DNA of 37,767 bases from a bacterium. Lineage in GTDB: Bacteria > Hydrothermota > Tepidihabitantia > Tepidihabitantales > Tepidihabitantaceae. The notes beneath the pieces were generated by a model. That model saw only the letters and a program-made list of their open reading frames with translations, did not search any database and was not told the origin of the DNA. The stretch covers positions 1 to 37,767 of the forward strand of contig DATJQV010000052.1 in NCBI GenBank assembly GCA_035505375.1, given 5' to 3'. Positions 1-37,767 of the stretch are shown here, in pieces (positions within the stretch are counted from its first letter, which is position 1; every line of letters begins with the position of its first letter). The position numbers were made by a program, and so were the translations under genes.

Positions 1-203
1 GGAGACCAAGTCCGACTACGACAAGGAGAAGCTGCAGGAGCGGCTGGCGAAGCTCGCTGGCGGCGTCGCGGTCATCAACGTCGGCGCTTCCACCGAAGTC
101 GAGATGAAGGCGAAGAAGGCGCTGGTCGAGGACGCGCTGCATGCGACCCGGGCCGCGGTCGAAGAGGGCGTAGTGCCGGGCGGCGGCATAGCGCTGACGA
201 TCA
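1..203 (+). pseudogene. groEL: GroEL chaperonin fragment, broken at its 3' end
   Basis: The frame beginning at base 2 reads like the chaperonin core: [18 protein letters not shown], then [16 protein letters not shown], then [15 protein letters not shown] and VPGGGIAL. This corresponds to roughly residues 355-418 of a ~545-residue GroEL. The 5' part lies outside the window. After GGGIAL the similarity stops abruptly; the last ~125 residues (the rest of the equatorial domain, with the conserved D-containing ATP-site segment and the C-terminal tail) are absent, although the frame stays open to 661 with unrelated sequence. A chaperonin subunit lacking this part could not complete its equatorial domain, so this copy is read as a truncated pseudogene, or as one side of an assembly or rearrangement junction near base 203. 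An intact groEL presumably lies elsewhere. Confidence 0.8.
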
Positions 204-511
204 AGCTGCGTCGGTCGAACCTCGTCGGCATCACGGGCACGAACGGCAAGTCGGCAACGCCATCGTGGGGGCAGGCCGCTTCGCGTCGCGCGACGAGTTG
301 GACCGGCAGGGCCGCATGCTGCTGCCAGAATAGCGTCTCGACAGCCCAGTTCGAGCCGGGTTCGTCGTTCAAGGATGGTGTTCCTCTTCATCGGCTTCTT
401 CCCCAAGGTCGAGCCCAAGTGCATCAGAAGCACACCGGCACAACGCAGAACTCCATGTATTGGGGTATGCGGAGTTGCTCCGAATGGCGCCACTTCACCA
501 CCACTTCGAAC
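204..511 (+). other. Patchwork of short conserved-motif fragments (Mur ligase, MraZ, PBP/FtsI, MraY)
   Basis: Directly after the groEL break, short stretches in changing frames match signature motifs of dcw-cluster genes. Frame 2 at ~218-256 reads [14 protein letters not shown], the Mur-ligase ATP loop. Frame 1 at ~283-330 reads [17 protein letters not shown], like the second half-motif of MraZ, and then meets a stop at 331. Frame 2 at ~341-373 reads [11 protein letters not shown], like the transpeptidase SxxK region of FtsI/PBPs. Frame 3 at 375-413 reads [13 protein letters not shown], weakly like the thioredoxin-reductase GVF.FIG..P motif. Frame 1 at ~466-510 reads [15 protein letters not shown], the MraY signature. 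Each piece is only 35-50 bp. None can be a functional gene. 512-657 shows nothing recognisable. Real decayed DNA or a misassembly are both possible. Confidence 0.55.
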
Positions 512-657
512 CGGTCGGACGGGGCGTGTCTGGTGTGTACGTTCCACCCACACAGGGTCGGAACCAAGGTCGATCTCAAGCGGTCGGCTTTCTGCAATAG
601 CAGAGCGTCGCTCTCTGACGGTAGCTCGAATCCGGCGATGCGCTGGAAGGAGGCCGC

Positions 658-933
658 ATGAAGAGGTGCACCAGGTCACGCGAGCATGTGCCGAGTGATT
701 CCGAACTCGACGCGATGGACAAATTCATTCGCCTTGTCCGGGCGGGCAAGCGCCCTTCCACGGCTTCCTTCCTGAGTCGCTACCCTGAGTTTGCCGATAC
801 CCTCAGACCCGTGCTGGAGGGTATGACAGCCCTGCACACCGAGTACCGTCGGTTTCAGAAGCAGCTTCCGGGCGCGGACGTGGCGGCCGTCTTCGGCGTG
901 CCGGGTCCCCGGGCGTCGGGCCGGAGCCGGTGA
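658..933 (+). CDS. Small soluble protein of unknown function upstream of a sigma factor
   Basis: 91 residues. The start is set by a strong Shine-Dalgarno (aaggagg, 4 nt before ATG), the same arrangement as before the alpha-oxoamine synthase gene at 33114. There is no signal peptide or membrane segment. The segment [20 protein letters not shown] followed by [16 protein letters not shown] resembles the short helical stretch (yl.ryPelad.Lr..le) seen at the N-terminus of some planctomycete-type Ser/Thr kinases and sigma-associated proteins; that likeness is by eye only. The C-terminus is basic and low in complexity. It lies 126 bp before a sigma-70-like gene on the same strand, so a regulatory partnership is plausible but not shown. 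No enzyme motif is visible. Confidence 0.6.
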
Positions 934-1059
934 GGGCATACTCAACATGAACTGAGCCACTGTCCCCCCCTCGGTCTCCAGCGTATTACTCGTGGGGCCT
1001 GCGGAGTGCAACGCGGTGATGCCGGCCGTTGCTCTGCCGTGGCACCCGAAAGGACACGG

Positions 1060-1809
1060 ATGAACACCGATGGTGAGGGTAAGCAGAGATCGGTCATGAG
1101 CGCCATTCAGTGCGTGCAGAGCGGCGAAGTGAACGCCTACAGCGTGATCTTTGAGATCTGCGACGATTCGCTTCGCTCGTTCATCAGTATGAGCTGCTGG
1201 CAGTTGGGCGGGGATTTCGTCTCCGAGGTCGCCATCCGCACGCACGAGTACGCCCTCAAACATCTGGCCGAGTACGACTCAGACAAAGGCGCATCGTTTC
1301 AGACATGGCTGAACTGGCAGTCGCTCAATGTCGCGGCCCAGGTGATGGCAGAACGGTGCGGGCATCGGTTCGTCCAGCGCGACGAGGGGAAACATGATGC
1401 GTACTTGCCGTCCGCTGCCGGGCCGGAGGCGGCCCAGGACGTGAAGGAGCGCGACCAGGCTTTGCGGCAGGAATTGAAGGCGCTGCCTGAGGATGAGCGG
1501 TTGACCATCGCCCATCACGACCTCGCGGGCCGCACGTTCGCCGAGACCGCCCAAGCAACCGGACTGACCGTGAGACAAGTCCGGTACAAGAGAGAACGGG
1601 CCCTGGCGGTGATGAAGCGGCGATTGCAGGAACGCGGCTTTCGACCGGTGGAGGTCGATTCCACGCCGGCTCCGATATTCTACGGCTGGGACCACACCGA
1701 GCCGGATGATGAATACACGACGTCAGTAACCGCAATCCTGCCCGATGGACCGGATACGCTGGTCGGCGCTGCGGCCCACGACTTGCCTGAGGACGAAGTA
1801 GAGAAGTAG
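1060..1809 (+). CDS. Divergent sigma-70-family RNA polymerase sigma factor
   Basis: 249 residues if started at ATG 1060, which follows an aaagga box by 7 nt; a GTG at 1006 in the same frame lacks a good ribosome-binding site. Residues ~35-100 have the helical character of sigma region 2, including the stretch KGASFQTWLNWQSLNVAAQV, comparable to the ..F.tWl..i..n.. motif of ECF factors. Residues ~140-200 look like region 4: LKALPEDERLTIAHHDLAG, then FAETAQATGLTVRQVRYKR, a helix-turn-helix, then a basic helix. An acidic ~45-residue tail (ending HDLPEDEVEK) is additional to usual ECF architecture. It should direct RNA polymerase to a small regulon; the preceding gene at 658 may be its partner. 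A strong terminator follows directly. Sigma-family membership is fairly safe; the subgroup is unknown. Confidence 0.75.
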   Translation: MNTDGEGKQRSVMSAIQCVQSGEVNAYSVIFEICDDSLRSFISMSCWQLGGDFVSEVAIRTHEYALKHLAEYDSDKGASFQTWLNWQSLNVAAQVMAERCGHRFVQRDEGKHDAYLPSAAGPEAAQDVKERDQALRQELKALPEDERLTIAHHDLAGRTFAETAQATGLTVRQVRYKRERALAVMKRRLQERGFRPVEVDSTPAPIFYGWDHTEPDDEYTTSVTAILPDGPDTLVGAAAHDLPEDEVEK

Positions 1810-1825
1810 GCCTCCCCGACACAAC

Positions 1826-1862
1826 GCAGGCCGCCGGGTTTCCGGCGGCCTGCATCTGTTTT
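1826..1862 (+). terminator. Rho-independent-type terminator after the sigma gene
   Basis: A perfect 12-bp GC-rich stem (1826-1837 pairs with 1842-1853) with a 4-nt gttt loop, followed by atctgtttt. It starts 17 nt after the sigma-gene stop codon. Confidence 0.85.
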
Positions 1863-1914
1863 GGCAAATCGAGCTTTGAGAACTACATAACTATACGAAG
1901 GGGCAGAGAGGACC

Positions 1915-1954
1915 AGAGGTCCAGTGGTCTAGTGATCAATGGATCGAGTGGTCC
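1915..1954. repeat. 8-bp-period degenerate tandem repeat
   Basis: Five consecutive octamers in phase: agaggtcc, agtggtct, agtgatca, atggatcg, agtggtcc. It lies in the leader region before the small gene at 2017 and belongs to the set of 7/8-bp-period arrays found through the window. Confidence 0.75.
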
Positions 1955-2016
1955 GAAGCCCCGAGTCCGAACAAGCTCAAGCCGTGCGGCAAGTCCGCAC
2001 AGAAAGGCAGGGTCCC

Positions 2017-2388
2017 ATGATGGATCCAGCAAAGAGAATCGCGAACTGGAACGCGAAGTACAACACCGAGCGTATCAAGGGGACACTCGATGACAAGCGG
2101 CCAGGCATGCTGGCCAGCGTCACCGCGGTGTTCCCGATGATCACGGCCATGGAGCTGCAGGTCAAGCAGGTCTGCGATGGAGCCGGAGTGCCGACCATCC
2201 AGTACCCGTTCTACCTCAACTTCGGCCGGGAGATCTGGGCGCTTTCCCGCAAGGAAGTGTCCGGTCAGTCGCTCGCGCTCGAGGTCGCGATTCTGATCAC
2301 GAAGTGGACCGCACGCGGCCTGACCCAGGCCGTGCTGCAGGCCATCCGCACCGACGTCTTCAACGTCAGCGCGCCCATCGCGCCGTAA
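2017..2388 (+). CDS. Conserved-looking hypothetical protein, 123 aa
   Basis: The start chosen is ATG 2017 (Met-Met), preceded by agaaaggcaggg; a longer reading from 1939 would run through an octamer repeat array and is less likely. No family is recognised. The protein is soluble, with no signal peptide, and mainly helical in appearance: an N-terminal basic segment (DPAKRIANWNAKYNTERIKG), then alternating hydrophobic stretches around FPMITAMELQVKQVCDGAG and a C-terminal helix LTQAVLQAIRTDVFNV. Codon use and GC content look like the neighbours, which supports a real gene. It stands alone between a terminator and a hairpin repeat, so context gives no functional hint. Confidence 0.6.
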   Translation: MMDPAKRIANWNAKYNTERIKGTLDDKRPGMLASVTAVFPMITAMELQVKQVCDGAGVPTIQYPFYLNFGREIWALSRKEVSGQSLALEVAILITKWTARGLTQAVLQAIRTDVFNVSAPIAP

Positions 2389-2390
2389 CG

Positions 2391-2456
2391 GGAAAAATGG
2401 GGATTGTACCGCGCCAAGTCCGACGTCGGCGCTCTGAGGGACTGTCCCCATTTTTC
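2391..2456. repeat. 66-bp hairpin repeat, copy A
   Basis: Outer inverted repeat aaaaatgggga / tccccattttt, and inner stem gcgcc / ggcgc around a 12-nt centre. It is about 85% identical, by eye, to a copy at 18205-18270. It begins 3 bp after the stop of the 2017 gene, so it may act as its transcript end. A minimal form of the same outer stem sits at 37249-37271 inside a coding sequence. Confidence 0.8.
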
Positions 2457-2475
2457 ACGACGGTTGGGAAGGAGA

Positions 2476-2509
2476 GGCGGGCGGGGCTGGGCAACCGACT
2501 CCGCCCGCC
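2476..2509. other. GC-rich stem-loop in the leader of the 2642 gene
   Basis: ggcgggcgg (2476-2484) pairs perfectly with ccgcccgcc (2501-2509) across a 16-nt loop. There is no T-tract, so it is not a standard terminator; it could be a leader structure for the small gene at 2642 or simply spacer. Confidence 0.35.
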
Positions 2510-2513
2510 GATT

Positions 2514-2622
2514 GACGAAGAACGAGAAACGAAGAACGATGTACGAAGCGGAAGGAGGTGGCTTCTGAGGACCAGACGAAGGCAGAAGTCAGAAGCTAGA
2601 TGTCAGAAGCTAGAAGTTGGGA
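2514..2622. repeat. Two 7-bp-period degenerate tandem arrays
   Basis: The first array (2514-2548) reads gacgaag, aacgaga, aacgaag, aacgatg, tacgaag. The second (2574-2622) reads agacgaa, ggcagaa, gtcagaa, gctagat, gtcagaa, gctagaa, gttggga. Both are strictly in a 7-bp register and lie in the untranslated region ahead of the gene at 2642. Confidence 0.8.
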
Positions 2623-2641
2623 AGGGAAGGAGGTGATATAC

Positions 2642-2866
2642 ATGCTGTTCATAGTACAGGCGTTCGTATTCCTGCTGCAGACGGCGCTAGGGGCTTCGGG
2701 GGTTAACCTGACGCTCACGGCTGCTGGGTCTGCACCTTCGGGTGCGACGTTGCTGGGTACCACGGCAGTCGTGCAGACCGGGGTGGCCGTTTTGACCATC
2801 TCGCGCGGCACCGGGCCATCGAAGCACACGTACTGGACCGGCTACTGGTCGGCTGCCGTAAGCTAA
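2642..2866 (+). CDS. Small hydrophobic peptide with an exceptionally strong ribosome-binding site
   Basis: 74 residues from ATG 2642. The sequence aaggaggtgat, 5 nt before the start codon, matches the full anti-Shine-Dalgarno complement, which implies high expression. Residues 1-17 (MLFIVQAFVFLLQTALG) form a hydrophobic segment that could be a signal peptide or membrane anchor. The remainder is small-residue and Thr rich (NLTLTAAGSAPSGATLLG) and ends in an aromatic motif HTYWTGYWSAAVS. No family is recognised. It is a single-gene unit closed by a hairpin at 2885-2914. Structural surface peptide, toxin-like peptide or signal are all possible; none is supported over the others. Confidence 0.6.
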   Translation: MLFIVQAFVFLLQTALGASGVNLTLTAAGSAPSGATLLGTTAVVQTGVAVLTISRGTGPSKHTYWTGYWSAAVS

Positions 2867-2884
2867 TCAGGGCTGGTGAAGGAG

Positions 2885-2914
2885 GAAGGGCCGCGCCATC
2901 CGGCGCGGCCTTCC
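2885..2914 (+). terminator. Probable terminator after the small peptide gene
   Basis: ggccgcgcc (2889-2897) pairs with ggcgcggcc (2902-2910) around atcc. The stem extends by ggaa/ttcc with one bulged G. It is followed by a weak T-containing stretch (ctggtttcc). Confidence 0.65.
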
Positions 2915-3013
2915 GCTGGTTTCCGCGCATGGCCGGCATCTAACCGGTTGACTACTATGCCGACGATTCCGAACACCGACTTCCAGCTCGCGCACTAGTC
3001 CGGCCGCCCTTGT

Positions 3014-3042
3014 TTGCGTGAGGCTGGATTGACGGATACTCT
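3014..3042 (+). promoter_or_regulatory. Possible promoter of the ECF sigma gene (leaderless)
   Basis: TTGCGT (3014-3019), a 17-bp spacer, then TACTCT (3037-3042), which lies 6 nt before the GTG start at 3049. If used, the mRNA would begin at or next to the start codon, which fits the lack of a good Shine-Dalgarno there. Weak on sequence alone. Confidence 0.3.
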
Positions 3043-3048
3043 TAAGGC

Positions 3049-3624
3049 GTGACCAGTCCTGACTCTCTCTCGGACCGCGACGCGGCGCTTGTCGCCCAAG
3101 TCGCGCGCGGGGATGAAGCCGCGTTCGAGGAGCTGGTCGGAAGGCATCAGCATTCCGTGTTCAACACCATCCACCGTTATGTCGGTGACCGCAGCGCGGC
3201 CGACGACATTGCCCAGGAAGTCTTCGTCATCGTCTGGAACAAGGCGGGCACGTTCAAGGGCAAGTCGTCGTTCGCAACGTGGCTGTATCGGATCGTCGTG
3301 AACCAGTGCTTGCAGTTCCGCCGCCGCCGACAGCGAAGGCCCGCGGCAGTCTCGATTGACGCCATGGACGCGGAAAGCCCGCCAGACGCGCTGCAGGTCG
3401 GAGACGGCCGCGAGCAGGCGGAGAGAACCGCCGCAGTAAGGCGGGCGCTGGCCGAGTTGCCTGACCGGCAGCGGATCGCCCTCGTGCTATCACACTATGA
3501 GGGACACACCTACACTGAAATTGCGGAGATGATGGGTACGTCGGTGCCGTCGGTCGAGTCGCTCATATTCAGGGCCAAGGACGAACTGCGGCGCAAGCTC
3601 ATTGGCCTTCGGAGCAGACCATGA
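3049..3624 (+). CDS. ECF-type RNA polymerase sigma factor (RpoE-like)
   Basis: 191 residues, GTG start. Region 2 is clear at ~18-88: FEELVGRHQHSVFNTIHRYV, then AADDIAQEVFVIVWNKAGTF, then SSFATWLYRIVVNQCLQFRR. Region 4 follows a variable linker at ~130-185: LAELPDRQRIALVLSHYEG, then YTEIAEMMGTSVPSVESLIF and RAKDELRRKL. The length is typical of ECF factors. It is followed by a zinc-finger anti-sigma gene and a Spy/CpxP-like gene, so it is very probably held inactive by the anti-sigma protein and released on an envelope or metal stress. A 7-bp repeat array separates its stop from the anti-sigma gene. Family assignment is secure; the stimulus is inferred from the neighbours only. Confidence 0.93.
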   Translation: MTSPDSLSDRDAALVAQVARGDEAAFEELVGRHQHSVFNTIHRYVGDRSAADDIAQEVFVIVWNKAGTFKGKSSFATWLYRIVVNQCLQFRRRRQRRPAAVSIDAMDAESPPDALQVGDGREQAERTAAVRRALAELPDRQRIALVLSHYEGHTYTEIAEMMGTSVPSVESLIFRAKDELRRKLIGLRSRP

Positions 3625-3664
3625 AGCAAAGTCCGAACGCCGAAGTGCGAATGTCGAAGTACAG
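3623..3664. repeat. 7-bp-period tandem array between sigma and anti-sigma genes
   Basis: Six heptamers in phase, starting at the sigma-gene stop: gaagcaa, agtccga, acgccga, agtgcga, atgtcga, agtacag. Confidence 0.75.
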
Positions 3665-3727
3665 GCAGCAGATGATACTCGCGCGCGCAAGTATTCGCAT
3701 GTCACTGGCATCTAACAAGGCAGGTAG

Positions 3728-4189
3728 ATGATGAACTGTTCAGATGTCCGCAAGAAACTGGCCGCCTTCAGCGATGGCGGCCTAGACCCGGCGGCCAAAG
3801 AGCTGGTTTCCCGGCACTTGGATTCGTGTCCCGGCTGCCGGGAGGAACTCGTCCAGTTGCAGCAGCTCGATTCCGAGCTCGACCGGTTCGCCGCAGTCGA
3901 GCCCGAACCGTATTTCTCGACGCGGGTCAGGCAACGGATTGCCGCCCGGCAGGCACATCGACGGTCGCCGTGGTTTGGCCGCGTGCTGGTACCAACCGGA
4001 GCCGTCGGAGCGATCTTGTTTGCTGCCTTGGTGGGAACCAGCCTGGGCAAGACCGTGTATGGTTGGAGAACATCGGCGCGGACGACAACGCAAGTCGCCG
4101 GAACCAGCCTTTCCGTGCTCGATGTGCCGGAGAGCGGGTCCCTCGCTCAGTTCAGCGAGCGGCTTTTCCCGGGAGGTGGAAATGAATAG
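3728..4189 (+). CDS. Zinc-finger (zf-HC2) membrane anti-sigma factor
   Basis: 153 residues. The N-terminal zinc-binding anti-sigma domain shows the H-x3-C-x2-C signature in RHLDSCPGCREEL, plus an early Cys (MMNCSD). A single membrane segment follows at ~90-112 (VLVPTGAVGAILFAALVGTS), then a ~40-residue outer tail. By family knowledge the N-terminal domain masks its cognate ECF factor (gene at 3049) at the inner membrane face until a signal disrupts the complex. An aaggcagg box precedes the start; ATG 3731 is an alternative. Its end overlaps the next gene by 8 bp, which implies translational coupling and a shared role with the Spy-like protein. Confidence 0.9.
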   Translation: MMNCSDVRKKLAAFSDGGLDPAAKELVSRHLDSCPGCREELVQLQQLDSELDRFAAVEPEPYFSTRVRQRIAARQAHRRSPWFGRVLVPTGAVGAILFAALVGTSLGKTVYGWRTSARTTTQVAGTSLSVLDVPESGSLAQFSERLFPGGGNE

Positions 4190-4799
4190 GAAGTTGCTCG
4201 TCGTCGGCCTCGTGGTCTCGGTGTTGATAAACCTCGTGGCGATTTTCACGTTCGGTTCCTTCTGGCGTGAGGAATCACGCCGCAGGCATGGTCCGCCGCC
4301 CGCGCCCGCAGCCGGCAATCCGCAGCAATCGTTGGGCGCACTGAAAGAAAGATTCCAGCTCACCGACGCGCAGATGGACACGATGCGCGCCCTCTTTGAG
4401 TTCCGACGTACGACCCAGCGGCCGGTGCGCGACCGGCTGGAGGCACAGCAGGCAGAGATACTCAGGCTCCTGCAGGAACCGGAACTCAACCAGGCCCGCG
4501 TGGACTCGCTGCTGCAGGGCGTCATTGCCGCCCAGGATTCGCTCGAAGCCGGGGCGCTGGGAGTGATGTTGCGCATGAGGAACGCCCTGACACCTGAGCA
4601 GCGTCTCCGTCTGCCGGAGTTGTTCCGCGACCTGCAGCAGGCCGGGCAGCAGCCGCAGAGCGGCTCTCGTCCCGGTCCGGATAAGGAACCGGGCAAAGGT
4701 CCTCGCCCCGGGCCAGGGGGAGAACCTCGGCCCGGCCAAATGCCTTCAGAAGGACCGGGCCCCGGCCAGCCGCCGCCCGCAGGCCCTGGTCACAAGTAG
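4182..4799 (+). CDS. Spy/CpxP-like (LTxxQ) periplasmic stress protein with proline-rich tail
   Basis: 205 residues; the ATG overlaps the anti-sigma stop and follows gggaggtgg. An N-terminal membrane anchor (LLVVGLVVSVLINLVAIFTF) is followed by a helical domain at ~45-150. It carries FQLTDAQMDTMRALFEFRR and a second half ALTPEQRLRLPELF, matching the LTxxQ heavy-metal-sensor/Spy fold in which paired helices cradle unfolded proteins or bind metal. The last ~50 residues are a Pro-Gly repeat (GPRPGPGGEPRPGQ) not normal for the family; it could span the cell wall or interact with envelope polymers. Together with the ECF sigma and anti-sigma this looks like a self-contained envelope-stress module, where the Spy-like protein probably tunes the anti-sigma. 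Confidence 0.78.
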   Translation: MNRKLLVVGLVVSVLINLVAIFTFGSFWREESRRRHGPPPAPAAGNPQQSLGALKERFQLTDAQMDTMRALFEFRRTTQRPVRDRLEAQQAEILRLLQEPELNQARVDSLLQGVIAAQDSLEAGALGVMLRMRNALTPEQRLRLPELFRDLQQAGQQPQSGSRPGPDKEPGKGPRPGPGGEPRPGQMPSEGPGPGQPPPAGPGHK

Positions 4800-4811
4800 A
4801 ACGACATCGCA

Positions 4812-5903
4812 TTGAGCCGGCACGTCGCTGCTCGAATCGCCGCGATACTGGCTCTTGCGCTCGTCCTGTCGGCCAATGGGCTTGACTATCCGGTCGTGGA
4901 TACCCACCAGGATAGCTGCTACGACACACTCCACGTTATCCCACCGCCCGCGCCGGGCCAGCCGTTCTTCGGCCAAGACGCCCAGTTCAACGGCAATCAG
5001 CCGTCGTACCGGAAGAACGGCGACGGCACGGTGACGGACCTGAACACAGGCCTGATGTGGGTGCAGGAGCGCGGCGTTATGACGTCGGCGGACAGCGCCA
5101 TATCGGGCGCGGCCGACTGCCGGATCGGAGGCTATTCGGACTGGCGGCTGCCGAACGCCAAGGAGCTGCAGTCCGTCGTGGACTACACGCGCGCGCCTGC
5201 GGCCATCAACTCGTCCCAGCGCGGGCCGGCAATCGACACGTCGGTCTTCGCAATCACCGCCATAACCAACGAGCGCGGGGACACTGACTACCCGTGGTTT
5301 TGGACCGGCACGACCCATCTCGACGGGCCGCTTGGCTCACAGTACACGCCGGCGGTCTACGTCACGTTCGGCCGGGCCTCGGGCTGGATGATGCTCCCCG
5401 GCAACTCGTACTATTCGTTCCTCGACGTGCACGGTGCCGGGGCGCAGCGGTCCGACCCCAAGCGCGGCAGCCCGAAAGACTTCTACCTCGGCCTCGACTC
5501 GCTGGGCGATTCGGTATTCGGCCGGGGTCCGCAGGGCGACTGCATCCACATCGAGAACTACGTCCGGCTGGTCCGCAACGCCGGCGCCGGCATAGAACAA
5601 GGGCACAGCGCGCTGCCTGGCCGCGACCGCCCGACATTTACCGCATGCCCCAACCCGTTCCGCACCCAGACAGCTATCAGCCTACAGCTAACGGCTAACA
5701 GCCCGGCGCGGATAGCGGTGTGCGATGCGTCCGGCCGCATCATCCGCTCGTTCGCTATTCGCAAATCGCCATTCGCCAATCGTTATTCAGTAACCTGGGA
5801 CGGTGCCGACGGCAGCGGCAGTCGCGTCAGCCCGGGCGTCTGCTTCTTCAGGCTCGACTGCGCTGGGACCGCTGCTGAAGCCAAGCTGCTCAAGCTGGAC
5901 TAG
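4812..5903 (+). CDS. Exported DUF1566 (Lcl-type) domain protein with FlgD-like C-terminal domain
   Basis: 363 residues from a TTG start 12 bp after the previous stop; no ATG or GTG is available in a sensible position, so the start is uncertain. A signal peptide is present (ARIAAILALALVLSANG). Residues ~65-260 match the DUF1566/Lcl C-terminal domain: RKNGDGTVTDLNTGLMWVQ, then GGYSDWRLPNAKELQSVVDY, and the closing ENYVRLVRN. The family is extracellular and of unknown biochemical role. From ~275 there is a Por/FlgD-like sorting-type domain (CPNPFRTQ, VCDASGRIIRS, WDGADGSG, GVCFFRLDC). Two 35-bp heptamer arrays lie inside this domain and encode parts of its strands. It is probably secreted to the cell surface together with the next five genes. 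Confidence 0.78.
   Translation: MSRHVAARIAAILALALVLSANGLDYPVVDTHQDSCYDTLHVIPPPAPGQPFFGQDAQFNGNQPSYRKNGDGTVTDLNTGLMWVQERGVMTSADSAISGAADCRIGGYSDWRLPNAKELQSVVDYTRAPAAINSSQRGPAIDTSVFAITAITNERGDTDYPWFWTGTTHLDGPLGSQYTPAVYVTFGRASGWMMLPGNSYYSFLDVHGAGAQRSDPKRGSPKDFYLGLDSLGDSVFGRGPQGDCIHIENYVRLVRNAGAGIEQGHSALPGRDRPTFTACPNPFRTQTAISLQLTANSPARIAVCDASGRIIRSFAIRKSPFANRYSVTWDGADGSGSRVSPGVCFFRLDCAGTAAEAKLLKLD
5672..5788. repeat. Two heptamer arrays inside the DUF1566 gene's C-terminal domain
   Basis: 5672-5706 reads agctatc, agcctac, agctaac, ggctaac, agcccgg and encodes the strand around SLQLTANSPA. 5754-5788 reads gctattc, gcaaatc, gccattc, gccaatc, gttattc and encodes the segment around AIRKSPFANRYS. Both stay in frame. 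Confidence 0.85.
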
Positions 5904-6082
5904 CGGTCAGCAACGACAAACGGTGTGACAAAGGGCGGGGACTGAATCGCGATCGTTCTTCATGGGTCAGCGCCGGTCCCGCACTCAACCCAGGAAAGCA
6001 TCATGCGTTTGATGCACTGCGACTCCTTGTGGCAGCCGGAGCACCGCAAGTTTGACGGCTACCGGAGCATCTAAATAGCGGT

Positions 6083-7450
6083 ATGGGCATATTATCAGTA
6101 CTTCTTCTGAGCTTCGCGCTGAGGTCGACCGTAGCTCAGGTCCCGAGTTCCGGCATCAGCGCCATGCAGTTGGATCTGCCGGCCATGACACTCATCAAGA
6201 GCGGGGATTTTGTGATGGGTGACCATTATGGCTATGTTGACACGGCACATCCGAGCGACGAGGTTCCTCTGCATACGGTCCATATAGACTCTTTCTACAT
6301 CGGCACTTACATCACCACCAATCAGGAGTACTGCGACTATCTGAACTCCGCGTATGGGCAGGGGCTCATCCATGTAAACAACAACATCGTCTATCCGGTG
6401 GGCGACACTCACATGCTATACCTCACCCATCAGGATTCGGTGTACTACAGCATCGGCTGGAACGGCAGCACGTTCTCGGTCGTCGATTTCAGGGCTAAGC
6501 ACCCGGTCGTGGGTGTGCTGTGGCTGGGCACGGCCGCGTACTGCAACTGGTTGAGCCAGCAGGAGGGATTCTCCCAGTGCTACGACCTTTCGACCGGGAA
6601 GTGCGATTTCACCAGGAACGGCTTCCGGCTGCCCACCGAGGCGGAATGGGAATACGCCGGCAGGGGCGGGCAGTACAATCCATACTACATCTATCCCTGG
6701 GGGAATGACACGACGAACCCGGCCATCGCCAACTGGCCAAGTTCCGGCGACCCGTATGAAACGGGTCCGTATCCGTATACTACGCCGGTCGGATTCTACG
6801 ACGGGTCGCTGAGGCGGAAATCCGACTACAACTGGCCCGGCAGTGATACGACCTACCAGACGGCAAACGGAGGCAACGCGTACGGCCTTTACGACATGGC
6901 GGGCAATGTCTGGGAGTTCATCAACGACTGGTACAACAAGGACTACTACAGCGTCAGCCCCTATTCCAATCCGCCTGGTCCGGACACGGGCTCAACCATG
7001 CCCGATGGGAAACCCTGCCACGGCATGAGGGGCGGGAATTGGTGGAGCGGGACCTTTGGCTGGTCGCGAGTCTCGAACCGCGACCCTTCGTACTACCGCG
7101 GGCCGGGGAACGACTGGTTCCACGTCGGATTCCGGGTCGCTCGTCCCTTGCGTGGGGCGGGCGTCGACGATGGCGCTGTGACAACTCCGCGCCTCAAGCT
7201 GCTGGCGAACAATCCCAATCCGTTCCGTTTCTCAACCCGCCTCACGTACAGCGTTCCGTCAACGGGGCTCGTGACGCTGCGGGTGTACGACGTCCTGGGG
7301 CACGAGGTGGCGACGCTGGTCAACGCGACGAAGCAGCCCGGCTCCTACGCCGTACAATGGGATGCGCGCAGAAACGCGGCAGGCGTTTACTCGTGCCGTT
7401 TGCAGGCCGGCGGTGAGACGACGACCCGCACACTGCAACTGGTCAAGTAA
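6083..7450 (+). CDS. Exported formylglycine-generating-enzyme-fold (SUMF1) protein, probably non-oxidase
   Basis: 455 residues with signal peptide (MGILSVLLLSFALRSTVAQ). Residues ~30-355 follow the FGE-sulfatase fold: MTLIKSGDFVMGD, the HPVVGVLWLGTAAYCNWLS step, FRLPTEAEWEYAGRGG, GLYDMAGNVWEFINDWY, MRGGNWWSG and VGFRVAR. The active-site Cys pair of true formylglycine-generating enzymes, expected just after RGGS, is replaced by WWSGTFGW, so sulfatase activation by the usual mechanism is unlikely. Most such relatives are binding or modified-enzyme variants. A Por-type C-terminal domain follows (NNPNPFRFSTRLTYSVP, RVYDVLGHEVATL, GVYSCRLQ). The start ATG lacks an obvious Shine-Dalgarno. 5904-6082 upstream holds no recognisable feature. 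It heads the sulfotransferase gene group. Confidence 0.85.
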   Translation: MGILSVLLLSFALRSTVAQVPSSGISAMQLDLPAMTLIKSGDFVMGDHYGYVDTAHPSDEVPLHTVHIDSFYIGTYITTNQEYCDYLNSAYGQGLIHVNNNIVYPVGDTHMLYLTHQDSVYYSIGWNGSTFSVVDFRAKHPVVGVLWLGTAAYCNWLSQQEGFSQCYDLSTGKCDFTRNGFRLPTEAEWEYAGRGGQYNPYYIYPWGNDTTNPAIANWPSSGDPYETGPYPYTTPVGFYDGSLRRKSDYNWPGSDTTYQTANGGNAYGLYDMAGNVWEFINDWYNKDYYSVSPYSNPPGPDTGSTMPDGKPCHGMRGGNWWSGTFGWSRVSNRDPSYYRGPGNDWFHVGFRVARPLRGAGVDDGAVTTPRLKLLANNPNPFRFSTRLTYSVPSTGLVTLRVYDVLGHEVATLVNATKQPGSYAVQWDARRNAAGVYSCRLQAGGETTTRTLQLVK

Positions 7451-7487
7451 TCTTGTACCGACAACCATGAAACCACAAGGAGATGCG

Positions 7488-9206
7488 ATGGCGAGGAAGA
7501 GTCTGTTTGTGCTTCTGCTGCTGGTGCTGGGTCACCAATCGCTGTTCGGACAGCCGCGCACAGTCGGCCTGTTTCTGAACGACACGACCCAGGCCTACAA
7601 GGGCTATACGCTGTTCTATCCGAAGCTGTACAAGTCAACCTACCTGATCAACAACGAAGGGCGCCTGGTCCACAAGTGGTCGAGGAGCACCTATGCACCG
7701 GGCCAGGCGGTTTTCATCCTTTCCAACGGCAATCTCCTGCGGACGTGCAGCGTAGTGAACGACTCGGTCAACACCGGCGGCGGTGAGGGCGGAAGGGTCG
7801 AGGAATACACGTGGGATGACTCGCTGGTCTGGCAGTTCGATTACTCGACCTCGACCTACATGACTCACCATGATATTCGCCAGCTCCCCAACGGGAATAT
7901 CATCATGATCGCCTGCGAGAAGAAGACCATTCCCGAGGTCATCCAGGCCGGTTTCGACACGAGCAAGTTCTCGGCCGAGTTCTACCAGAACGGCTACCTT
8001 CTTCCCGACTACGTCATCGAAGTCCAGCCCACGTTCCCATCGGGCGGCAACATCGTCTGGGCATGGCACGTCTGGGACCACCTCATCCAGGACTTCGACT
8101 CGACCAAGTCGAACTACGGCGTGGTCTCCAGCCACCCGGAGCTCATCAGTTGTGACGCGCCGGGCGGGAGCGGGACCCTGGCCTGCTTTTGGAACCACAT
8201 GAACGCCATCTACTACAACGCGAAGTTCGACCAGATTTGTCTGAGCGTGCGCGGCAACAGCGAGGTGTGGGTCATCGACCACTCGACGACGACCGTCCAG
8301 GCAGCCGGCCATTCCGGAGGAAAGTACGGCCACGGCGGAGACCTGCTGTACCGCTGGGGAAATCCGGCAGAATACAAGCTGGGCAACCAGAGCAACGAGA
8401 TGCTCTTTCAGCAGCACGACGCGCACTGGGTTGACTCAGGCTGTCCGGGCGCCGGCGACATGCTCTGTTTCAACAACGGCGAAGGCCGGAATTACTCATC
8501 CATCGACCAGTTCACGCCGCCGGTCGACACAGCCGGAGTCTATCACCGGGGTTCCGGCCAAGCCTTCGGCCCGACCGCGTTGAGCTGGACTTTCGTCTAC
8601 ACGCCGCCCGAGTCGATGTTCGCGCAGGATATCTCCAGCGCCCAGCGTGAGCCGAACGGGAACACGCTGATCTGCAACGGTCCGCTCGGACGGTTCTTCG
8701 AAGTGACGTCAGCGGGCACGATAGTCTGGAAGTACGTGAACCCGGTCGTGCAGAACGGGCCCCTGCACTACAACGACAGCATTCCCCACGACCCGCACAA
8801 GTCCGACCAGTTGCAGAACGACGAATTCCGGGTGCAGCGTTATGCGCCGACCTACGCGGCGTTCAACGGCAAAGACCTGACGCCCGGCGACCCCGTTGAG
8901 CTGGGTGGATTCGCGGTCGCGGAACCGGCCTCGACCCTCGTACCGGCCAGCGCCAGATTCCTCGCCGGACCCAGCGCTTTCCGAGATAACGCGACTATCG
9001 CCTTCTCCCTGCCCGAGGCGGCCGAAGTGGAGCTTGCGGTGTACGACTGCCGCGGCGCGCTGGTTACCGTGCTGGGCAGGGGTCCGTTGTCTGCCGGCTC
9101 GCACCGGTTCGCGTGGCATGCCGGGTCCTCGCCCAACGGCGTCTACGTCTGCCGCCTGCGGACGGGCACCGTGACTCTGAGTGAGAAACTGCTTAAGCTT
9201 GACTAG
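7488..9206 (+). CDS. Arylsulfotransferase-like (ASST) exported protein, copy 1
   Basis: 572 residues; ATG 7488 is chosen because aaggag lies 5 nt upstream (an ATG at 7467 lacks this). Signal peptide MARKSLFVLLLLVLGHQSLF. The body is a propeller of the ASST type: THHDIRQLPNGN (His128), FWNHMNAIYYN (His237, Asn239), LSVRGNSE (Arg255), LYRWGNP and QQHDAHWV (His310). The H-x-N and the Arg 18 residues later reproduce the spacing of His356/Asn358/Arg374 in E. coli ASST, and His310 is placed like the sulfated His436. By family knowledge the enzyme moves sulfate between phenolic esters without PAPS; the true donor and acceptor here are unknown. A Por-type C-terminal domain without heptamer arrays follows (IAFSLPEAAEVELAVYD). 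Confidence 0.82.
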   Translation: MARKSLFVLLLLVLGHQSLFGQPRTVGLFLNDTTQAYKGYTLFYPKLYKSTYLINNEGRLVHKWSRSTYAPGQAVFILSNGNLLRTCSVVNDSVNTGGGEGGRVEEYTWDDSLVWQFDYSTSTYMTHHDIRQLPNGNIIMIACEKKTIPEVIQAGFDTSKFSAEFYQNGYLLPDYVIEVQPTFPSGGNIVWAWHVWDHLIQDFDSTKSNYGVVSSHPELISCDAPGGSGTLACFWNHMNAIYYNAKFDQICLSVRGNSEVWVIDHSTTTVQAAGHSGGKYGHGGDLLYRWGNPAEYKLGNQSNEMLFQQHDAHWVDSGCPGAGDMLCFNNGEGRNYSSIDQFTPPVDTAGVYHRGSGQAFGPTALSWTFVYTPPESMFAQDISSAQREPNGNTLICNGPLGRFFEVTSAGTIVWKYVNPVVQNGPLHYNDSIPHDPHKSDQLQNDEFRVQRYAPTYAAFNGKDLTPGDPVELGGFAVAEPASTLVPASARFLAGPSAFRDNATIAFSLPEAAEVELAVYDCRGALVTVLGRGPLSAGSHRFAWHAGSSPNGVYVCRLRTGTVTLSEKLLKLD

Positions 9207-9215
9207 GAGTTATGC

Positions 9216-10898
9216 ATGAAGCGCCTGGTTAGATTCGGTAGTCTCTTTGCCTCCCTCTTCCTGCTGCTGGCCGCGGCATCGCCAGTCGCGGCAGTGCAGC
9301 ATACGCTGGGTCTTTTCCTCGACGACTCAGCCGCCTGCAACGGCTACACACTATTCTGCCCGCTGCACTACGGCACGGCCTATCTCATCAACGACAGCGG
9401 CATGCTCTGTCACTCGTGGCCCAGCATCCAGGCCGGCCAATGCGCGTGGCTGCTGGAGAACGGTGAGCTGCTGCATACCGGCAACGCCGGCAACAACTCC
9501 TACTTTCCGAATGCCGGCGGCGGTGGGAGATTCATGGAGTACGATTGGGACGGCAACCTGGTTTGGAGCTTCAAGTACTCGGACAGCATGCACCTCCAGC
9601 ACCACGAGGTCAGGCAGCTTCCCAACGGCAACGTGCTGGCAATCGCATATGACCGCGTGCCCTACAGCCAGGCCATCGCCGAGGGACGCCGGCCCGACTA
9701 CCTGCCCGACAGCGTCGTGTGGGCGGATGAGGTCATTGAAGTGCAGCAGACCGGCGAGTCCACCGGCACGGTTATCTGGGAGTGGCACGTGCAGGACCAT
9801 CTGATTCAGGACTACGACTCGACCAAACTGAACTTCGGCGTGGTGGGCAACCACCCGGAGCTGGTCGACTTCAACTTCGGGCCGACCAAGGCCTGTTGGA
9901 ATCACACCAACTCAATCTACTACAACGCCGACCTTGACCAGATTCTCCTCAGTGTTCGGAACAACAGCGAGATATGGGTCATCGACCACTCGACGACCAC
10001 CACCCAGGCAGCAAGTCACACCGGAGGAAAGTACGGCCACGGCGGAGACCTGCTGTACCGCTGGGGCAATCCCCAAGCCTACCGCGCCGGAACCGCCTCC
10101 GACCAGAAGCTCTTCCAGCAGCACGACGCCGAGTGGATTCCTGCGGGCTGTCCGGGAACGGGCCACATGACCATTTTCAACAACGGCCTCGGACGTCCGG
10201 GAGGAAACTACACGACCGTGGACGAGATAGTGCCGCCTGTGGACTCGCTCGGCAACTACTACCTGCCTACCGGCGGGCACTACGGCCCGGACACGATGGC
10301 ATGGATATACGCCGCGTCTCCCGAAACGAGCTTCCATTCACTGGAAATCGGCTGCGCGCAGCGCGAGCCCAATGGTAACACGCTGATTGACGACGGCACC
10401 CATGGCGTCTTCTTCGAGATCGCCCCGGATACGAGCATGGTCTGGCGGTACGTGAACCCGGTTAGCGATTCCGGCCCGCTTTATCAAGGCGACACGGCCG
10501 GGAACGACCCCAACCATTCGGATCAGAAGATGAGTTCCGTGTTCAAGATTCACCGCTATGCGCCGGACTACGCCGGCCTCGTCGGCCACGACCTCACTCC
10601 GCAGGGCCCGATTGAGCGCCACCTGCCGGGCGTCGCGGAACAGGCAGCCCGAATCGTGTCGGCGCCGCGCCTGCTCACGAACCTGCCCGGTGTTCTCACC
10701 ATCGCCAACCTGCCCGCGCAGGGCGAGGTCGAGCTTTACTCGGTGTCGGGTCGCTTGCTGCGGCGAACAGCCGTAGCAGTTGGCCAGTCGTCGCTCCGGC
10801 TTGACCTCAAGTCTCTGCCGGCCGGCGCCTGCCTCTGCGTCGTCAAAGGAGCAAGCGGCGAAGTTGCACTGCGAGCCAAGGCCGTAATAATCAGATAG
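9216..10898 (+). CDS. Arylsulfotransferase-like (ASST) exported protein, copy 2
   Basis: 560 residues. It starts 9 bp after copy 1 with an aggag box, so it is surely co-transcribed. Signal peptide KRLVRFGSLFASLFLLLAAA. Same ASST propeller as copy 1, and strongly similar along its length: LQHHEVRQLPNGN (His130), CWNHTNSIYYN (His230, Asn232), LLSVRNNSE (Arg248), QQHDAEWI (His303). All putative catalytic positions are kept. The C-terminal domain is present but more diverged (ELYSVSGRLLRRTAV) and has lost the usual WDG and GVY motifs, ending GEVALRAKAVIIR, so export or anchoring of this copy may differ. Tandem duplication with retained catalytic residues suggests different substrates or donors. 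Confidence 0.82.
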   Translation: MKRLVRFGSLFASLFLLLAAASPVAAVQHTLGLFLDDSAACNGYTLFCPLHYGTAYLINDSGMLCHSWPSIQAGQCAWLLENGELLHTGNAGNNSYFPNAGGGGRFMEYDWDGNLVWSFKYSDSMHLQHHEVRQLPNGNVLAIAYDRVPYSQAIAEGRRPDYLPDSVVWADEVIEVQQTGESTGTVIWEWHVQDHLIQDYDSTKLNFGVVGNHPELVDFNFGPTKACWNHTNSIYYNADLDQILLSVRNNSEIWVIDHSTTTTQAASHTGGKYGHGGDLLYRWGNPQAYRAGTASDQKLFQQHDAEWIPAGCPGTGHMTIFNNGLGRPGGNYTTVDEIVPPVDSLGNYYLPTGGHYGPDTMAWIYAASPETSFHSLEIGCAQREPNGNTLIDDGTHGVFFEIAPDTSMVWRYVNPVSDSGPLYQGDTAGNDPNHSDQKMSSVFKIHRYAPDYAGLVGHDLTPQGPIERHLPGVAEQAARIVSAPRLLTNLPGVLTIANLPAQGEVELYSVSGRLLRRTAVAVGQSSLRLDLKSLPAGACLCVVKGASGEVALRAKAVIIR

Positions 10899-10901
10899 CG
10901 C

Positions 10902-13055
10902 GTGAAAACAGCGACAGTTCTGACGCTCGGCCTTCTCCTGTTCGAAATCGGCCTTGTCTCAGCCCAGCCTGAGCCATGGGTGCATCCGGACGGATCAATC
11001 CATTACTACAACGCGGTCGCGGCTCCTGCCGGCATCAACTGGGCTGCGGCGTCGGACTCGGCGCAACGTCCCGGCGGCTATCTTGCCACCATTACCTCGC
11101 AGGCCGAGAACGATTTCGTCTACGGTCTCGTTGATTCCGGCATCTACTGGCACCAACGTTCGGGCAAGTGGGCCGGGCCGTGGCTGGGCGGCAAACAGCG
11201 GCTCGGTGCGCCCGAGCCGGACAGCGGCTGGCAGTGGATAGACGGCGAGCCCTTCAGCTACAGCAACTGGTCGCCGGGTGAGCCCGACAACCAGGGCGAC
11301 GAAAACGCTATCAACTTCGGCGAGTCCGCGAGCGGCCGGATTCCCACGTGGAACGACTTGAGCGACGCCGACACCGCAGTCCACGGCTACGTCGTCGAGC
11401 TCTCGGCCGACTCGACCACCATCGGGCTGCTCCAGAACGACACGAACGCGTCCGTCGGCTACAACCTGTTCGAGTCGAACCGCGCGCGCTTCATCTACCT
11501 CGTCGACAACAAGGGCCGCTACATCCACTCCTGGTACAGTACCTATCCGCCCGGGCTGTCCAACTACCTGCTCGAAGACGGTAGCCTGCTCCACACCGCG
11601 ATGATAGGCAACACCCACTTCACGCCGGGCGGCAGCGGCGGCCGAGTCGAGCGCTACGACTGGGACGGCAACCGGACCTGGTTCTACAACTACTCGAGCA
11701 GCAACTACTGCCAGCACCATGACGTCGAGCCCCTGCCGAACGGCCACGTGCTGCTGGTGGCCTGGGAGCTGAAGACGCGAGCCGAGGCCATCGCGGCCGG
11801 CAGAGATACGACCAAGCTCACCGACAACGAACTCTGGCCCGACCATGTGGTCGAGGTCGACACGGCGAACGACAGCATCGTCTGGGAGTGGCACGTCTGG
11901 GACCACGTAATACAGGACTACGACTCCACCAAATCCAACTACGGCGTGGTGGCCAACCACTCGGAACTGGTTGACCTGAACTACATCCGGAACGGGAATA
12001 CCGGCGCCGACTGGATTCACACCAATGCCGTTGACTACAACCCGCAGTTCGACCAGATACTGCTGAGCGCGCACGACTTCGGCGAGGTCTGGGTGATTGA
12101 CCACTCGACCACGACCGCGCAGGCAAAGGGTCACACCGGCGGCCGTTACGGTATGGGCGGCGACCTGCTCTACCGCTGGGGCAATCCGCAAGCCTACCGC
12201 GCCGGCGGTACGAGCAACCGGAAGTTCTACGGCCAGCACGACTCCAAGTGGATAGTGACCGGACTGCCCGGGGCCGGCCACATCATGGTCTACAATAACG
12301 GCCCGGGCAGGCCCGGTGGCCAGTACTCGACGGTTGACGAATTCGTCCCGGACTGCGACAGCACCGGCCACTACAATCGTCCCGCGCCGGGCAGCCCGTT
12401 CGGCCCGTCCGCGCAGTCCTGGATATATGCGGCCACGCCGCCGGCCAGCTTCTTCTCGGCGAGCATCTCGGGTGCTGAGCGTCTGCCGAACGGCAACACC
12501 CTCATCTGCGAAGGTAACAGCGGCTACTTCTTCGAGGTGACGCGCGACTCACAGGTCATCTGGCGCTACCTCAACCCGCAGACCGACTCGCTGCGCCTGT
12601 ACCAGGGCGACACGGTTCCGAGTGGCGTCTCGGACAAGCAGAACGCCACGTTCCGCGTCACCCGGTACGCGCCCGACTACGCGGGCCTCGTCGGCAAGAA
12701 CCTGACGCCCGGATACCCGCTAGAGCGCTACCGCTCGCCGGTGCTGGGGCTGGCCGAAGTTGCGAGGCAACCTGTTCGTCCCGGCATTGCCCTCAGCGTG
12801 CAGCCGAATCCCGCTCGGGTGGGGAGCGCTATCAGCCTACAGCTAACTGCTAACGGCTCGGAGCAAGTCTCGGTCTTCGACGCTTCCGGCCGCCTCATCC
12901 GGTCCCTCCCTCAATCTAGAATCTCCAATCTTGCATCCAAAATGATCTGGGACGGTCGCGACGCTTCCGGCCGTCTCTGTCCGCCGGGCGTCTACGTCTG
13001 CCGCCTCTCTGCCACCGGCGGCGCGGCGACGCGGAAGCTGGTGCTCGCGAACTAG
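10902..13055 (+). CDS. C-type lectin domain fused to an ASST-like domain, copy 3 (catalytic Arg changed)
   Basis: 717 residues, GTG start 3 bp after copy 2. Signal peptide to ~22. Residues ~25-168 form a C-type-lectin-like domain: INWAAASDSAQRPGGYLATI, SNWSPGEPDNQGDENAINF and WNDLSD, with an EPD/WND calcium-site-like pair, so sugar or surface binding is plausible. Residues ~170-620 are ASST-like: QHHDVEPLPNGH (His273), WIHTNAVDYN (His373, Asn375), YGQHDSKWI. The residue 18 positions after His373 is His391 (LLSAHDFGE) where copies 1 and 2 and the known enzyme have Arg, so sulfotransfer may be altered or lost. A Por-type C-terminal domain (VQPNPARVGSAIS, WDGRDASG, GVYVCRLS) contains two heptamer arrays. 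Confidence 0.82.
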   Translation: MKTATVLTLGLLLFEIGLVSAQPEPWVHPDGSIHYYNAVAAPAGINWAAASDSAQRPGGYLATITSQAENDFVYGLVDSGIYWHQRSGKWAGPWLGGKQRLGAPEPDSGWQWIDGEPFSYSNWSPGEPDNQGDENAINFGESASGRIPTWNDLSDADTAVHGYVVELSADSTTIGLLQNDTNASVGYNLFESNRARFIYLVDNKGRYIHSWYSTYPPGLSNYLLEDGSLLHTAMIGNTHFTPGGSGGRVERYDWDGNRTWFYNYSSSNYCQHHDVEPLPNGHVLLVAWELKTRAEAIAAGRDTTKLTDNELWPDHVVEVDTANDSIVWEWHVWDHVIQDYDSTKSNYGVVANHSELVDLNYIRNGNTGADWIHTNAVDYNPQFDQILLSAHDFGEVWVIDHSTTTAQAKGHTGGRYGMGGDLLYRWGNPQAYRAGGTSNRKFYGQHDSKWIVTGLPGAGHIMVYNNGPGRPGGQYSTVDEFVPDCDSTGHYNRPAPGSPFGPSAQSWIYAATPPASFFSASISGAERLPNGNTLICEGNSGYFFEVTRDSQVIWRYLNPQTDSLRLYQGDTVPSGVSDKQNATFRVTRYAPDYAGLVGKNLTPGYPLERYRSPVLGLAEVARQPVRPGIALSVQPNPARVGSAISLQLTANGSEQVSVFDASGRLIRSLPQSRISNLASKMIWDGRDASGRLCPPGVYVCRLSATGGAATRKLVLAN
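12827..12944. repeat. Two heptamer arrays inside the lectin-ASST gene's C-terminal domain
   Basis: 12827-12861 reads cgctatc, agcctac, agctaac, tgctaac, ggctcgg. 12910-12944 reads ctcaatc, tagaatc, tccaatc, ttgcatc, caaaatg. They sit at the same two structural positions as in the DUF1566 gene; the first word is shared between genes, the second is different. Confidence 0.85.
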
Positions 13056-13076
13056 GGCCGTACAAGGAGAAAGAGC

Positions 13077-14801
13077 ATGAACACCAAGGTCTTGATTTTC
13101 CTTCTCGCTGTTGTCTTTGGTTCGGCGTTTGCGGCGCCGCCTTTGCCCGCACCCACGCTCGACACCGTGAACTTCATCGGCGCTGAGATACTCAGCCGGC
13201 CGACCAACCACTCAGTGACGGTCAGTGTCATACCCAGGGTCGCGCTCGTAGTCCGCTTCGAATACGGCACCGACACGACCTACGGCAGCCTGACGCCGGC
13301 GGAGACGACCGTGGCCGACACGCCGCACTTCTTCGTGCTCGGCGGGCTACTGCCCGACCTGCAATACTACTACCGAATGCGCTACGTTGTCGTGGCAAAC
13401 GGCGAATCGCTCGTGGGTCCGGGCCGCACGTTCCACACTCAGCGACCTCCGGGCGAGAAGTATGTCTTCGACGTCGAGGCCGACCCCCACATGCTCCCGG
13501 CCCAGGGTGACACAGCGCCGGCGTTTGAGCAGACGCTCGCGACCCTCGCGGCCGACAAGCCCGACTTCCTAGTCGACCTTGGTGACAACTTCATGTTCGA
13601 CAAGTGGAAGACGCCCGCCCCGGAAACCATCCTGATGCGGGTGCTCGACTACCGCCAATGGTGGAGCGAGGCCTGTCACTCGATACCGCTCTTCATCACT
13701 CTCGGTAACCACGAAGGTGAGCAGGGCTGGGACCTCGACTCGACGCCAACGAGTACGCCGGTGCTCTTCACCAACGCCCGCAAACGCTACTACTGGAACC
13801 CGGTGCCGGACGGCTTCTACACCGGCGACACCATTCCGGAGCAGTACGTCGGCCTGCGCCAGGACTACTACGCCTGGAACTGGGGCAACGTCCAGTTCGT
13901 GGTGCTCGACCCCTACTGGCATACCATGACCAAACCGCACGGTCTGGAGACCAACTGGGACTGGACCCTGGGTCGAGCCCAATACGACTGGCTCAAACAG
14001 ACGCTCGAGCAAAGCAGCGCGAAGTTCAAGTTCGTATTCATCCACCACCTGGTCGGCGGCAATATCGACTCGTCGGCGCGGGGTGGAATCGAATACGCCC
14101 ATTTCTACGAATGGGGCGGGCTCCGTTCTGACAGCACCTGGGGCTTCGACTCGCTCCGTTCGGGCTGGGGCGTGCCGATTCACCAACTGCTGATTGACAA
14201 CCACGTGGACATCCTCTGGCACGGCCACGACCACTTCTTCGGCAAACAGGACACCGACGGCATCGTCTACCAGGAGTGCCCGCAGCCTGCGCGTGCGAGG
14301 TGGGAAAGCCTGCCTAACCAAGCGCCCAAGTACGGCTACAAGAGCGGCGTCATCATGGGCAGCCGCGGCTACACGCGGGTCACGATGGACGACACCAGCG
14401 CCAAGGTCGAGTACGTCCGCACTTTCCTGCCCAGCGAGACTTCGGCCGTCCACCACAACGGCGACGTCGCCTACTCCTACACTATCGTCAAGCACGGCAG
14501 CGGCGGAGTCGATAGTCCAAAGTCATTGCCGAGTCCCGCGTCTATCTCAGTCTCGCCCAACCCATTCCGTACGAGGACGGCTATCAGCTTACAGCTAACG
14601 GCTCACAGCCCGGCGCGGATAGCGGTCTACGACGCATCGGGTCGCCTAGTCCGTGTCCTTGCCTCGCCCCGACCCCTGACCCCCGACCCCTGGTCCCTGA
14701 TCTGGGATGGCCGCGACCAGGTCGGCGCAATTGTGCCGCCCGGCGTTTACTTTGTCAGGGCCGCCGATGGCGTCAGGCAGCAGATTGTCAAAGTGAGATA
14801 G
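13077..14801 (+). CDS. Exported purple-acid-phosphatase-like metallophosphoesterase
   Basis: 574 residues with an acaaggag box 8-10 nt before ATG and a signal peptide (KVLIFLLAVVFGSAFAA). Residues ~20-120 form a fibronectin-III-like N-terminal domain ending in the typical LLPDLQYYYRMRYV. The calcineurin-like domain shows all metal-binding blocks: EADPHM (D-x-H), LVDLGDNF (GD), TLGNHEGE (GNH), FIHHLVGG and LWHGHDHFF (GHxH). These bind a dinuclear metal centre that hydrolyses phosphate monoesters; the substrate is unknown. The Por-type C-terminal domain (VSPNPFRTRTAIS, WDGRDQVG, GVYFVRAAD) again carries two heptamer arrays. It closes the exported-enzyme group; pairing sulfotransferases with a phosphatase suggests extracellular ester scavenging, by inference. 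Confidence 0.85.
   Translation: MNTKVLIFLLAVVFGSAFAAPPLPAPTLDTVNFIGAEILSRPTNHSVTVSVIPRVALVVRFEYGTDTTYGSLTPAETTVADTPHFFVLGGLLPDLQYYYRMRYVVVANGESLVGPGRTFHTQRPPGEKYVFDVEADPHMLPAQGDTAPAFEQTLATLAADKPDFLVDLGDNFMFDKWKTPAPETILMRVLDYRQWWSEACHSIPLFITLGNHEGEQGWDLDSTPTSTPVLFTNARKRYYWNPVPDGFYTGDTIPEQYVGLRQDYYAWNWGNVQFVVLDPYWHTMTKPHGLETNWDWTLGRAQYDWLKQTLEQSSAKFKFVFIHHLVGGNIDSSARGGIEYAHFYEWGGLRSDSTWGFDSLRSGWGVPIHQLLIDNHVDILWHGHDHFFGKQDTDGIVYQECPQPARARWESLPNQAPKYGYKSGVIMGSRGYTRVTMDDTSAKVEYVRTFLPSETSAVHHNGDVAYSYTIVKHGSGGVDSPKSLPSPASISVSPNPFRTRTAISLQLTAHSPARIAVYDASGRLVRVLASPRPLTPDPWSLIWDGRDQVGAIVPPGVYFVRAADGVRQQIVKVR
14579..14702. repeat. Two heptamer arrays inside the metallophosphoesterase C-terminal domain
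   Basis: 14579-14613 reads ggctatc, agcttac, agctaac, ggctcac, agcccgg. 14668-14702 reads cccgacc, cctgacc, cccgacc, cctggtc, cctgatc. The first array shares its word with the other two genes; the second uses a new word at the same structural position. Confidence 0.85.
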
Positions 14802-14860
14802 GCGTCAGCCGAAAACTCACGCCCTCCGCAGTCCTGACGCCTGCCGGCCCGCGCCGCAGC

Positions 14861-15136
14861 CGGGGAGGCAATTCTCCGAGCAAGCCGGAGAGCAACGGCC
14901 GGGGTTAACTCGGGAGCAACCCGGACAGGAACCCTCGGACTTGCTCGGGTCGTAACGCTCCGACCAACCCGGAGAGGAACCGGTGGAGCAACGGGTAGAC
15001 TAACCGGGGAAGCTAACCGAAGAGGAACCGGTAGACCAACCCGGCGAGCTACGATGGAGGTTCATCTGGGAATTGCGGTGGAGACAACCCTTCGGGCTAT
15101 ACCTCAACCTATCCCCTAACCTATCCGGGGGGTAAT
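14861..15136. repeat. 12-bp-period degenerate tandem array, about 23 units
   Basis: In a gene-free stretch (14802-15483) the sequence falls into a 12-bp register for ~276 bp; units such as ccggagagcaac, ccggagaggaac, cggtggagcaac, cggtagaccaac, ccggcgagctac share a G/A-rich middle and an aac-like end. Two 13-bp units are each compensated by an 11-bp one, so the phase is kept. All frames checked contain stops, so it is not a repeat protein gene. A 7-bp stem (ccggggg 15125-15131 with cccccgg 15137-15143) marks its end. Function unknown. Confidence 0.8.
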
Positions 15137-15163
15137 CCCCCGGGTGGGGGTGTCACTCCCCGG

Positions 15164-15191
15164 CCTCAAGCCTAAAGCCACAAGCTGCAAG
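15164..15191. repeat. Short heptamer array
   Basis: cctcaag, cctaaag, ccacaag, ctgcaag in phase, shortly downstream of the 12-bp array. Confidence 0.65.
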
Positions 15192-15270
15192 CGATTACGG
15201 CGAGAGTCAGTCTCGGCCCGATACTACAACATTGTAGATTGGTGCGGCCGGATGCCGCAAGTTGGTCCAT

Positions 15271-15326
15271 CCCTCGTCCCTGATCCATGGTCGTCCATCG
15301 CTGATCGTTTATCGTTCTTCGTCCCG
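15271..15326. repeat. Heptamer array, eight units
   Basis: ccctcgt, ccctgat, ccatggt, cgtccat, cgctgat, cgtttat, cgttctt, cgtcccg in strict 7-bp register. It lies 57 bp upstream of the promoter of the DUF4389 gene. Confidence 0.75.
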
Positions 15327-15382
15327 AGTCTCTGCGAGCCATCCCACGCGGTTGAGCCGTCAAACAGCAACTGCCCGCGGGT

Positions 15383-15411
15383 TTGACAAGGCCTGTCCGC
15401 AGGTCTAATAT
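15383..15411 (+). promoter_or_regulatory. Consensus sigma-70-type promoter of the DUF4389 gene
   Basis: A perfect TTGACA (15383-15388), a 17-bp spacer and TAATAT (15406-15411). Transcription would start near 15418, about 65 nt before the ATG at 15484. Confidence 0.85.
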
Positions 15412-15483
15412 GTCGGCGATCAGCGAGGCATTAGTGCGTCAGACGGTCACTAAAGAGCCGGCACTGCCGGTGAAGGAGGTCGG

Positions 15484-16113
15484 ATGGATTCTCTTGGCAA
15501 GACGTATCCGGTAAGCCTTACCGTTGACTACTCGGAGCAGCCGCGCAACCGTGTCTCGGTCTTCTTCCGTCTCTTCGCGGCCATTCCGATAGCCATCGTT
15601 CTCTTTCTGCTGATAGGCAGCGGCTGGCATCGGGATGTCGGGCGCGGCATCGCCTATGCCAGCGCGGGGTTCGTAGTCGCGCCGGCGCTGGTGATGATTC
15701 TCTTCCGGCAGAAGTACCCGCGCTGGTGGTTCGACTGGAACCTGAACCTGAACCGGTTCCTGTTCCGGGTGAGCGCGTACCTGGGGCTGCTGCGTGACGA
15801 GTACCCTTCTACCGATGAGGAGCAATCCCTGCACCTCGATGTCGTCTATCCCGACGCCGGGACCGAACTGAATCGCTGGCTGCCGCTGGTGAAGTGGTTT
15901 CTCGTCATCCCGCACATCGTCGTGCTCTGTTTCGTTGATATCGCTGCGTACGTCTGCGTCATCATCGCCTGGTTCGCGATTCTGTTCACCGGTAAGTACC
16001 CGCGGTCCCTGTTCGACTTCGTGGTCGGGGTGATGCGGTGGCAGGCGCGCGTGGTCTGGTACGCTGTGCTGTTCGCGACCGACAAGTATCCGCCGTTCAG
16101 TCTTCAGGACTAG
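15484..16113 (+). CDS. DUF4389 family integral membrane protein
   Basis: 209 residues with a gaaggagg box before ATG. Two hydrophobic hairpins are visible: VFFRLFAAIPIAIVLFLLIG and GFVVAPALVMILF in the first half, WFLVIPHIVVLCFVDIAAYV and IIAWFAILFTG in the second. The repeated motif FRQKYPRWWFDWNLNLNRFL, FTGKYPRSLFDFVVGVMRW and closing FATDKYPPFSLQD (YP..lf.f..g..R) is characteristic of DUF4389. The role of the family is not established. It is transcribed alone from a near-perfect promoter, followed by a heptamer array and a convergent gene. Family assignment is from motif memory and quite firm. Confidence 0.85.
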   Translation: MDSLGKTYPVSLTVDYSEQPRNRVSVFFRLFAAIPIAIVLFLLIGSGWHRDVGRGIAYASAGFVVAPALVMILFRQKYPRWWFDWNLNLNRFLFRVSAYLGLLRDEYPSTDEEQSLHLDVVYPDAGTELNRWLPLVKWFLVIPHIVVLCFVDIAAYVCVIIAWFAILFTGKYPRSLFDFVVGVMRWQARVVWYAVLFATDKYPPFSLQD

Positions 16114-16118
16114 GCGAG

Positions 16119-16202
16119 GACGAAGCGAGAAGCTAGAGGCGAGAACCTAGAGCGCAGAGCAAGTCAAGAGCCAAAAGGCAAAGGCCAAAAGCCAAAAGTG
16201 GG
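16119..16202. repeat. Heptamer array between convergent genes, twelve units
   Basis: gacgaag, cgagaag, ctagagg, cgagaac, ctagagc, gcagagc, aagtcaa, gagccaa, aaggcaa, aggccaa, aagccaa, aagtggg. The word drifts along the array (first half agaag/tagag, second half ccaaaa), but the 7-bp register is unbroken. It fills nearly all of the gap between the DUF4389 gene and the convergent propeller gene. Confidence 0.85.
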
Positions 16203-16222
16203 GAAGCGGACGAAGGCAGGGG

Positions 16223-17605
16223 TTAGTGGGCTGCCTTGATGATGGTGACTGCTTTGCCGACCTTCGTGTCCACTGGCGACAGGAAATAGACTCCGGGCCG
16301 AAGGCCTTCGCCGATTCTGTCGCCCTTGCAGATGGCGACCCGCCGACCGGTGACGTCGGAGAGCGCGAAGAACTCGTTCTCATGGCCGGGAACTCGGGCA
16401 ACGGAAGTGAAGGGATTGGGCTGAGTCTGTAGCTGAGTTGATAGGTTTGCAGAAAGCTGAAGAACAGGTTCCCTCACGCTGCCATTGGCGTCAGTCTTGA
16501 TGAGGCAGACGTCGATGTCTCCGGTGGGGTAACCCAAAGAGCCTGCGATGACATAACCACCATCGGCTGTCTGCTGGACAGACTTGGCTTCAATGTCTTC
16601 CGTCCAACCATACGTTCTAGTCCAGAGTGTATGACCACGAGCGTCGGTCTTGATGAGGCAGCCGTCGTTGCCTTGGCCACCGGCGATGACGTAGCCGCCA
16701 TCAGCCGTCTGTTGGACCGAACTGCCTGTGCTCGGACAGCCGTACGTCCTTGTCCATTGAGTATCGCCTTGGGCATCAGTCTTGATGAGATACGCAGCGC
16801 CGCCTTCACCAAAGGACATGGTGTAGCCGGTTGCGATGTAACCACCGTCCGTCGTTTGTTGGGTTGAGTTAATACAATCATCGCCTGTACCGCCGTAGGT
16901 TCTCGTCCAGAGAGTGTCGCCCGATGCATTGGTCTTGATGAGATAGGCATCGTAACCTCCTGCACCGAAGGACCCCGTCTGGCCCGCTACTACATAGCCC
17001 CCATCAGCAGTCTGCTGGACTGAGTAACCTACATCGCGTTCTGTCCCACCATAGGTTTTCGTCCAGAGAGTGTCACCATGAGAATCGGTCTTGACGAGAT
17101 AGGCATCATTGTCTATGCCACCAGCAATGATGTAACCGCTATCGGCGGTCTGTTGAACTGAGTAGCCTGCGCTGCCATCGGCGGGCGAGAGCCCGCCATA
17201 GGTCCTGGTCCAAAGCGTATCTCCTTGAGCAGTGGTCTTGACAAGACAGGCATAGTCGAAGACATCCATCCCCACAACATCGGTGCATCGGCCTGCGACT
17301 ATGTAGCCGCCATCAGTGGTCTGTCGGACGGAGTAGCCCTCCGCAGGCCATAGCCCGCCATAGGTCCTGACCCAGAGGGTTTCACCTCGAGAATCAGTCT
17401 TGATAAGAATCACCCCTGCATGGAAGGACTGGGTCCACCCCGTGACGATATAGCCATCATCGGTAGTCTGACGGGCAGAGTAGCCCATGTCGGCATCCGG
17501 TCCACCATAGGTTTTCCACCAAGTCGTTTGGGCGGAGGCAAAGGAGGTGAGGCAGACTGCGGACAGCAAGAGGATCAGGCAAGGAGCGTAGACCTTCTTG
17601 GTCAC
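16223..17605 (-). CDS. Exported protein with seven ~50-residue propeller-type repeats
   Basis: 460 residues, GTG start with agaggggg 5 nt upstream and a consensus promoter further up. Signal peptide VYAPCLILLLSAVCLTSFAS. Residues ~27-390 consist of seven repeats with consensus YGG..D..YSVQQTADGGYI.AG, then DAYLIKTD..GDTLWTRT, a pattern that suggests a seven-bladed beta-propeller. A degenerate Por-type C-terminal domain follows (QPNPFTSVARV, ALSDVTGRRVAI, GLRPGVYFLSP), so it is probably secreted or surface bound. No catalytic motif is visible; a binding or structural surface role is likely. High repeat-to-repeat identity (VQQTADGGYVIAG occurs nearly unchanged three times) indicates recent duplication or homogenisation. 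Confidence 0.85.
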   Translation of the reverse strand: MTKKVYAPCLILLLSAVCLTSFASAQTTWWKTYGGPDADMGYSARQTTDDGYIVTGWTQSFHAGVILIKTDSRGETLWVRTYGGLWPAEGYSVRQTTDGGYIVAGRCTDVVGMDVFDYACLVKTTAQGDTLWTRTYGGLSPADGSAGYSVQQTADSGYIIAGGIDNDAYLVKTDSHGDTLWTKTYGGTERDVGYSVQQTADGGYVVAGQTGSFGAGGYDAYLIKTNASGDTLWTRTYGGTGDDCINSTQQTTDGGYIATGYTMSFGEGGAAYLIKTDAQGDTQWTRTYGCPSTGSSVQQTADGGYVIAGGQGNDGCLIKTDARGHTLWTRTYGWTEDIEAKSVQQTADGGYVIAGSLGYPTGDIDVCLIKTDANGSVREPVLQLSANLSTQLQTQPNPFTSVARVPGHENEFFALSDVTGRRVAICKGDRIGEGLRPGVYFLSPVDTKVGKAVTIIKAAH

Positions 17606-17661
17606 ATATCCCCCTCTGGAACAGCATTAGGCCTCAAGAGACTCGGGCACATTGCACATGG

Positions 17662-17689
17662 ATGATACGGCGCTGGCGGTAAGTGTCAA
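17662..17689 (-). promoter_or_regulatory. Consensus sigma-70-type promoter of the propeller gene
   Basis: Read on the - strand: TTGACA (17689-17684), a 16-bp spacer, TATCAT (17667-17662). Transcription would start near 17655, ~50 nt before the GTG start. Confidence 0.8.
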
Positions 17690-17704
17690 GCAGACGGAGA
17701 AGCT

Positions 17705-17792
17705 TCAAGAGATCAAGGGGCCACGCCACCGAGGGAGCGACTGCCAACTCAGGCACTTTATCCCTCTGTCCCTTTGTCCCTCTATCCCTTAG
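17705..17792. repeat. Octamer inverted-pair element
   Basis: Left purine arm around tcaagagatcaagggg; right pyrimidine arm in strict octamers (ctttatcc, ctctgtcc, ctttgtcc, ctctatcc, cttagaag) from 17756. The right arm runs into the stop codon of the YfiM-like gene (17789). Same architecture as 19591-19683 and 20924-21005. Confidence 0.7.
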
Positions 17793-18172
17793 AAGTGATG
17801 TATGAACGCGAAGTAGCCGACGACGATGCCGGCGGCGTCGGCCGCGAGGTCTTTCCATGAGAAGTGCTTCGTCGGTCCGGCCAGGTCGTAGAACTCTTTA
17901 GACACACCCAGGACAGCGGTGCCGCCAAGGGAAAGGGTTGTGGGCCAGGGCGATTTCATGTTGAGGCGGTAGTTGCTCAGGTCGTAGGCGGCACCAACGG
18001 TGGCGAAGCTGGCAGAGAAGTGCCAGAACTTGTCGATGGCGAACCATTGGTCGCTTTCCTCGTGCACCGAGGTACGCTCGATGTTGATGGGAACCGCTCT
18101 CTTCTGAAGTGAATCAGGCGGGTTGAGTGGAGGTGCTTGGCCGAGGATGGTCAGAGCGAGGAGGAGAGACAT
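17789..18172 (-). CDS. YfiM/DUF2279-like small membrane-associated protein
   Basis: 127 residues, ATG start, with a short N-terminal hydrophobic segment (MSLLLALTILG) that may be a weak signal. The pattern DKFWHFSASFATVGAAYD, then LGGTAVLGVSKEFYDL and FSWKDLAADAAGIVVGYFA matches the YfiM-type family (D-K-hh-HF ... KE..D ... DL..D..G). Members are small predicted periplasmic or membrane proteins without an assigned reaction; the conserved His, Glu and Asp residues are suggestive of a buried polar site. No good Shine-Dalgarno is seen. The stop codon coincides with the last unit of an octamer array, so the native C-terminus may have been altered. Confidence 0.7.
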   Translation of the reverse strand: MSLLLALTILGQAPPLNPPDSLQKRAVPINIERTSVHEESDQWFAIDKFWHFSASFATVGAAYDLSNYRLNMKSPWPTTLSLGGTAVLGVSKEFYDLAGPTKHFSWKDLAADAAGIVVGYFAFIHHF

Positions 18173-18204
18173 TGCTAGAAGAAGGGGTTCAGCGGCGAAA
18201 GCGC

Positions 18205-18270
18205 GGAAAACGGGGACTGTACCGCGCCGAGTCCGACTCAGGCGCTCCGAGGGACTGTTCCCTGTTTTCC
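18205..18270. repeat. 66-bp hairpin repeat, copy B
   Basis: Outer arms ggaaaacgggga / ttccctgttttcc, inner stem gcgcc / ggcgc, and an additional central stem gagt-ccg-actc. It matches copy A at 2391-2456 over its whole length with one single-base gap. It lies between apgM and the YfiM-like gene. Confidence 0.8.
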
Positions 18271-18283
18271 GAGGGGCGAGTAC

Positions 18284-19573
18284 TCATTGCAGGCCGAGGA
18301 CGGTTCGGATGAACTGGTTGCCGTGGAGCAGTCCGAGGCTGCCCGTTGCGCACGCGGCCTCATCGTAGGTCTGGACCGAGTCGGGCGTAAGGCCGGGCGT
18401 GAGAATAGCGACCGGGACAGGGCCGTGGACGTGGTTCCCCTTTGCGACAGGCGTGAGGTGGTCGGGCAGGACCGCCACAGTTACAGGACCGAGGACCGAG
18501 GACCGGGGACCGGTTCCCATGTCCTCAATGCCCTTCATGACTCGCGCGACAAGGCGCGAGTCGAGGTACTCGATGGCGAGGACCTTCTGCTTCAAGTCCT
18601 TGGCGTGTCCCGCCTCATCCGAGGCCTCGACGTGGACGAAGACGAAATCGTGGTCTTCAAGAGCCTTCAGACAGGCGTCGGCCTTGCCTTCGTAGTTGGT
18701 GTCAATCAGGCCGGTGGCGCCGGGTACGCCAATTACATCGAGCCCGGCGTAGACGCCGAGGCCCTTAATCAGGTCGACCGCCGAGATAACCGCGCCGGTG
18801 ATGCCGAACTGCTCTTTCAGCGTCTTCATCTTCGGCTTGCGGCCCTGGGACCAGAACCAGATGGAGTTGGCCGGGTCCTTGCGCGCTTTGACCCGTTCCT
18901 TGTTGACCGAGTGCTGGGGCAGCAGTTCCCAGGAGCAGCGAATCATGTCGTCTAACCGGGCAACCGTCGGCTTGGCATCATCGGACTTCGGTACAATCAT
19001 CAGGTCCTCGACCTTCTCGCCGACGTGGTCGTGGGGCGGGAAGCACTCGAAGTCAGTAGAGAACGAGGGACCAGAGCGATTGGCGAATGGCGATTGGCGA
19101 ATGGCGATTGGCGGATCGGGTTCGGACAGCACGAGGAGGTGGCGGTAGGAAACGCCGGGGAAGAAGTGGGCGTCGTCGCCGCCGATATAGCGGTCGACGC
19201 AGCGGATGAGTTCGTGCGCCTCCGCGGTCGAAATGTGTCCGGCCGAGTGGTTCTTGATTCGGCCGTCAGCGATGCAGATGAGGTTGCACCGCATGGCAAT
19301 GTCGGTGTCGTTCAGCTTCACGCCCATCGAGGCGGCCTCGATGACACCGCGACCCTGGTAGCATTCACGTGGGTCATACCCGAGCACGGTCAGGTTTGCG
19401 ACCTCGGAGCCCGGCGGCATGTCGTCATCAACCGTCACGAACGAGCCGCAGCGGCCGAGCCGGGCGATCCGGTCGATGGCAGGCTTGTTCGCGGCCTGAA
19501 GTGGGGTCTTGTCGCCGAGTTCAGGCACGGGGAAGTCGGCCGCACCGTCGGCGAGAAAAACGATGTACTTCAT
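18284..19573 (-). CDS. apgM: Cofactor-independent phosphoglycerate mutase, archaeal type (ApgM)
   Basis: 429 residues. It interconverts 3- and 2-phosphoglycerate in glycolysis. The alkaline-phosphatase-fold landmarks are present: VFLADGAADFPV (metal ligand Asp9), MPPGSEVANLTVLGYDP (Ser56, the phospho-acceptor), GVIEAASMGVKL, HVEASDEAGHA and VAVLPDHLTPVAKGNHVHGP. The start ATG lies at 19573 with no clear ribosome-binding site, downstream of an octamer element. Two heptamer arrays occur inside the gene in frame: 19078-19119 (IAIRQSPFANRSG, next to the ECFPPHDHVGEK block) and 18485-18512 (MGTGPRSSVLGPVTVAVL). Both probably fall in surface loops, and the conserved blocks on either side are intact, so the enzyme is likely active. 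Confidence 0.93.
   Translation of the reverse strand: MKYIVFLADGAADFPVPELGDKTPLQAANKPAIDRIARLGRCGSFVTVDDDMPPGSEVANLTVLGYDPRECYQGRGVIEAASMGVKLNDTDIAMRCNLICIADGRIKNHSAGHISTAEAHELIRCVDRYIGGDDAHFFPGVSYRHLLVLSEPDPPIAIRQSPFANRSGPSFSTDFECFPPHDHVGEKVEDLMIVPKSDDAKPTVARLDDMIRCSWELLPQHSVNKERVKARKDPANSIWFWSQGRKPKMKTLKEQFGITGAVISAVDLIKGLGVYAGLDVIGVPGATGLIDTNYEGKADACLKALEDHDFVFVHVEASDEAGHAKDLKQKVLAIEYLDSRLVARVMKGIEDMGTGPRSSVLGPVTVAVLPDHLTPVAKGNHVHGPVPVAILTPGLTPDSVQTYDEAACATGSLGLLHGNQFIRTVLGLQ
18485..18512. repeat. Heptamer array inside apgM (near the C-terminus)
   Basis: aggaccg, aggaccg, aggaccg, gggaccg, continuing as gttccc. Read on the coding strand it gives the segment TGPRSSVLGP. Confidence 0.8.
19078..19119. 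repeat. Heptamer array inside apgM (middle)
   Basis: gattggc, gaatggc, gattggc, gaatggc, gattggc, ggatcgg. It is the reverse complement of the word used at 5754-5788 (gccattc/gccaatc), so two unrelated genes carry the same word in opposite orientation yet encode almost the same peptide (QSPFANR / KSPFANR). Confidence 0.85.
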
Positions 19574-19590
19574 GAGTGAATATGGGTTGG

Positions 19591-19683
19591 AGGGATAGAG
19601 GGGTATAGAGATAGAGGGATAAAGTGGCCGGACTCGGATTTCTTCACTCTATCCCTTACTCCCTTTGTCCCTTTATCTCTATC
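19591..19683. repeat. Octamer inverted-pair element between M42 and apgM genes
   Basis: Left arm agggatag, aggggtat, agagatag, agggataa (19591-19622). A centre of about 25 bp. Right arm from 19647 in pyrimidine octamers (ctctatcc, cttactcc, ctttgtcc, ctttatct). Arms are pseudo-complementary. The right arm contains the stop codon of the M42 gene. Confidence 0.8.
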
Positions 19684-20725
19684 GTGCTTCGAGGTAAGCG
19701 AGAATCAGCCTCACCGTCGCGGCGAGCGCCTTGCGGTGAGTCCTTTCAAGATTGTGGGACGCGTTGATGCCCGGCCCGATTAGCCCGGTGACGGCATCGA
19801 GCCCGGCCCGCACCGCAACTGCCGCGTCCGAGCCGTAGAACGGGTAGATGTCGACCTTGAAGGGTATCTTCTGCGAGCGGCATAGCTTCACCAGCCGCTG
19901 TCGCAAGGCGTAGTCAAAAGGCCCGGTCGAATCCTTGGCGCAGATGCAGACCGAGTACTCGTCCGACTCCTGTCCCTTGCCGACCGCGCCCATGTCTACC
20001 GCAACCAGCTCGGTGACCTCATCGGGAATGCCGGCCGAGGCGCCGAACCCGACCTCCTCCGACGTGCTGAAAAGGAAGTGCGTGGTCAGGCCGGGCTTCT
20101 GACGGGAGTCGGCCAATGCCTTGAGCGCGCCGAGCAGGCAGGCAACGCCGGCCTTGTCGTCGAGGTGGCGGGTCTTGATGAAACCGGTGTCGGTCACCTC
20201 GCAGCGCGGATCGAAGTGGATGTAGTCGCCGACCGCGATGCCCAGCTTTGCGAGACCTTTGGCGTCCCGCACTTCGGCGTCGAGTCTGATTCTCATGTTC
20301 TCGAATTCCCGCTTGGTGTCGTTGATCTTCTTGCTGACATGAGCGGACGGCTCGTCGAACAGGATGGTGCCGCGTAGGAGTTTCCCTGCGCCGGTCTCGA
20401 CCGTGACGTACTCGCCCTCGACAGTTCCGAGAGCGTAGCCGCCGACCGGTGTGAACAGCAATGAACCGTCGCCGCCGAGTTGCTTCACCATAGCGCCGAG
20501 GGTATCGACGTGGGCGGTTAGAGCCCGTTGCGGGCCAGTTTCACGGCCCTCCAGCGTCGCCAGCAGCGCGCCGCGCCCGGTGCGCCGATGCTTCACGCCG
20601 GCGCGGGACAGCTCCTCTTCGGCGTAGCTGATTGCATTGTCAGTGTGGCCGGCGAGGCTCGGCGTCTTCACCAGCCGCACGACTTGTTCTACAACGTAGT
20701 CGGTCAGTTGCTCATCTATTCTCAT
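19679..20725 (-). CDS. M42 family metallo-aminopeptidase
   Basis: 348 residues. M42 enzymes are cytoplasmic, large tetrahedral dinuclear-metal aminopeptidases that finish peptide breakdown. The ligand set is complete: LTAHVDTLG (His72, Asp74), TRHLDDKAG (Asp189), STSEEVGFG (catalytic Glu223, Glu224), VAVDMGAV (Asp244) and INASHNLERTH (His324). The inserted domain at ~80-170 is also typical. It starts 3 bp after the thrC stop, so it is translated from the same message. The final residues ILAYLEAR and the stop run into an octamer repeat arm. Specificity (leucyl, glutamyl or deblocking) cannot be told. Motif completeness makes the family call firm. Confidence 0.92.
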   Translation of the reverse strand: MRIDEQLTDYVVEQVVRLVKTPSLAGHTDNAISYAEEELSRAGVKHRRTGRGALLATLEGRETGPQRALTAHVDTLGAMVKQLGGDGSLLFTPVGGYALGTVEGEYVTVETGAGKLLRGTILFDEPSAHVSKKINDTKREFENMRIRLDAEVRDAKGLAKLGIAVGDYIHFDPRCEVTDTGFIKTRHLDDKAGVACLLGALKALADSRQKPGLTTHFLFSTSEEVGFGASAGIPDEVTELVAVDMGAVGKGQESDEYSVCICAKDSTGPFDYALRQRLVKLCRSQKIPFKVDIYPFYGSDAAVAVRAGLDAVTGLIGPGINASHNLERTHRKALAATVRLILAYLEAR

Positions 20726-20728
20726 GGC

Positions 20729-22159
20729 TCAACCCCTTGGGAACTTCCGCTGCAGGAAATCGGAGAACCACCCGTAGTCATTCGGGCCCTTCTCGTAGTG
20801 CTCGGGTTTAGCATCCAGGCCAGCAAGGGATGGTGGTAGCGGCGGGTCGACGCTGAGCAGGCGCTGGATTTCTTCGGGGAACTTGGCCGGGTGGGCGGTT
20901 TCGATAGAGATCGAAAGAGGTTGAGGGATAGAGGGATCAAGGGATCGAGGGATCGAGTGCCCGGCCGGGCCACTTTGTCCCTTTGTCCCTTTATCCCTTT
21001 GTCCCTCTTCTGCGAGGTAGCGTTCAAGCCCGGCCCAGCCGACTGCGCCGTGCGGTTCGAGCATTGTATTGTACTTCGCCCAGGCGTCCCTGATTGCCTG
21101 CCGCGTTCCCGCGTCGTCGACGCTCGTCGAGTAGATGTCTCGCCGCATGGCCGCGAAGTCGGGTTCCTTCGTCACCTTGCCCTGCTCGTCCATAACGCCG
21201 CCGTACAGGGCGACGAGACGCGGCAGGTTCGAGGGATGGCCGACGTTCATCGCATTGGAGATGCAGACGCGCGAAGGCACGATCTTCTCGTACCTACCGG
21301 TGGCGATGAACTTCGGGAACTCGTCGTTGGCGTTAGTGGCGATGACGTATCGTGCGACCGGCAGGCCCATCTCCCGCGCAATCAGACCGCCGCAGATGTC
21401 TCCGAAGTTGCCGGACGGAACGGAAATGATGGCTGCCTCGTTGTTCTCTTGCAGCTTGGCCCACGCGTAGAGATAGTAGACCGCTTGCGGCAGGAGCCGG
21501 CCGATGTTGATGGAGTTGGCCGAGGAGAAGCGGATGCGCTTCAGTTCCGGGTCAGTGAAGGCACGCTTCACCAAGGCCTGGCAGTCGTCGAACTGGCCGT
21601 CGACGCCGATAACCGTGACGTTGCCGCCGAGCGTGGTCATCTGCTTGCGCTGGCGGTCCGAGACTTCCTTGATTGGGAAGAGCACAACCATCGAGATGCG
21701 GTCGACGTTGTGGAACGCGTGCGCGACTGCCGAGCCGGTGTCGCCGGAAGTGGCGGTCAGGATGACCAGTTCACCGCCCTCCTGCGCGAGGAAGTACCGC
21801 ATCATCCGTGCCATCATACGGGCCGCGAAGTCCTTGAAGCTTGCGGTTGGGCCTTGGTCGAGGCGCATAAGGAAGTACCGGTCGTGGACCTTCTCAAGCG
21901 GCACGTCGTAGTTGTAGCACTCACCACAGAGACGCATCAGTTCGTCGTCGGGAATCAGGCCCTGCGTGTAACGCTTCAGGACCGCGAAGGCGATTTCCGG
22001 GTAGGTCTTGTCACGGAACCCGACGATTTCTTCCATCGGGATGCGGGGGATTTCACTCGGAATGTACAGGCCCTTGTCCGGGGCCTGGCCCTGCAGCAGA
22101 GCGCCCTTGAGGTCAACGTCGGGAGAGCGAAGATTGGTAGAGTAGAGGAGGCCCGACAT
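20729..22159 (-). CDS. thrC: Threonine synthase with an in-frame repeat element
   Basis: 476 residues; a PLP enzyme turning O-phosphohomoserine into threonine. Diagnostic parts: N-terminal YSTNLRSPDVDLKGALLQG, the PLP lysine Lys109 in GPTASFKDFAAR, TATSGDTGSAVAHAF, VSDRQRKQMTTLGGNV, IISVPSGNFGDICGGLIA and the C-terminal IETAHPAKFPEE. Between LERYLAEEG and SIETAHPAKF there is a ~30-residue foreign stretch (QRDKGTKGQSGPAGHSIPRS and onward) encoded by an octamer inverted-pair element at 20924-21008; normal ThrC has a short turn there. It sits away from the active site, so the enzyme may tolerate it. The ATG is 3 bp from the stop of the upstream PLP enzyme; the two plus the M42 gene form one operon. 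Confidence 0.93.
   Translation of the reverse strand: MSGLLYSTNLRSPDVDLKGALLQGQAPDKGLYIPSEIPRIPMEEIVGFRDKTYPEIAFAVLKRYTQGLIPDDELMRLCGECYNYDVPLEKVHDRYFLMRLDQGPTASFKDFAARMMARMMRYFLAQEGGELVILTATSGDTGSAVAHAFHNVDRISMVVLFPIKEVSDRQRKQMTTLGGNVTVIGVDGQFDDCQALVKRAFTDPELKRIRFSSANSINIGRLLPQAVYYLYAWAKLQENNEAAIISVPSGNFGDICGGLIAREMGLPVARYVIATNANDEFPKFIATGRYEKIVPSRVCISNAMNVGHPSNLPRLVALYGGVMDEQGKVTKEPDFAAMRRDIYSTSVDDAGTRQAIRDAWAKYNTMLEPHGAVGWAGLERYLAEEGQRDKGTKGQSGPAGHSIPRSLDPSIPQPLSISIETAHPAKFPEEIQRLLSVDPPLPPSLAGLDAKPEHYEKGPNDYGWFSDFLQRKFPRG
20924..21008. repeat. Octamer inverted-pair element inside thrC
   Basis: Left arm agggatag, agggatca, agggatcg, agggatcg (20924-20955). The centre contains the perfect palindrome cccggccggg. 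Right arm tttgtccc, tttgtccc, tttatccc, tttgtccc (20974-21005). It is read through in frame by thrC on the - strand. Confidence 0.88.
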
Positions 22160-22162
22160 GCG

Positions 22163-23572
22163 CTATTTCACTGCACTCAAGGCTTGCTCTAGATCGCAGA
22201 CTATGTCGTCCGGATGCTCGGCGCCCACGGACAGGCGGATGAGGTCGGGCGGGATGTGGGCCATCTTGCGCGACTCTTCGCCCTGCTGGAGGTGAGTGGA
22301 GATAGATGGAATCGTAGCGATGGACTTCACGCGGCCGAGATCGGTTACACGCATGATGAGCTGCAGCTTGTCGAAGACCTTGCGCGCGGCCAGCGGCCCG
22401 TCTTTCACGCGGAACGAGAGCAGATGGCCGTAACGGTTGACCTTCTTGCCGTAGCGGTCGTCGTGCTCGGAGTCCACCAGCCAGAGATACTTGCTTGCTA
22501 CAGGGTAGAGCGGATGGTGTTCGAGACCGAGGTAGTTGACGTCCATCACCGACGGCTGCTTCTCCAAGAAGCGTGCTACCTTGAGCGCGCTCTGGGACCA
22601 GACGTCGATGCGCGTCCGCAGTGTGCGAAGGTCGCCCATGGTCGAAAGCGCCTGGTACGGGTGAAGGCAACCGCCTTGGTCGCGGTGCGGATAGTCGCGC
22701 AGGTAGGTGCAGAAGTCGGCTTTCATCCGGTCGTTCGGGATGTTGGTCACGATGGGCCTGCGGGCGATGATGGCGCCGGCGGTGCCGGTGCCCGAAGAGC
22801 TCATCGTCTTGGTGACCGAGTGGACCACAATGTCTGCCCCGTACGCGAACGGCCGCATCAAGGCCGGCGTGGCGATGGTCGAGTCGGTGACGAACGGCAG
22901 GCCATGCTCGTGGGCGAGGGCAATCGGCTTCGCCAGGTCGAAGAAAACAAGGCCGGGGTTGGACGGCAACTCGCCGTAGAGGAAACGGGTGTTCTTGTCG
23001 ATCTTGGAGCGCCACTCATCGATGTTGTTCGGGTCGAGAATCCACCGCACCTCAATGCCGCGCTCCTGCATCTTGCGGACGTTGAACTGCTGGAAGGTGC
23101 CGCCGTAGATCTGGCACTGGGCGACGAAGTTGATGGGGTCGTTGCCCTGTCTGACCAGCAGCGTGTCGCTCATGTTCTCGATTGCCGCCATGCCCGACGA
23201 ATAGACCACGCAGCCGGCGTCGACGTCGGTGCCATAGGTCTCGAGCAACGCGAGTGTATCCTCGAGGTAGCTCAAGGTCGGGTTGTGGATACGGATGTAG
23301 GCCCAGGTCGGAATCTGGCCGGACTGCGCGGCCTCCATCTCGTCGGAGTCGCGGTAGGCCTGGCCCGAGCTGGCGAAGATCGGTTCGATTATCGCGCCCT
23401 GATTCTTCTCAATCGCCTCGGTCGCGGTGTAGAGGCCGTGAACCGCAATAGTGTCGAAGCGGCGCTTGCGGGCCTGGGCTATGTCGCGCTTGTGTGATGC
23501 CAGCGCCTGGTTGGCGCGTTCGATGTACTTCTTCAAGCCCTCGCTCGGCGAAGGCGGGGTCGAATGATCCAT
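22163..23572 (-). CDS. Cys/Met-metabolism PLP-dependent enzyme (O-acetylhomoserine sulfhydrylase / methionine gamma-lyase family)
   Basis: 469 residues from ATG 23572, which has a perfect aggagg 4 nt upstream; the frame is open further upstream but without a better start. Fold-type I gamma-family motifs: QIPTWAYIRIHNPTLSYLED (the Y.R..NPT block), VVYSSGMAAIENMSD, GELPSNPGL, PFVTDSTIATPALMRP and the PLP lysine Lys255 in VVHSVTKTMSSSGTGTAG. The C-terminal block LIRLSVGAEHPDDIVCDL is typical. It could form homocysteine from an activated homoserine or degrade methionine; adjacency to thrC, which uses the same homoserine branch, favours biosynthesis. It follows the bactofilin-like gene by 8 bp, and its ribosome site overlaps that gene's stop codon. 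Confidence 0.88.
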   Translation of the reverse strand: MDHSTPPSPSEGLKKYIERANQALASHKRDIAQARKRRFDTIAVHGLYTATEAIEKNQGAIIEPIFASSGQAYRDSDEMEAAQSGQIPTWAYIRIHNPTLSYLEDTLALLETYGTDVDAGCVVYSSGMAAIENMSDTLLVRQGNDPINFVAQCQIYGGTFQQFNVRKMQERGIEVRWILDPNNIDEWRSKIDKNTRFLYGELPSNPGLVFFDLAKPIALAHEHGLPFVTDSTIATPALMRPFAYGADIVVHSVTKTMSSSGTGTAGAIIARRPIVTNIPNDRMKADFCTYLRDYPHRDQGGCLHPYQALSTMGDLRTLRTRIDVWSQSALKVARFLEKQPSVMDVNYLGLEHHPLYPVASKYLWLVDSEHDDRYGKKVNRYGHLLSFRVKDGPLAARKVFDKLQLIMRVTDLGRVKSIATIPSISTHLQQGEESRKMAHIPPDLIRLSVGAEHPDDIVCDLEQALSAVK

Positions 23573-23580
23573 GTTTCCTC

Positions 23581-24771
23581 CTAAGCGGTGCGGGACATGC
23601 CGAGCAGCTCGGCGATGACCCCGAAACCAACGGCCATGCTTATGAGCCAGATCGCCCATCCCGCGACGGGGATGGCGCACAGGCCAAAGACGACGATGAT
23701 ACCGACCGGCGCGGCCCACCACAGCGATACGTCAGGCGAGCCGAACACCCGGAAGAGGAGCCGGCCGGAGAACAAACCTGCGAGCACCTTGGCGAGGTAG
23801 AGGCTGACAAGATACGCAGCGCCGGCGATAAGGCCGGCGGGAATCGTGATGATGAGCGCGAACGCGATCAGGATGCTCATCGGCCCGATGAGGAACCCGA
23901 TCGTGCCGAACCCGAGGGTCCGACCCCAGTGGGCAAACGAGCGGGCGATACCTTCGTCCAGTGCCTGCTTCCAGATCGCCACCAGCAGGAATCCGACCAC
24001 AAGCGCGCCGATTATCGACAGGATTGTGAACGGCAGGAAGAAAGTGACGAACGTGCCGGGCCGGGGCTTCATTTCCTTGATCTCGCTGGGCGATGGAAGC
24101 TGCACGTGCTCGATATTGCCGAACACCATGTCGGGGTTGCCGATGTCCAGTTTCTTGCTCGAGCGGTAGCGCAGGTTTCCGTAGATGCGCGCGTCAGGAG
24201 TGAGCGTCAGCTTGTCGGTCACGGTCACGTCAACGTCGCCGTCAATCGAGCCCGATATCCTAACCTGTCTGGCAACCGCCTTGATGTCGCCGCGCACTAC
24301 ACCGTCGATGTCGAGCGACCGGCAGGCTGCGGCAATGTCGCCCCGCACCTCCGCGTTCTTGCCGATGACAAGGTTCGCGCAACCGGCCAGCACATCCTGG
24401 CCCACCCCGCCGTTGATGTAGATCGTGCCGGCGCCGGCGCGAACTGCGCCGCCTACGGTGCCGTTGACGTTGAGCGTGGCACAGATGGCCACGATGTCAC
24501 CGGCTACGGCGCCGGAGGCGTCCACGCTTTGGGCGGCGAGAAAGAGGTTGCGTGTGACCGGACCCGAGACATTGATGGACTGGGCACCAGCCAGAGCCGA
24601 ACCGTCGAGCCGTCCCTCGATGCGCATCATTGTGCCGCCGAAGTAGATGTCTCCAATGCGCGTTTCCTCGGCCGGCAGAGTGTAGCTCGGCCCGCCGACA
24701 AACTCCGCAGCGAGGGTGAACGCGAATAGTGAAGAGAGGAGGAAAAGAAGCCGGGTCGGAAGTCTTGTCAT
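23581..24771 (-). CDS. Exported bactofilin-like beta-helix domain with polytopic membrane tail
   Basis: 396 residues. Signal peptide (RLLFLLSSLFAFTLAAEF). Residues ~30-225 are a right-handed-helix-like series of short repeats of the polymer-forming/bactofilin kind: LAGAQSINVSGPVTRNLFLA, VNGTVGGAVRAGAGTIYING, VVRGDIKAVARQVRISGSID. Residues ~240-395 contain four to five membrane segments (FVTFFLPFTILSIIGALVVG, IGPMSILIAFALIITIPAGL, AAPVGIIVVFGLCAIPVAGW, WLISMAVGFGVIAELLG). Bactofilins are usually cytoplasmic; with a signal peptide, this domain should face outward, so it more likely forms an envelope scaffold. It stands between three small lipoprotein genes and amino-acid genes in one - strand run; whether the functions are linked is unclear. 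Confidence 0.82.
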   Translation of the reverse strand: MTRLPTRLLFLLSSLFAFTLAAEFVGGPSYTLPAEETRIGDIYFGGTMMRIEGRLDGSALAGAQSINVSGPVTRNLFLAAQSVDASGAVAGDIVAICATLNVNGTVGGAVRAGAGTIYINGGVGQDVLAGCANLVIGKNAEVRGDIAAACRSLDIDGVVRGDIKAVARQVRISGSIDGDVDVTVTDKLTLTPDARIYGNLRYRSSKKLDIGNPDMVFGNIEHVQLPSPSEIKEMKPRPGTFVTFFLPFTILSIIGALVVGFLLVAIWKQALDEGIARSFAHWGRTLGFGTIGFLIGPMSILIAFALIITIPAGLIAGAAYLVSLYLAKVLAGLFSGRLLFRVFGSPDVSLWWAAPVGIIVVFGLCAIPVAGWAIWLISMAVGFGVIAELLGMSRTA

Positions 24772-24772
24772 G

Positions 24773-25228
24773 TCAGTCTCGCGCTTTCTTCAACTCCTCG
24801 CGGATGCGTTCCTCTATCTTCCGGCCGAGTTCGTCCCAGTCGTGGTCGGATTCGGCCGCGCGTTCCTCCTTGCGCCAGGAACTGAGACTCGCTTTGACAC
24901 TCTCACCGATTTGCCCACCGACCTTCTCCCAGTCGCGGTCGTGCCGGTGCCTGCGGCGATGAATGACGCCGCGCCATCCGGTGCCCAAAGACACGCTCGC
25001 GCCGAGTATGAAACCGAGATTGTAGGCCCAGCCAACATTATTGGATTCATAGATACGAACGTCGCTCGTGAACAGGCTGACGATGAACGTGATGATGATT
25101 ATCAGGCCGTGCCAGAACCCGGCCCAGAAGTTGGCGGGCCTGCCGGCGGTCACGTTGTATCGAGCGCTGCCAGGTGCGCAGCCCGCGACCACCAGCATCA
25201 GGACGCCCACCAGTAATACCTTCAGCAT
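24773..25228 (-). CDS. Small lipoprotein, divergent member of a local paralogue trio
   Basis: 151 residues if started at the Met followed by a lipoprotein signal (MLKVLLVGVLMLVVAGCAPG, lipobox VAGC). gggagg lies directly before the ATG, closer than ideal. A second hydrophobic segment follows (FWHGLIIIITFIVSLF), then an N-G rich turn and a glycine-containing membrane-like stretch (AYNLGFILGASVSLG). The C-terminal half is a basic His/Arg stretch (VIHRRRHRHDRDWEKVG) and an amphipathic charged helix (DHDWDELGRKIEERIREEL). The ending W-D-x-L-x-x-x-I-x-x-R-I matches the two following paralogues. No known family is recognised. It ends 2 bp before the bactofilin-like gene. Confidence 0.72.
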   Translation of the reverse strand: MLKVLLVGVLMLVVAGCAPGSARYNVTAGRPANFWAGFWHGLIIIITFIVSLFTSDVRIYESNNVGWAYNLGFILGASVSLGTGWRGVIHRRRHRHDRDWEKVGGQIGESVKASLSSWRKEERAAESDHDWDELGRKIEERIREELKKARD

Positions 25229-25311
25229 GCCTCCCGTCACAGCGGGTCCCTGCGCTGTTGCATCAACCCAATACCCCATCCCGGTCAGCGCGGCGATCAA
25301 CTGCCTGATCG

Positions 25312-25707
25312 TCAGTCACTGTGTTCTCGCATCTCTCCGAAGATGCGTTCCTTGATTCGGCGAGTGAGGTCATCCCAATCTCCATCGGCCCCATGTCCCG
25401 CGCCGCGCCAGTCGTCCAATCCCAGCTTCGTGCCGTCCTGAATCCGCTTGGCGATTCGGTCCCACCCGGCCTGGCTGCGGTGATGGTGCCGATGAACAGA
25501 AATCCGGATGCCTCCATCCTGCGCCTTCGATGCACCGACGAGAAACCCGATGACAAGTCCCACGGTTGCGGTGATCATTAAGTACAAGACGGGCCCGAAG
25601 TTCGACGGTGAGCTCTGTTCCGGGCCGTCTTGTGCCAAGCTGATCGCACAACCAGCGGACAGCATCAGGAGAATGCAAAGCGGCAACTTGGGCAGAGTAT
25701 TCGTCAT
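25312..25707 (-). CDS. Small His-rich lipoprotein, paralogue 2
   Basis: 131 residues from ATG 25707 with ggagg 7 nt upstream. Lipoprotein signal MTNTLPKLPLCILLMLSAGC (lipobox SAGC). A membrane segment follows (VLYLMITATVGLVIGFLVGA), then GGIRISVHRHHHRSQAGWDR and a strongly conserved C-terminal unit LGLDDWRGAGHGADGDWDDL ending TRRIKERIFGEMREHSD. It is nearly identical to its neighbour at 25779 from GGIRIS onward, including long runs at DNA level, while signals and membrane parts differ. The lipid anchor plus membrane helix plus polar His/Asp-rich domain suggests metal or envelope-ligand binding, but this is only inference. No known family recognised. Confidence 0.75.
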   Translation of the reverse strand: MTNTLPKLPLCILLMLSAGCAISLAQDGPEQSSPSNFGPVLYLMITATVGLVIGFLVGASKAQDGGIRISVHRHHHRSQAGWDRIAKRIQDGTKLGLDDWRGAGHGADGDWDDLTRRIKERIFGEMREHSD

Positions 25708-25778
25708 GGCGGCGCCTCCGATGCGGGGCAAGGGTTACGTTCCACCACCGCAGATGCAGCGGTCAAGCGCCAAGCCCG

Positions 25779-26168
25779 CTAGTCGTGGTACTTACGCATC
25801 TCGTCGAAGATGCGTTGCTGAATCCTGCGAGCGAGGTCGTCCCAGTCTCCATCGGCCCCATGTCCCGCGCCGCGCCAGTCGTCCAATCCGAACTTGGTGC
25901 CGTCTTGGACACGCTTGGCGATCCGGTCCCATCCGGCCTGGGTGCGGCGATGGTGCCGGTGGCGATGAGTAGAAATACGGATGCCGCCCTCTTTCGATAT
26001 CATCGCAGCGACCAGAAACCCAACGACGAACGTAACGACCGCAGCCATGATGGTCCAAAACCAGTCTGATTGTGTGGTTGAACCTCCGCTCGCGGACGCA
26101 CAGCCCGCAGTCAGAGGAAGTACAAGCAGTGCGAGCAGCTGAAGCCGAAAGAGGATTCGAGCGTTCAT
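25779..26168 (-). CDS. Small His-rich lipoprotein, paralogue 3 (operon head)
   Basis: 129 residues from ATG 26168 with ggagg 4 nt upstream; a probable promoter lies at 26212-26239. Signal LFRLQLLALLVLPLTAGC (lipobox TAGC), membrane segment WFWTIMAAVVTFVVGFLVAA, then GGIRISTHRHRHHRRTQAGW, KFGLDDWRGAGHGADGDWDD and LARRIQQRIFDEMRKYHD. Repeat-like pattern of two W-D-x-[IL]-[AT]-[KR]-R-[IV] units (WDRIAKRV and WDDLARRI) suggests an internal duplication within the C-terminal domain. It is the first gene of the - strand run. Same caveats on function as the paralogue at 25312. Confidence 0.75.
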   Translation of the reverse strand: MNARILFRLQLLALLVLPLTAGCASASGGSTTQSDWFWTIMAAVVTFVVGFLVAAMISKEGGIRISTHRHRHHRRTQAGWDRIAKRVQDGTKFGLDDWRGAGHGADGDWDDLARRIQQRIFDEMRKYHD

Positions 26169-26211
26169 TGCGCCTCCATAAGGTCTCAATACTCGGTCGT
26201 TCACGCACCAC

Positions 26212-26239
26212 ACTCTACCCGAACTGAGTCGCGGGTCAA
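26212..26239 (-). promoter_or_regulatory. Probable promoter of the lipoprotein operon
   Basis: On the - strand: TTGACC (26239-26234), a 16-bp spacer, TAGAGT (26217-26212). The expected start is near 26205, ~37 nt before the first ATG. Confidence 0.6.
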
Positions 26240-26803
26240 GCCGTCAGTTTCCGCGACGGAAGGTATCGATCGCATGAGTCTTGTGGAACGGGCCTTCGTG
26301 TCGCCAGGCGAGGCAGCTGCACGGCGGATCCCGCCCGACCTTGGGGCCGCGCTCAGAATCGGTCAGCGAACAGTTTCTGAAACTGGGGCGGCAGTCACGG
26401 TGAGAATCACGCGGCAAATCATCGTCCGCGTGGGCATGTCTGCGGATTACTCAACCGATCTCGCCGTCGCCGTCCGTTCTGCAAGGCAAATCGTCCGCAG
26501 GGCCGGACTGAGAGTCGGCATTGGGTTGTTTTGCCCCGTCGCGTTCCAAACCACAGGCGAAGATGTTCCGGGAGCGGTTTACAAGCCGGTCCCTGGACTC
26601 GTCATTCAGGCATGCCCGCTCACAGCTAACATTTTGTCTTTCGACCACTTAGGCCAGTCCGCAAACGAGCAGGTCTACGGGCTCCACTGCCTTGGTCCAT
26701 ATGGCTTTGGTCCGCGTAGGGAAATCCACGACGCAGGTCTCCTGTCCAGATCACGATCCGCCTCGTGTGCTCGCTGGCCCAGTTGCTAGGTACTGGAGGC
26801 CGC
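26240..26803. other. Divergent intergenic region without a supported gene
   Basis: No coding region with a start signal or family likeness was found on either strand; the open frame at 26274-26789 has no ribosome site and odd composition. Two similar short stretches (ggcaaatcatcgtccgc near 26413 and ggcaaatcgtccgc near 26487) are the only repeats noted. Confidence 0.5.
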
Positions 26804-26863
26804 ATGGATTTGACAATGCGGAGTTGGCCTCTACGCTTTCTGTCCAGAAGATGGATAACCTGA
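26804..26863 (+). CDS. Possible leader peptide overlapping the tldD start
   Basis: A 19-codon frame (MDLTMRSWPLRFLSRRWIT) whose ATG has a good ggagg 4 nt upstream, while the tldD ATG at 26851 has only a weak cagaag box. Its stop lies 12 bp inside tldD, so ribosomes finishing the leader could reinitiate on tldD. The peptide has no recognisable function; the coupling idea is inference. Confidence 0.4.
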   Translation: MDLTMRSWPLRFLSRRWIT

Positions 26864-28224
26864 AGCCGTTTCTCGCGGACGTGCTGAGTGGAGTGGCGAG
26901 TCAGTATGCCGATATCCGGATTCAGGAGTCGGAGCATGCCCGCGTCGTCTATCGCGGCCGCGAGCTGGACGAAATCGGCCGCGCGTTTGAGCGAGGCGGG
27001 TGCATCCGCGTGTTCCACAACGGCAATTGGGGAACCGCGAGCTTCAACCAGGTCGACGAGAAGCTGAAGGAACTGGCCCGCGAAGTGGCCGCAGCGGTCG
27101 AGGCCATGCCCGAAAAGCCCGAGACTCTGGGGCAGCTACCGGCGCTGACCGAAAGCGTCAGCGTACCCGAGGCGGGTGACCCGCGCAAGGTCCCGCTGGC
27201 CGAGAAGCAGGCGCTGATCAAGCATTACAACGACATCCTGCGCAAGACCACGGGCATCACGACGACCATGTCGGCCTACTCCGACTCGTTCCGCCGGATT
27301 TCGTTCCTTTCCTCCGAGGACCGGTTCATCACGCAGGAGTCGGTCCATACCGGTTTTGCCTGCGAAGCGGTGGCGCGCGACGGCAACAACGTGCAGGACT
27401 ATCACGACACGTTCGGCAAGACCGAGGGCTTTGCTTCGCTTCAGAACCGCGAGCCGATGGTAGAGCGCGTCGGCAAGGTCGCGGTTGACCTGCTGAAGGC
27501 CGAGCCCGTGGCGGCGGGCAAGTACGACGTCATCATCGACCCGCTGCTGGGTGGCGTCTTTGCCCATGAGGCGTTCGGGCACCTGAGCGAAGCCGACTTT
27601 CTTGCGTCCAATGAGCGGCTGCGAGAGCTGATGAAGGTCGGGACCAAGTACGGCGTCGATGAGCTGACCATAGTGGATGATGGGACGATGCCGGGCGAGC
27701 GCGGGAGCTTCCGGTTCGACGATGAGGGCAGCGAGGCAGAACGGACGGAATTGATCAGGGATGGACGCATCGCCGGGCATCTGCACGACCGGCAGAGCGC
27801 CCAGAGGATGGGCGAGAAGGTGACGGGCAACGCCCGCGCGGTATCGTACCGGTTCGCGCCCATCGTGCGGATGAGCAACACCTACATCGAGCCGCGGTCG
27901 TACAACATCGAGGACATGCTGGAATCGATGGAGCACGGGCTGTACGTGTGCGGGTCGCGCGGCGGGATGACCGAGCTCGAGTCGTTCACGTTCTCGGCGC
28001 AGTACGCATGGCTCGTCGAAGGCGGGAAGCAGCGGAAGCTGCTGCGCGACGTCACGCTTTCCGGGAACGTGTTCGAGACCCTGAAGAACATCGCCATGAT
28101 CGGGGACGACCTGGTGATGTTCGGTGGGCTCGGCGGGTGCGGCAAAGGCGGGCAGTCGCCTTTGCCGGTCGGACTCGGCGCCCCGCACGTGTTGTTACGG
28201 AATGTAGTGATCGGAGGAAGATAG
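26851..28224 (+). CDS. tldD: TldD metalloprotease subunit
   Basis: 457 residues from ATG 26851; an upstream extension is open but unlike the family. TldD carries the active site of the TldD/TldE heterodimer, which degrades unfolded peptides and, in some bacteria, processes antibiotic precursors or releases toxins. The zinc motif HEAFGH (His239, Glu240, His244) is intact. Also typical are VYRGRELDEIGRAFERGGCI near the N-terminus, TIVDDGTMPGERGSFRFDDEG, ERTELIRDGRIAGHLHDRQS, and the C-terminal FGGLGGCGKGGQSPLPVGLG with the conserved Cys. The tldE/pmbA partner follows. Very secure. Confidence 0.95.
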   Translation: MDNLKPFLADVLSGVASQYADIRIQESEHARVVYRGRELDEIGRAFERGGCIRVFHNGNWGTASFNQVDEKLKELAREVAAAVEAMPEKPETLGQLPALTESVSVPEAGDPRKVPLAEKQALIKHYNDILRKTTGITTTMSAYSDSFRRISFLSSEDRFITQESVHTGFACEAVARDGNNVQDYHDTFGKTEGFASLQNREPMVERVGKVAVDLLKAEPVAAGKYDVIIDPLLGGVFAHEAFGHLSEADFLASNERLRELMKVGTKYGVDELTIVDDGTMPGERGSFRFDDEGSEAERTELIRDGRIAGHLHDRQSAQRMGEKVTGNARAVSYRFAPIVRMSNTYIEPRSYNIEDMLESMEHGLYVCGSRGGMTELESFTFSAQYAWLVEGGKQRKLLRDVTLSGNVFETLKNIAMIGDDLVMFGGLGGCGKGGQSPLPVGLGAPHVLLRNVVIGGR

Positions 28225-28232
28225 GTTGAGGA

Positions 28233-28318
28233 AGGGATCAAGAGATCGAGTGCATGGCACAGACGAGGTCCCGACACCCGGGCAGAACCCCGGGACCCAA
28301 GAACCTTTGAACCCCGCT
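28233..28318. repeat. Mixed octamer/heptamer element between tldD and tldE
   Basis: Starts as octamers on the same word as in thrC (agggatca, agagatcg, then agtgcatg) and ends as heptamers (agaaccc, cgggacc, caagaac, ctttgaa, ccccgct). It fills most of the 96-bp gap. Confidence 0.6.
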
Positions 28319-28320
28319 GG

Positions 28321-29625
28321 ATGATGGAAGACAAGATTCTCGAGATGGCGGAGGCGCGTGGCACGCAGGCAGAGGTGTTCTCCTCCGACGAGAATCGCAC
28401 CATCGTCGAGTTCCGCGCCAATGAGTTCCACTCACAGGAAACCAAGCTTACGTGCGGCTATGGCCTGAGGGTCGTAAGAGACGGTCGGGTCGGGTTCAGT
28501 TCGAGCAGCGACCCGAACAAGGTCGAAGAACTGGTTCAGGCCGCAGTCGACACTGCCGAGTTCGGCAAGCGATGCAGCTTCGAGCTCCCCGGGCCGAAAC
28601 CGCTCCCGACGGTCAAGACCTTCGACAATCGAGTGATAGTGCTGTCGGCGCTGAAGATGATTGAGTGGGGCCGGGAACTGGTCGATGCACTGCGGGCGCG
28701 GGTGCCGGGCTTGAAGCTCGATGTAACCTTGGGCCGTGCTTATGGCGAGACCGTGGTCGCGAACAGCGCCGGACTCAAGCGACGCTTCTCGCGAGCTACT
28801 CTCCAACTCTCTGCCACCGGCCTTCTGGTCAGCGACGGGCTGGTCTGGATATCGGAGTTTGAGAATCTGTCGTCCGGCGCAACGCCGTCAATCGGGCTGC
28901 TGGCCGACCGGATCGAGGAACGGGCAATCCTCTCGCGGTCGCGCGCGCGGCTGGCGAGCGGAACCTACCCGGTCATCTTCATGCCGACCGCGGTACCGGA
29001 CCTGCTCTACCCGCTGATGGTCGGGGTGAACGGCAAGCAGCTCGAAGAGGGTGTGTCGCCGCTCATCGGCAAGGCCGGGCAGAGGCTGCTGGACGAGAAG
29101 ATAACAATTTGTGATAACGGCCTGCGCGACTTCGGCACGGCGTCCTCTCCCTTCGATGACGAGGGCGTCCCGCGGCGCCGGAATGTGCTGTTCGACGGCG
29201 GAGTCTTCGACGGTTTCCTGTTCGACCTGGCGACAGCGGCTGCCTGTCATGCTCAAACTACCGGTTCGGCCAGCCGTGGCTACACGTCTCAGCCACAACC
29301 CGGAGTGAGCAACATCGAGCTCGTTCCCGGCGAAGCCCGTTACGATGACGTGCTGGCCGGCATCGACGAAGGGCTGCTCGTCTACGACTGCATCGGCGGC
29401 GGCCAGTCAAACGTGCTGGCAGGGGACGTCGCCTTGAACATCTCGTCCGGTTTCCGGATCGGGAACGGCAAGGTGACTGGGCGCGTTAAAGATACCATGA
29501 TTGCCGGGAACGCGTACGAGATGCTCAACAACGTGGTCGCGGTCGGCGACACCGTCCGCGACCTCGGTTCGTGCTTTGTTCCGTTCCTGATGTTCTCGGA
29601 CCTGAAAGTCGCAACCCGTGATTAG
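28321..29625 (+). CDS. pmbA: TldE/PmbA partner of TldD
   Basis: 434 residues (ATG 28321 or 28324; neither has a clear ribosome site). It lacks the HExxxH motif, as expected for the non-catalytic subunit. Family marks: ENRTIVEFRANEFHSQETKL, GYGLRVVRDGRVGFSSSSDP, the middle VIFMPTAVPDLLYPLMVGVN and LLDEKITICDNG, FDDEGVPRRRNVLFDGGVF, and the terminal VYDCIGGGQSNVLAGDVALN. By structure of the E. coli pair, TldE completes the substrate pocket of TldD. It is separated from tldD only by a repeat element, consistent with a joint transcript. Assignment firm. Confidence 0.93.
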   Translation: MMEDKILEMAEARGTQAEVFSSDENRTIVEFRANEFHSQETKLTCGYGLRVVRDGRVGFSSSSDPNKVEELVQAAVDTAEFGKRCSFELPGPKPLPTVKTFDNRVIVLSALKMIEWGRELVDALRARVPGLKLDVTLGRAYGETVVANSAGLKRRFSRATLQLSATGLLVSDGLVWISEFENLSSGATPSIGLLADRIEERAILSRSRARLASGTYPVIFMPTAVPDLLYPLMVGVNGKQLEEGVSPLIGKAGQRLLDEKITICDNGLRDFGTASSPFDDEGVPRRRNVLFDGGVFDGFLFDLATAAACHAQTTGSASRGYTSQPQPGVSNIELVPGEARYDDVLAGIDEGLLVYDCIGGGQSNVLAGDVALNISSGFRIGNGKVTGRVKDTMIAGNAYEMLNNVVAVGDTVRDLGSCFVPFLMFSDLKVATRD

Positions 29626-29655
29626 CCAAGAGGTTGGGTTGAGGAGTCCATTAGC

Positions 29656-32256
29656 ATGAAGCATAAGACGTCATCATCCGCGAAGCGGGGGAAGAGCCCG
29701 TCCGCTACGACAAGGGTCAACGCCCCCTTGGCGGAAGTACTCGAAGTGAAGCCGGATCAGCTCGGCTGGACGTGTCCGAACGAATGTCTCAAGTTCGACA
29801 CGACCGACGACCTGCCGGGCACCGCCGGTATCATCGGCCAGCCGCGTGCGGTCGACGCCCTGAGCATGGCGCTGGAGATCGAGTCGGTGGGGTACAATGT
29901 CTTCGTGTCCGGCCCGGTCGGCACCGGCCGGACCACGACCGTCAAGAACCTGCTTGAATCTACCCGCGGACGACCCCGCCAGCTCGACGACAAGTGCTAC
30001 GTTAACAACTTCCGCGACCCGGACCAGCCCCGACTGCTGAGGCTGGCCGCGGGCAACGGCCACGAATTCAAGCGCGACATGGACGAGTTCATCGACTTCC
30101 TGATCAAGAACGTGCCGCAGCTACTTGAGAGCGACACCTACCAGCAGCGGCGTACGGCGCTGGTTGACGGGTTCAAAGAGCGTGGCGGAGCCAGGGTGCG
30201 TGAGTTCGAGAAGCGGGTAATCGCCGAAGGTTTCGCCTTGGTCCAGACCGGCCCGCTCGCACGGCCCGAGTTGGCCCCGATTGTCGAGAAGCAGCCGGTC
30301 AGTATCGACTCTCTTCCCGCGCAGGTGGAAGAGGGAAAGCTCACGGCCGAACGCGCCGACGAAATCAAGCAGAAGTACCAGACGCTCGCTACCGAGCTCG
30401 CGGCCATCTTCAAGGAAGTCCGCGAGCTGGAGAAGCAGGCCCGCGACGGGCTCGCCGAACTGGACCAGAGCATCATCCGACCGGTGGTCGAAGAGCGGCT
30501 GGCGGACATCGAAGAACGCTGCGGCCGCCCGAAGAAGAACCATGCGGCAAGAGAAAGCAAAAGCCAGGGCTGTCCCGATGCGGCGGCACTGCACGACTAC
30601 CTCGCCGAAGTGAAGGACGCAGTCCTCGCGCGGCCCGACGAATTCCGGCAGAAACCACCGGCCGAAGGTGAGATCTCGGTGCCCATCGACCCGTTTCTCG
30701 AGTTCCGCGTGAACGTTCTGGTCGACAACTCCGACACCAAAACTGCACCGGTGATCTTCGAGACCAACCCAAACTACAAAAACTTGTTCGGCTCGATTGA
30801 ACGAGTCTGGGACCGGGGCGGGCAGTGGCGAGCGGATTTCACAAAGATCAAGGCCGGCTCGGTGCTGCGCGCCGACCACGGTTTTCTCGTCGTCAACGCG
30901 CTCGACGCGCTGGTGGAACCGGGGGTCTGGCCGGCGTTGAAGCGCACCCTGCGCAACCGACAGCTCGAAATCACCGGCGGCGACCCGTACTCCGCCCTGT
31001 TCGGCGCGGTCGGGATGAAGCCGGAGCCGATCGCCATCGACCTCAAGGTGATAATGATCGGCGACCCGCAGGTTTATTCCCTGCTCTCGTCCGCGGACGA
31101 GGACTTCAGGAAGGTCTTTAAGGTGCGGGCAGACTTCGATTGGGTGATGGAGCTTGACGAAAAAGCGGTCGATGACTACGTGCAGGTCATCAAGGCGCTG
31201 TGCCAGAAGGAGCAGCTTCGGCCGTTCGACCGCTCGGGTGTTCGCGCGGTCATAGAGCACGGCGCCCGGCTGGCCGGACGCACGGACAAGCTCTCGACCC
31301 GATTCAACATCATAAGCGAGCTGTTGACCGAGGCGAGCCACTGGGCCGCCAAGGCCAAGGCGAAGGCGGTTGGACATGAGCACGTGCAGGAAGCGATCAA
31401 TCGCCGCCGCGACCGGGTGCGGCTCTCCGAGGTCAAGCTGCAGGAGGCCATCCGGCAGGGCACCATCTTCATCGACGTGACCGGTGCCAAAGCGGGGCAG
31501 GTGAACGGGCTAGCGGTTTACGACACCGGCGAGTACGCCTTCGGCCTCCCGACACGCATCACCGCCAAGACCGGCGTCGGCTCGGCCGGCATCATCAACA
31601 TCGAGCGCGAGGCACAGCTCTCCGGCCCGACCCACGACAAGGGCGTTTACATCCTGTCCGGATACCTGCGCCAGAAATTCGCACACAAGCAACCGCTTGT
31701 CCTCTCCGCCTCAATCTGCTTCGAGCAGTCCTACGGCGGCGTGGATGGCGACTCCGCCTCGTCAACCGAGGTCTACGCGCTGCTCTCAGACCTGTCCGGC
31801 CTGCCCATCCGTCAGGATCTGGCCGTGACCGGCTCGGTCAATCAGCAAGGCGAGGTTCAGCCCATCGGCGGGGTCAACTGGAAGATCGAAGGTTTCTTCG
31901 AAGCCTGCCACGCACGCGGGCTGACCGGCAACCAGGGCGTCATCATCCCGAAGGCGAATCTGCAGGAGCTCGTGCTCAGGCCGGAAGTGGTGGCTGCAGT
32001 GAAGGCCGGCAAGTTCCACATCTACGCGGTCAGTACGATTGACGAGGGCGTTGAGTTGCTGACCGGCGTTCCCGCTGGCGTGGCCGACTCCAAAGGCAAC
32101 TATCCCGGCGAGACGGTCAGCGGCCGGGTGATGAAACGGCTGGCCGAACTGGCCCAACTCTACCAAGACTTCAAGCCCGACAAGAGCAACAAGAAGAAGC
32201 CCGCAAAGAAGGCGAAGCCCGAAAAGAAAGTGCCTCGCGCCCGCCGCAGGCAGTAG
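29656..32256 (+). CDS. Lon-like (S16) protease with AAA_32-type N-terminal half
   Basis: 866 residues, ATG with gaggag upstream. Order: AAA_32-type region ~40-600 with a Walker-A-like GPVGTGRTT at 86-94 (the usual Lys is Arg92), a long coiled-coil insert at ~215-295 (VEEGKLTAERADEIKQKYQT, VRELEKQARDGLAELDQS), VVNALDALVEPGVWPALKRT, LKVIMIGDPQVYSLLSSADE, then the S16 domain ~640-800. The protease dyad is complete: Ser700 in VDGDSASSTE and Lys743 in GGVNWKIEGF, 43 residues apart as in E. coli Lon. A Lys-rich tail (KKKPAKKAKPEKK) ends the protein. It degrades proteins in the cytoplasm; the Arg in the P-loop leaves open whether ATP drives it. It belongs to the LonB/LonC-like group rather than classical LonA. 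Confidence 0.9.
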   Translation: MKHKTSSSAKRGKSPSATTRVNAPLAEVLEVKPDQLGWTCPNECLKFDTTDDLPGTAGIIGQPRAVDALSMALEIESVGYNVFVSGPVGTGRTTTVKNLLESTRGRPRQLDDKCYVNNFRDPDQPRLLRLAAGNGHEFKRDMDEFIDFLIKNVPQLLESDTYQQRRTALVDGFKERGGARVREFEKRVIAEGFALVQTGPLARPELAPIVEKQPVSIDSLPAQVEEGKLTAERADEIKQKYQTLATELAAIFKEVRELEKQARDGLAELDQSIIRPVVEERLADIEERCGRPKKNHAARESKSQGCPDAAALHDYLAEVKDAVLARPDEFRQKPPAEGEISVPIDPFLEFRVNVLVDNSDTKTAPVIFETNPNYKNLFGSIERVWDRGGQWRADFTKIKAGSVLRADHGFLVVNALDALVEPGVWPALKRTLRNRQLEITGGDPYSALFGAVGMKPEPIAIDLKVIMIGDPQVYSLLSSADEDFRKVFKVRADFDWVMELDEKAVDDYVQVIKALCQKEQLRPFDRSGVRAVIEHGARLAGRTDKLSTRFNIISELLTEASHWAAKAKAKAVGHEHVQEAINRRRDRVRLSEVKLQEAIRQGTIFIDVTGAKAGQVNGLAVYDTGEYAFGLPTRITAKTGVGSAGIINIEREAQLSGPTHDKGVYILSGYLRQKFAHKQPLVLSASICFEQSYGGVDGDSASSTEVYALLSDLSGLPIRQDLAVTGSVNQQGEVQPIGGVNWKIEGFFEACHARGLTGNQGVIIPKANLQELVLRPEVVAAVKAGKFHIYAVSTIDEGVELLTGVPAGVADSKGNYPGETVSGRVMKRLAELAQLYQDFKPDKSNKKKPAKKAKPEKKVPRARRRQ

Positions 32257-32270
32257 GCTGTCGGCCGCAG

Positions 32271-32864
32271 CTATCTGCCCAGCGGCGTGAATACGAGCGC
32301 TGCGGAGTTCAGGCAGTAGCGGAGCCGGGTCGGCGGGGGCCCGTCGGGAAACACGTGACCGAGGTGCGCGCCGCAGAGTGCGCACAGTATCTCCACTCGC
32401 TCCATCCCGTAGCTCCGGTCCGCGTGTTCGGTGATATTCTCCTCGGCAAATGGTTGGTAGAAGCTCGGCCAGCCCGTGCCGGACTCGAACTTCGTATCTG
32501 AAGAGAAGAGCGGCAGGCCACAGTCTACGCACTTGTAGACTCCCGGTTCCTTGTTCCCAAGCAACCCGCCACAGAAAGCAGGCTCGGTTCCTTTGCCGCG
32601 GGTGACTCGGTACTGCTCCGATGTCAGCAGCCGCTGCCACTCCGCATCGGTTTTCACCACCTTGTCGACCGTCTCAGGCGCGGCCGGCTTTCCGTCCGGC
32701 CCGAGGAAGCGGACCACTACCTTTCCTGTCAGCAAGTTGTTCATGACTGCATCCTTCCGCAAACCGCCACTCCCTTCAATCTTGGTACCTCTATAGCCGC
32801 TGCAGGCAACCGCAACAAACGGCGCCGCCACCGCCACCAGTCGAATCCAAGGTACTATTCGCAT
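32271..32864 (-). CDS. msrB: Methionine-R-sulfoxide reductase B, with lipoprotein signal
   Basis: 197 residues from ATG 32864 (ggagag box). Residues 1-21 are a lipoprotein signal ([20 protein letters not shown]). The MsrB domain occupies ~75-195: zinc Cys pairs CVDC (112, 115) and CALC (161, 164), [30 protein letters not shown] and the catalytic Cys184 in RYCLNSAAL. The enzyme repairs oxidised methionine with a thiol donor; export implies an envelope role. An internal ATG at 32744 (Met41) has its own ggaagga box, so a cytoplasmic form lacking the signal may also be made. It converges with the Lon-like gene, the stops being 14 bp apart. Confidence 0.92.
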
Positions 32865-32900
32865 TCTCTCTCCATTAGACTGCTTCCAGGGCCGAGAGGT

Positions 32901-32929
32901 TTGACAGTCGAGGTCCCAGAACCGATATT
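32901..32929 (+). promoter_or_regulatory. Upstream promoter of the lipid cluster (P1)
   Basis: TTGACA (32901-32906), 17-bp spacer, GATATT (32924-32929). Points toward the alpha-oxoamine synthase at 33114. Confidence 0.6.
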
Positions 32930-32951
32930 CAGGCCACGAGGACGCCATAGT

Positions 32952-33000
32952 GAAGCTCGAAGCTCGAAAGTCGAATGACGATTGAAACCCGAAGCACGAG
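32952..33000. repeat. Heptamer array between two promoters
   Basis: gaagctc, gaagctc, gaaagtc, gaatgac, gattgaa, acccgaa, gcacgag in phase, between the putative promoters P1 and P2 of the lipid cluster. Confidence 0.75.
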
Positions 33001-33014
33001 GTTCGTGCCAAGAC

Positions 33015-33042
33015 TTGACAAGTCCATCTTAAGGTGGATTAT
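33015..33042 (+). promoter_or_regulatory. Proximal promoter of the lipid cluster (P2)
   Basis: TTGACA (33015-33020), 16-bp spacer, GATTAT (33037-33042). Expected start near 33049, ~65 nt before ATG 33114. Confidence 0.65.
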
Positions 33043-33113
33043 GTCTCAGTTCGCAAGGCTGCTATGCGGTTTGGATAGACCGGGAACGGGGCCCGGTGAC
33101 AAAGGAGGCCGCA

Positions 33114-34298
33114 ATGAGTCTGTTCGACAAGTGTGCAGAAACCGTAAGACGGTTTGACTACGTAAAGGCTCATAACCAGTACTTCTATTTCCGCGAGTTT
33201 GAGCCGACCGCTGCCGCATTCGTCAACCACGCCGGCAAACGGTTGATGATGCTCGGGGCAAACAACTACCTCGGCCTTTCCAATCATCCCAAAGTTATCG
33301 CCACCGCCCAGGCGGCAATCGCCAAGTACGGGACCGGCGCCGGGTCTTCGCGCATCCTGACCGGCACAAGCCCGCTTCACGTCGCGGTCGAGCGGGCGCT
33401 GGCGAAGTTCAAGGGGACCGAGGACGCGGTGCTGTTCAGTTCCGGGTTCATGGCGATGATGGGCACGGTCGCGACCATGACGGGCGAGGGCGATGTGGTG
33501 CTGAGTGATTCGCTGAACCACGCATCGATTGTCGACGGTTGCCGCCTGTCCCGGGCCGAGAAGCGCATCTACCGGCACGATGACATGGCCAGTCTCGAAG
33601 AGGAGTTGGCGAAGTGCGCCGCCTTCGCGAACCGGTTGATCGTGACCGACGGCGTGTTCAGCATGAAGGGTACGGTCGCCAACCTGCCGGAGATCCGGCG
33701 CCTCGCCGACAAGTACGATGCCGCGGTGATGATTGACGACGCCCACGGCGCGGGCGCGCTGGGGAAGACTGGACGCGGCACGGCCGAGCATTTCGGGCTG
33801 GAGGGGAAGATCGAGCTTGTCTGCGGCACGTTCTCCAAGGCGCTCGCGAGCTACGGCGGATTCTGTGCCACGAATCGCGACGCCTGCACGTTCCTGAAGT
33901 TCACTGCCCGGTCCGCGGTTTTCACTGCGAGTCCGCCACCGGTGGTCGCGGCTACGGTCCTTGCCTGCCTCGATGTGATGGAACAGGAGCCGGGGTTGAT
34001 GGACCAGGTGCGCCGGAACTCGCAGTTCTTGAAAGACGGGTTGAAGCAGGCCGGATTCCGCCTCGAGGACACTATCACACCGATCATCCCGATTCTCATC
34101 GGCGACGATGAGCGGACGTTCAAGATGGCGGGCGGCCTGCAGGACGAGGGTATTGTGGTCAACCCGGTGGTGCCGCCGGCAGTGCCGAAAGAGGGCTCGC
34201 TCATCCGAGTCAGCCTCATGGCGACGTTCACGCTCGACCAGTTGGACGAGGCCCTGGGTAAGTTCAAGAAGGTCGGCCGCGCCCTCGGCGTGGTATAG
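33114..34298 (+). CDS. Alpha-oxoamine synthase, serine-palmitoyltransferase-like
   Basis: 394 residues, ATG with aaaggagg 5 nt upstream. The PLP-dependent family (SPT, KBL, BioF, HemA) condenses an amino acid with an acyl-CoA. Seen: YFYFREFEPTAAAFVN, LMMLGANNYLGLSNHPKV, GTGAGSSRILTGTSPLHVAV, DSLNHASIVDGCRLSRA, VMIDDAHGAGALGKTGRG and the PLP lysine Lys242 in GTFSKALASYGG. The N-terminal FYFR segment with MLGANNYLGL resembles bacterial serine palmitoyltransferases of Bacteroidetes more than KBL or BioF; the following lipid-type genes support making a sphingoid base (3-ketosphinganine), but substrate use is inferred. It has tandem promoters and heads a five-gene cluster. The family is certain, the SPT subtype moderate. 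Confidence 0.85.
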   Translation: MSLFDKCAETVRRFDYVKAHNQYFYFREFEPTAAAFVNHAGKRLMMLGANNYLGLSNHPKVIATAQAAIAKYGTGAGSSRILTGTSPLHVAVERALAKFKGTEDAVLFSSGFMAMMGTVATMTGEGDVVLSDSLNHASIVDGCRLSRAEKRIYRHDDMASLEEELAKCAAFANRLIVTDGVFSMKGTVANLPEIRRLADKYDAAVMIDDAHGAGALGKTGRGTAEHFGLEGKIELVCGTFSKALASYGGFCATNRDACTFLKFTARSAVFTASPPPVVAATVLACLDVMEQEPGLMDQVRRNSQFLKDGLKQAGFRLEDTITPIIPILIGDDERTFKMAGGLQDEGIVVNPVVPPAVPKEGSLIRVSLMATFTLDQLDEALGKFKKVGRALGVV

Positions 34299-34301
34299 CC
34301 G

Positions 34302-34973
34302 ATGGACCACGGTTGCCGCCGGGCCGTGCTCGTCTGCCTGCTTGCCGCCGGGATCGCGGTAGCGGCAACGTGCGAGGAACGGCTGGCGCGAGGGGAAATC
34401 GTAGTGACGCGCCTGCCCGCCGCACGCAAGGGACAGCTGGGTGGTCGGTCGCAGGGCGTCATCGCCGTCCCGCTTGACCGGGTCTGGGCCGTGCTGAACC
34501 GGTCCAACGAGTTCGCGGACTACATGCCGAACTTTCTTGTGTCGTGGCTCGTTGACCGGGCTGCGATGGGCGACATCGCCTGCCGTCGGTGGCAGCGGGC
34601 CGAGCTTGAGGGGGTGCTGAAGAAGTATCTGCTGGCAGACTGGATCGGGGACACGGTGCTGTTCTACAACGTGCTCGACATGCCGTTCCCGGTTTCCGAC
34701 CGGTGGTACCTGCTCGAGATGACGCGTGACACGACCACGCACTCCATAAGCTGGAGCCAGGTCGTCGGCAACCTCAAGTCGACGGCGGGTTCCTGGCAAC
34801 TGGCGCCGTGGCTCGACAGCGTGCATACGCTGGCAACCTACACGACGGTTTCCGAGCCGGGGATAGCGCTGCCCGCGTTCGTTCTCGACATGGGTCTCAA
34901 CCAGTCGCTGCCCGGCGTAATCAAGGCGCTGAGAAAACGGGTGGCGCAACCCGACAAGGAGGCGTGGGAATGA
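34302..34973 (+). CDS. START/SRPBCC lipid-binding-fold protein, exported
   Basis: 223 residues; ATG 3 bp after the previous stop. N-terminal signal (RRAVLVCLLAAGIAVAATC). Residues ~45-215 look like a START/SRPBCC helix-grip fold: SQGVIAVPLDRVWAVLNRSN, EFADYMPNF, ACRRWQRAELEGVLKK, LDMPFPVSDRWYLLEMTRD, HSISWSQVVGNLKSTAGSWQ. Such domains form a deep hydrophobic cavity for lipids or polyketides. With a signal peptide it would act in the periplasm, perhaps carrying the lipid product of the cluster. The last codon overlaps the next start (ATGA), so it is translationally coupled. Fold assignment is by motif pattern, not residue-level certainty. Confidence 0.72.
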   Translation: MDHGCRRAVLVCLLAAGIAVAATCEERLARGEIVVTRLPAARKGQLGGRSQGVIAVPLDRVWAVLNRSNEFADYMPNFLVSWLVDRAAMGDIACRRWQRAELEGVLKKYLLADWIGDTVLFYNVLDMPFPVSDRWYLLEMTRDTTTHSISWSQVVGNLKSTAGSWQLAPWLDSVHTLATYTTVSEPGIALPAFVLDMGLNQSLPGVIKALRKRVAQPDKEAWE

Positions 34974-35677
34974 AGGGCCTAGGCCTCGGTCTGGTGGCTT
35001 TGATGTCCGTCCTGTTCATCGCCGTCCACGGAATCGCCCTGCTGGTGCCGGCGGCCGTGTTCCGTTATCTCATTATCCCTCCTGCGAACCGCGGGCTGCT
35101 CGGGTTTGTCGGAGCCGTGTTCCTCGTCGTCGTGGATGTCGTGCTGCTGCTCATCATGCTCGTGGTTACGACCGGGCTTGCGGCGCGCCTGCTCGGTCTC
35201 CGCTACTCGGGCGAGCACGAGGTCGACCTCCGCATCCCGGCAGTGCGCAACTGGCTGCTCAACTTCACCATCTACTTCCCGACGGCGGTGGTTATCGACT
35301 TCCTGCACCTCTACTCTCTCAAGACCCTGCACGTCAGCCTGCTCGGCGGGAAAGTCGGCCGCGGGGTCGTACTCGCCGGCATGATTACCGACCCGTGCCT
35401 GATTGATGTCGGCGACTACACCAACATCGGCGGGTTCTCGACCGTGATGTGTCACTCTACCGAGCACGGCCGCATCCGGTTCGCCCCGGTGAAGATCGGC
35501 CGCAATTGCGGGGTCGGAACGCGCTCCACGATCTTGGCGGGCGCGACGCTGGAGGACGGAGCGATGCTCGGCGCCGGTTCACTCCTGCCCAAGTTTGTCA
35601 CCATCCCGGCTGGCGAGACGTGGGGCGGGGTCCCGGCGAAACCCTTGCACCGCAAGGAGACTGAGCAGCCGTTGTAG
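34970..35677 (+). CDS. Membrane-anchored left-handed beta-helix (hexapeptide) acyltransferase-like protein
   Basis: 235 residues, start overlapping the previous stop. Two membrane segments at ~5-35 (LGLVALMSVLFIAVHGIALL) and ~43-72 (GFVGAVFLVVVDVVLLLIML) precede a hexapeptide-repeat domain at ~130-225: LLGGKVGRGVVLAGMITDPC, IDVGDYTNIGGFSTVMCHST, VKIGRNCGVGTRSTILAGAT, EDGAMLGAGSLLPKF. The His in MCHSTEHG fits a catalytic base of this class. By family knowledge it would transfer an acetyl or acyl group from CoA; acting at the membrane and placed in a lipid cluster, it may decorate a lipid headgroup. Substrate unknown. A heptamer array follows directly. Confidence 0.82.
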   Translation: MKGLGLGLVALMSVLFIAVHGIALLVPAAVFRYLIIPPANRGLLGFVGAVFLVVVDVVLLLIMLVVTTGLAARLLGLRYSGEHEVDLRIPAVRNWLLNFTIYFPTAVVIDFLHLYSLKTLHVSLLGGKVGRGVVLAGMITDPCLIDVGDYTNIGGFSTVMCHSTEHGRIRFAPVKIGRNCGVGTRSTILAGATLEDGAMLGAGSLLPKFVTIPAGETWGGVPAKPLHRKETEQPL

Positions 35678-35683
35678 ACTCGA

Positions 35684-35746
35684 AGATGCAAGGTGCAAGA
35701 TGCAGGCTGCAAGATGTAGGATGTGAGACGAGAGACATGAGATGAG
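35684..35746. repeat. Heptamer array, nine units, reaching the ribosome site of the UbiA gene
   Basis: agatgca, aggtgca, agatgca, ggctgca, agatgta, ggatgtg, agacgag, agacatg, agatgag, followed immediately by gagg. The last unit plus gagg forms the gaggagg ribosome-binding site of the GTG at 35755. Confidence 0.88.
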
Positions 35747-35754
35747 GAGGACCT

Positions 35755-36735
35755 GTGGCTGATAGCACTGCCGGATTTCTGACGCTGCGCTTCTGGCGAG
35801 CTTATCTAATTACGATGAGGCCGTACCTATTGTTCGTGTCCGGTACGGCTGGCGCGGTCGGCCTTGCGTTCATCCCGACGCCGGTCTACTGGCGTGTGGT
35901 GCTGGTGTTCTTCCCGCTCTTCCTGTCATACGGGTTCGGGCAGGCGTTGACCGACTGTTTCCAGACCGACACCGACTCGATCTCGTCGCCGTACCGACCC
36001 CTGGTTCGGGGCGAGGTGACGCGCGGCAGCGTGCTGCTCGTGAGCCTTGCCGGGCTTATCATCGGCACGCTGATTGTCGGGTACATAAGCCGGGTCGCGC
36101 TCTGCCTGTCCGCTCTGGCGGTGCTCGGGCTGCTCACCTACACGTTCTTCAAGCGCCGTTGGTGGGGCGGTCCGGCATGGAACTCGTGGATTGTGGCCCT
36201 GCTGCCGCTGGTCGGCCGCAACGCTGATTCCGGCTATCGCATGACCGGATTCTTCAACTGGACCGACCCGCACGTCCTGGCCTTTTCGCTCGCGGTCGCG
36301 GCCGTGTTCTTCGGCTATGCCAACTTCGTAGTGATGGGCTATTTTAAGGACATCTCGGCTGACCGGCAGACCGGGTACAACACATTCCCGGTCAGGTTCG
36401 GCTGGGTCGCGAATGCCATATTCAGCGACCTGCTTGCCTTGGGAATTACCCTTGGCGCGGGCGCGGCCATCGTCCTGAGCGGCCCAGTCAAGCCGTTGGC
36501 CGGCATCGTTTTTCTTGCCGGGTTCGTAATCAACCTCTGGGCCCAAGTTGCGATTCACCGCATCCGCGACGAGGCGAAGTCGCACGGTCCGATTGCCAAT
36601 GTAGTCCGTGCCTTCGTCCTCTACGGGATGGCGGTGGTGCTCGCGCTCGAGCCGGGCTGGGTAATTCCGGCATTTGTGTTCTACGTTCTGTTCGAGGTCG
36701 TGCTCAGGATTCGACCCGAGCGCGCGCAGGTCTAG
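35755..36735 (+). CDS. UbiA-family membrane prenyltransferase
   Basis: 326 residues, GTG start 4 nt after gaggagg. About eight to nine membrane segments. The first aspartate motif is FGQALTDCFQTDTDSISSPY followed by RPLVRGEV; the second is YFKDISADRQTGYNTFPVRFG. The leading Asn of the usual NDxxDxxxD is replaced (TD-CFQ-TD), the other acidic positions remain. UbiA enzymes transfer a prenyl chain from a diphosphate onto an aromatic, sugar-phosphate or glycerol-phosphate acceptor. In a lipid cluster, an acceptor such as a lipid headgroup is conceivable, and digeranylgeranylglyceryl-phosphate-synthase-like activity is one option; quinone synthesis is another. Family secure, substrate open. Confidence 0.88.
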   Translation: MADSTAGFLTLRFWRAYLITMRPYLLFVSGTAGAVGLAFIPTPVYWRVVLVFFPLFLSYGFGQALTDCFQTDTDSISSPYRPLVRGEVTRGSVLLVSLAGLIIGTLIVGYISRVALCLSALAVLGLLTYTFFKRRWWGGPAWNSWIVALLPLVGRNADSGYRMTGFFNWTDPHVLAFSLAVAAVFFGYANFVVMGYFKDISADRQTGYNTFPVRFGWVANAIFSDLLALGITLGAGAAIVLSGPVKPLAGIVFLAGFVINLWAQVAIHRIRDEAKSHGPIANVVRAFVLYGMAVVLALEPGWVIPAFVFYVLFEVVLRIRPERAQV

Positions 36736-36737
36736 AG

Positions 36738-37767
36738 ATGGCAGGAGACTCGAAGACGCGGAGAAACGGAGATACGGAGACTCTTCCCGCCTCTGCGTCA
36801 CCGCGTCACGGCGTCGCCGCGTCTGGGCCGCTGCCCTTGGTCCTTCTGAACCCCGGCTGCAACTACACGACCGGCCGTTCGCGCTGGAACAAAGTCGCGA
36901 CCGGGCTGCGTGGCCGCATCGGCGAGTTTGACGTCGAGGAGCTCCGTTCCGAAGGCGCGGTGAAGGAGCAGGTCCGGGCCGCTTTCGTTCGCGGCGTGCG
37001 CAACTTCGCGGCTGCCGGCGGCGACGGCACGGTCAATCTGGTCGCCAACGCACTGCTCGAACTCGGAGAGAAGGGCATCGCTCTGGGCGCAGTAGGACTG
37101 GGTTCGAGCAACGACTTCCACAAGCCCTTCCGCAAAGAGGATTACATTGCCGGGATGCCGGTGCGGATTGAGTTCGCGCGTGCGCGGTCGGTCGACGTTA
37201 TCCGCATTGAGTACGAGAGCAGTGGTGGTGCTGGGCGTGACCCTTCGCAAAACGGGGACAGTCCCCATTTTGCTCGTTACTGTTTGCTCAACGCCAGCAT
37301 CGGGATTACGGCCGAGGGTAACGCGTTCTTCAACACGCGGACGACTCTCATCCGGACGCTGCAGCGCGTCTCTCAAGACCTGGCCGTGACTGGCGCTGCC
37401 CTGCGCAGCCTGTTCATGTTCAAGGACATTCCGGCCCGACTTGTCATCGACGGCGAACCGGCCCTCGATCTACCCATCACCAACCTCGGTATCATCAAGC
37501 GGCCGAACTTTGCCGGCTCTCTCCGGTACGACACCGAAATCTCCCTCGACGATGGCCGGCTCGGAGTCAACGTGACATATGGACTCTCTCTGTTCGGTCG
37601 GGTCGCGGCGCTGACGGCACTGTCGCGCGGCCGGTTCCAGGGCCGGCCCAATACCCTGTGCCGCCACGGCACCGACGTCAGGGTGACAAGTGAGCAGGAG
37701 TTCGCGGTCGAACTGGACGGCGAAATCGTCCGCACCAGTTCCGCAAGGTTTTCGGTGATACCCAAGG
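36738..37767 (+). CDS. Diacylglycerol/sphingoid-base-kinase-like lipid kinase (3' end outside window)
   Basis: At least 343 residues; the frame runs off the window. The kinase core starts at ~34: PLVLLNPGCNYTTGRSRWNK, then FAAAGGDGTVNLVANALLEL (the GGDGT nucleotide motif), ALGAVGLGSSNDFHKPF and later LLNASIGITAEGNAFFN, matching the DagK/YegS/LCB5 family that phosphorylates diacylglycerol, ceramide or long-chain bases. The first ~28 codons from ATG 36738 are an octamer repeat element, so the true start may instead be a TTG near 36837. A minimal hairpin repeat is read through in frame at 37249-37271 (QNGDSPHF). With an SPT-like enzyme in the cluster, a sphingoid-base or ceramide kinase is an attractive but unproven reading. 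Confidence 0.83.
   Translation, partial: MAGDSKTRRNGDTETLPASASPRHGVAASGPLPLVLLNPGCNYTTGRSRWNKVATGLRGRIGEFDVEELRSEGAVKEQVRAAFVRGVRNFAAAGGDGTVNLVANALLELGEKGIALGAVGLGSSNDFHKPFRKEDYIAGMPVRIEFARARSVDVIRIEYESSGGAGRDPSQNGDSPHFARYCLLNASIGITAEGNAFFNTRTTLIRTLQRVSQDLAVTGAALRSLFMFKDIPARLVIDGEPALDLPITNLGIIKRPNFAGSLRYDTEISLDDGRLGVNVTYGLSLFGRVAALTALSRGRFQGRPNTLCRHGTDVRVTSEQEFAVELDGEIVRTSSARFSVIPK
36754..36822. repeat. Octamer inverted-pair element at the kinase gene's 5' end
   Basis: Left arm agacgcgg, agaaacgg, agatacgg, agactctt (36754-36785); right arm ctctgcgt, caccgcgt, cacggcgt, cgccgcgt (36791-36822). Same two-arm plan as in thrC but with a different word. Confidence 0.82.
37249..37271. repeat. Minimal hairpin repeat, copy C, inside the kinase gene
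   Basis: aaaacggggac / gtccccatttt around one base; only the outer arms of the 66-bp repeat are present (compare 2391-2456 and 18205-18270). The kinase frame passes through it as QNGDSPHF. Confidence 0.75.

Follow-up and report, generated by a model that had tools for sequence, protein, structure and literature searches.

Heptamer and octamer arrays at two fixed segments of sorting domains, and at many other sites, in the genome of a candidate division WOR-3 bacterium

We analysed a stretch of 37,767 nucleotides, here called the window, which makes up the entire contig C52. The genome, of candidate division WOR-3, comprises 3.6 Mb in 90 contigs. Five genes of the window (Table 1) encode proteins ending in a sorting domain, a short beta-sandwich which resembles FlgD and the T9SS type A sorting domain and whose fold matches PorU and FlgD. 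The curated cut-off of TIGR04183 (T9SS type A sorting domain, 23 bits) is passed by three of the five, namely the SUMF1 (31.8 bits), lectin-ASST and phosphoesterase proteins; ASST copy 1 stays below it at 19.6 bits, and the DUF1566 protein is not among the listed matches. With PF13860 (FlgD Ig-like, FlgD_ig; cut-off 27 bits) the lectin-ASST protein scores 28.2 bits and the others 20.5-24.4 bits, the DUF1566 protein lying under the cut-off at 23.3 bits. The genome also encodes SprA (TIGR04189, 323.5 bits against a cut-off of 200), together with neighbours, and judging by SprA the organism probably possesses type IX secretion. Three arylsulfotransferase-like genes stand in tandem at 7362-13055, with several more copies on contigs C75 and C7, and an imperfect 36-bp tandem repeat (14962-15051) lies immediately 3' of the phosphoesterase gene. 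At 18203-18272 we noticed a REP-like palindrome, GGAAAACGGGGACTGT...GGGACTGTTCCCTGTTTTCCG, forming a strong DNA hairpin (z -5.7), whose family counts dozens of copies of 82-95% identity in congeners. An Rfam search of the window gave no match.

Table 1. Coordinates of the genes, sorting domains and arrays considered in the window
Feature	Position	Strand	Details
DUF1566/Lcl_C exported protein	4812..5903	+	FlgD-like C-terminal domain; Pfam Lcl_C 62.7 bits; start codon uncertain
Slot-1 heptamer array, DUF1566	5672..5702	+	AGCTATCAGCCTACAGCTAACGGCTAACAGC; word AGCTNAC; encodes ISLQLTANS
Slot-2 heptamer array, DUF1566	5751..5788	+	TTCGCTATTCGCAAATCGCCATTCGCCAATCG...; word GCCATTC/GCCAATC; encodes FAIRKSPFANR; TRF
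Sorting domain, SUMF1 protein	7202..7447	+	array-free, length unchanged; sequence reading
Sorting domain, ASST copy 1	8955..9203	+	array-free, length unchanged; sequence reading
Lectin-ASST protein	10902..13055	+	sorting domain 12786-13049; TIGR04183 32.9 bits
Slot-1 heptamer array, lectin-ASST	12833..12858	+	word AGCTNAC
Slot-2 array, lectin-ASST, weak	12913..12937	+	CAATCTAGAATCTCCAATCTTGCATC; word CAATCTN; lag-7 score 7.0
Calcineurin-like phosphoesterase	13077..14801	+	sorting domain 14541-14798; Metallophos 40.2 bits; TIGR04183 24.2 bits
Slot-1 heptamer array, phosphoesterase	14579..14609	+	word AGCTNAC; strand B and B-C turn in model
Slot-2 heptamer array, phosphoesterase	14667..14702	+	CCCCGACCCCTGACCCCCGACCCCTGG...; word CCCNGAC; strand D end, D-E turn and strand E in model
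Heptamer array, phosphoglycerate mutase gene	18485..18513	-	word CGGTCCT; 24-bp insertion common to G002, missing in four congeners
Heptamer array, phosphoglycerate mutase loop	19076..19113	-	8-mer arrays or nothing here in congeners
Inverted octamer-array pair	19584..19680	.	intergenic
Inverted octamer-array pair in threonine synthase	20922..21007	-	inserted; DNA hairpin z -5.2; dispersed ~83-bp family

Direct reading of the gene ends confirmed the observation of the initial annotation that the DUF1566, lectin-ASST and phosphoesterase genes carry arrays of heptamers at the same two positions of the sorting domain, which we call slot 1 and slot 2. One word fills slot 1 in all three genes and a different one fills slot 2 in each, also as described. 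The uniform array length of 35 bp given there had to be corrected to about 26-38 bp, and of the slot-2 array of lectin-ASST the repeat itself is visible but its score remains under the calling threshold (lag-7 score of 8). The array-free copies, ASST copy 1 and SUMF1, show the same spacing as the array-bearing ones, so the equal length claimed for them was upheld.

The genome encodes about 140 FlgD-like/T9SS-like C-terminal domains, 139 of which were analysed. They contain 32 arrays, whereas codon shuffles give 2.6. Of the 32, the linker holds 7, slot 1 holds 10 and slot 2 holds 14, with 1 lying elsewhere; with the linker excluded, 24 of the 25 arrays inside the domain fall into a slot. Slot boundaries were fixed after inspection, but the permutation statistic is independent of them; clustering this strong appeared in 0 of 20,000 permutations, and the result was the same after repeated words had been taken out. 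Both slots are filled in six domains (hypergeometric P 3e-5). Random placement, which according to the initial annotation would speak against its reading, was thus not seen. Besides the domains of the window, others have the same slots filled with unrelated words, octamers included. The GR..W segment, which holds slot 2, has a median of 22 amino acids with arrays and 21 without, and the PNP..YD segment, which holds slot 1, has 24 in both cases; the domain is therefore not lengthened by arrays. The phosphoesterase domain was modelled with AlphaFold2 (pLDDT 87); there slot 1 is predicted to correspond to strand B plus the B-C turn, and slot 2 to strand E together with the D-E turn and the last part of strand D.

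Arrays are by no means confined to sorting domains. We sampled 0.8 Mb of this genome (G000), consisting of the window and stretches L062-L132, around all detected sorting domains and in array-rich regions. This sample holds 227 lag-7 and 44 lag-8 arrays, against 1 of each in shuffled controls (block-shuffled for lag 7), while lags 4, 5, 10, 11 and 13 are near zero. Lag-12 arrays, a separate class, are raised as well (81 versus 10 shuffled in the same 0.8 Mb). Arrays of 7-bp and of 8-bp units alike have a median length of about 33 bp. Dozens of degenerate words are in use, besides the 8-bp class, and the variable positions of the 7-mer units tend to adjoin each other; the unit therefore consists of a conserved core of 4-5 nt and 2-3 variable nt. 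Array density is 1.28 per kb in noncoding DNA, 0.43 in sorting domains and 0.21 in other coding DNA, in a sample biased to sorting domains and to six stretches rich in the word AGCTAAC and with an approximate coding mask. Within genes the arrays gather at the ends (35 of 131 in the first decile, 42 in the last two), and they also occupy signal peptides, linkers, housekeeping enzymes and a loop of another conserved enzyme. Extrapolation from the sample suggests roughly a thousand arrays per genome. Tiles may be nested: at L192 9813-9932 an octamer array, CACTCGAC..., continues on the far side of a TCCCTCTA array that breaks it.

Turnover was followed in five congeners, which come from separate assemblies and projects (UBA2258, LacPavin, Alinen and Zod, these four assigned to candidate division WOR-3, and one more) and whose DNA is about 80-85% identical in the sampled genes. 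An assembly artefact was rejected on account of these separate projects and of arrays that are near base-for-base equal in the closest pair. At the empty/filled site of the phosphoglycerate mutase (PGM) gene, inspection by eye showed no target-site duplication. The PGM loop carries a 7-mer array in G000, while G003, G004 and G005 each have a different 8-mer array there and G001, G002 and G007 have none; since remnants of the flanking codons are common to three genomes, the 7-mer array seems to occupy the former place of an 8-mer array. The threonine synthase (thrS) loop has 8-mer arrays with differing words in all six species and is free of them in G007 and in Phycisphaerae homologues. The thrS orthologues on L192 and L195 (G003 and G001) have in addition an in-frame insert, KMGTVPPG-GLSPFSN, absent in other congeners, which resembles the translation of a REP-type palindrome. 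In slot 1 of the phosphoesterase, the AGCTNAC 7-mer of G000 faces a GGACCACT 8-mer in G005. The word switching that the initial annotation had suggested looking for between strains is thus real between species, where both word and period differ at orthologous PGM and thrS loops and at this slot.

In general, arrays at orthologous sites were gained by insertion, rewritten with the length preserved, or replaced by arrays of a different word or period. Counting anchored sites, in classes that overlap and with reciprocal comparisons included, 19 arrays are absent from a sister that is also shorter and 7 are absent at equal length; some of the latter are signal peptides, in which biased codon use could resemble an array. 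Where both species have an array, 27 sites show at least 2 word differences, 7 differ in period, and 14 keep the same word; six of these 14 join the pair G004-G005. In the orthologues of the gene at 23581-24771 (- strand), the signal-peptide region is heptamer-encoded in G004 and G005 (L193 1582, L194 11015) and has ordinary codons at equal length in G000 and G002.

Words are shared locally: by 23% of array pairs less than 150 bp apart, by 12% at 0.5-3 kb and by 4% on other contigs. Whole-array pairs of at least 94% identity with unrelated flanks number 42, against 13 after permutation of unit order. At a level of at least 90% we observed 139 pairs; because unit-permuted controls still yield 67-94, copying explains only part of the array similarity. 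The clustered variable positions of the 7-mer units are beyond what simple copying explains.

Our preferred explanation, to which we assign a probability of about 0.6, is that tiles of some 35 bp, built of 7-bp or 8-bp units, are spread by local templated copying and insertion and sieved by selection. A population of short, degenerate tiles throughout the genome would serve as the source, and new ones would be copied from existing arrays used as templates, through template switching or gene-conversion-like patching in gap repair, possibly with some contribution of polymerase slippage in 7-nt steps. Written tiles would then drift by point mutation. Selection would discard most coding hits and retain those that are in frame, stop-free and compatible with the fold, so that arrays would accumulate in signal peptides, linkers, loops and the two beta-hairpin segments of the sorting domain. 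Among the compared genomes no donor-recipient copying event was seen directly.

Plain replication slippage, in which every array would have arisen where it now lies, by expansion of a chance duplication followed by divergence, the slots being sites where growth is tolerated, agrees with the slippage-prone nature of 7- and 8-nt units, with local word sharing and with in-phase drift. As summarised in PMC4679880, heptamers outnumber the other longer repeat classes in many bacteria, and polymerase slippage at a 7-nt polymerase footprint had been proposed for heptameric repeats. Slippage should however lengthen the domain, the length of which is constant; the units are degenerate and their variable positions cluster, the same unit order recurs between unrelated flanks, and the near equality of the closest species pair stands beside another word or period at the same site in other species. 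We consider this explanation fairly unlikely. Duplication of one ancestral domain, which the initial annotation had named as a refuting explanation of the shared first word, would account for that word and for the shared positions, as AGCTNAC with flanking GGCTATCAGC-like sequence is found in four domains (three in the window and one on C24). Yet identity between paralogues peaks at 87-93% on the slot-1 patch and drops mostly to 39-67% in the remaining segments, and other domains fill the slots with words of their own. The phosphoesterase and its neighbour DUF1566 agree at 93% in slot 1, at 83% in the block that follows it immediately and at 44-61% in the other segments; with its own G005 orthologue the phosphoesterase patch agrees at only 47%. 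At the level of sequence, local copying of the patch fits better than duplication of the whole domain, which we regard as improbable.

A dedicated system rewriting the two segments in order to vary surface anchoring or recognition would suit the two exact slots, their joint filling above expectation, the equal length and the switching of words between species. It is nevertheless hardly credible, given noncoding DNA three times denser in arrays, their presence in PGM, thrS, the loop of another conserved enzyme and signal peptides, and RVT_1 not found in two array-rich genomes (see below). Of the two readings offered by the initial annotation, targeted or tolerated overwriting, the latter is favoured by the genome-wide slots, the unchanged length and the other words and periods in sister species; the former is not, because arrays are denser in noncoding DNA and present in loops of other enzymes. 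Length-neutral rewriting could instead be insertion with a compensating deletion, or selection on length alone. Small mobile hairpin elements of REP/MITE type, with the arrays as their remains after insertion in genes, would explain why octamer arrays frequently form inverted pairs, as in the dispersed thrS hairpin, and the genus is rich in REP-like palindromes. Heptamer arrays taken singly showed no folding (z 1.2, 0.0 and -1.1), which rules them out as hairpins, neighbours of the same period are inverted in 31 cases and direct in 44, and the PGM site lacks a visible target-site duplication, all of which leaves this origin very improbable. Beyond the tile copying that we prefer, it is unlikely, though conceivable, that a dedicated, hitherto undescribed process writes ~35-bp tiles of 7- or 8-bp units from a shared vocabulary into bacterial genomes, maybe across phyla, as the tiles of a Kovacikia plasmid (see below) would suggest, and that in this WOR-3 genus it can replace protein segments, beta-strands included, without change of length.

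Arrays occur in all six sampled genomes of the WOR-3 genus and are rare in most relatives. Outside the genus, most of the stretches taken from 19 genomes hold few or none, the exception being G025, AT-rich, with 6 arrays in 9 kb; G007 and G008 have a few. Among 147 genomes of the phylum, one 8-mer pattern was found in the six genus members and one other genome, and the 7-mer CAGAANN in 17 genomes of 11 genera, distant families included. The distribution of reverse transcriptase (RVT_1) does not track arrays: it was not found in the incomplete genomes G001 (95% complete) and G005 (88%), though arrays are abundant in both. Reverse transcriptase was accordingly rejected as an obligate partner. 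A diversity-generating retroelement, for which the enzyme is expected in every array-bearing genome, is improbable, with some doubt left by the incompleteness of these two genomes.

Heptamer repeats have long been known to be over-represented in bacteria, without an accepted mechanism. Heptameric repeats are the closest known class to the WOR-3 arrays, and a 2015 paper (PMC4692102) stated that detailed literature on them was lacking. The heptameric SSRs/STRRs of Nostoc, Calothrix and Xanthomonas are likewise dispersed and noncoding-enriched, with 7-bp units, a preference for about four of them and prominent repeats at other genes in related species, but the study concerned one G-rich word of GGGNATC type (PMC4692102). 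The WOR-3 arrays share the dispersed tandem 7-bp units and not the one or few constant words: their words are degenerate and number in the dozens, and an 8-bp class is present as well. They also lie in coding DNA, with replacement of word and period at orthologous protein loops. The TAACTGA repeats of Beggiatoaceae, Cyanobacteria and Bacteroidetes are heptamer direct repeats too, in two to six copies and patchy across phyla, but consist of a single fixed word in intergenic DNA upstream of start codons, with stops in the forward orientation (PMC4679880). Borg tandem repeats (PMC9879509) are similarly fast-evolving, lineage-restricted and present in ORFs and intergenic DNA; their ORF units have lengths that are multiples of three and are almost always perfect, whereas WOR-3 arrays have degenerate units of 7 or 8, are read in all frames and do not lengthen the sorting domain. 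Repeats of Borg type were rejected on unit size and degeneracy. Rickettsia palindromic elements are also short and tolerated in frame within many proteins, but they are longer than our tiles, have one palindromic consensus per family and lengthen the protein. REP/REPIN palindromes (PMC3733652, PMC3116915) are alike in being short and dispersed, with some inverted pairs, and differ by a fixed consensus with a tag, single WOR-3 heptamer arrays not being palindromic. Heptamer repeats are thus a known class, and what looks new is the density, the replacement of word or period at orthologous sites and the length-neutral rewriting of beta-strands; in the literature available, no paper on tandem repeats in WOR-3 was found.

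With very many arrays, congeners and the same slots in about 140 domains as built-in controls, the genus is a test bed in which insertion, slippage and templated copying are therefore separable. Conserved enzymes and a secretion domain that, at defined segments, accept varied repeat-encoded peptides also offer a natural test of the sequence needed by a fold. The encoded peptide SSLIPHP, searched in plasmids, had no match, and KSEVRSQ matched seven records, none with an annotated feature beneath the match. On plasmid pA of the cyanobacterium Kovacikia minuta (L248 15000-15155) we noticed four consecutive tiles of 34-38 bp with different heptamer words, spaced by about 38-42 bp; one of these words, AGAAGTC, is also found in the WOR-3 genome.

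Follow-up and report, generated by a model that had tools for sequence, protein, structure and literature searches.

What kind of compound could be made by a group of genes in which an SPT-like alpha-oxoamine synthase stands next to a UbiA-type membrane protein and a lipid kinase? This question is raised by one end of the analysed stretch of DNA (the window, 37,767 nucleotides), which is the complete contig C52 of the WOR-3 genome G000 (3.6 Mb, 98% complete). A preliminary description of the window had pointed to five consecutive genes, close-set and in part overlapping. All five ORFs were confirmed on the + strand (Table 1), with intergenic gaps of +3, -4, +77 and +2 bp in gene order; the kinase gene runs off the contig at its 3' end. 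The Pfam matches were, in the same order, Aminotran_1_2, Polyketide_cyc (weak, 28 bits), Hexapep, UbiA, and DAGK_cat together with YegS_C. For the synthase an alternative in-frame GTG start is possible upstream, at 33096. The 77-bp gap 5' of the UbiA gene (35678-35754) is a degenerate short-repeat tract (tgcaagatg-like).

Table 1. Genes of the operon at the end of contig C52 (positions in the window).
Feature	Position	Strand	Evidence
SPT-like alpha-oxoamine synthase, PLP enzyme	33114..34298	+	Pfam, active-site residues, trees
START/Polyketide_cyc-fold putative lipid-binding protein, clade-specific	34302..34973	+	Pfam
Hexapeptide (left-handed beta-helix) acyltransferase, clade-specific	34970..35677	+	Pfam, NCBIfam
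UbiA-superfamily membrane protein, distinct subfamily	35755..36735	+	Pfam, motifs, tree
DagK/YegS-type lipid kinase, last codons missing at contig end	36738..37767	+	GGDGT, GSSNDF, Pfam

Orthologs of the UbiA-like protein were searched for in 147 genomes of the WOR-3 phylum and found in 10, all with at least 54% identity. In nine of these ten genomes, which belong to several families, synthase, UbiA and kinase lie in one cluster and in that order. Chance clustering is ruled out, since other WOR-3 families retain this order; the five ORFs are genuine genes and make up an operon at the end of contig C52. In the tenth genome (G007, a single scaffold) pieces of the operon are scattered, overlap and contain runs of N (L071, L072, L097, L115), which is probably a scaffolding artefact. 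The expectation that all five genes stay together in relatives thus held for synthase, UbiA and kinase, but not for the START and hexapeptide genes, which among the WOR-3 operon carriers were found only in G000, G004 and G007. In G043 a DUF3419 (BtaA-like) gene and a GNAT gene fill their slot. In five WOR-3 genomes the operon is extended by genes for a reductase and a B12-radical-SAM enzyme, in three of these also by one for an acyl-CoA ligase; the radical-SAM partner is BchE/HpnJ-like. Beside the operon in G000 neither the reductase nor the acyl-CoA ligase was found, and the radical-SAM family had no ortholog in this genome at E 1e-100.

A further gene belongs to this arrangement. In the relatives a ThiL/AIR-synthase-like gene lies directly 3' of the kinase; it adjoins the kinase in eight of the nine clusters, in G000 across a contig break, and is absent in G055. 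The G000 ortholog sits at the end of contig C3, where its first ~38 residues are missing; the gene after it is convergent. Judged from this position and the gene order of the relatives, C3 would be the continuation of C52, and the operon of G000 would comprise six genes, the sixth being the ThiL-like kinase on C3. A second, distant AIRS-type match occurs elsewhere in G000.

The synthase had been taken for an SPT-like enzyme rather than a KBL, and the phylogeny agrees: it falls inside the SPT assemblage (support 100/98), and KBL and BioF are separate. The WOR-3 operon synthases and a second group of WOR-3 paralogs (100/99) are together sister to all characterised SPTs. (One row of the later synthase tree, GB_G176, is a mistranslated fragment and was disregarded.) The active-site Lys, His, Asp/His and Arg are all present (K242, H136, D208/H211 and R365). 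The nearest solved structure is the SPT of Sphingobacterium multivorum (3a2b/8guh, E 1e-105), a Bacteroidetes enzyme with the same PLP active-site residues and the same C-terminal tail, NPVVxPAVPxxxSLIR; in both features the synthase agrees with this SPT and not with KBL. It differs in lying outside the clade of characterised SPTs, in scoring 449 bits on the NCBIfam Bacteroidetes-type SPT model (cut-off 640), and in having no recognised ceramide synthase or CerR beside it. On the KBL model it scored 401 bits (cut-off 460), and no equivalog cut-off was reached. In a Black Sea survey, homologs outside the known-SPT clade were treated as probably divergent in activity (PMC11334938). Hence the use of serine by the operon synthase, judged from sequence, is only plausible.

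G000 also has a canonical SPT of its own on contig C80 (L068, 8376-10679), which falls among the known SPTs, apart from the operon synthase. It is adjoined by a 370-aa GNAT-fold gene, and the same pair occurs in L083. This neighbour is a candidate N-acyltransferase for a ceramide-like lipid; within the operon itself neither a ceramide synthase nor a ceramide reductase was found. A GNAT-fold gene 28% identical to the neighbour sits near UbiA in L178 (Gemmatimonadota). Yet another SPT-like synthase of G000 (L067, 7041-10164), a member of the sister group of the operon synthases, has genes for an acyl-CoA ligase and for a TPR protein as neighbours.

The UbiA-like protein matches PF01040 with 85 bits. 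Its closest solved relatives are DGGGP synthase, the best PDB match, and chlorophyll synthase, with which it has in common the fold family, a conserved Tyr and the second aspartate motif (K198-D199-xxx-D203; KDxxAD in all 22 orthologs). In contrast, motif 1 reads T66-D-C-F-Q70-T-D-T-D74 instead of the usual NDxxDxxxD, and the 22 UbiA-like proteins form a single clade of their own (99/99). The form TDCFQxDTD is found in 20 of the 22 orthologs, and the other two have the variants TDVFQ and TDCTQ. In every one of them both metal ligands of motif 1 are replaced (N by T, D by Q), whereas other clearly aligned UbiA copies of the same genomes retain ND and D. The alignment to DGGGP synthase has no gaps between the flanking anchors Y-G and P-x-RP-L, so a shift of register in motif 1 is unlikely.

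The Mg ligands of AfUbiA are two residues of motif 1, N68 and D72, and two of motif 2, D198 and D202. GPP binding was lost when N68 or D72 was changed to alanine, and mutating the equivalent residues inactivated MenA (PMC4106721). At the sites of N68 and D72, 22 of 22 UbiA-like orthologs have T and Q. Judged from the sequence alignment, this makes ordinary prenyl transfer by the UbiA-like enzyme doubtful, and the simple prenylation envisaged at the outset is unsupported in that form. Ubi-297 was considered as the same enzyme and rejected; it belongs to the ebo cluster (PMC9235831).

The fifth gene had been described as an LCB5/DagK-type kinase. The DagK part of this description stands, since the GGDGT motif of DAGK_cat and a YegS_C domain are kept; the LCB5 part does not, since the only structures matched by sequence were DgkB/YegS, with no sphingosine kinase among them. 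From DgkB/YegS the operon kinase differs by its GSSNDF signature, its own operon context and scores well below all NCBIfam cut-offs. The first ~28 residues of the ORF are encoded by an ACGGAGA-type repeat (36738-36825) that is missing in the orthologs, and the actual start codon may lie 3' of 36738. Within the ORF, at 37250-37270, there is also an in-frame REP-like palindrome (AAACGGGGACAGTCCCC), the orthologs being without any; a diverged copy is found near the opposite end of the window, at 2437-2453.

The ThiL-like protein has the AIRS fold and retains the ATP-side motifs of ThiL, GGD and D(T/S)SDG. It differs from ThiL by GGD(T/V)N in place of GGDTT, by HGE(F/Y)EL in place of GDDYEL and by a conserved N-terminal extension, and the G003 copy scored 156.9 bits on the ThiL equivalog (cut-off 184.15). 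The exchange of GDDYEL for HGE(F/Y)EL suggests that this kinase acts on an acceptor other than that of ThiL. As for the two clade-specific proteins, the START protein in our reading carries a signal-like stretch at its N-terminus. The hexapeptide acyltransferase has hydrophobic helices at its N-terminus, and its best NCBIfam matches, the Pls/PosA terminal domain (66 bits) and heptaprenylglyceryl-phosphate O-acetyltransferase (44 bits), are both far under cut-off.

Searches outside WOR-3 covered parts of three other phyla. The UbiA ortholog was present in 6 of 395 Bacteroidota and 6 of 298 Gemmatimonadota genomes, and absent from 297 genomes of the phylum that holds the Aminicenantes locus as well as from the 16 genomes behind synthase matches from other phyla. 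UbiA, kinase and ThiL-like gene stood together as a trio in all six Bacteroidota loci and in four of the six from Gemmatimonadota. Between the three proteins the pairwise distances are correlated (0.80-0.92); common descent by itself would have the same effect. The Bacteroidota loci run UbiA, kinase, ThiL-like, synthase, with a gene of the same B12-radical-SAM family as in WOR-3 next in three of them and with BtaA-like and GNAT genes in one; DUF3419 (BtaA-like) and GNAT genes thus accompany the operon in two phyla. In the tree, the synthases of the Bacteroidota operons are not part of the SPT clade; their grouping is only moderately supported (72/100). This suggests a second recruitment, so that an alpha-oxoamine synthase appears, from the trees, to have joined the trio twice.

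None of the four Gemmatimonadota loci with the trio has an adjacent synthase. A gene of this radical-SAM family is nearby in three, and MMPL and LolA_like genes adjoin the trio in two. A synthase of the SPT clade is encoded elsewhere in five of the six Gemmatimonadota genomes; in the sixth, G1091, only a KBL-like synthase and no SPT-type one was found at the threshold used. The trio without adjacent synthase, together with the situation in G1091, indicates that the core may be independent of a sphingoid base.

How could these proteins work together? We consider the locus an undescribed lipid-biosynthesis operon, with the UbiA-like enzyme, the DagK-type kinase and the ThiL-like kinase as its core, fed in WOR-3 by a synthase that is sister to the SPTs (probability about 0.5). 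The product is probably a membrane lipid built from a sphingoid-type base. The view that the genes fit lipid chemistry was supported; the acyl-CoA ligase, reductase and B12-radical-SAM genes in the operons of relatives are of lipid-type families and favor a lipid pathway. The view that the combination is foreign to known bacterial sphingolipid clusters was supported as well: no described pathway with a synthase, a UbiA protein and two kinases was found in the open-access papers searched.

From the genes and their order, conservation, phylogeny and motifs we infer the reactions, their sequence and the product as follows. The synthase would form a long-chain amino-ketone by condensation of an acyl thioester and an amino acid (probably serine), and a short-chain reductase, whose gene is in the operon of the five WOR-3 relatives and not adjacent in G000, would reduce the ketone. 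The invariant trio and the known roles of its families suggest that kinase, ThiL-like and UbiA-like protein act in series: the DagK-type kinase would phosphorylate a lipid hydroxyl, the ThiL-like kinase would add a second phosphate to give a lipid diphosphate, and the UbiA-like enzyme would join a chain to an acceptor. Its partner could be the diphosphate or a lipid phosphate, and the chemistry of this step could not depend on the usual magnesium site of motif 1. Alternatively, the product of the DagK-type kinase could itself be the acceptor, by analogy with GGGP for DGGGP synthase. The variable cassette (START protein and hexapeptide acyltransferase, elsewhere BtaA-like protein and GNAT) most likely decorates the head group and would thereby complete it.

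In plant phytol salvage, the kinase VTE5, the phosphate kinase VTE6 and the UbiA-type HPT lead from an alcohol to the phosphate, the diphosphate and finally UbiA-type transfer. The proposed pathway would resemble it in this logic only; to our knowledge the phytol-salvage kinases belong to families unrelated to the operon kinases. The terms of the salvage route are found in PMC7999835. A bolder version of the proposal, which we regard as tentative, would posit bacterial membrane lipids of a new class: a UbiA-fold enzyme whose metal site has been remodelled might couple a lipid diphosphate made by the DagK-type and ThiL-like kinases to a sphingoid-type amine, and the module would be common to WOR-3, Bacteroidota and Gemmatimonadota, with an alpha-oxoamine synthase recruited at least two times.

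Other interpretations have to be weighed against this operon reading. One that has some, if limited, likelihood is that an ordinary UbiA prenyltransferase adds an isoprenoid to a sphingoid base phosphate, as DGGGP synthase does to GGGP, and that the hexapeptide enzyme acetylates the product. The structural relatives of the UbiA-like protein, its intact motif 2 (KD-x3-D) and the weak match of the hexapeptide enzyme to the heptaprenylglyceryl-phosphate O-acetyltransferase are in its favor, but it has to cope with the loss of both motif-1 ligands in all orthologs and leaves no role for the conserved ThiL-like kinase. DGGGP synthase being the best PDB match, one might even think of archaeal-type ether lipid synthesis with the UbiA-like protein in that function. 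This is very improbable: the operon carriers G000, G003, G004, G007 and G036 have no GGGP synthase (PF01884), and relatives that do have one possess other UbiA copies with canonical motifs. The archaeal route was therefore rejected as not at work in G000.

It is rather unlikely that the product is a secondary metabolite, a signal or a quinone-like compound, formed when the UbiA-like enzyme decorates an amino-ketone precursor delivered by the synthase. The patchy spread over the three phyla and the BchE/HpnJ-like radical-SAM partner would suit such a compound, yet the DagK-type kinase and the BtaA-like, MMPL and LolA-like partners indicate a lipid. A standard bacterial ceramide or phosphosphingolipid operon, to which UbiA belongs only incidentally, would account for the Sphingobacterium-type active-site motifs of the synthase and for the presence of a kinase, as in Caulobacter, where a kinase takes part in ceramide phosphorylation (PMC11324152). 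We hold this to be improbable, because UbiA and the ThiL-like gene are part of the conserved core, hence not incidental, and because a canonical SPT with its GNAT-fold neighbour is already encoded on contig C80. Threonine or glycine catabolism, with the synthase as a KBL, is hardly conceivable: the common fold and ~38% identity to KBL are outweighed by the tree and by the true KBL of G000 on contig C59 (581.6 bits, cut-off 493), which together rule out this identity.

If the proposed pathway is correct, bacterial sphingolipid-type chemistry would gain a route via a UbiA-fold enzyme and a ThiL-like kinase, two families that the open-access papers searched do not tie to sphingoid lipids. SPT-like genes by themselves would then not prove ceramide production. 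The combination of a TDCFQxDTD UbiA protein, a GSSNDF kinase and an HGE(F/Y)EL ThiL-like protein would moreover serve as a genetic marker by which an orphan lipid could be traced in three phyla.
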